A stretch of 24,604 nt of DNA from a virus. The DNA lies in the IMG/VR virus record IMGVR_UViG_3300037088_000213, positions 1 to 24,604 of that record; one strand, written 5' to 3'. Shown here in pieces: positions 1-24,604 of this stretch. Under the pieces are notes generated by a model. That model saw only the letters and a program-made list of their open reading frames with translations, had not been told where the DNA came from and searched no databases. The position numbers were made by a program, and so were the translations under genes. The stretch's first letter is position 1, and every line of letters begins with the position of its first letter.

Positions 1-201
1 AGATTGAAATTGGACATTATGACCACCAACTCTAAAATCAAGTAAATCATCTTTGATATTAAAAGTATGAGTGAACAACATAGTTTCTTTATCGAAAACA
101 CCAGATTGTTTTTTCATATACCAAATTTTATTATTCTTAAATTGTGGTGTTTGGATTTGACATTCGATTAATTGTTTATCTGGAATTTCTATGTTCTTCA
201 T
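1..201 (-). CDS. Hypothetical protein, 3' end outside window
   Basis: An open frame begins with ATG at 201 and runs without a stop to base 1, giving at least 67 residues (MKNIEIPDKQLIECQIQ...). It overlaps the end of the upstream gene by 26 bases in a different frame, which fits the compact, coupled style of this run of genes. The visible part is soluble, of mixed charge, with no signal peptide or membrane segment. I do not recognise the family. Confidence 0.6.
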   Translation of the reverse strand, partial: MKNIEIPDKQLIECQIQTPQFKNNKIWYMKKQSGVFDKETMLFTHTFNIKDDLLDFRVGGHNVQFQS

Positions 202-415
202 ATGCTTTAATTATTTTATTGAGAATAAATGCTTCCATATCTATCATACATTTTCCATATCCATCTGGAGTTTTTTCAGTAAAATTAGAAGCGGTATCAG
301 CTACGGCATCATGTGAGATAGACATTGTAAAATCATTTATAGTAAAATGAAACATTCCGAATTGATATGGATCAAAAAGAATTTTATATCCACCAAATTC
401 AATTTCTTTTTTCAT
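176..415 (-). CDS. Small hypothetical protein (79 aa)
   Basis: The start codon overlaps the stop of the deoxyribosyltransferase-like gene by four bases (ATGA type), which suggests translational coupling. The product is a small soluble protein with aromatic residues in its first half (FGGYKILFDPYQFGMFHF) and a helical, charged C-terminus ending EEHRNSR. I see no known motif. The reading frame is favoured over the antisense frame at 144-350 because it is in line with the neighbouring operon and has the coupled start. Confidence 0.65.
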   Translation of the reverse strand: MKKEIEFGGYKILFDPYQFGMFHFTINDFTMSISHDAVADTASNFTEKTPDGYGKCMIDMEAFILNKIIKAYEEHRNSR

Positions 416-927
416 TTACTTTTTTTATTTTTCGCTGTTATAAGATCATGAATAGCCTTAATAATTTTGGCATAAAATTTATCCAAATTGTAAACTATTT
501 CTTGTTCTGGTCTTGCTAATTTGGTTTGAATTTCGACATCGGATATTCTCTCATATTCTTCATCACAACCTATTACTATTTTTGTCGGTTGAGATGTACC
601 ATGTTTACCAAGTTCATATAATACAATTGGATTTAGAGATCCTTTGGAGAACCAAAAAACAATAATATCAGATTCTCTTAATCCCTTGTATTCCCATGTT
701 ATTTGTTCTACACTGGCATTGGGATCATCAATCGGGAAATTTTTTCTACGGGGGTTAAGTACTGTAACTTGATCTAATAAATATTTATCATATTCTTTTT
801 TTTCAGCTTTCATTTTTTCAATGAGTTCAGCCTGCCAATCTGGACAATTGGTTATACCACCAGCCAAAAATAATTTTAATTCATTTTCTTCCTGTGGCTT
901 ATTCGGGGCTTCTATAATTTCTAACAT
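412..927 (-). CDS. Nucleoside 2-deoxyribosyltransferase-like protein
   Basis: 171 residues. Visible motifs match the nucleoside 2-deoxyribosyltransferase-like family (PF15891 type): an N-terminal strand and glycine loop FLAGGITNCPDWQ (about 20-32), VLNPRR (56-61), QITWEYKGLRESDIIVFWF (75-93), and LNPIVLYELGKHG (98-110), in which E105 is the likely nucleophilic glutamate. Family members transfer or hydrolyse deoxyribosyl groups of nucleosides; in a phage this could serve nucleotide salvage or handling of a nucleotide-derived signal, but the substrate cannot be read from the sequence. It starts the last visible block of the minus-strand run, 43 bases after the membrane-protein gene, and is coupled to the 79-residue gene. 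A lysine-rich tail ends the protein. Confidence 0.75.
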   Translation of the reverse strand: MLEIIEAPNKPQEENELKLFLAGGITNCPDWQAELIEKMKAEKKEYDKYLLDQVTVLNPRRKNFPIDDPNASVEQITWEYKGLRESDIIVFWFSKGSLNPIVLYELGKHGTSQPTKIVIGCDEEYERISDVEIQTKLARPEQEIVYNLDKFYAKIIKAIHDLITAKNKKSK

Positions 928-970
928 ATTTAATATTTTTTGTTTTTATATTCGAAATATGTCGAAATGT

Positions 971-1408
971 TTATTTTAATATTAAATACAAAAAATTAAT
1001 TATGGCTGATATGATAATAGTAACTGAACAAAGTGTCGGAATATATATTCCTATTACTTTTCTTCTTCCATTTCCTGATAAATCATCTATGATTGTAGCT
1101 GGGTGTGATTCGTCTTTATGTAGGTCATCGATTATGAAATTCAATTTCTTCTGATTCCATCTGAGTACACCAGAGAACATAGTTGTAATTATGGCCCCAA
1201 AAATAAGTATCACTTCACCAATCCACACACTTTTAGCACCACTAAAACCAGCTATCGTAATAGAAAAAAAGATCAAAAAGTAGTTAAATCTTTGACATAA
1301 AAGATTTTCAATGAACATTCTCTCTTGGCTCATATCCCATACTGGAGATAATTTATCTCTATCAGAAGCCTTGATTGGTTTATGTTCTCTTAGTTCATTC
1401 ATCATCAT
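971..1408 (-). CDS. Small membrane protein with three predicted helices
   Basis: 145 residues. A charged N-terminus of about 40 residues is followed by hydrophobic stretches NYFLIFFSITIAGFSGA (42-58), VWIGEVILIFGAIITTMFSGVL (61-82) and, after a polar loop with HPATIIDD, a C-terminal helix of about 28 residues (VIGIYIPTLC...FLYLILK). No signal peptide is seen. It probably sits in the inner membrane. Three consecutive ATG codons (MMMN) begin the frame, and the start overlaps the previous gene by 14 bases. The form, a short cytoplasmic head followed by paired helices, is also seen in small membrane effectors and superinfection-exclusion proteins, but no specific family is recognised and that role is only a guess. 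Confidence 0.7.
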   Translation of the reverse strand: MMMNELREHKPIKASDRDKLSPVWDMSQERMFIENLLCQRFNYFLIFFSITIAGFSGAKSVWIGEVILIFGAIITTMFSGVLRWNQKKLNFIIDDLHKDESHPATIIDDLSGNGRRKVIGIYIPTLCSVTIIISAIINFLYLILK

Positions 1409-1706
1409 CTGGATTAAAACTCACGACATCACTCGGTATTTCTTCTGTCAAATCTTTAAAATCTTCATTTTCTTGGTCGTAAGTACAACAAATAGCAATT
1501 AAATCAAAACGAAGATTCTCCAAATCTTTTTCGATATCTTGAGCTTCTATCTTAACATTTTTAGATTTATAACTACTCAGTTCCTCCAAATAATCTTTCC
1601 TCAAAGAATTATTTAATTTTTCAACAAGACTGATATAATTAAAAAGAGCTTGTTTTCTTACATTATTAAAATTTATATTCATTCCTACTGTTTTCTTTTC
1701 GATCAT
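1395..1706 (-). CDS. Hypothetical helical protein with acidic tail (103 aa)
   Basis: The start overlaps the stop of the upstream gene by four bases, so the ATG at 1706 is preferred over an internal one at 1682. The protein looks largely helical (LFNYISLVEKLNNSLRKDYLEEL) and ends with a strongly acidic tail (NPDDDE). I recognise no catalytic motif. It belongs to the coupled accessory run on this strand. Confidence 0.65.
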   Translation of the reverse strand: MIEKKTVGMNINFNNVRKQALFNYISLVEKLNNSLRKDYLEELSSYKSKNVKIEAQDIEKDLENLRFDLIAICCTYDQENEDFKDLTEEIPSDVVSFNPDDDE

Positions 1707-2032
1707 ACAAACATTTTTAAAACATCAAAACCACTATCATAACGGACACCACAACGAATCAGATAAATGATTTCATTTTCTATTCGTGTAATATTATCAG
1801 ACCAATCTATCCATTTTAATTCCTGTAATTCCATTAAATATATTTCATCGTGTTCCGCCCCTCTGATAATATCTTTATTTCTATGTTCATCCTTTAATAA
1901 TAAATTAGAAATAAGTTTGAATGCACATAAATCGGGAGATTCCGAAAATTTTTCATCAAGAGGAATTCTATCAAATTTCAGATACTCATCCTCGTGTTTT
2001 TTAAATAGTTCAATAATTTTTTCTCGTTCCAT
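1703..2032 (-). CDS. Conserved phage protein of unknown function (109 aa)
   Basis: The segments DLCAFKLISNLL, RGAEHDEIYLM and IIYLIRCGVRYDSGFDVLKMFV resemble, from memory, a small protein family common in tailed phages (pattern AEHDEI ... LxRCGVRYD ... LxMFV) that has no assigned function. Length is typical for it. The protein is soluble, and the alternation of helix-like segments with conserved aspartate and histidine could be a binding site. It is coupled by a four-base overlap to the following gene and starts two bases from the stop of the preceding one. Confidence 0.72.
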   Translation of the reverse strand: MEREKIIELFKKHEDEYLKFDRIPLDEKFSESPDLCAFKLISNLLLKDEHRNKDIIRGAEHDEIYLMELQELKWIDWSDNITRIENEIIYLIRCGVRYDSGFDVLKMFV

Positions 2033-2033
2033 A

Positions 2034-2429
2034 TTATTTCATATTTATAGACCAACATGAAGTTTTCATATTTAATTGTCCTGTTTTATTTTTTATTTTT
2101 AACCACACAGAATCTTTTAATCGTCTTGATTTTTTACCAATAATTAGATGAAATATATTTTTATATTTTTTCACAGTAACATCTTCCACTGTTCTTCCAT
2201 CTAAATCATAGTCTTTTAACCACGAATCATTCCACCAATAATAACCCATTCCATAATAATAAAAATGACGATAATAAGTTTTTATGGCTGTAACTTCAAG
2301 TATACCATTATCATCATTTATAGTGACATTTTCCAAGACTTCTTCATTGTAATATTTTTTATCACTTAATAGAAAACAATCTTGTCCACCATGAAAATCA
2401 TATATTCCGTACTTAGTTTGTTTAATCAT
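2034..2429 (-). CDS. Hypothetical aromatic-rich protein (131 aa)
   Basis: Unrecognised protein, notable for a very aromatic central stretch (TYYRHFYYYGMGYYWWNDSW, about 51-70). The remainder alternates lysine with hydrophobic residues in a strand-like pattern (VTVKKYKNIFHLIIGKKSRRL). It begins with a four-base overlap with the preceding gene and ends one base before the next start. No signal peptide or transmembrane segment is seen. Confidence 0.62.
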   Translation of the reverse strand: MIKQTKYGIYDFHGGQDCFLLSDKKYYNEEVLENVTINDDNGILEVTAIKTYYRHFYYYGMGYYWWNDSWLKDYDLDGRTVEDVTVKKYKNIFHLIIGKKSRRLKDSVWLKIKNKTGQLNMKTSCWSINMK

Positions 2430-2812
2430 ATATTATTATTTAAAATTTCACCTAAATTTCTACTTCTTTTCTGATTCACTCTAGCTTCATCCTCAATCCA
2501 ATAATCATAAAAATCACCATCGTCCAGAATGTAATTCATAATTGCTTGATGATGATAATAATCGAAATTTATAACACTTCTTATCATTTCATCATCTGAC
2601 CACGGCTGTTCCTTATCACGAATTATTCTTTTAGATACTCCAACTATTGTATCTCCGGGTGTTGTAGGGGTAACACTGAACCAACCAAATAATTCACCTT
2701 CTTGTATATCATTCTTATCCTGAGTCTTAAATAACTTACCATCCCTCACCACATATTTCCATCTGTATCCATCAAATGGTCTATCATTCATATTTAATAC
2801 CTCGACTATCAT
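2426..2812 (-). CDS. Hypothetical protein (128 aa)
   Basis: Unrecognised soluble acidic protein. The start at 2812 is supported by a four-base overlap with the exonuclease gene; a second ATG seven codons in is possible. Features that stand out are a tryptophan-rich first half (GYRWKYVVRDGKLF, GELFGWFSV) and the segment EQPWSDDEMIRSVI, which is faintly echoed by LWSEEDIERCI in the gene at 4055-4369. No functional motif can be named. Confidence 0.62.
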   Translation of the reverse strand: MIVEVLNMNDRPFDGYRWKYVVRDGKLFKTQDKNDIQEGELFGWFSVTPTTPGDTIVGVSKRIIRDKEQPWSDDEMIRSVINFDYYHHQAIMNYILDDGDFYDYWIEDEARVNQKRSRNLGEILNNNI

Positions 2813-3327
2813 ACTAATTTCATTTTTAATCCCATTTTTTGCATTTTCAAAACCACTTCTGCGTTTCCCATAGCATCATCTACTGGATGATGTGAATGTT
2901 TTGTTTCTCTCAGATGTTTCCATTGTGTATAAACATCCATTTTCATACCACAATATAAATCACCGATCCTTCTTCCACTCCATCCAAAAGGATTATCTTC
3001 TAAATACCAATGAAAATACCAATCAATCCATTTCCAATCATAGGCTAAATTATCTGACATGAAAACTGGTTTACCCACATTGGTTTTTTTAATCCATTCG
3101 AAGAATTTTATCATTGTTTCTTTTGGATCATCAAATTTCAAATGTTCTTCTCTGGAAAAACCACTTATCGCCAAGGCGTCTGGTTTCCATAATTCAGAGA
3201 TTGGTTTAGTCGTTCCATAGAAAGTATCAGATAATCCAATTTTTACTTTAACTACACCAAAACATACCATTGAATACTTCGGTGGAATTGGTCCATCTGA
3301 TTCAACATCTATTACATAAAAACTCAT
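2809..3327 (-). CDS. DEDDh-type 3'-5' exonuclease
   Basis: 172 residues with the motifs of the DnaQ/RNase T exonuclease superfamily. ExoI is D7 and E9 in VIDVESDGP, ExoII is the aspartate of SDNLAYDWKW (D97), and ExoIII is H146 with D151 in HHPVDDAMGNAE. These acidic residues bind the two metal ions that hydrolyse 3' ends of DNA or RNA. The gene is a stand-alone nuclease with no polymerase domain, shorter than T4 DexA. It could trim host DNA, phage RNA or replication ends; the substrate cannot be deduced. It sits inside the accessory run, five bases after the preceding gene and overlapping the next by four bases. Confidence 0.85.
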   Translation of the reverse strand: MSFYVIDVESDGPIPPKYSMVCFGVVKVKIGLSDTFYGTTKPISELWKPDALAISGFSREEHLKFDDPKETMIKFFEWIKKTNVGKPVFMSDNLAYDWKWIDWYFHWYLEDNPFGWSGRRIGDLYCGMKMDVYTQWKHLRETKHSHHPVDDAMGNAEVVLKMQKMGLKMKLV

Positions 3328-3332
3328 AACTC

Positions 3333-3578
3333 TTAATAATTAAATGACCTAAATTGATTTAATTGAGTGTCCCAATCCATTGAAAGATTATACACTTCCA
3401 TAACACTTTGCATGTCTTTTCCATTGTATTCTTCCTTTACTTTATGGACATCTTCATTCGAATGAACAAAAACTGGATAATCATCATAATCGAAAGTATC
3501 ACATACTACAATCATGTGAGTTGCTTTTTCTTTTTTCCCTCTTTTTAACCATCCTTTAATTTCTTCTTGTGTTGTCAT
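3333..3578 (-). CDS. Conserved small phage protein of unknown function (81 aa)
   Basis: The protein reads WLKRGKKEKATHMIVVCDTFDYDDYPVFV, then YNGKDMQSVMEVYNLSMDWDTQLNQFRSFNY. From memory this pattern (WLxRG...ATHMIVVCDTFDxxDYPV...MEVYxL) recurs in many phage and some bacterial genomes without a known function. The length fits that family. The start overlaps the upstream stop by four bases. It is soluble, with one likely beta-alpha-beta unit. Confidence 0.75.
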   Translation of the reverse strand: MTTQEEIKGWLKRGKKEKATHMIVVCDTFDYDDYPVFVHSNEDVHKVKEEYNGKDMQSVMEVYNLSMDWDTQLNQFRSFNY

Positions 3579-4051
3579 AATTCATTTTCCTTTTTTGCTA
3601 TTAAATCACCTAAAATATAAATTCTATCCCCATCAGCTGGATGTTTGTCAATTATAAAGAAATACCATTCATTCAATTTATTCTTTATATCCGCTTTTAT
3701 CATAAACTCTATTGATTCTTTGGTATATTTATTCCATCTTTCTAATTCTAATTCTTTTGTTAAACCATAGAAAAAATTTATCAATTCTTTTTCTTTTTCC
3801 TTAGAATAATCCCCAATTTTAAATTTACGAGAATAAATGGGGTTTGTCATATAATATAGACCTAATGATAGTGGTGATACTTCCGTAAAATTATATTCTT
3901 TAAGTATTCTGTTTTTATTGTTCAGAAACCATTCCCAATCTTCGGCCTCTGTTTCATTTAAGAATCTTTTTTCATCTTTGGTAATGAAGTAATCAGTTAT
4001 GATTGGTTTAAAAAACCAGCCTCTACTTTTCTTTTCTGTTATTTTTTTCAT
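3575..4051 (-). CDS. Hypothetical protein (158 aa)
   Basis: Unrecognised soluble protein rich in lysine, glutamate and tryptophan, with a likely helical middle (YSKEKEKELINFFYGLTKELELERW). It contains ITDYFITKDEKRFLNETEAEDWEWFLNN near the N-terminus and ends KKENEL. No transmembrane segment or signal is seen. It starts three bases after the previous stop and overlaps the next gene by four bases, so it is part of the same transcript. Confidence 0.63.
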   Translation of the reverse strand: MKKITEKKSRGWFFKPIITDYFITKDEKRFLNETEAEDWEWFLNNKNRILKEYNFTEVSPLSLGLYYMTNPIYSRKFKIGDYSKEKEKELINFFYGLTKELELERWNKYTKESIEFMIKADIKNKLNEWYFFIIDKHPADGDRIYILGDLIAKKENEL

Positions 4052-4054
4052 AAA

Positions 4055-4369
4055 TTAATCATTTGGATTGTGATTCTTTATACATCTTTCAATATCTTCT
4101 TCTGACCATAATTGATCCTCTCTAAACTCTTTTATAATACGAACACTTATTGATTGGTAATGACGATTATATTTTTTCAATAAATCTTCAATGATTTTTT
4201 TAAACTTTTTTTGATTTTTTGTATTTTCTCCGTCAACATAAAAATCATATCCAAGAGTTGGTGGCCCCCCACATTTAATATCAGCGTAATCATTCATTCC
4301 ACAAAAAACATCGAAATGGTAAGCTGACACAAGATTAACTGTTTTTTTCATAGTTATAATTTTTATCAT
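4055..4369 (-). CDS. Hypothetical protein (104 aa, or 98 from second ATG)
   Basis: Unrecognised. Two starts are possible, ATG at 4369 and ATG at 4351 (MKKTVNLVS); the second gives a more typical N-terminus for this operon, but the sequence does not decide. The protein has a cysteine- and glycine-containing middle (FCGMNDYADIKCGGPPTLGYDFYVDGENTKN) followed by a helical basic part and LWSEEDIERCIKNH at the end. No domain is named with confidence. Confidence 0.6.
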   Translation of the reverse strand: MIKIITMKKTVNLVSAYHFDVFCGMNDYADIKCGGPPTLGYDFYVDGENTKNQKKFKKIIEDLLKKYNRHYQSISVRIIKEFREDQLWSEEDIERCIKNHNPND

Positions 4370-4404
4370 GAATAATATACAAAAAATATTTCAGAAATAA
4401 AAAT

Positions 4405-4632
4405 TTATTTGATATTTTCTAATTTATTCACATCAAGTTTCATGGAAAAACTTTTAATCACATCACCATCTATAATAGCGAATGAGTCTTGTGGATAAAA
4501 TTTATAATCTCTTGCTATCGAATTAAATTTATGTTCGATTTCAGAAGATGTCATTCTATTAATGAATATTTCACCATCCATTACTTCTTGATAAATGACT
4601 AAAAATGTTCTTTCTTTTTCTTTCTTTTTCAT
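4405..4632 (-). CDS. Small hypothetical protein (75 aa), first gene of accessory run
   Basis: First gene after the terminator at 4670-4702, so transcription of the accessory run should begin just upstream of it or read through. It starts with a lysine/glutamate run (MKKKEKER), then two likely strands (TFLVIYQEV, SFAIIDGDVIKSF). I do not recognise a family. Confidence 0.6.
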   Translation of the reverse strand: MKKKEKERTFLVIYQEVMDGEIFINRMTSSEIEHKFNSIARDYKFYPQDSFAIIDGDVIKSFSMKLDVNKLENIK

Positions 4633-4647
4633 ATCTATTATATCATT

Positions 4648-4669
4648 TTTTCACAACAAAGTTTTGAGC
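4648..4669 (-). promoter_or_regulatory. Possible host-type promoter for accessory run
   Basis: Reading the minus strand, TTTGCTCAAAACTTTGTTG lies between the terminator and the gene starting at 4632. The part TCAAAACTTTGT agrees at 10 of 12 places with the TCnTATnTTTGT shared by the two better host-type promoters at 21827 and 22738, but the TA of the -7 element is changed. It is offered because the terminator would otherwise leave the run without a promoter. Confidence 0.3.
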
Positions 4670-4702
4670 AAAAAAAAGTCGGAACTGAGTCCGACTTTTT
4701 TG
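4670..4702 (-). terminator. Rho-independent terminator after capsid gene
   Basis: A 12-base-pair stem (AAAAAAGTCGGA paired with TCCGACTTTTTT) with a six-base loop lies 22 bases past the capsid stop codon, with eight T residues following on the minus strand. The stem is nearly symmetric, so it could also work on the plus strand. It would let capsid mRNA end separately from the accessory run. Confidence 0.88.
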
Positions 4703-4724
4703 TATATGGTAATTAAACCTACTA

Positions 4725-6554
4725 TTAGATTAAGTAACCATGTGTATCAGTAACTTTAATACTCATGTATTGTTTTTCTGGGAAGAAACCGATATCAGAT
4801 ACTGCGTATCTTGAACGGATTAACATTCTTGGTGCCCATGTTGCTTCACTGATTAAACTGATAGACTGTGCCATCAAATAAGGAATGAAAACAAGACCCG
4901 GCTGGTCAATTGTGTTCTTTCTTCCTACGAAGATTTGATTGTCATCCCATCTCATGTAAGGATCTACATAAATTTGGATGTTACCGATGTTACCCATTGG
5001 GTATAACTGACCGTTGGTGTTTAATTTACCAACATTGGTTGGGTTAAGTGTGTAACCAGCGATATCTTGTAATACGGAAGCGATGTTACCGTTTGTTACT
5101 AAATATTGAGCTGGTCCAATTCTACCATCAGTAGCGATGAAGTTAGAAGCGTTGTTGATCTTGGCAACTAACTTTCTTTGAATTGTGTGGGTTGTTTCAC
5201 CACCCGGTGCGTAACCAGTTGCTGACAAGTAGGTATCAACATTGAAGTCAAATTTACTTGTTCCGTCTGCGTTCTTTGGACAGGTGTTTGAAATTCTGTT
5301 CTTAGCTGCCAAACTTCTGATCTTAGCTACGATTTCTTTTGAAATAACCTGAGTTAATTCATTGATAAGAACACCTTCCAATTTCTGAACGATGTCCATT
5401 CCAGTAGCGGCTTTAATATCCTCAATTTGAGTTCTCTTTAAAGCTGAACTGATTTCGATGTCACCAACGGTAACAACTTTTGTGAATACGTCAGGACCAA
5501 TAACACCCGGATAGGTCTTTTCATCCTGATATCTGTTCATTGCACCACCACCGTTTGACTTGTAGTTATCTCTGTCTGCGGCTGCTTGAGCTGACCATGC
5601 ATCTTCGAAACCATTTTGTCCTGCTGAAAATCCCGGTAATTGATCTTCCAATAAGGAAACCAATGTGATTGTGGCACCAGTGATATAACTTGTCCAAGTT
5701 GGAACAACTGATGTAGTTGTACCTGAAGCGTAGACGAAACCACCGATTAAAGTAGTTGTCATGGCTGTAGTTTGGTCAAATGTATTCTTAGCTGCTGTCC
5801 AAGCTGAACCATCTTGTGGTAATACTGGACCAACTGAGAAACCAGCTTGACGATAACATCTGAAAATTGGTAATCCATCAATTCTGGAGAATCCTAAGAA
5901 TTCCAACCAGTTTACTTTTGATGCTGTTCCCGGACCACTTATTAAGGTTTTACCACTACCACCAAAGGTTGTGTCACTACCTAAATAAACCCAAGTTCTC
6001 TTATCAATTCCACCAATTCTTTCTTGAATCTGATAAACACCTAATTGCCATTTCAAATCAGCGATGATAGCTGCTGTAATAGTAGCTGCTGTTGCACCAC
6101 CACCTTGTAATTTGAAAACCAATGGTCTTTGTTCAGCTTCTTGATCTTCACGAGATCCATCACCATAAGCATTATCGTATTTGAAATCTACGAATAACAA
6201 CTCAATTCTTGGAGAAGCGGTTGGTTTTACAGCTACTAAATCTAAACCGATTGTTTGAGCTGCGATCTTCATTGATACTGGAAGTAAATTCTGTGCAACA
6301 TCACCACTACCGATGTTACCAGCACCTGCTTGCCATACTGAAGATGGGATAGTTCCAACTGTTGGAGCTAAAATGTTACCCATACCGTTTTGGTTAAGGT
6401 TGACATATGCCACGTTTTCATTGATATGAAGCTGGTGCATTTCAGCGTATTCGGCCATCCATTCTCTTTTTTCTTCGTCCTTTACTTTTAAGGCTTCGAG
6501 GATTGGTGTCCATTTCTTTAAAGCTTTTGCTTTGTCTACTATAAAGTGTGTCAT
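4725..6554 (-). CDS. 23: Major capsid protein, T4 gp23-like
   Basis: 609 residues, longer than the roughly 520 of T4 gp23. The gp23 core is recognised in SMKIAAQTIGLDLVAVKP followed by a VDFKYDN strand, in VKTVK-like VTVGDIEISSALKRTQIEDIKAATGMDIVQKLEG (about 364-397), and in the C-terminal QYMSIKVTDTHGYLI. Place in the head block after portal and protease also fits gp23. The N-terminal part is helical and charged, and I44-N45-E46 (in HINENVAYV) matches the (L/I)-x-E cleavage rule of gp21-type proteases, suggesting removal of a 46-residue leader during maturation. Glycine- and threonine-rich stretches around 255-300 are probably surface insertions. Base composition is less AT-rich than neighbours, as expected of the most expressed gene. 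A promoter motif ends 25 bases upstream and a terminator follows. Confidence 0.93.
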   Translation of the reverse strand: MTHFIVDKAKALKKWTPILEALKVKDEEKREWMAEYAEMHQLHINENVAYVNLNQNGMGNILAPTVGTIPSSVWQAGAGNIGSGDVAQNLLPVSMKIAAQTIGLDLVAVKPTASPRIELLFVDFKYDNAYGDGSREDQEAEQRPLVFKLQGGGATAATITAAIIADLKWQLGVYQIQERIGGIDKRTWVYLGSDTTFGGSGKTLISGPGTASKVNWLEFLGFSRIDGLPIFRCYRQAGFSVGPVLPQDGSAWTAAKNTFDQTTAMTTTLIGGFVYASGTTTSVVPTWTSYITGATITLVSLLEDQLPGFSAGQNGFEDAWSAQAAADRDNYKSNGGGAMNRYQDEKTYPGVIGPDVFTKVVTVGDIEISSALKRTQIEDIKAATGMDIVQKLEGVLINELTQVISKEIVAKIRSLAAKNRISNTCPKNADGTSKFDFNVDTYLSATGYAPGGETTHTIQRKLVAKINNASNFIATDGRIGPAQYLVTNGNIASVLQDIAGYTLNPTNVGKLNTNGQLYPMGNIGNIQIYVDPYMRWDDNQIFVGRKNTIDQPGLVFIPYLMAQSISLISEATWAPRMLIRSRYAVSDIGFFPEKQYMSIKVTDTHGYLI

Positions 6555-6579
6555 AGTTTATTTTTTTATTATTTTTTTA

Positions 6580-6592
6580 TTTATATATTTAA
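6580..6592 (-). promoter_or_regulatory. Late-promoter motif before capsid gene
   Basis: On the minus strand this reads TTAAATATATAAA, one base longer than the TTAATATATAA form seen before other late genes. It ends about 25 bases from the capsid ATG. Confidence 0.6.
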
Positions 6593-6658
6593 TCAAAAAA
6601 CTCACTTTTTTCCATTTTACCTGAATTAGTGGTAATTAAACATATAATTTTAACAGAT

Positions 6659-9115
6659 TTAGTATCTGTTAAGAACATTTTTCATATGCTCAACTTGTTC
6701 ATCAGAAAGTGAATAATTATCGTATGTATTTATGTTTTCATTCAATACTTTCTTTCCTGTGTTAGCTTGTGCATATTGTAGAAGATCTCTGGTTAACCAG
6801 AATGATTCTACTTTTTTCTCCGTAGTTAAGTCAGTATAGAATTGTGCTGTATCTAAAATACTTTCTTGTACTTTCGGATTTAATTTTTCCCAAATTGGCT
6901 GTAAGTCACTTGGAATATTTTCAACCAATGTTTCATTTAATGATCTGGTTGGTTTGAACAATGCTTTCTGCATTAATATAAGAACATCACTTTCGTTTGA
7001 ATAATTTCCCTTGTTTTCGTTCATGACAAAGTTTACTTTTTCCTTATCTTCTGGAGTTAAACCATAATAAGCGGCTTTCTTCTTTTCAGGTAAGAATAAT
7101 AAGAAGTGAGGATCTTCTGTCTTAGCGGCTTCGCGTTTTTTAGCGGCTTCGATGAGTTTCTTTATGTCTTTTGTTATCTGATTCGTATTTTCGTAAATTT
7201 TGGTTGTACCTAAAATTGTAAGTCTACTTTCTTCGACTTCAACTTCTTCGCCAGTATCTCCCATTTTTACAACTACAATTTTTGTAGTATCATCTGTTGC
7301 GAGAACTTCACCTGTACGAGTTGGTTCTTCAGTAGCTCCTTCAGTACCTTCTGGTTGTGCTGTTTCTTCATCTTTATCTCCCTTAACAGTAACAATCATA
7401 CCCGGAGTAATACCTAAACCTGTTTCTTCTTGTGGTGGAACTTCCTCAGTATTTACACCTTCAGCATCCTGAGCTGGTGTTTCTTCTACTGGTGGTGTTT
7501 CACCTTGTACTGGTGCTTCCTGAGCTGGTTTTTCTTCAGCTGGAGGTGTTTCCTGAGCCGGTTCTTCAACCTTAGGTTCTTCTGTTGCACCATCTGCTGG
7601 TTTTTCTTCTGGTTTATCTTCATAATAATTTGAAGGATCATCAGTTGTCATATCACCAATGGCTTCAGTAACACCTAATTTCTCAACAACTCTCTTTGTG
7701 TAGTCAATGTGTCTATCAATGACTTCTGCTTCATATTTTTGATAAGCGATAGAATCGGTAAGATTTTCAGCCAACATTTCTGAATAACGGATACCGTTAT
7801 CAGTTTGTTCTGCTACATATTCACCATATCTGATAGCGTTATCTACATGCTCGGCGATGTATTGAGTATAATCAACAATCTTTTCTGCACTTTCACTGAT
7901 GTAATCGGCGTAATCAACAAGATTGTCAACCGTTTCGGCTACATATTCAGCGTACATAATGTTCTTATCGAGATGTTCTGCGATATAATCAGCGTAATCA
8001 GCTATCTTATCAAAGTTTTCAGCGATGTATTCACTATATTTAATAGTGTTTTCAGTCTGTTCAGCTACATATTCGATAAAACTAATACCGTTATCTAACT
8101 TTTCAGCGATGTATTTTTGATAATCAATAACTTGGTCGGTTGTACCTGCTAAATAATCAATATAACCAATTGTTTTTTCGACTGCTTCTGCGATGTGGTC
8201 GTTGTGTTCGATAATGAGTTTTGTTTTTTCTTTGTTTTTCTCAACTCTTTCTTCCAGTTTGTCGTTTGTTTTCTTCAACTGTTTGTTTTCTTGAACTAAA
8301 ACATTAATCGCGTCTGCTATCTGATCAAGATATTCGGCCATTCTTTTTTGACCCTCGGATAATGTTTCGAATTCTTCATAAAGGCGAGAGAGTTTTTCCG
8401 GATCGAAATTCTTTGAATTAAGAGTTTCTTCAATGGAATTTTTTGTTTTCAATAACTCACTGTCTAAATAGGATTTGAACTCTTCCAATTTTGTCTGAGT
8501 TCCAATTTCGTTTTTTTCCATATTGAACAATTCATTTATTTTTGACTCCTCAGATATATCGAATATCCTGAAGTTTAAATTTTCATTGAATCCCAATGAT
8601 TCATTCATGTTTTTCAATTCCATTCGGGCTGAACTAAATCCGGGGTCTGCAACACAATCATAGGTGAATAACTTTTTAATTGTTACTTCACCATTCGATT
8701 CTGTTACACCGGCAGCTCTACTGGAAACGAAAATAGGTAGGTCATCATCTACAAGAGCTTGTGCTTCCTTTCCATAAAAGGTATTAGTTAATTTAATTTC
8801 TCCATCAACTCTATTGGTTTCCTTTATAAACCAAGCATTTTGAATTGTATGAGAAATACGAGTTAAGCTAGTATCAAATACATCTGGATGATCAAACTCT
8901 CCATAGACAACTTTTAACAGTTTTTTTCTTTCTAATAATTCACTAAGATGGGGTAAGAATTTCTCTGCGGTGTAAATCCTGTCATTTCTATTTCTAATAT
9001 TGAATTCTGTAAAAATACCCTTCATGATATATAGGATATTACCCTTACTACTTACGACCTCATTGATTTTCTCCAGACCACCCAATGTATTATCAATTAT
9101 TATTACATTTTTCAT
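6659..9115 (-). CDS. 21: Prohead protease fused to scaffold-like region (gp21/gp22 type)
   Basis: 818 residues, about four times T4 gp21. Residues 1-170 are the protease: GIFTEFNIRNRNDRIYTAEKF, GEFDHPDVF with catalytic H76, ISHTIQNAWF, and IFVSSRAAGVTE holding the serine (S131 or S132), then YDCVADPGFSS with D153 or D157 as third residue candidates. Residues 200-300 are helical and charged. Residues 302-483 hold 13 uninterrupted 14-residue repeats. Residues 492-566 form a Pro/Glu linker, 567-636 look like an SH3/KOW-like barrel (GMIVTVKGD...GEVLATDDTTKIVVVKMG), and 645-818 a helical end domain. In T4 the protease cuts the scaffold inside the prohead and then itself; here both seem joined in one chain. 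No internal stop or frameshift is seen. It lies between portal and capsid genes, as genes 21 and 22 do in T4. Confidence 0.9.
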   Translation of the reverse strand: MKNVIIIDNTLGGLEKINEVVSSKGNILYIMKGIFTEFNIRNRNDRIYTAEKFLPHLSELLERKKLLKVVYGEFDHPDVFDTSLTRISHTIQNAWFIKETNRVDGEIKLTNTFYGKEAQALVDDDLPIFVSSRAAGVTESNGEVTIKKLFTYDCVADPGFSSARMELKNMNESLGFNENLNFRIFDISEESKINELFNMEKNEIGTQTKLEEFKSYLDSELLKTKNSIEETLNSKNFDPEKLSRLYEEFETLSEGQKRMAEYLDQIADAINVLVQENKQLKKTNDKLEERVEKNKEKTKLIIEHNDHIAEAVEKTIGYIDYLAGTTDQVIDYQKYIAEKLDNGISFIEYVAEQTENTIKYSEYIAENFDKIADYADYIAEHLDKNIMYAEYVAETVDNLVDYADYISESAEKIVDYTQYIAEHVDNAIRYGEYVAEQTDNGIRYSEMLAENLTDSIAYQKYEAEVIDRHIDYTKRVVEKLGVTEAIGDMTTDDPSNYYEDKPEEKPADGATEEPKVEEPAQETPPAEEKPAQEAPVQGETPPVEETPAQDAEGVNTEEVPPQEETGLGITPGMIVTVKGDKDEETAQPEGTEGATEEPTRTGEVLATDDTTKIVVVKMGDTGEEVEVEESRLTILGTTKIYENTNQITKDIKKLIEAAKKREAAKTEDPHFLLFLPEKKKAAYYGLTPEDKEKVNFVMNENKGNYSNESDVLILMQKALFKPTRSLNETLVENIPSDLQPIWEKLNPKVQESILDTAQFYTDLTTEKKVESFWLTRDLLQYAQANTGKKVLNENINTYDNYSLSDEQVEHMKNVLNRY
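7667..8212 (-). repeat. Thirteen 14-residue (42-base) coding repeats in scaffold region
   Basis: Within the protease-scaffold gene, units begin at residues 302, 316, 330 and so on to 470, with no insertion or deletion. The pattern is I/V-x-Y-x-x-Y-I/V-A-E-x-x-D/E-x-x. Fourteen residues equal two heptads, so a long coiled-coil rod is expected. The DNA copies are diverged, so the repeat is kept by selection on protein and not by recent duplication. Confidence 0.9.
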
Positions 9116-9137
9116 AGTCTATGGTTTCAATGCTTTT

Positions 9138-9150
9138 TTTATATATATTC
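9138..9150 (-). promoter_or_regulatory. Late-promoter motif before protease-scaffold gene
   Basis: The minus strand reads GAATATATATAAA, ending 22 bases from the ATG. It is a variant of the shared late motif. Confidence 0.5.
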
Positions 9151-9202
9151 ACCAAATAATATGGTATTTTTCCATTAAAAAGATATGTTTGACCTCAACT
9201 GA

Positions 9203-9214
9203 TTAATATATAAC
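9203..9214 (+). promoter_or_regulatory. Late-promoter motif before orphan plus-strand gene
   Basis: TTAATATATAAC, an 11 of 12 match to the form before the 111-residue gene at 14902, ends 18 bases before the ATG at 9233. The inserted gene therefore has its own promoter. Confidence 0.6.
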
Positions 9215-9232
9215 AAGAAAACCCTTTAAAGC

Positions 9233-9577
9233 ATGCTAATTTCAAAGATTGTTCAGATTGTAATTACGAAAAGAAATATCGGATTTTTTCGTAAAAAAGG
9301 ATACGATGCTGAAATGATGGATACCCTTAGTGTATTTGTGGGAGATTTACCCGAAAATAGTCATTGTGAAGTTGATGTTTCTTGTGATAATTGTAAAAAA
9401 ATTAGAAAAATGAAATATTTTGAGTATAAAAGATATGGTGATAAATATATGTGTAGACAATGTTCGGAAGGTAAAAGGCAAGAAACAAGCATGAAAAATT
9501 GGGGGGTTGATAATCCCTCCAAGAGTGATATAATAAAACAAAAGATAAGTGATACCTTAAAAAAATTAAAATCTTAG
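9233..9577 (+). CDS. Orphan homing-endonuclease-like zinc-binding protein (114 aa)
   Basis: The only plus-strand gene inside the head block. It has a likely zinc ribbon, C51-x2-C54 and C74-x2-C77, in VDVSCDNCKKIRKMKYFEYKRYGDKYMCRQC. After it comes TSMKNWGVDNPSKSDIIKQKISDTLKK, resembling the T-x-x-K-x-(Y/W)-G-V-x-N-P-S unit that recurs in the DNA-binding parts of phage homing-endonuclease-like proteins. No HNH or GIY-YIG nuclease motif is present, so this is either a remnant, a stand-alone DNA-binding protein, or half of a split enzyme. It has its own promoter motif, and its stop codon overlaps the portal stop by four bases. It lies where T4 carries genes 67 and 68. Confidence 0.72.
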   Translation: MLISKIVQIVITKRNIGFFRKKGYDAEMMDTLSVFVGDLPENSHCEVDVSCDNCKKIRKMKYFEYKRYGDKYMCRQCSEGKRQETSMKNWGVDNPSKSDIIKQKISDTLKKLKS

Positions 9578-11388
9578 ATAGTGGGTGTTTGTCCACCACC
9601 TTGTCCTTGTCCACCGGCCTGACCACCTCCACCCTGAGGTCCACCAGCTGGGCCACCCTGAGGAACACCACCTTGCGGTGCACCACCCTGAGGACCACCA
9701 ACACCACCTTGCGGTGCACCACCCTGAGGACCACCAACACCACCTTGAGCACCACCTTCAGGGGCACCACCTTCAGGAGGCGGAATTTCTCCACCACCAC
9801 CCGGACCACCACCACCCGGCTCTTCTGGTGGATTTAATCCCTGCTCTAGCATAAATTTCTTTCGTTCTATCATTTTATATTTCTCATTTTCTTCAATATC
9901 TTTATCAGTGAATTTCATGATATTACGGGCTATCCATTCAACACTTAAATATGGTTTATCTCCCATATCTCTTAAATTACTGGATAGATTGGCTGCTATT
10001 GATGCCCTTTTATCTAAGTTGGCTAAATATTTCCATTCTTCAAATAACACATCAGAATTAAACATTAACTTCATAGAGTTAAAGAATACAACATCTTTCT
10101 TTAATTCTGGAAAATTCAAAATCATTTGAATTCTCAAAGGTTTAGTAATAATTTCTTTAAAAATGGTTCTAATACGATTGATAAAATTCTTGAACTTAAT
10201 TTCATCTCTGGTTATCTGAGTAGTTGAGTCATATAATGTACCACCACCACTTTCTTCTTCGAATCTTTGGAATGGAATTTTACTTGCTCTTTTAAAATTC
10301 TTAAAGAACCATTGTAAAGTAACATCTTCTGCTAGATTATTTTGTTCTGGTTTTACTATTTCGAATGATGGTGTTTGACCAGCACTTGATGGAAACCAGA
10401 AATCTTTTGCGTGAGGAATGTTTGTACTTCCATTCATCATAACCAATCCTAAGTGTTCATCCCATTGAACATCTTCATGGTAATCGGACATTAATTCATA
10501 AATCTGTTGTTCGGCTTGTTGACGGGATAAACCATCAACTGGAATTATAAATTTTTTGTAAAGAGAAGCTTGATTAATATTGTATAATAATTTTGCCTGT
10601 TCAATCATTTTTAATTGATTAAAAGGTCTAATAAGGTTTTCAACATAACTTGTATCACCATATTCATTATTATTAGAATATGATATGTATACAATTTGTG
10701 AATCCAATAATACTCTACGAAGTTGAGGATTATCTGGGTATTGAATCCAGATCATTGTATTGGATACTGGATCTGTAGCCACAATTAATGTTATTGGATC
10801 AAGTGGGGCCAAATCTATGATATTTTTTTGACGATCATCATAAATGATTTCATAAGCGATATAACCATCAATCAATAAACTTTTAAGATAATTCCAAGCA
10901 ACGACACCATCAATAAAATTGAATTCGTTCATTAATCTATCAAACACTTCTTGATATTTTTGTCTTGTTGTTTGGTCGTAACTATCTGGTAAATCCTTTA
11001 TATAACAAAATTTGTTATTGTCATCATATATAATACACTCATCACATATTTGAATGATGAAGTCCTTTATTTCATCTTTGATTGAATATTGTCTTAGAAT
11101 TTTTCTTTTATCTAAATATGTTCTATCTAAATAGGCTATTGATTTCTTATCGAGAAAACGAGCAATCGTTTTTTTAGTAAATAAATCATACATATTTGTA
11201 CTCTGGGGATGGTATAAAACATCACTCGTTTCTTCATGAACACCCAAGGCATAAGCATTTTTGATCTTCATATCATTATAATCAAGACCACCAAAAACAT
11301 TAGATAATCCTCTTAAAACTCTGTTGAAAATTGTCGGGTTTTGTTGGGCTGACTGTTGACTTGAATAATCACCTCTATAACTTGCCAC
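9574..11388 (-). CDS. 20: Portal protein, T4 gp20-like
   Basis: 604 residues against 524 in T4 gp20. Recognisable portal segments include FNFIDGVVAWNYLKSLLIDGYIAYEIIYDD, DLAPLDPITLIVATDP, RPFNQLKMIEQAKLLYNINQA, HAKDFWFPSSAGQTPSFEIVKPEQNNL and TTQITRDEIKFKNFINRIR, the last two close to the gp20 signatures. Twelve copies would form the vertex ring through which DNA enters and leaves the head. The start is a GTG (GTG GCA AGT TAT); no upstream in-frame ATG is seen. Residues 519-604 form an unusual Gly/Pro/Gln/Ala tail, absent from T4 gp20 to my knowledge, with an exact 12-residue duplication. The tail is GC-rich in an AT-rich genome. It is followed by convergent transcription from the orphan zinc-ribbon gene. 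Confidence 0.93.
   Translation of the reverse strand: MASYRGDYSSQQSAQQNPTIFNRVLRGLSNVFGGLDYNDMKIKNAYALGVHEETSDVLYHPQSTNMYDLFTKKTIARFLDKKSIAYLDRTYLDKRKILRQYSIKDEIKDFIIQICDECIIYDDNNKFCYIKDLPDSYDQTTRQKYQEVFDRLMNEFNFIDGVVAWNYLKSLLIDGYIAYEIIYDDRQKNIIDLAPLDPITLIVATDPVSNTMIWIQYPDNPQLRRVLLDSQIVYISYSNNNEYGDTSYVENLIRPFNQLKMIEQAKLLYNINQASLYKKFIIPVDGLSRQQAEQQIYELMSDYHEDVQWDEHLGLVMMNGSTNIPHAKDFWFPSSAGQTPSFEIVKPEQNNLAEDVTLQWFFKNFKRASKIPFQRFEEESGGGTLYDSTTQITRDEIKFKNFINRIRTIFKEIITKPLRIQMILNFPELKKDVVFFNSMKLMFNSDVLFEEWKYLANLDKRASIAANLSSNLRDMGDKPYLSVEWIARNIMKFTDKDIEENEKYKMIERKKFMLEQGLNPPEEPGGGGPGGGGEIPPPEGGAPEGGAQGGVGGPQGGAPQGGVGGPQGGAPQGGVPQGGPAGGPQGGGGQAGGQGQGGGQTPTI
9668..9739 (-). repeat. Exact 36-base tandem duplication in portal tail
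   Basis: Two identical adjacent 36-base units (9668-9703 and 9704-9739) each encode GGVGGPQGGAPQ in the portal's C-terminal tail, and a partial third follows. Exact identity at silent sites implies recent duplication, so length may vary between isolates or be misassembled. Confidence 0.9.
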
Positions 11389-11430
11389 AAATTGAAATTA
11401 TTTTTTATTTCAGTTATCCACTGAATATAA

Positions 11431-11442
11431 CCTATATATTAT
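11431..11442 (-). promoter_or_regulatory. Late-promoter motif before portal gene
   Basis: The minus strand reads ATAATATATAGG, about 43 bases before the GTG start. A second AT-rich stretch, TTAATATAAAA, lies just upstream of it and may be an alternative. Confidence 0.5.
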
Positions 11443-11461
11443 TTTATATTAATCAAAAAGT

Positions 11462-12277
11462 TTAATCTTTAAAGAGTTCGAAATGAGTTTCGAGCTGTCT
11501 AAGTTTTTTTAATAAATCTTTTTCATCACTGTCTAAATCACCTAATATTTTATCAAATGATTCTAATATTGCCTTAATTTTATCTTTTTCAATATCTATT
11601 TGAGAACTTTTATATGTTTCTATAATGTTTTTTCTATTTAACAATTTACAATCAATAAACATCATCCTCTGAGCAATCGTACTTGATATGGCATATAAAT
11701 CTGGACTTCCTGATGAAAATTTATTTATTTTATCTGGATCATAAGCCGTCAAAGAATATTCATATCCCCCATTCATCTTTAAAAGATTATATACAGCGTA
11801 AGATTCAGATCTCAATGGAACTTCATTTAGAACATTTTCCCCTTTTAAATGTATATTTTTATTTTTATCTATTCTATCACTATTAGCTTTAAATATTCTA
11901 TCAAAGACGGCTATTCTGTATTTATATGGCAAATAATCAAGATTAAGAGCATACATAATCATTTTTTTATTTTTTCCATATCTCTGAACTATTTTTTCCG
12001 ATTCTCTGAAACCTAATACATAAATAGGACACCATATTTTCAAAGAAGGTACATATTTTTTATCGATATATTTTTCCTCATAAAATTTATCACTTATGTA
12101 TTCGTATTTTATCAGGTAAAATTTACCCGGTAATAATTTAGATGGTTTGGCAACCATAACCTCTTTGTTATTGTTGTTAATCAAATCAAAAATGATATGA
12201 GTAGATTCATAAACACAAGTTTTCAAATTCTTGTTATATTCTCCCAATAAAGCGTAACATTCTTCAAGAAATGTCAT
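11462..12277 (-). CDS. Unrecognised protein between gp4-like and portal genes (271 aa)
   Basis: A soluble protein of 271 residues. The segments LLPGKFYLIKYEYISD, LKIWCPIYVLGFRES, YALNLDYLPYKYRIAVFDRIFK recall a pattern (PGxxYxFxY ... P..xVL ... LNxxYLPxxxR) that I associate loosely with T4-like virion proteins of unclear role. The C-terminal 50 residues are helical and charged. Length is close to T4 gp2 (DNA end protector), and gp2 and gp4 genes lie near each other in T4, but I see no motif proving gp2; the baseplate wedge gp53 is another neighbour of gene 4 in T4. It starts three bases after the gp4-like stop, so it shares that transcript. A head- or baseplate-related role is inferred from position only. 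Confidence 0.6.
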   Translation of the reverse strand: MTFLEECYALLGEYNKNLKTCVYESTHIIFDLINNNNKEVMVAKPSKLLPGKFYLIKYEYISDKFYEEKYIDKKYVPSLKIWCPIYVLGFRESEKIVQRYGKNKKMIMYALNLDYLPYKYRIAVFDRIFKANSDRIDKNKNIHLKGENVLNEVPLRSESYAVYNLLKMNGGYEYSLTAYDPDKINKFSSGSPDLYAISSTIAQRMMFIDCKLLNRKNIIETYKSSQIDIEKDKIKAILESFDKILGDLDSDEKDLLKKLRQLETHFELFKD

Positions 12278-12280
12278 AAA

Positions 12281-12799
12281 TTAAAATAATTTTACTTTTG
12301 GATTGTCTTTATCTTCAAAAAACTTAGGTGTTATTATATAAAATTCAATCCCTTTTTTTTCACAAAATTTCTTAGCAGCTGACCACTTGATAATATTTTT
12401 CTGAAATGTTCTCAAAGCATATTCGTAATTCTTCAAGGATTTTGCTGTTTTTGTCTTAGGTTCTTTTGGTGGTTCAAAATTTCTATATTCACTCCAAGGT
12501 TTTATTTCTAAAACAACTATACGAGTACTACCATCACTCTTTTTAAATTCACAATAAGCGTCAGGATAATAACGATGTGTACTCCAATTTCCATGTTCAT
12601 TAACTTCATATGGAATTGTTAATCCCTCAGCTGACCACTTTAAAACTCTATTATTGTTGTCTAAATAGTAATAGAGTTTCCTTTCCCAAGATGATCTAAA
12701 ATAAATTCTTTCAAGATCTCCCAAATATTTATCTGGGTTCATACAAACATAAAGACCCTGATGGTATTTTTTATTATTAGGTGGATGACTATTTCCCAT
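12281..12799 (-). CDS. 4: Head completion nuclease-fold protein, T4 gp4-like
   Basis: 172 residues; T4 gp4 has about 150. The gp4 pattern is clear: HQGLYVCMNPDKYLGDLERIYFRSSWERKLYYYLDNN, VLKWSAEGLTIPYEV, HRYYPDAYCEF, VVLEIKPW, and ALRTFQKNIIKWSAAKKFCEKKGIEFYIITPKFF. The aspartate of RYYPDAY and the E-x-K of LEIKP are the residues of a PD-(D/E)xK nuclease fold. In T4, gp4 acts on filled heads before tails join. An in-frame extension of about 20 residues lies between EIKP and the next helix (EYRNFEPPKEPKTKTAKSL). It is followed at three bases by the 271-residue gene and preceded by the sigma factor gene, whose last codons contain its promoter motif. Confidence 0.85.
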   Translation of the reverse strand: MGNSHPPNNKKYHQGLYVCMNPDKYLGDLERIYFRSSWERKLYYYLDNNNRVLKWSAEGLTIPYEVNEHGNWSTHRYYPDAYCEFKKSDGSTRIVVLEIKPWSEYRNFEPPKEPKTKTAKSLKNYEYALRTFQKNIIKWSAAKKFCEKKGIEFYIITPKFFEDKDNPKVKLF

Positions 12800-12813
12800 A
12801 AACTATTTTTATT

Positions 12814-12825
12814 TTTATATATTAA
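12814..12825 (-). promoter_or_regulatory. Late-promoter motif before gp4-like gene
   Basis: The minus strand reads TTAATATATAAA and overlaps the stop codon and last codons of the gp55-like gene, ending 14 bases from the gp4-like ATG. Being partly coding, it is less free to drift, yet still matches the shared motif. Confidence 0.55.
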
Positions 12826-13195
12826 AAAATCCCTCACCATCATTACAAGAGTCCAAACTTATTGTGGGAATCCCCTCTTGATTTGATTTTTTATTCAATA
12901 ATTTATTATACCCATCCGCTGCCCCTCTTTTAAAAATTTCAGTGAAATAGGGCATTGCTACTTTAAATTTTTTATCATTGAAACTATTCCAATTTAAATA
13001 CATGAATAATAATCCAGATTGTAAACAATCTTTTTTATCATCCTCAGTTTTGTAACGGTGTTTTAATTTTACAATAGTGTTATCACCAATTAATTTAATC
13101 ATTATTTCAGCTTTTTTAGTTAAAAATCCCTTTCCTTTTGATAATACTATTTGATAATAAAAATCATCTTCATCGAGATATCCTTTTTTTGACAT
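12815..13195 (-). CDS. 55: Late-transcription sigma factor, gp55-like
   Basis: 126 residues; T4 gp55 has 185. The likeness is in a conserved core: IKLIGDNTIVKLKHRYKTEDDKKDCLQSGLLFMYLNWNSFNDKKFKVAMPYFTEIFKRGAADGYNKL corresponds to the gp55 pattern of a region-2-like helix pair (EMIxDGIxxCxxxxxNFDxxKxxNPxAYFTQIxxxAFxRRI). That region binds core RNA polymerase and the late promoter. The C-terminus ends ISLDSCNDGEGFFNI; in T4 the gp55 tail holds a short hydrophobic-acidic motif for the sliding clamp, and FFNI could do the same here. The short N-terminus has DEDDFYYQIVLSKGKG. Position ahead of head genes fits a late regulator. The likeness is moderate, so another small helical protein is possible. 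Confidence 0.7.
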   Translation of the reverse strand: MSKKGYLDEDDFYYQIVLSKGKGFLTKKAEIMIKLIGDNTIVKLKHRYKTEDDKKDCLQSGLLFMYLNWNSFNDKKFKVAMPYFTEIFKRGAADGYNKLLNKKSNQEGIPTISLDSCNDGEGFFNI

Positions 13196-13333
13196 ACATT
13201 AGTTCTTGCTTTTTTTGATCTTATAGTGAAATACCATAAAAATCAAGGAAGATAAAAGAATCTGAATAGGAGTAGGAAGGATTAAAAAGGAATATAAATT
13301 TATCGGTCAATTTTCAAACTTTTCTTATTTTTC

Positions 13334-13357
13334 GACATATATTATAATATATATGTC
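13334..13357. repeat. AT-rich inverted repeat in intergenic region
   Basis: A near-palindrome of 24 bases begins GACATATAT and ends ATATATGTC with six AT bases between. It lies in the 250-base gap between the sigma factor start and the terminator at 13390. It could be an operator or a weak hairpin. Apart from this, the terminator and AT-rich DNA, I see no gene in the gap. Confidence 0.55.
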
Positions 13358-13389
13358 ATTTTATAAATTTTGTTTAATTTATTTTCAAT

Positions 13390-13427
13390 GAAAAACCACC
13401 GACAGAAAAATCCATCGGTGGTCTTTT
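13390..13427 (-). terminator. Rho-independent terminator after 429-residue gene
   Basis: An eight-pair stem (ACCACCGA with TCGGTGGT) encloses a 12-base loop, 19 bases past the stop at 13446. Five T residues follow on the minus strand, and T-rich sequence also follows on the plus strand, so it may act both ways. Confidence 0.82.
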
Positions 13428-13445
13428 GTTTTTAAGAACTAAAAA

Positions 13446-14735
13446 TTAACGGACTAAGGATTTCTTAAACTGTGTTTTTTCGTCTTTAATCTTATTGAGT
13501 TCCTGATAAAGTCCCTCTCTCATTCTCAATAAATTATCGAATAAAAGTTTCAAACTCTTATCTGATTCCAATAATGCTTTCTCATATTTTAATTCATCAA
13601 TAGCGTTGGAATTGTCTATAATCTGGGCTTCAATGACTTTTTCTTTATCTTCTAAAGTTTTAATTTTCTTCATTTCCTTTGAAAGTTTATTTTCGAAGAA
13701 ATGTGTAACATCAAAATCTAATTCTTTACGAATTTCATTGATAAGTTCTGAAACTGATTCAAATTGATAGAATGCACTTCCTGTTCTTGCGTCTTTTGAA
13801 TATAGATACATATTGTCTTTATAATTGAATACAAAACATTCCAATGTCGGTTGTAACATATTATAAACCTTTAAAGCTATATCCAATTCAATTATATTTG
13901 AAATGTTTTCTTTAACAGCGTTTACCATAAGGAAGTAATCTTTCTTTAAGTAAGGAATAATTGGAGAAGCAAAAATACTTTCAAGAGTTGTTTCTGGATC
14001 TAATTTTTCTTCATTAACATATAAAGATTTATCATTTTTTGTTGAAATTCCTACTACAATATTTTCATCAACCTTGATATTGAATCTATCTTTTTCAACT
14101 TCACCTAAGGTAAGAGCTTGCTCTAAAATTCTTAATTGTCTAACTCTATCTTCATCTTTTACATAATCTTCAACTAAAACTTGTCTAATTCCTTTGTCAT
14201 CAATCATAAACCATCTATCTGCTATAAAGGCCATATAACCATTTTCAACTTTTTCTATTAAAGTGAATATTTTTTCACCTTTACCAGAATTTGACATATT
14301 TTGGACATCCAAAGGATTTTTTGTTAAATTCCATACAAATTTCTTTATTTCTGGCACCCAATCATAAAGTTTTAATTCATGTAAAATTTGTTCCATTCTG
14401 GTACTGTCATCTGGTAATTGGATGATTTCCAATATAACATTTAACGGATGACGATATAATTCACCACCATTGGTTCTTTCAACTCTCTTATAAAGGTCTT
14501 TTAATTCGTAAATAAGGTTAAAAGATTGAATTTCACCATCAACTGTTTCCAATAATGACTTCACATCTGTATCATATGTATAAGGCATTAACCTCTCTTT
14601 TAAACCTTTTTGAATTTCTTTTTCTGAGAAATCATTAAAATTCAAAAGAAAAGATTCGATGATATTTGAAATTTCTTCTTGTTCGAATACCAACTTTTGT
14701 TTAAATTCGAATAATTCCATTTTTAAATTTTTCAT
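13446..14735 (-). CDS. Unrecognised large phage protein (429 aa)
   Basis: A 429-residue soluble protein without recognisable domain. The N-terminal 150 residues look helical (EFKQKLVFEQEEISNIIESFL, LIYELKDLYKRVERTNGGELYRHPLNVILEIIQL). The middle is mixed alpha/beta (YMAFIADRWFMIDDKGIRQVLVEDY, FNIKVDENIVVGIS). Residues from about 350 to 429 form a charged coiled coil (NKLSKEMKKIKTLEDKEKVIEAQI...). It has its own late-type promoter motif and terminator, so it is probably made late as a single-gene transcript, which suggests an abundant virion or assembly protein. Alternatives cannot be ruled out. Confidence 0.75.
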   Translation of the reverse strand: MKNLKMELFEFKQKLVFEQEEISNIIESFLLNFNDFSEKEIQKGLKERLMPYTYDTDVKSLLETVDGEIQSFNLIYELKDLYKRVERTNGGELYRHPLNVILEIIQLPDDSTRMEQILHELKLYDWVPEIKKFVWNLTKNPLDVQNMSNSGKGEKIFTLIEKVENGYMAFIADRWFMIDDKGIRQVLVEDYVKDEDRVRQLRILEQALTLGEVEKDRFNIKVDENIVVGISTKNDKSLYVNEEKLDPETTLESIFASPIIPYLKKDYFLMVNAVKENISNIIELDIALKVYNMLQPTLECFVFNYKDNMYLYSKDARTGSAFYQFESVSELINEIRKELDFDVTHFFENKLSKEMKKIKTLEDKEKVIEAQIIDNSNAIDELKYEKALLESDKSLKLLFDNLLRMREGLYQELNKIKDEKTQFKKSLVR

Positions 14736-14796
14736 ATTCTTTATTGTTATTTTTTAGCAATCTTTTACATTTTGAAAAAATTGAATACAATTCAAA

Positions 14797-14808
14797 CTTA
14801 TATATTAA
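14797..14808 (-). promoter_or_regulatory. Late-promoter motif before 429-residue gene
   Basis: The minus strand reads TTAATATATAAG, identical to the plus-strand copy at 14870-14881. It ends 61 bases before the ATG at 14735. Confidence 0.65.
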
Positions 14809-14821
14809 GTCTCACAGCTCA

Positions 14822-14853
14822 TTTTTTTCCAAATATTTTTTATTTGAAAAAAA
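14822..14853. repeat. Inverted repeat between divergent late promoters
   Basis: Seven T residues, CC, AAATA, five T residues, TATTTG and seven A residues form a hairpin-capable palindrome (arms TTTTTTTC-AAATA and TATTTGAAAAAAA). It lies midway between the two divergent promoter motifs at 14797 and 14870. Confidence 0.55.
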
Positions 14854-14869
14854 TTATCGTAATATTGCA

Positions 14870-14881
14870 TTAATATATAAG
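14870..14881 (+). promoter_or_regulatory. Late-promoter motif before 111-residue gene
   Basis: TTAATATATAAG ends 20 bases before the ATG at 14902, leaving a short leader (GGGAAAAGAAACACTTTCCC) that can itself fold through GGGAAA and TTTCCC. Confidence 0.65.
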
Positions 14882-14901
14882 GGAAAAGAAACACTTTCCC
14901 A

Positions 14902-15237
14902 ATGAAGTATCTTAAATCTTTTCTTCAACTAACAGAAAACATGGAAATCGAACCTCATAAAGTAACTAATTTATCAGTTGAACAACAAATGTTGTTAAAT
15001 ATTAATAGGTATAATGTAGAAGAAGTCGCTGAACGATATACGAGAAAGCAATTAGCAAAAACTATTGTCTACACAACTTGTTATTCTGAATCTTTAATGA
15101 AGCAATATAAGGAATTTAAAACAAAAGAAGATATGGTTCTTTATATTATTGAATGGCTTGATGAATGTTTTGAAGATTTAGGATATGTTGAAGATTTAAT
15201 TGAAACGATTGATAATTGTAATAACGGTACATATTAA
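14902..15237 (+). CDS. Hypothetical protein (111 aa)
   Basis: A soluble, mostly helical acidic protein. The first part (MKYLKSFLQLTENMEIEPHK) could be an amphipathic start. The rest has EEVAERYTRKQLAKTIVYTTCYSESLMKQYKEFKTKEDMVLYIIEWLDECFEDLGYVEDLIETID, suggesting a small helical bundle. It has a clear late-type promoter and ends convergently, with stop codons overlapping those of the 95-residue gene by four bases. I do not recognise the family. Confidence 0.7.
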   Translation: MKYLKSFLQLTENMEIEPHKVTNLSVEQQMLLNINRYNVEEVAERYTRKQLAKTIVYTTCYSESLMKQYKEFKTKEDMVLYIIEWLDECFEDLGYVEDLIETIDNCNNGTY

Positions 15238-15521
15238 TTATCTTCTTCCATATAATCTTCTATTTCAGGGAAACTTATTTCCTGAACATAATCATATACA
15301 TTTCGAAGCTGTTCCAGAATATCATCTATTACATCTTCTCTGTCAAATATTTCGTTTTCTAAATCATATGGAACTGATCCACTTATAGCTTCAACATGCC
15401 AATTTGAATTTTTATAAATACGAATAACAAATTTATCAACAATATCATCTTCCTCTTCATGAAGTTTATCTTTTTCTTCATGTTCTTCAATGAAAACATA
15501 ATAGATCTCGTCTTTATACAT
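15234..15521 (-). CDS. Hypothetical acidic protein (95 aa)
   Basis: A very acidic small protein (EEHEEKDKLHEEEDDIVDKF near the start, EIEDYMEEDN at the end) with likely strands IYYVFIEE and FVIRIYKNSNWHVEAISG. Such negative charge is common in phage proteins that mimic DNA and block DNA-binding enzymes, but nothing specific supports that here. It has its own upstream late-like motif and converges on the 111-residue gene. Confidence 0.65.
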   Translation of the reverse strand: MYKDEIYYVFIEEHEEKDKLHEEEDDIVDKFVIRIYKNSNWHVEAISGSVPYDLENEIFDREDVIDDILEQLRNVYDYVQEISFPEIEDYMEEDN

Positions 15522-15541
15522 ACACAGTTTCTTTTTTTAAA

Positions 15542-15555
15542 CCATATATATTTAA
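15542..15555 (-). promoter_or_regulatory. Late-promoter-like motif before 95-residue gene
   Basis: The minus strand reads TTAAATATATATGG, ending 20 bases from the ATG at 15521. It deviates from the best copies at the 3' side. Confidence 0.4.
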
Positions 15556-15579
15556 AAATTCAGTCCAAAATTGATAATT

Positions 15580-15837
15580 CTATTTTATTTTTAATACAGG
15601 TGGAATATAACTCAATATAACTACTGTTGATATTCCTGTTTCGTTGACTTGCGGTTTAATACTATATTCGTTGAATTTGTAGTTCATCCAACCATTACAC
15701 TTCAAATAATTCAAAAGATTTCTAATGTTTAAATTTTCTGGTATATCAGATAGTTGAATTTTCATACGTTTTCCAAAGGGATCATCATCAATAATGATCG
15801 AACCGAAGTCTTTAAACCTCGATGAAGGACTACTCAT
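15580..15837 (-). CDS. Hypothetical protein (85 aa)
   Basis: A small soluble protein with an N-terminal serine-rich tip (MSSPSSRFKDFG), the segment IIIDDDPFGKRMKIQLSDIP, then a likely helix (NIRNLLNYLKCNGW) and strands to the end (TVVILSYIPPVLKIK). I do not recognise it. It lies downstream of the adhesin genes but has its own promoter motif about 53 bases upstream. It is probably co-expressed with late genes. Confidence 0.65.
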   Translation of the reverse strand: MSSPSSRFKDFGSIIIDDDPFGKRMKIQLSDIPENLNIRNLLNYLKCNGWMNYKFNEYSIKPQVNETGISTVVILSYIPPVLKIK

Positions 15838-15890
15838 AAATTAATCATTTTTTTAGGATTTACACAAAAATGTGTGTATAAGATATTTTC

Positions 15891-15902
15891 TTTATATATT
15901 AA
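15891..15902 (-). promoter_or_regulatory. Late-promoter motif before 85-residue gene
   Basis: The minus strand reads TTAATATATAAA within ATTTAATATATAAAGAAAAT, close to the 20-base promoter unit seen twice at 20290-20367. The start codon at 15837 is 53 bases away. Confidence 0.65.
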
Positions 15903-15921
15903 ATTTCAAATATTGTTTATT

Positions 15922-17679
15922 TTAATCTGGTGGAGGTGGTGCTTGTCCAGTAGTGAAATTTTTAATCACACCATAAGAAAAACCGAATATATTTTGTGCA
16001 TAAGCTACATAATAATATTTAGTACCAGACAATAATCCACTAATAGTTCCACTAAAATTAAGTGGGGCATTTCCAGTTCCACAACTCTTAACTGTTCCAG
16101 TGTAAACACCAAAAGAAGTAAGAGAATATTTCATTCCTAAATCTATTATAGATCCACCACCATTTGAAATTAAAGATCCAGTTAAAACAGCTGATGATGA
16201 AGTAACACTTGTAGAACCGATAGTTGCAACAGTTGGAGCAGGTGATGAGGAAGTTGTTATAGTTAATATAGATCCATAACCTGTACCCAATGAATTAGTG
16301 GCAAAGGCTCTAACATAATAGATTGTCAATTGATTTAATCCCATCATAGTATCTGTATAAGATCCTATTCCTGTACTACCATCATAAACAACCGTATTAT
16401 TCAATGTCGGGTTGTTCGTTGTAGAATAACAAATTCCACGAACAGTTGCCAATCCACCATCACTTGTCACATTACAAGAGACTGTACAAGAATTATATCC
16501 CGGAGTTCCAGTTGATACAGTAGTGACACTTGGAATTGAATAAGTTGGGGGTGGAGGTGGAGGTGGTAATGGTTGTGGAACAACATTCTGTTGTAAATCC
16601 GTTGTAAAAGTTCCCTGAAATTCACTGATTAAAAAACCATTTTCAAAAATCCCATTTAACCACATTCCAGAAAAAAACATTCCAGATTTAAAAATTCCAT
16701 TCATCCATAATCCGTCATACCAAAGTCCATTTTTCCAAATTGTTAATGAAGTAAAGGCATCTTCTGCACTTGTATTGAATACCCCACCATACCATTTTCC
16801 ATAATTGAATAATCCTTTTTCGAAATGACCACCGAACCAAAATCCATTGTTAAATGTTCCGTCTTTCCAATGAGTAACATTATGATCAACACTAGCTATA
16901 GTATTTCCACTACTATCAATATTAAGTCCAGACATAAATTGTCCATTTTCAAAAACACCATTATACCAAGTTGTTAGTGTTGTTGTTCCACTTTCAGTTC
17001 CAAATCTTGCTAATATATTAGTTTTTATTTGATTGAATGTTCCTGTTTTCCAAATACCTTTAAGAAAATCTCCACCGAAAAATCCACCACTCCACCATTC
17101 ATAATTATCAAAATAACCATTATAAAACTTCCCGTTAACCCAATATGAATTTTTAACCGTACCATTATTGAATACACCGTTCATCCAGACTGAATTTTTG
17201 AATAATCCATTATAGTAATTTCCATTATACCAATATGGACAATCAAGGGCCCCCGTTGTAACCTGTGTAGATGTCATTCCAGAAACATTATTATCATTCC
17301 CAAAGATACCATTATGCCATTCACCGTTTAACCATTTACCGTTCAAAAACTGAGAATACATTTTATCTTCTTCAACAATCACAAATCTTTTTGTTAATAT
17401 CATTGATTTATCCAATAAATAAGAAAACCAACGACCTTTTTTCCAAATTCCATCATGCCAAATTCCAGAATACCATGTACCATCTTCCCATTCTCCACAA
17501 ATCCATTCTCCCATGTACCATACTAAACCATAATCATCCAAACCTAAAACAGCATTTCGGATGGAGGCATTTAATATCCAATTATATCTAACCTTTAATA
17601 TTTCTATGGTTAAATCATCAGTCAATAAGATATTATTAACATTGTTTTCTATATTTACTATTTGAACTTTAAAAGCCAT
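15922..17679 (-). CDS. Adhesin-like protein with W-x-N-G repeats and FN3-like domains
   Basis: 585 residues from the ATG at 17679 (MAFKVQIVN); an in-frame TTG two codons earlier is less likely. Residues about 50-350 hold some 25 short units of the kind W-x-N/D-G-x-(F/W/Y)-x-N/K-G, such as WYNGNYYNGLF and WMNGVFNNG, which should make a regular beta structure. A proline run (about 371-378) acts as hinge, followed by two FN3-like domains (380-476 and 480-578) with the closing pattern YYVRAFATNSLGTGYGS and YYYVAYAQNIFGFSYG, common in Bacteroidota surface proteins. The end is PPPPD. It starts 23 bases after the 855-residue gene, so both share a transcript. A tail-fibre or virion decoration role in binding host surface is inferred. 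Confidence 0.78.
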   Translation of the reverse strand: MAFKVQIVNIENNVNNILLTDDLTIEILKVRYNWILNASIRNAVLGLDDYGLVWYMGEWICGEWEDGTWYSGIWHDGIWKKGRWFSYLLDKSMILTKRFVIVEEDKMYSQFLNGKWLNGEWHNGIFGNDNNVSGMTSTQVTTGALDCPYWYNGNYYNGLFKNSVWMNGVFNNGTVKNSYWVNGKFYNGYFDNYEWWSGGFFGGDFLKGIWKTGTFNQIKTNILARFGTESGTTTLTTWYNGVFENGQFMSGLNIDSSGNTIASVDHNVTHWKDGTFNNGFWFGGHFEKGLFNYGKWYGGVFNTSAEDAFTSLTIWKNGLWYDGLWMNGIFKSGMFFSGMWLNGIFENGFLISEFQGTFTTDLQQNVVPQPLPPPPPPPTYSIPSVTTVSTGTPGYNSCTVSCNVTSDGGLATVRGICYSTTNNPTLNNTVVYDGSTGIGSYTDTMMGLNQLTIYYVRAFATNSLGTGYGSILTITTSSSPAPTVATIGSTSVTSSSAVLTGSLISNGGGSIIDLGMKYSLTSFGVYTGTVKSCGTGNAPLNFSGTISGLLSGTKYYYVAYAQNIFGFSYGVIKNFTTGQAPPPPD

Positions 17680-17702
17680 TCCCAATTTTTATTTTTATAA
17701 AG

Positions 17703-20270
17703 TTAATCATATACTAATGTCCACCCTTTCAATATAAGATTATTTCTTGATACCTGAGATATCGTAGTAACATGAGCATTAAGACCAGCTATTCCCATTC
17801 CCGATGTATTTATATACCCATTTAAAAGTCCATTGGAATCAAGTATGTTAAAGAATTTATCCACATCAACAAGATTATTATTACTCAAATCTAAATGGGT
17901 GAGATATAGTAATCCAGTAATATCAAAATCTGGTAAAATATTATTAGATAATGTCAGAGATGTTAGATTGTTTATATTCATCACATTAGAAATAAATATA
18001 CCACCACCATTTACTGTTACTGATCTTAGATACTGTAAATCCCCTTGGAAGGTTATACCAAAGAAATTATTAGCGGAATATGTATGACTTCCTATGTAAT
18101 AACCATTAAAAGTAATGGTTTCTAATCCATCCCCCCAATCTATATCCAATGTTGTTGGTGAGATACTTTGTAAGATATAATTAAACACCATTCCAATTGT
18201 TGCTTTGATCTTAAATGAAAACGATCCATATGCTGTCGTTCCAGTTGTACTTCCACTTGTTGCCCCCGTTAATAAATCATATGTTATCACTAAATTTTCA
18301 CTTAAAATTGGAATTGGTATTTTTGTGTGTTTATCAACACCAATCTCAATCAATTCTATTGGTTTGTAAATTAAATTAGGATCATAACTAAAAGTTATAT
18401 TTCCACCATTGTTCATTAAATTTTCAGGATTGTACATTTCCAGAACGAACTTATGATTATCGTCTTGAGTTAATAAAGCTGTAGTATTTTTCGTTATATT
18501 TATATCATTTTCGATAATTCTGGAATATGAAATACAAATATCTTTTCTTAAATCATCATCTTTAACTCTGTACCAATCGTTTTCTTCATTCTTATAAACA
18601 GAATATAATAATTCCGATATTCCTGTCAGAGTATAAATACTATCTATACTTGTTATGGTTAATCCAGAATTACTCTTATATGTTTCTATAATGAAATATT
18701 CATTTGGAACATAATCTACAATCAATGTTTTGTAAATTGAATTCAAATTAACAAAAGTATGATTTTTTAGAAAATACATATCAGATGGGTTTGTCGGTGT
18801 AATCTTCACATAAGTTCCTTTTGGATACATTCCTAAATATTCCGAACTTTGAATTTCATTAAAAGCTGTTAATCCCGATGTAAATAATGTCAAATTAACA
18901 TCACTCAAAAAAGAATACGAATTATTAAAAATAGTTGGATTTATCGAATTCAAATGTTCATATAATTTATATTTCGAATAAGAATTAGTGGTAGAAAATG
19001 AATATTCAGTATAAGAAACTCCACTATAAATAATTTGTAATCCATCATAATCAAAATAATGATTATATTGATAATAAGTTGGAGATACATTTAATGATGG
19101 ATCGACATAAAAATATTTGGAGTGATAAGCTGAATTTAAAATAGTTTGGATATTACCTATTGTTGACCATTGAAGATTTGTAATTGTATATGAATAACCA
19201 CTTAAATCAGTCAATAAATTATTTGGAATAGGATCTTTCAAAGACACATAATAATCAACTGAATTGTCTTTACTTTTTATAAATGTATTGTAGAAAAGAC
19301 TGGTATTTCCTGATATTTCAATTTGTACATAATCATTTAAATTTGTATTACTATAAAAATTCGAACTCACTTTAACAAAAGTATAAACTGATTCATTTGT
19401 AGCTGTTAACCACCATTCATCATATTTATTAAACATCGTACTTCCAGATGTAATTCCCGTATAAATAAATTTGGTTGTGTCTGGATCAAGTATTATAATA
19501 TATTCGTTATCATGATATTTAATCACGACTTTATCACCATTATTAAGAACATTAGAAACATTGAATCCTGTATAAAGAGAATAATTTAATGGATTCATGT
19601 GTCTTGCTATATCATAATCAGTGAAAATCAATTTAGGAATTGGTATTGTCGCCCCCAAATTATAATTGAAGAAATTTTTTATAATATAGGTTTTACCCGA
19701 CATATAATCAGCTGATTGATATGATACTGGAAAATAATCCCCTACATTTTTTAAATGATATTCCTTGTGTTTATTATCACCCAGCTTGACATAACCTTTG
19801 TATCTAAATGTATTCCCCGAATCAGCCATAAAATCTGATCTAATTAAAAATCCTCTTTGGTCGACATTGTATAATCCATTTTGGGTTTTATCTGATTGAT
19901 TTACCAGAAGGACTTTATGTTTCGTCTTTAAATAAGCATTATCAATCGTATAATATCTTAGGGTCAAATCTAAACTCGATGTACTACATACATCAACACT
20001 ATCCATATTGACCATGAAATTATTTATAATATCAAATTCATTATACATATTGTAAATACACCAATTCTTTCCGACCATTGGATTTTTATTATAAATATCA
20101 TCGAGAGTATTAACATATTGATAGGTGATACCAGATAAACATTTTTGGTATTTAAAATAGTTATCTGGGATATAAGTTACCCCGCTCCAATAAGCATCTA
20201 ATCTCTCTTCTCTCAACCAAGTGTCGCCATTCAAAGTCCAATCAAATTTGATGTTCCATATGTCTTTCAT
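17703..20270 (-). CDS. Large tail-fibre/receptor-binding candidate with PKD-like and LRR parts
   Basis: 855 residues, rich in Tyr, Asn, Ser and Thr. Near the N-terminus, VLLVNQSDKTQNGLYNVDQRGFLIRSDF (about 120-147) matches a phrase common in phage tail-fibre proteins (VLLKxQTxxxxNGIYxV...RxxD). The long middle is beta-rich with many aromatic residues. Near the C-terminus, DIDWGDG (709-715) followed by a GSHTYS (727-732) is a PKD-like turn, and from about 745 come leucine-rich units (LTSLTLSNNILPDFDITGLL, YLTHLDLSNNNLVDVDKF). The combination suggests a stalk with a binding tip. It is the first gene of a two-gene adhesin transcript with a strong promoter motif just upstream. No signal peptide is seen, as expected of a virion protein. 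Confidence 0.8.
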   Translation of the reverse strand: MKDIWNIKFDWTLNGDTWLREERLDAYWSGVTYIPDNYFKYQKCLSGITYQYVNTLDDIYNKNPMVGKNWCIYNMYNEFDIINNFMVNMDSVDVCSTSSLDLTLRYYTIDNAYLKTKHKVLLVNQSDKTQNGLYNVDQRGFLIRSDFMADSGNTFRYKGYVKLGDNKHKEYHLKNVGDYFPVSYQSADYMSGKTYIIKNFFNYNLGATIPIPKLIFTDYDIARHMNPLNYSLYTGFNVSNVLNNGDKVVIKYHDNEYIIILDPDTTKFIYTGITSGSTMFNKYDEWWLTATNESVYTFVKVSSNFYSNTNLNDYVQIEISGNTSLFYNTFIKSKDNSVDYYVSLKDPIPNNLLTDLSGYSYTITNLQWSTIGNIQTILNSAYHSKYFYVDPSLNVSPTYYQYNHYFDYDGLQIIYSGVSYTEYSFSTTNSYSKYKLYEHLNSINPTIFNNSYSFLSDVNLTLFTSGLTAFNEIQSSEYLGMYPKGTYVKITPTNPSDMYFLKNHTFVNLNSIYKTLIVDYVPNEYFIIETYKSNSGLTITSIDSIYTLTGISELLYSVYKNEENDWYRVKDDDLRKDICISYSRIIENDINITKNTTALLTQDDNHKFVLEMYNPENLMNNGGNITFSYDPNLIYKPIELIEIGVDKHTKIPIPILSENLVITYDLLTGATSGSTTGTTAYGSFSFKIKATIGMVFNYILQSISPTTLDIDWGDGLETITFNGYYIGSHTYSANNFFGITFQGDLQYLRSVTVNGGGIFISNVMNINNLTSLTLSNNILPDFDITGLLYLTHLDLSNNNLVDVDKFFNILDSNGLLNGYINTSGMGIAGLNAHVTTISQVSRNNLILKGWTLVYD

Positions 20271-20289
20271 TGTAGATTCAACAAGGTAA

Positions 20290-20309
20290 TTTCTTTTTAT
20301 ATATTAAAT
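20290..20309 (-). promoter_or_regulatory. Late promoter of adhesin transcript
   Basis: On the minus strand the 20 bases read ATTTAATATATAAAAAGAAA, ending 19 bases before the ATG of the 855-residue gene. The same 20 bases occur on the plus strand at 20348-20367. Confidence 0.72.
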
Positions 20310-20347
20310 TAGTGTCTTTCCTTTTTAATAAGAAAAAACTATTTTTG

Positions 20348-20367
20348 ATTTAATATATAAAAAGAAA
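20348..20367 (+). promoter_or_regulatory. Late promoter of M16 peptidase gene
   Basis: ATTTAATATATAAAAAGAAA, identical to the minus-strand copy at 20290-20309, with 38 bases between them. The ATG at 20386 lies 18 bases downstream. Confidence 0.72.
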
Positions 20368-20385
20368 AAATCTACTTCCCCTGAC

Positions 20386-21492
20386 ATGATATATAATATA
20401 CAAAATCAAATTGACTTATCAGGATTCTACATTGTCTATAATGGTGTTGTCGTAAATGAAAAAGAGGGAACTTATGGAATATCTCATTTAATAGAACATT
20501 TAGTATGTAAAAACTTGAATGATGAATTTGTGGATTCATTAGAAAAAAACGGTATAACTTGGAATGCTTATACAACACCGAATAATATAGTTTTCTATAT
20601 CAAAGGTTTAGATGATTATGTTTATAATTTCAAAAATGAATTTCTTCAAAAAATCACAAACTTCAAAATAACTCCTGATGTTTTTAAAATAGAAAAAAAT
20701 GTGGTTTTAGAGGAATATACCGACTTATTCAATAGGTATAATAAAAATCATTTTCTCAATTTATATAGAAAAGTACTAAACAACTATAATTCAGTTGGGA
20801 AAAAAGAGGACATAGAACAATTAACAATGGAAAAATGCTTAGAACATTATTCGCAGTTTTATAGTAATCCATCTAAAATAATATACATATCAAAGAAATA
20901 TAAAGAAGAAACAACAAATATAACCTTTGATGATAAGTCAAGTAAAAAAACTTTTAAATTAGGAACATATGATTATACCTTAGAAACTCCTTTATTATCT
21001 GGAAATAAATCTTCTATTATTTACCTTTCTCCAATAATAAATGAAGATTTCGATAAGATAATATTCATCAACTATCTTCTATCTGGAGGATTAAAATCTC
21101 CGTTATATAAAGCAATTAGAGAAAAAAATAGTTTGGCTTATTATATCAACTGTCGTATTGATCGTCTGGATGATAAAGGAATCATAATTATTTCAACCGA
21201 AACGAGCGATGTTAATGTGGAAAAATTAAATGAAACTATAATCAATGTTTTTAAAGAAAGATCCTATTTAACCAGAGAAAAATTTGAAAGTGTAAAAAAT
21301 TTCATTAAAATCAGTTTGATAAAATCGAATATTAACTTACAAGACAATGAAGATAAATTCATTCTCCCCCAGAATTGGCTTATAGAAGATACAATCGACA
21401 AGTTAACTTATGAGGATATTATGGTGGCTTTTGATAAATATTTCAACATCAATGACTTCTATAAAAGTGTAAATAAAAATGAATTTTCTTAA
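20386..21492 (+). CDS. M16 family zinc metallopeptidase (insulinase/pitrilysin type)
   Basis: 368 residues with both M16 halves. H34-L-I-E37-H38 is the inverted zinc motif HxxEH; E110 in EKNVVLEEYTD is the third zinc ligand and E103 the second conserved glutamate, giving HxxEH-x71-E, slightly shorter than the usual x76. NAYTT (60-64) fits the substrate-edge strand. The C-terminal half (about 208-330) has LSGGLKSPLYKAIREKNSLAYYI, with R245 and Y252/Y253 as the R/Y pair that holds substrate. Members cut peptides inside a closed chamber formed by two or four such halves; a protein of this size should work as a dimer. It lacks the first strand of cellular forms and has no signal peptide, so a cytoplasmic or virion site is likely. 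It is divergent from the adhesins. Its substrate is unknown. Confidence 0.92.
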   Translation: MIYNIQNQIDLSGFYIVYNGVVVNEKEGTYGISHLIEHLVCKNLNDEFVDSLEKNGITWNAYTTPNNIVFYIKGLDDYVYNFKNEFLQKITNFKITPDVFKIEKNVVLEEYTDLFNRYNKNHFLNLYRKVLNNYNSVGKKEDIEQLTMEKCLEHYSQFYSNPSKIIYISKKYKEETTNITFDDKSSKKTFKLGTYDYTLETPLLSGNKSSIIYLSPIINEDFDKIIFINYLLSGGLKSPLYKAIREKNSLAYYINCRIDRLDDKGIIIISTETSDVNVEKLNETIINVFKERSYLTREKFESVKNFIKISLIKSNINLQDNEDKFILPQNWLIEDTIDKLTYEDIMVAFDKYFNINDFYKSVNKNEFS

Positions 21493-21557
21493 ACTTTTGA
21501 TACACAAAAAAATATATTAAATTGACCGTAAAAATTCAAAAAATCAGTTTTTTTTTA

Positions 21558-21569
21558 TTAATATATAAG
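21558..21569 (+). promoter_or_regulatory. Late-promoter motif before 53-residue gene
   Basis: TTAATATATAAG, identical to the copies at 14797 and 14870, lies 89 bases before the ATG at 21659. The leader is longer than for other genes here. Confidence 0.55.
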
Positions 21570-21658
21570 TTAAATATTTTTGTAGGCTTCAATGGTAAAT
21601 TTTAGGGCATGGATTGAATGGGTTGAAAAATAATTTAAAAAAAATAAAAATTAGAAAA

Positions 21659-21820
21659 ATGTCAGAACAGCAAGAACAAAGAATATCCTTTGTATTAAAA
21701 AATTTCATAGAAGAAATATCCAAAGACCTAAAGCTCACAGAAGAACAAAAAACAGAATTAAAAAAAATGGCTATTGAGGATACAAATAAACTCTTTAACT
21801 ATAGCTTGGAAATCAAGTAA
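21659..21820 (+). CDS. Small helical protein (53 aa)
   Basis: MSEQQEQRISFVLKNFIEEI begins a short charged protein with helical character throughout, ending LFNYSLEIK. The ATG at 21659 is chosen over an upstream TTG at 21614 because the upstream residues are only an A-rich leader in translation. I do not recognise it. It lies directly before the IF-3 gene on the same strand but the IF-3 gene has its own promoter. Confidence 0.6.
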   Translation: MSEQQEQRISFVLKNFIEEISKDLKLTEEQKTELKKMAIEDTNKLFNYSLEIK

Positions 21821-21826
21821 TTTTAA

Positions 21827-21858
21827 TTTTTTTATGACAGAAATTTTCTTATATTTGT
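21827..21858 (+). promoter_or_regulatory. Host-type promoter of IF-3 gene
   Basis: TATATTTG at 21850-21857 matches the Bacteroidota -7 element TAnnTTTG. It is preceded by GAAATTTTCT and a T-run. The 32-base stretch agrees at 25 positions with that at 22738-22769. A leader of about 40 bases to the ATG is expected. Confidence 0.68.
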
Positions 21859-21904
21859 ATTCAATTCCCAAAAAATAGAATCGGGAAGTAAAAATAATTT
21901 ATAT

Positions 21905-22429
21905 ATGAACAAAAACAACAGAGAAAAAACAGAAAAAATCAATCATCAAATTACATCTCATTCAGTTAGACTAATATTTACAGATGGAACTCAACCATAT
22001 GTAACCACAACAACGGAAGCTTTACAATTGTCGAAAGACTTGGGTGTGGATCTAATTGAAATTTCACCAACAGCAAACCCACCAGTTTGTAAAATGATGG
22101 ATTACAATAAGTTCCTTTACGAAAAGAAACAAAAAGACAAAGAAAATCAGAAAAACAATAAAAAAATAAAATTGAAAGAGATCCGTATGACTTATAATAC
22201 GGGAGAACATGATTTCAATTTTAAATTAAATCATGCCATCAATTTTCTCAACGATGGTGATAAAGTTAAAGCCTTTATATTTTTCGCTGGCCGAGAGCTA
22301 AAATTCAAAGAAATCGGGGAATTATTATTGTTGAAATTCGTTGATGGACTTAAAGAAGTCGGAAAAATTGAAAATATGCCTAAACTGGATGGTAACAGAT
22401 TGTGGGTCATAATCCAACCGAAAAAATAA
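21905..22429 (+). CDS. infC: Translation initiation factor IF-3 homologue
   Basis: 174 residues, full length for IF-3. The N-domain (about 12-81) has INHQITSHSVRLIFTDGTQ, EALQLSKDLGVDLIEISPTANPPVCKMMDYNKFLYEKKQK. A lysine linker follows (82-90), then the C-domain (91-173) with KEIRMTYNTGEHDFNFKLNHAINFLNDGDKVKAFIFFAGRELKFKEIGELLLLKFVDGLKEVGKIENMPKLDGNRLWVII. IF-3 binds the 30S subunit, keeps subunits apart and checks the initiator tRNA and start codon. The C-domain wording is close to Bacteroidota IF-3. Two conserved basic positions differ: (R/K)GR is AGR at 128-130, and EGR is DGN at 162-164. The start is ATG, not the AUU of many cellular infC genes. It is driven by a host-type promoter, so early or constitutive expression is likely. 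Confidence 0.95.
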   Translation: MNKNNREKTEKINHQITSHSVRLIFTDGTQPYVTTTTEALQLSKDLGVDLIEISPTANPPVCKMMDYNKFLYEKKQKDKENQKNNKKIKLKEIRMTYNTGEHDFNFKLNHAINFLNDGDKVKAFIFFAGRELKFKEIGELLLLKFVDGLKEVGKIENMPKLDGNRLWVIIQPKK

Positions 22430-22445
22430 ACAAAACTGATTATAT

Positions 22446-22457
22446 TTGATATATACT
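22446..22457 (+). promoter_or_regulatory. Weak late-promoter-like motif before 84-residue gene
   Basis: TTGATATATACT resembles TTAATATATAAn at 9 of 11 defined bases and lies 26 bases before the ATG at 22483. Confidence 0.35.
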
Positions 22458-22482
22458 AATAGAAAATAATAACCTATTGAAA

Positions 22483-22737
22483 ATGAATCGTTTTATTTTA
22501 TTATTTGAGGAACTTATCAATACTATTTTTAACAAGAGAAAGAAATATATAGTGGAAATTGTTAAATATCAGGATGATAATGGTAATGATGTTCCTATTG
22601 GATCAATCACTCAGAACGAAAAACTCGTTGATAAATTTGAGACCTACACATATTCCAGAAGATTAGCCTACAAGATCGGAAAAACTGTAAATGCCGTCAA
22701 ATATGACGGAAAGTTCGACATCAGGATATATGAATAA
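22483..22737 (+). CDS. Hypothetical protein (84 aa)
   Basis: The ATG at 22483 (MNRFILLFEELINTIFNKRKKYIVEIVKY) is preferred to an in-frame TTG two codons earlier. The N-terminal 15 residues are hydrophobic enough for an amphipathic helix but short for a membrane span. The rest is likely a small beta sheet (KKYIVEIVKYQDDNGNDVPIGSI...GKFDIRIYE). I do not recognise a family. It is 53 bases after IF-3 on the same strand, so it may also be read from the IF-3 promoter. Confidence 0.65.
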   Translation: MNRFILLFEELINTIFNKRKKYIVEIVKYQDDNGNDVPIGSITQNEKLVDKFETYTYSRRLAYKIGKTVNAVKYDGKFDIRIYE

Positions 22738-22769
22738 TTTTTTTATTCATGAAATTGTCGTATCTTTGT
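22738..22769 (+). promoter_or_regulatory. Host-type promoter before 163-residue gene
   Basis: TATCTTTG at 22761-22768 matches TAnnTTTG, with GAAATTGTCG and a T-run upstream as in the IF-3 promoter. The ATG at 22786 would lie about ten bases from the expected transcript start. Confidence 0.68.
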
Positions 22770-22785
22770 CAAAAATTAAACAATC

Positions 22786-23277
22786 ATGAGAAATAATTGG
22801 TTCATACGATTACGAATACGATTTAGAAATTATAGAAGAAATGTCGCGAAAAAGATTGAGGGTCAAGATGTTCTGAATGTTGATCAGCAATTGGGATTTG
22901 ACATCTTCAAAATAGCTCTACAAGATGAAGGAAATATTCGTTATTATGATGCACCAAATGGGGCCAATACCTCTCACATAAAATACATCGTAAGTAAAGA
23001 ATACTTTCAAGGGAAAAAGGATGTAGATACTTTCATTATTTTTGATGACGCTCAGGATAGGGGTAAAATGATTGTAGTAAATCACGAATATAAATACAAT
23101 TTTGAATTTCCCAAGAGAACAACAAATATAATGAATGATATATTTGACGATACAGTAAGAAAAGACAGAAAGAGGATGAAAGAAGAAATTTTGGCTAACA
23201 TTACCACAAGTCTTACTATTGTATTGACCAAACTTAAAGAAAAAATGTTGGAATCCAAAAAACCCCTACCTAAATAG
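22786..23277 (+). CDS. Hypothetical basic/acidic protein (163 aa)
   Basis: The first 25 residues are strongly basic and aromatic (MRNNWFIRLRIRFRNYRRNVAKK), like an RNA- or membrane-binding helix. The middle is mixed (QLGFDIFKIALQDEGNIRYYDAPNG, VDTFIIFDDAQDRGKMIVVN), and the last 50 residues form a charged helix (MKEEILANITTSLTIVLTKLKEKML). I do not recognise a family. It shares promoter type with IF-3, so the two are probably expressed at the same stage. It ends convergently 15 bases from the nuclease gene. Confidence 0.68.
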   Translation: MRNNWFIRLRIRFRNYRRNVAKKIEGQDVLNVDQQLGFDIFKIALQDEGNIRYYDAPNGANTSHIKYIVSKEYFQGKKDVDTFIIFDDAQDRGKMIVVNHEYKYNFEFPKRTTNIMNDIFDDTVRKDRKRMKEEILANITTSLTIVLTKLKEKMLESKKPLPK

Positions 23278-23292
23278 TACTTTCTCCAAGTA

Positions 23293-24258
23293 TTAGATAT
23301 TTATCGAATTTTTCATATTTTCGTAAAGTTGTTTTGGTGTTGATTCTTCATCCAATTTCACGATTTTTAGGTTTCTTTTCAATCTTTCCATAATTATAAC
23401 ATCTTGGCTATTGTCTAATCTCTTGCTAAACTTAATTATCTCAAGCAGGTTGTCTTTAAATACCTGAGAGTTAAAATCTATCGTGCCGGGATATGTCCCC
23501 TTATATAGAGTATAAATCGTTTGAATACCAGCATCTCCAATCCCACGATTTCCCTGCATAAAGATTGATTTGATATTATCTTTTCCATGACCCATTATCT
23601 TTCTGAAAAGTTCGAATTCATTATTTATCTCAACTGTCTTTTTTCCATTGAGAAATTTTTCGAAAAATTCAACGAATTCCATTTCATTATTTGTTTGAAA
23701 AAGATTATCCTCAAAAGTCTTAACGATATTATCAGTGAACATATTATATTGTTCTGGTAGATAAACCCTTTCATCATTATATTTGAAATTATACATCATA
23801 TTGATGTATTTGAGATCTAATCCATCATAGCAAATAAGTTCATATAAATCACTATCAGACGATACTATAAACGTTGATTCCCCCTTTTTGTTTAAATTCT
23901 TTACAAGATATGCCATTATATCATCACCTTCCATCCTATCGACTTGAAGTAAATCAACAGTTTTTTTGAATGATATGGCTGTTTTTAATTCACCATATTC
24001 TTGATAAATGAATTTCCAATCTATATCTTCGTCTTTTTTTCTTGTCCCTTTATATTCAGGATAAAAGTCTTTTCTCCAATTACCAGTGGAATCAGAGATG
24101 AAAAATGTTTTACGAAAATGAAAAAGGTGGGTTAAAATGTTGAAATCCCTTTCCAAAATATTATATAATTCCGAATAAAGGATCTTGTTTTTCCAGAGAG
24201 TACTTATATTTTTTCGTAAAAGATAATTCCCATCAATAAGCAAATTTAAATTAATCAT
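23293..24258 (-). CDS. rnh: T4 RNase H-like 5'-3' exonuclease (FEN family)
   Basis: 321 residues from the ATG at 24258, close to the 305 of T4 RNase H. An upstream ATG at 24336 would add 26 residues before the conserved start and overlap the next gene; the inner ATG puts LLIDGNYLLRKN at the N-terminus as the family requires. Acidic metal-binding positions are in LIDGN (D9), SDSTGNWRKDFYPEYKGTRKKD, RMEGDDIMAYLV and VSSDSDLYELI. A helix-hairpin-helix-like part follows (FMQGNRGIGDAGIQTIYTLYK), though the usual GDxxD is less clear. In T4 the enzyme removes RNA primers and adjacent DNA from lagging-strand fragments. It belongs to the minus-strand replication side of the genome that probably continues past the window. 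Confidence 0.87.
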   Translation of the reverse strand: MINLNLLIDGNYLLRKNISTLWKNKILYSELYNILERDFNILTHLFHFRKTFFISDSTGNWRKDFYPEYKGTRKKDEDIDWKFIYQEYGELKTAISFKKTVDLLQVDRMEGDDIMAYLVKNLNKKGESTFIVSSDSDLYELICYDGLDLKYINMMYNFKYNDERVYLPEQYNMFTDNIVKTFEDNLFQTNNEMEFVEFFEKFLNGKKTVEINNEFELFRKIMGHGKDNIKSIFMQGNRGIGDAGIQTIYTLYKGTYPGTIDFNSQVFKDNLLEIIKFSKRLDNSQDVIIMERLKRNLKIVKLDEESTPKQLYENMKNSINI

Positions 24259-24313
24259 TAAGGATTGATTATTTTTCCTTATATAAAGTAGGTAAGAATG
24301 AAAGTTTATTATT

Positions 24314-24604
24314 TTAAGTGAGTGGAATATCTTCATCTGAAAGAATCCAATCTAATTTGAGCCTTCTTTCTTCATTAGTCATATAAGGTAGTTTGTCTTG
24401 ATAATCAGCCAACATATTTGGTTTTTCTGGATCATCATTAATTACTCCTTCAGACTCCATCAAATATAATTTATTGTCATTAATTTTATAAAAAGGTGTC
24501 TTTTGGGGTGATTCTCTGTATATCATTTCGGTACAACCAAAAATAGAACCAATAGGATGTTCTTCTCGGATACTATGTGAACAAGATATATTTAATGTCA
24601 CATC
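24314..24604 (-). CDS. Hypothetical protein, 5' end outside window
   Basis: The frame is open to the right edge (GAT then GTG ACA TTA AAT...), so the true start probably lies outside the window; the GTG at 24601 is only a possible start. About 97 residues are visible, soluble, with SHSIREEHPIGSIFGCTEMIYRESP and a C-terminal acidic helix (TNEERRLKLDWILSDEDIPLT). No family is recognised. It lies upstream of the RNase H-like gene, separated by 55 bases. Confidence 0.6.
   Translation of the reverse strand, partial: DVTLNISCSHSIREEHPIGSIFGCTEMIYRESPQKTPFYKINDNKLYLMESEGVINDDPEKPNMLADYQDKLPYMTNEERRLKLDWILSDEDIPLT

Follow-up and report, generated by a model that had tools for sequence, protein, structure and literature searches.

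How a phage that encodes its prohead protease and a candidate scaffold in one reading frame could assemble and empty its head is the question raised by a 24.6-kb viral fragment (24,604 nucleotides, hereafter the window). It contains an 818-aa ORF with an ATG start (6659..9115, on the minus strand, as are all features of the head locus given below), which sits between the upstream gene of the portal protein (gp20; 9574..11388; Pfam Portal_T4, E 1.5e-64) and the downstream gene of the major capsid protein (Gp23, the expected protease substrate; 4725..6554; Pfam Gp23, E 1.4e-27). No other gene lies on this strand between the two, and the sole ORF of note in the interval between portal and fusion is small and on the opposite strand. 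The fusion ORF occupies the place of T4 genes 21 and 22. It is probably a head-assembly core gene of a Mahaphage-type huge phage, in which a gp21-type protease is fused to an internal scaffold.

The preliminary description of the locus had proposed a prohead protease and a scaffold joined in one chain. The protease call is borne out by the N-terminal part of the ORF (residues about 20-169; 8609..9058), which matches the phrog_207 head maturation protease profile (E 8e-25) and whose predicted model has T4 gp21 chains as its top three PDB matches (Foldseek 5jbl, E 1.9e-5); the Pfam S77 score of the ORF is 23.9 bits, slightly below the cut-off of 27. The candidate catalytic residues His76, Ser132 and Asp153 align with T4 His85, Ser140 and Asp168, and the motifs that carry the candidate His and Ser, GEFDHP and VSSR, are invariant in 69 relatives. 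The domain shares with T4 gp21 the fold, the catalytic residues, a Glu at P1 with I/L at P3, and candidate N- and C-terminal self-cleavage sites at matching places. It differs in being fused to a scaffold candidate, whereas gp21 and gp22 are separate genes in T4 (PMC9958956).

The remainder of the chain is composite. A helical neck (residues 239-301; 8213..8401), part of a helix that AlphaFold predicts at 239-381, leads into an array of 14-residue repeats, which is followed by an acidic Pro/Glu-rich linker (residues 495-570; 7406..7633; pLDDT about 30). Residues 574-636 (7208..7396) form a small Tudor/KOW-like beta domain, assigned from its strands and from its resemblance in Foldseek (E about 0.01) to Tudor/KOW/SH3-like folds; this domain is missing from the 642-kb group (alignment gap). 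The conserved C-terminal helical domain of the AlphaFold model (residues 640-783; 6767..7198) was seen, within the phage collection, only in huge-phage records. The protein closes with an LNE↓N site (residues 791-793; the arrow marks the candidate cut) and a 25-residue tail with a terminal helix at 805-817 (6662..6745).

In the phage collection the best-matching records are phage genomes of 735, 642, 636 and 635 kb; these have been assigned to the Mahaphage clade, with hosts predicted to be Bacteroidetes (PMC7162821). A protein identical to the fusion is encoded on a 110-kb IMG/VR contig, and scanning IMG/VR with a profile brought up at least 565 relatives, 80 of which were kept. The comparison set, made of IMG/VR relatives and named genomes, comprised 69 nonredundant full-length ORFs, and in all 69 the protease and the scaffold candidate are kept in a single ORF. 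In the Lak phage the fusion is present and the array is missing. Protease and scaffold/core genes are separate in T4, PAU, GAP32, Eneladusvirus, phiM7, HTVC008M, OC and UB. In the literature searched, to which subscription journals mostly did not belong, there was no report of the fusion or of tags like the T4 capsid-targeting sequence (CTS) in Mahaphages. The cultured Flavobacterium phage MaF61 encodes a 1,404-aa protease fusion with many LNE triplets (L021 4821-9035) and might serve as a model system.

Residues 302-483 (7667..8212) split without gaps into 13 units of 14 residues, in order IEHNDHIAEAVEKT, IGYIDYLAGTTDQV, IDYQKYIAEKLDNG, ISFIEYVAEQTENT, IKYSEYIAENFDKI, ADYADYIAEHLDKN, IMYAEYVAETVDNL, VDYADYISESAEKI, VDYTQYIAEHVDNA, IRYGEYVAEQTDNG, IRYSEMLAENLTDS, IAYQKYEAEVIDRH and IDYTKRVVEKLGVT. 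The chained-unit score was 318, as compared to a maximum of 27 in 50 shuffles, the array has identity peaks at lags of 14, 28, 42 and 56, and a chance origin is excluded. The strict triplet (I/L)xE occurs in seven of the 13 units, ending at residues 310, 338, 366, 380, 408, 422 and 450, and VxE in four, ending at residues 352, 394, 436 and 478; the remaining two units read LAG and EAE. The counts of the preliminary description (11/13 for [I/L/V]xE, 7/13 for the strict form) were thus correct. It had called the repeats exact, which is true of their length and not of their sequence, the first and the last two or three units being degenerate. The 14-residue unit is also found outside the fusion: a 210-aa GSG-rich protein with WSNGTW-like segments has three copies of it (L027 752-1384, corresponding to LR756501 near 619,752-620,383), and an 87-aa ORF in LR745206 (L028) has several more.

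The protease-like site that the same description had noticed in the units contains their best conserved residue. Over 822 units from the 69 relatives the consensus is I-x-Y-S-E-Y-[IL]-A-E-N-L-D-K-N, and position 9, the putative P1 residue, is Glu in 812 and Asp in none, as compared to the mixture found at other acidic positions (617 Glu and 75 Asp at position 5; 623 Asp and 116 Glu at position 12). Ala8, Tyr3 and Tyr6 are nearly as conserved. Sites of the (I/L)xE type occur outside the array as well. Their density in the arrays is 5.96 per 100 aa, the same as in T4 gp22, which has 16 of them over its 269 aa (5.8 expected) with no periodicity, and their excess over shuffled composition is 2.3-fold in the arrays and 2.4-fold in the helix. 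The predicted rod reappeared in the AlphaFold model, built on an alignment of the window and IMG/VR loci only, as a near-continuous helix (239-479, with one short break), at a weak to modest confidence over the array (pLDDT about 37-60). The fusion, the array and the conservation of the sites are solid observations.

Candidate cut sites of the same type flank the protease. At the N-terminus KINE↓V (residues 17-19; 9059..9067) has Glu19 conserved in 64 of 69 relatives, with L, I or V at P3 in most; a loss of nine N-terminal residues is reported for T4 gp21 (PMC9958956), whose sequence reads LIE↓T at that site. A candidate site for the release of the protease from the scaffold, MNE↓S (residues 170-173; 8597..8608), follows the family pattern [LIMV]NE↓S, with N171 and E172 each in 69/69 and S173 in 67/69 relatives. 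A Glu with S, G or A as the next residue is found at the end of the protease domain also in T4 (ITE↓S), PAU (LME↓S), HTVC008M (VME↓G) and Lak (INE↓S), as well as in GAP32, phiM7, OC, PAC2 and UB. In the capsid protein a candidate site INE↓N (residues 44-46; 6417..6425) belongs to a pattern [ILM]xE↓N at residues 43-46, which was matched in 58 of 66 relatives, INE↓N being readable in the other eight. An [IL]xE triplet lies 15-40 residues before the C-terminus of the fusion in 67/69 relatives, in a region where the background is high. Cleavage at these candidate sites of the fusion, the array and the capsid protein is predicted from their sequence pattern and its conservation.

The region behind the protease likely works as a scaffold, as its position, shape and cut-site density suggest. 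Like T4 gp22, it lies between a gp21-type protease and gp23, is helix-rich and is dense in (I/L)xE sites, including IAE and LAE. It differs from gp22, which is a separate gene and has no 14-residue repeat, and no homology between the two was detected by hhalign (probability 0.1-0.2%), so that the word scaffold rests on the three features just named. The phrog_237 profile detected no separate gp22-like gene, a negative result that is weak, since the same profile finds nothing in Sphingomonas phage PAU, whose protease and scaffold candidates are separate genes.

Two other readings of the array bear on this assignment. The true scaffold might be another gene, and the array a targeting tail that brings the protease into the core, as in SPN3US, whose protease gp245 cuts off its own C-terminus after a Glu, the region so lost being inferred to target the enzyme (PMC5694885). 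The missing gp22 homology and the insensitivity of phrog_237 agree with such a tail. However, the 600-residue, mostly helical region, in the place of gp22 and with a gp22-like site density, far exceeds the size of a tail, and the portal-capsid interval offers no other same-strand gene; we regard this reading as quite unlikely. The giant-phage enzymes SPN3US gp245 and phiKZ gp175 (MEROPS S80) resemble the present protease in C-terminal autocleavage after Glu (PMC5694885), a candidate event here, and gp245 differs in its size (263 residues), its AxE motif and the absence of a fused scaffold. Alternatively, the array might be a structural rod only, a spacer or a set-length ruler whose I-x-E triplets serve helix packing and are left uncut. 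Its unit number is narrow (11-14 in 66 of 69 relatives) despite sequence divergence, the predicted helix is near-continuous, a usable site is missing from two units of the window and P3 is V in four, and the strong conservation of Ala8, Tyr3 and Tyr6 would also suit a rod. On the other hand, the invariance of Glu9, which tops that of the other charged positions and never admits Asp, fits a protease P1 residue better than a generic salt bridge, the same Glu grammar is fixed in the capsid protein, at the protease N-terminus and at the junction, and T4 gp22 reaches an equal site density without any periodicity. An uncut rod appears unlikely to us.

The preliminary description had reasoned that a fusion would fix the protease to scaffold ratio at one to one, and that this would need a new way of timing. 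A single fused product would indeed be far from the T4 dosage, given that T4 uses about 580 copies of gp22 and 55 of gp21 (PMC9958956). The fixed ratio is doubtful, in view of a candidate internal start at Met199 (8519..8521) and of a conserved nucleotide element upstream of it. Starting at Met199, which is conserved in 68 of 69 relatives, translation would give a 620-aa scaffold-only product. The sequence upstream has an A content of 0.63 (0.54-0.78 at real starts and 0.37 at other internal Mets), a richness that is partly a consequence of the encoded amino acids, and Met199 is best or equal best by this measure within its ORF in most of 68 ORFs; its context is A-rich and weakly structured, like that of the real starts of these phages. 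A Shine-Dalgarno sequence was found at Met199 in 0/68, at fusion starts in 0/69, at capsid starts in 0/66 and at the starts of CTS-like leader genes in 5/56; its absence at Met199 is uninformative, because the real fusion and capsid starts are without it as well.

The element covers 45 nt at codons 181-195 (8531..8575) and is the stretch where synonymous sites of the gene are most strongly constrained, with z values of 9-27 for codons 181-193 as compared to about 0.5 over most of the gene; Glu190, for example, is GAG in 77% of sequences vs. a 20% usage. It reads AACTTtAGGATATaTGAaATGTCCgATGAGTCAAAAATwAATGA, ending just before Met199. It can fold as a hairpin, ACUU..GGAUAU/AURUCC..GAGU, followed by an A-rich segment (RNAalifold); covariation support for the hairpin did not exceed that of shuffles, and Rfam gave no match within the window. 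A few relatives lack the element, and some (L164, L175, L182, L158 and L155) lose most of its wobble bases together, as though it were either wholly there or wholly missing. Some other sources of the constraint were considered and set aside. An overlapping forward ORF is precluded by stops in both other frames in nearly all 68 sequences (one reverse frame over the stretch is open in 47/68); a TATATA-type promoter, a motif enriched 20-40 nt before starts, is not conserved in the element; and for a programmed frameshift at TCAAAAAT the slippery pairing is poor and shifted-frame stops are not universal. A second, weaker codon conservation was observed at residues 651-700 (about 7016-7165), with N699 as AAC in 91% and further cases at R661, F671 and F674.

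There might still be a single full-length product, with Met199 structural and the constraint due to an operator, an RNA-processing site or a packaging signal. The element is indeed single-copy in the sequence scanned, has an inverted repeat and stands 10-54 nt before the ATG. We consider this somewhat unlikely: the element directly precedes the scaffold part, Met199 is start-like and first by A content in most of the ORFs, and T4 gene 21 itself has an essential internal start (PMC9026906). The candidate internal start probably lets the phage make the scaffold rod alone in excess. As for timing, Met199 and the candidate cut site between protease and scaffold point to the solution of herpesvirus UL26/UL26.5 rather than to a new one.

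In HSV-1, the UL26 fusion has R and M sites and a nested UL26.5, and the fusion-derived VP21 accounts for about 10% of the scaffold (PMC12474303). The present protein resembles this pair in its N-terminal protease, and would resemble it, with candidate or predicted counterparts, in a release site, a scaffold thought to be partly coiled coil, a cut site 25 residues from the C-terminus and a nested scaffold-only product (PMC12474303). We discarded the C-terminal LNE as an M-site homologue, given that 81% of background stretches carry the looser [ILVM]xE. The herpesvirus system differs in its cleavage specificity, in lacking a rod built of repeats and in its eukaryotic host. Phage lambda also has protease and scaffold in one frame, with the scaffold nested (gpC/gpNu3), and its protease family is unrelated to the gp21 type. 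The lambda C-Nu3 interaction is listed in PMC3224144. We class the locus with the T4-type protease and core, of which it is a new form; it would operate in the manner of the herpesvirus pair, to whose family it does not belong.

The repeat unit also resembles the T4 CTS. T4 IPII and IPIII start with MKTYQEFIAE; in IPIII, targeting depends on residues 4 and 7 and processing on residues 8 and 10, and an Asp in place of residue 10 stops processing and not targeting (PMC9026906). Tyr3, Tyr6, Ile/Leu7 and Glu9 of the repeat are spaced as Y4, F7, I8 and E10 of the CTS (MKTYQEFIAE↓A), that is, as its two targeting aromatics and its I and E processing residues, and the pattern [FY]xx[FY][IL]xE fits 600 of the 822 units (700 when V is allowed). 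The CTS differs in being a single N-terminal copy in T4, whereas about 12 internal tandem copies are found here and single copies open many other proteins in these phages. The pattern [FY]xx[FY][IL]xE also lies near the N-terminus, within residues 1-24, in 48 of the 953 genes of the 735-kb phage LR756501 (2.4 expected); the 110-kb contig has it there in 13 of 164 genes (0.4 expected). The CTS-like leader has the form M-K-x-[YF]-x-x-[FY]-[IL]-x-E, with A or S as a frequent next residue (LR756501 L038-L074; 110-kb contig L032-L037), and an unbiased column count at N-terminal [IL]xE sites recovered both the aromatics and the small P1' residue. A position-weight matrix trained on the leaders did not single out the array, whose units score only moderately, because the matrix favours Asn, Phe or Lys before the Glu and the repeat, like the T4 tag, has Ala. 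The leader-bearing proteins, as judged from these patterns, are likely a large set packed into the head. A CTS-like leader also opens a polyphosphate kinase 2-like protein, and an 84-aa ORF (LR756501 730457-730711, within L074) joins such a leader to a capsid-protein-like N-terminal stretch, NGNGMGNIVAPTVG.

The scaffold would accordingly be a long helical rod in which about 12 units follow one another, all with the layout of the T4 CTS: two aromatics at the core-entry positions of IPIII and then an (I/L)xE protease site. The full-length chain would bring the protease into the core, and the bulk of the rod would probably come from a second, scaffold-only protein started at Met199. On completion of the shell the protease would release itself at [LIMV]NE↓S and cleave the capsid protein at its [ILM]xE↓N site. 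It would also cut the rod, at roughly one site per unit, down to peptides of a size that can exit. Taken as a whole, the fused protease-scaffold with a nested scaffold and a cut rod is the best explanation and, in our judgement, a fairly probable one. More tentatively, and with somewhat less than even confidence, we propose that the scaffold is a CTS polymer, that internal proteins get into the head by means of their single N-terminal tag, which is one rod unit and packs on the rod, that a single cut in each unit takes the rod apart and at the same time releases the cargo, and that the nested start under the RNA element sets the dosage; tagged internal proteins would then dock as single rod units. 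This would suggest how the ten-residue targeting tag of T4 works, the tag being one scaffold unit, and would make dozens of head-packed proteins predictable from sequence alone. The locus itself offers a candidate protease-scaffold in the clade with the largest phage genomes, and with it a herpesvirus-like layout in a phage lineage among whose relatives protease and scaffold are separate genes.

Two further genes of the window, both on the plus strand, may be mentioned. An M16-type (insulinase-like) peptidase is encoded near the structural genes (20386-21492), and a phage-encoded translation initiation factor IF-3 with both domains (21905-22429; Pfam E 5e-29 and 2e-27) is of interest in phages with genes that have no Shine-Dalgarno sites.

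Follow-up and report, generated by a model that had tools for sequence, protein, structure and literature searches.

A catalytically complete M16 peptidase in giant T4-like phages and its possible tie to scaffold design

Introduction

The M16 peptidase family is well known, as are automatically named database members of it and other giant phages with M16 enzymes of their own. The original prediction for the locus analyzed here treated M16 peptidases as cellular and organellar enzymes, none being known to have an assigned role in a T4-like phage; this has to be amended, since viral M16s are known in Bacillus phage G (gp2, annotated as ‘zinc-dependent peptidase’), Microcystis phage PhiMa05, a marine phage, and poxviruses. 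In the latter, the M16-like metalloprotease G1 is needed for virion morphogenesis (PMC1420270). In phage T4, the prohead protease gp21 cleaves after L/I-X-E and dices the scaffold, whose fragments exit the head (PMC9026906, PMC5694885).

The huge-phage paper (PMC7162821) assigns its four largest complete genomes to the Mahaphage clade and predicts Bacteroidetes hosts for them. The main text of that paper contains neither ‘peptidase’ nor ‘protease’, a 2026 jumbo-phage review (PMC13282480) contains none of ‘M16’, ‘peptidase’, and ‘metalloprotease’, and in the literature on M16 peptidases in phages we found no paper describing the family considered below. Here, we analyze an M16 gene in a 24,604-nucleotide stretch of viral DNA (IMG/VR record IMGVR_UViG_3300037088_000213, positions 1–24,604; hereinafter, the window). 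The new points are that a classical cellular/organellar peptidase appears to be among the core late genes of the largest known phages, and that it may be tied to scaffold design.

Results

Fold and active site

The gene at 20386–21492 (+) starts with ATG and encodes a single-chain, M16B-type zinc peptidase of 368 amino acids. The protein matches Peptidase_M16 (PF00675) over residues 24–133 (8.7e-12, 45.6 bits vs. the cut-off of 22.3) and Peptidase_M16_C (PF05193) over residues 203–305 (2.1e-11, 44.5 bits vs. 23). The AlphaFold2 model, for which the input alignment had 34 rows, reaches pLDDT 92.8 and pTM 0.89; its top matches among solved structures are the bacterial M16 peptidases 5euf (Z 33.2) and 3hdi (Z 32.7), which superpose with the whole chain at 2.6–2.7 Å across 355–357 residues. 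The model fits the two-domain half of the M16 clam (about 400 residues) expected for the family.

The inverted zinc motif HxxEH is present as HLIEH at residues 34–38 (20485–20499, +); by homology, H34 and H38 are predicted to be zinc ligands, and E37 the general base. The third ligand, E110 (20713–20715, +), aligns with the EEI glutamate of 3hdi and lies 72 residues past H38, the spacing in the M16 family being about 72–76; E103 is the conserved Glu upstream of it. The substrate-binding edge strand is seen as NAYT at residues 60–63 (20563–20574, +), and the C-domain pair Arg245/Tyr252, completing the substrate site, is found within REKNSLAY (21118–21141, +). Comparison with 36 distinct phage members (37–68% identity to the window protein) shows that H34, E37, H38, N60, A61, T63, E110, R245, and Y252 are each identical in 36/36. 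Invariant columns make up 23 of 368, and the chance of H34, E37, H38, E110, R245, and Y252 all being among them is 3e-8.

The predicted catalytic completeness is thus borne out, with HxxEH, E110, NAxT, and R245/Y252 located and kept by all members; close relatives devoid of HxxEH, proposed as counterevidence, were looked for, and the motif is retained in 36/36. On every feature that could be tested, the window protein qualifies as a genuine member of M16, and, judging from its sequence, it is almost certainly an active peptidase under selection for activity. No signal peptide is apparent, and the M16 fold begins right at the N-terminus, without a leader, hence, the enzyme is likely cytosolic. 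A single chain carries both the active N-domain and the C-domain with the Arg/Tyr pair, so that the enzyme is expected to form a homodimer.

Occurrence among giant phages

A tblastn search of 50,697 phage records yields matches only in LR756501/LR756503 (735 kb), LR745206 (635 kb), LR756502 (642 kb), and LR756504 (636 kb), while a profile search of viral contigs reveals 40 M16 loci, on contigs of up to 508 kb. The phage-specific M16 clade is represented in the four largest complete phage genomes (634–735 kb, “Mahaphage”) and in dozens of fragments. In HMM searches of 19 records, 15 have a single M16 copy each, the 735-kb phage has two, and Lak-B9, LR756500, and PTm1 give no match. One 110-kb record has M16 and its neighbourhood identical to those of the window, which is a fragment of a Mahaphage-type giant phage. 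The T4-like context described in the original prediction is indeed found: the window encodes a Gp23-type capsid protein, Portal_T4, a gp21-type protease, and a TnsA-like head-closure protein.

A separate observation concerns DPYGEE, a peptide motif with x-W after it in most cases, which occurs in 27 copies in the 137 kb read from the 735-kb phage and in eight copies in L011/L039, and is seen in L066 (LR756501.1 120000–168000), L005, L067, L011, and L039. Many unrelated ORFs carry it, either internally or at the C-terminus; the motif is absent from the window, the pieces of the 110-kb relative, and the other phages checked. It appears to be a lineage-specific dispersed peptide tag.

Selection and inheritance

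In the tree, built from phage rows together with M16 loci sampled from genomes of Bacteroidota and Bacillota, the phage M16s form one 22-row clade (100/100) with a long stem. A phylogeny against host enzymes had been suggested as a check; the phage rows are not nested in the sampled Bacteroidota M16s. Recent capture from a bacterial host was rejected, the clade standing apart from the sampled loci of this predicted host phylum. Pairwise identity of the M16s tracks that of the MCP (r 0.93) and the portal (r 0.97) among nine phages; when G004, whose capsid protein is divergent, is added to the comparison, r drops to 0.44 (p 0.08). The dN/dS ratio is about 0.04–0.15 in close pairs, with three close pairs saturated at synonymous sites.

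Invariance of the catalytic residues, low dN/dS, and co-divergence with capsid and portal argue for a core gene rather than a recent pick-up from the host; co-divergence, selection, and the separate clade also suggest that the gene is old and mostly vertically inherited within the lineage. M16 is best explained as a core late gene, passed on mainly by vertical descent, of a single lineage of giant T4-like phages.

One phage-clade M16 resides on a contig of a Nanoarchaeota MAG (L068:6001–7098), between archaeal ribosomal-protein and RecJ-like genes, and nests inside the phage clade in the tree; this would reflect either gene transfer or a chimeric contig.

Late-type promoter element

The T4-late-like promoter element TTAATATATAA is located 36 bp 5′ of the M16 ATG (20350–20360, +) and, on the opposite strand (20297–20307, −), 5′ of the divergent fibre/adhesin-like gene. 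The window contains eight copies vs. 0.27 expected, and every copy sits 26–73 bp 5′ of some ORF start; the genes so preceded include M16, the divergent fibre gene, and the head-closure gene, the element being shared by head/neck genes. This agrees with the late expression originally proposed for M16. In relatives, the element AATATATA/TTATATATA is found 18–65 bp 5′ of 26/28 head genes and 11/24 M16 genes, compared with 0/13 dNMP-kinase-like genes, 1/12 Dam-like genes, and 95/513 other ORFs (p = 0.003 for M16 vs. other ORFs). All seven near-clade M16 genes listed have the element or a close variant, and about half of the M16 genes in relatives lack one of their own. Late expression of M16 is, hence, a well-supported prediction within the window’s clade, and a less supported one outside it.

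The IF3 and 22786 genes are preceded by TAxxTTTG boxes in place of the late element, TAxxTTTG being the host-type Bacteroidetes signal; the phage IF-3 gene, with its box, is flanked by genes with late-type elements. We also observed a gene (14902–15237, +) with a late-type element at 14870–14880, encoding a 111-aa protein that opens with MKYLKSFLQLTENM, in the style of T4 capsid-targeting sequences.

Gene neighbourhood

The near-clade gene order is a divergent fibre pair, M16, an ORF of about 53 aa, and IF3. In the window, the pair consists of the 855-aa fibre/adhesin-like gene (17703–20270, −) and its partner (15922–17685, −), neither of which matches any PHROG family; the 15922–17685 product carries W-x-x-G repeats, and the lengths of the corresponding proteins in relatives vary, reaching 1,550–1,639 aa. 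Just 3′ of M16 is a 53-aa ORF with an ATG start (21659–21820, +) and its own TTAATATATAA at 21558–21568, followed by the gene for translation initiation factor IF-3 (21905–22429, +; Pfam IF3_N/IF3_C). In the deeper clade, the M16 neighbours are nucleotide-metabolism genes, TOPRIM, dNMP-kinase-like, Dam-like, and HD (the latter three names were read from the sequences), and in one such phage, W02, M16 is about 110 kb away from the head cluster. Consequently, the originally suggested link between M16 and the adhesins does not extend beyond the near clade, and adhesin processing was rejected as a general role.

Head genes adjoin M16 in several other cases. A gp21-type protease gene lies 0.2–1.3 kb 5′ of M16 in L037/L038 (1.6e-10 and 4.3e-17 vs. 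the PHROG head maturation protease); a Gp23-like ORF is immediately 5′ of M16 in G004/G005; TerL immediately precedes M16 (gp2) in Bacillus phage G; and the phage G relative L095 has TerL, a subtilase, and then M16 within one stretch. The head-gene context thus recurs across lineages and is not universal. The position of M16 beside truncated capsid/portal paralogs is striking in W01, L044, and G004; such a link was rejected, as the position test over 17 records is not significant (p = 0.05–0.07). Truncated or patchwork ORFs with capsid or portal segments are scattered across these giant genomes, at L066:22021–23049, L066:25583–26128, L005:24486–25007, L039:13882–14301, and G004:129847–130464, some of them next to M16; one 342-aa mini-portal lacks the segment present in other fragments.

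Prohead protease–scaffold fusion

The gp21-type (S77) prohead protease of the window is fused to the scaffold in an 818-aa protein (6659–9115, −; PHROG 207, head maturation protease, 8.4e-25). The scaffold segment (residues 304–471; 7703–8206, −) is built of 14-residue units, 12 in all, and 10 of these bear an in-register L/I/V/M-x-E site. In 11 M16-positive phages, the units are also 14 residues long, and the site is in register in 129/133. LR756500, the sole M16-negative relative with the repeat, keeps the 14-residue period and has the site in 6/11 units; no 14-residue scaffold repeat is found in the M16-negative Lak and PTm1. G004 has both M16 and 13/13 sited units, and its capsid protein falls outside the main clade, grouping with Lak (91/94).

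These observations suggest that the spacing of scaffold sites is coupled to the presence of M16, as a correlation partly confounded by kinship, since co-occurrence amounts to two or three evolutionary events (the main clade and G004, with one informative negative). Besides, the Glu of each unit may be kept for a coiled coil and not for cleavage. For the originally proposed clearance of scaffold peptides, the sited 14-residue units thus provide support of a correlative kind, part of which kinship may explain.

Discussion

Of the roles considered, the most likely, a reasonable possibility somewhat short of probable, is that M16 acts as a late cytosolic peptidase degrading scaffold or head peptides. 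During head maturation, the gp21-type protease is expected to cleave the fused scaffold after every L/I-x-E site, which would yield many peptides of about 14 residues leaving the prohead. M16 would act downstream, taking these short unfolded peptides into its chamber and degrading them, possibly together with head propeptides. Against this role, in the main deep clade the head cluster is some 110 kb away from M16, which is surrounded by nucleotide-metabolism genes; about half of the M16 genes are without their own late element; G004 breaks the co-divergence of M16 and capsid (r 0.44); and T4 and many giant phages dispose of the scaffold without any M16.

General peptide recycling, in which, during the late phase of a very large infection cycle, M16 would turn degraded host and phage proteins into a supply of amino acids, is quite unlikely: M16B enzymes are broad in peptide specificity, and giant genomes and virions demand much amino acid, but this reading leaves the absence of M16 from Lak and LR756500, also very large, unexplained. 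A host-directed function, where the substrate of M16 would be a peptide or small protein of the host (a defence effector, a toxin–antitoxin part, a signal peptide, or a quality-control substrate) whose cleavage favours infection, is unlikely as well. It would suit a cytosolic enzyme with a generic peptide-cutting fold, the non-structural genes around M16 in the deep clade, and the M16s that phage G and PhiMa05 acquired on their own; strong purifying selection, co-divergence with head genes, and the late-type promoter element speak against it. Host-directed peptidases have been argued to be usually patchy in distribution (PMC7824862), unlike the phage M16.

We assign a low probability to the possibility that M16 specifically matures one of the virion proteins (a capsid propeptide, the portal, or a fibre), comparable to poxvirus G1, whose step follows that of the main core protease. 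The late element common to M16 and the divergent fibre gene, and the capsid- and protease-related genes adjoining M16 in L037/L038 and G004/G005, are consistent with it, as is the M16-like poxvirus G1, which morphogenesis requires at a stage following core cleavage (PMC1420270). On the other hand, M16 enzymes prefer unfolded peptides, the fibre adjacency is restricted to the near clade, and the phage already encodes a gp21-type protease. Finally, inactive M16 folds exist in the bc1 core subunits, which are among the structure matches of the model, so that M16 could be vestigial, with a structural, non-catalytic role; given that no catalytic residue varies among the 36 members and that dN/dS is about 0.05–0.1, this is extremely improbable, and the pseudo-enzyme reading was rejected.

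The phage M16 gives an experimentally accessible way to ask how very large proheads get rid of their scaffold and what these phages need a second protease for; that cut-site spacing matches the presence of M16 is a concrete, falsifiable prediction.

The bacterial M16B enzymes (3hdi of Bacillus halodurans, 5euf of Helicobacter pylori, TTHA1264/1265) share with the phage M16 the whole fold, HxxEH...E, NAxT, and the Arg/Tyr pair; they differ in sequence (about 14–18% identity) and in length (400–440 aa vs. 368 aa), and the monophyletic, long-stemmed phage clade (100/100) is not beside the sampled Bacteroidota M16s. The ‘putative zinc protease’ A0A8D9CCE3 of an uncultured marine phage (48% identity, TM 0.97, 369 aa), belongs to the same family as the window protein, its name being automatic only. 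Phage G gp2 and L095 are likewise phage-encoded M16s with HxxEH near TerL, but form a separate branch of the M16 tree and have the typical bacterial length of 410 aa, which points to independent acquisition in phage G. Microcystis phage PhiMa05/MaAM05 also encodes M16s, but as a tandem pair near SMC/ScpAB, with HxxEH in one only; the lysis role published for the PhiMa05 zinc proteases (PMC8093824) finds no support for M16. In a 200-kb viral contig (L045:5156–14613), a different M16 is seen in a tandem gene row near a terminase gene, the proteins of the row starting with MKLxxLFES, which resembles T4 capsid-targeting N-termini.

Poxvirus G1, to which an entomopoxvirus homologue adds a weak match with the phage M16, is a viral M16-like enzyme with HxxEH acting late in morphogenesis (PMC1420270); it is distant and comes from a eukaryotic virus, so the comparison is one of working, not of membership. 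By this analogy, head maturation in the giant phages might involve two-step proteolysis, a tentative and rather doubtful suggestion, in which a site-bearing protease–scaffold fusion and a dedicated late M16 would parallel the poxvirus I7/G1 pair.
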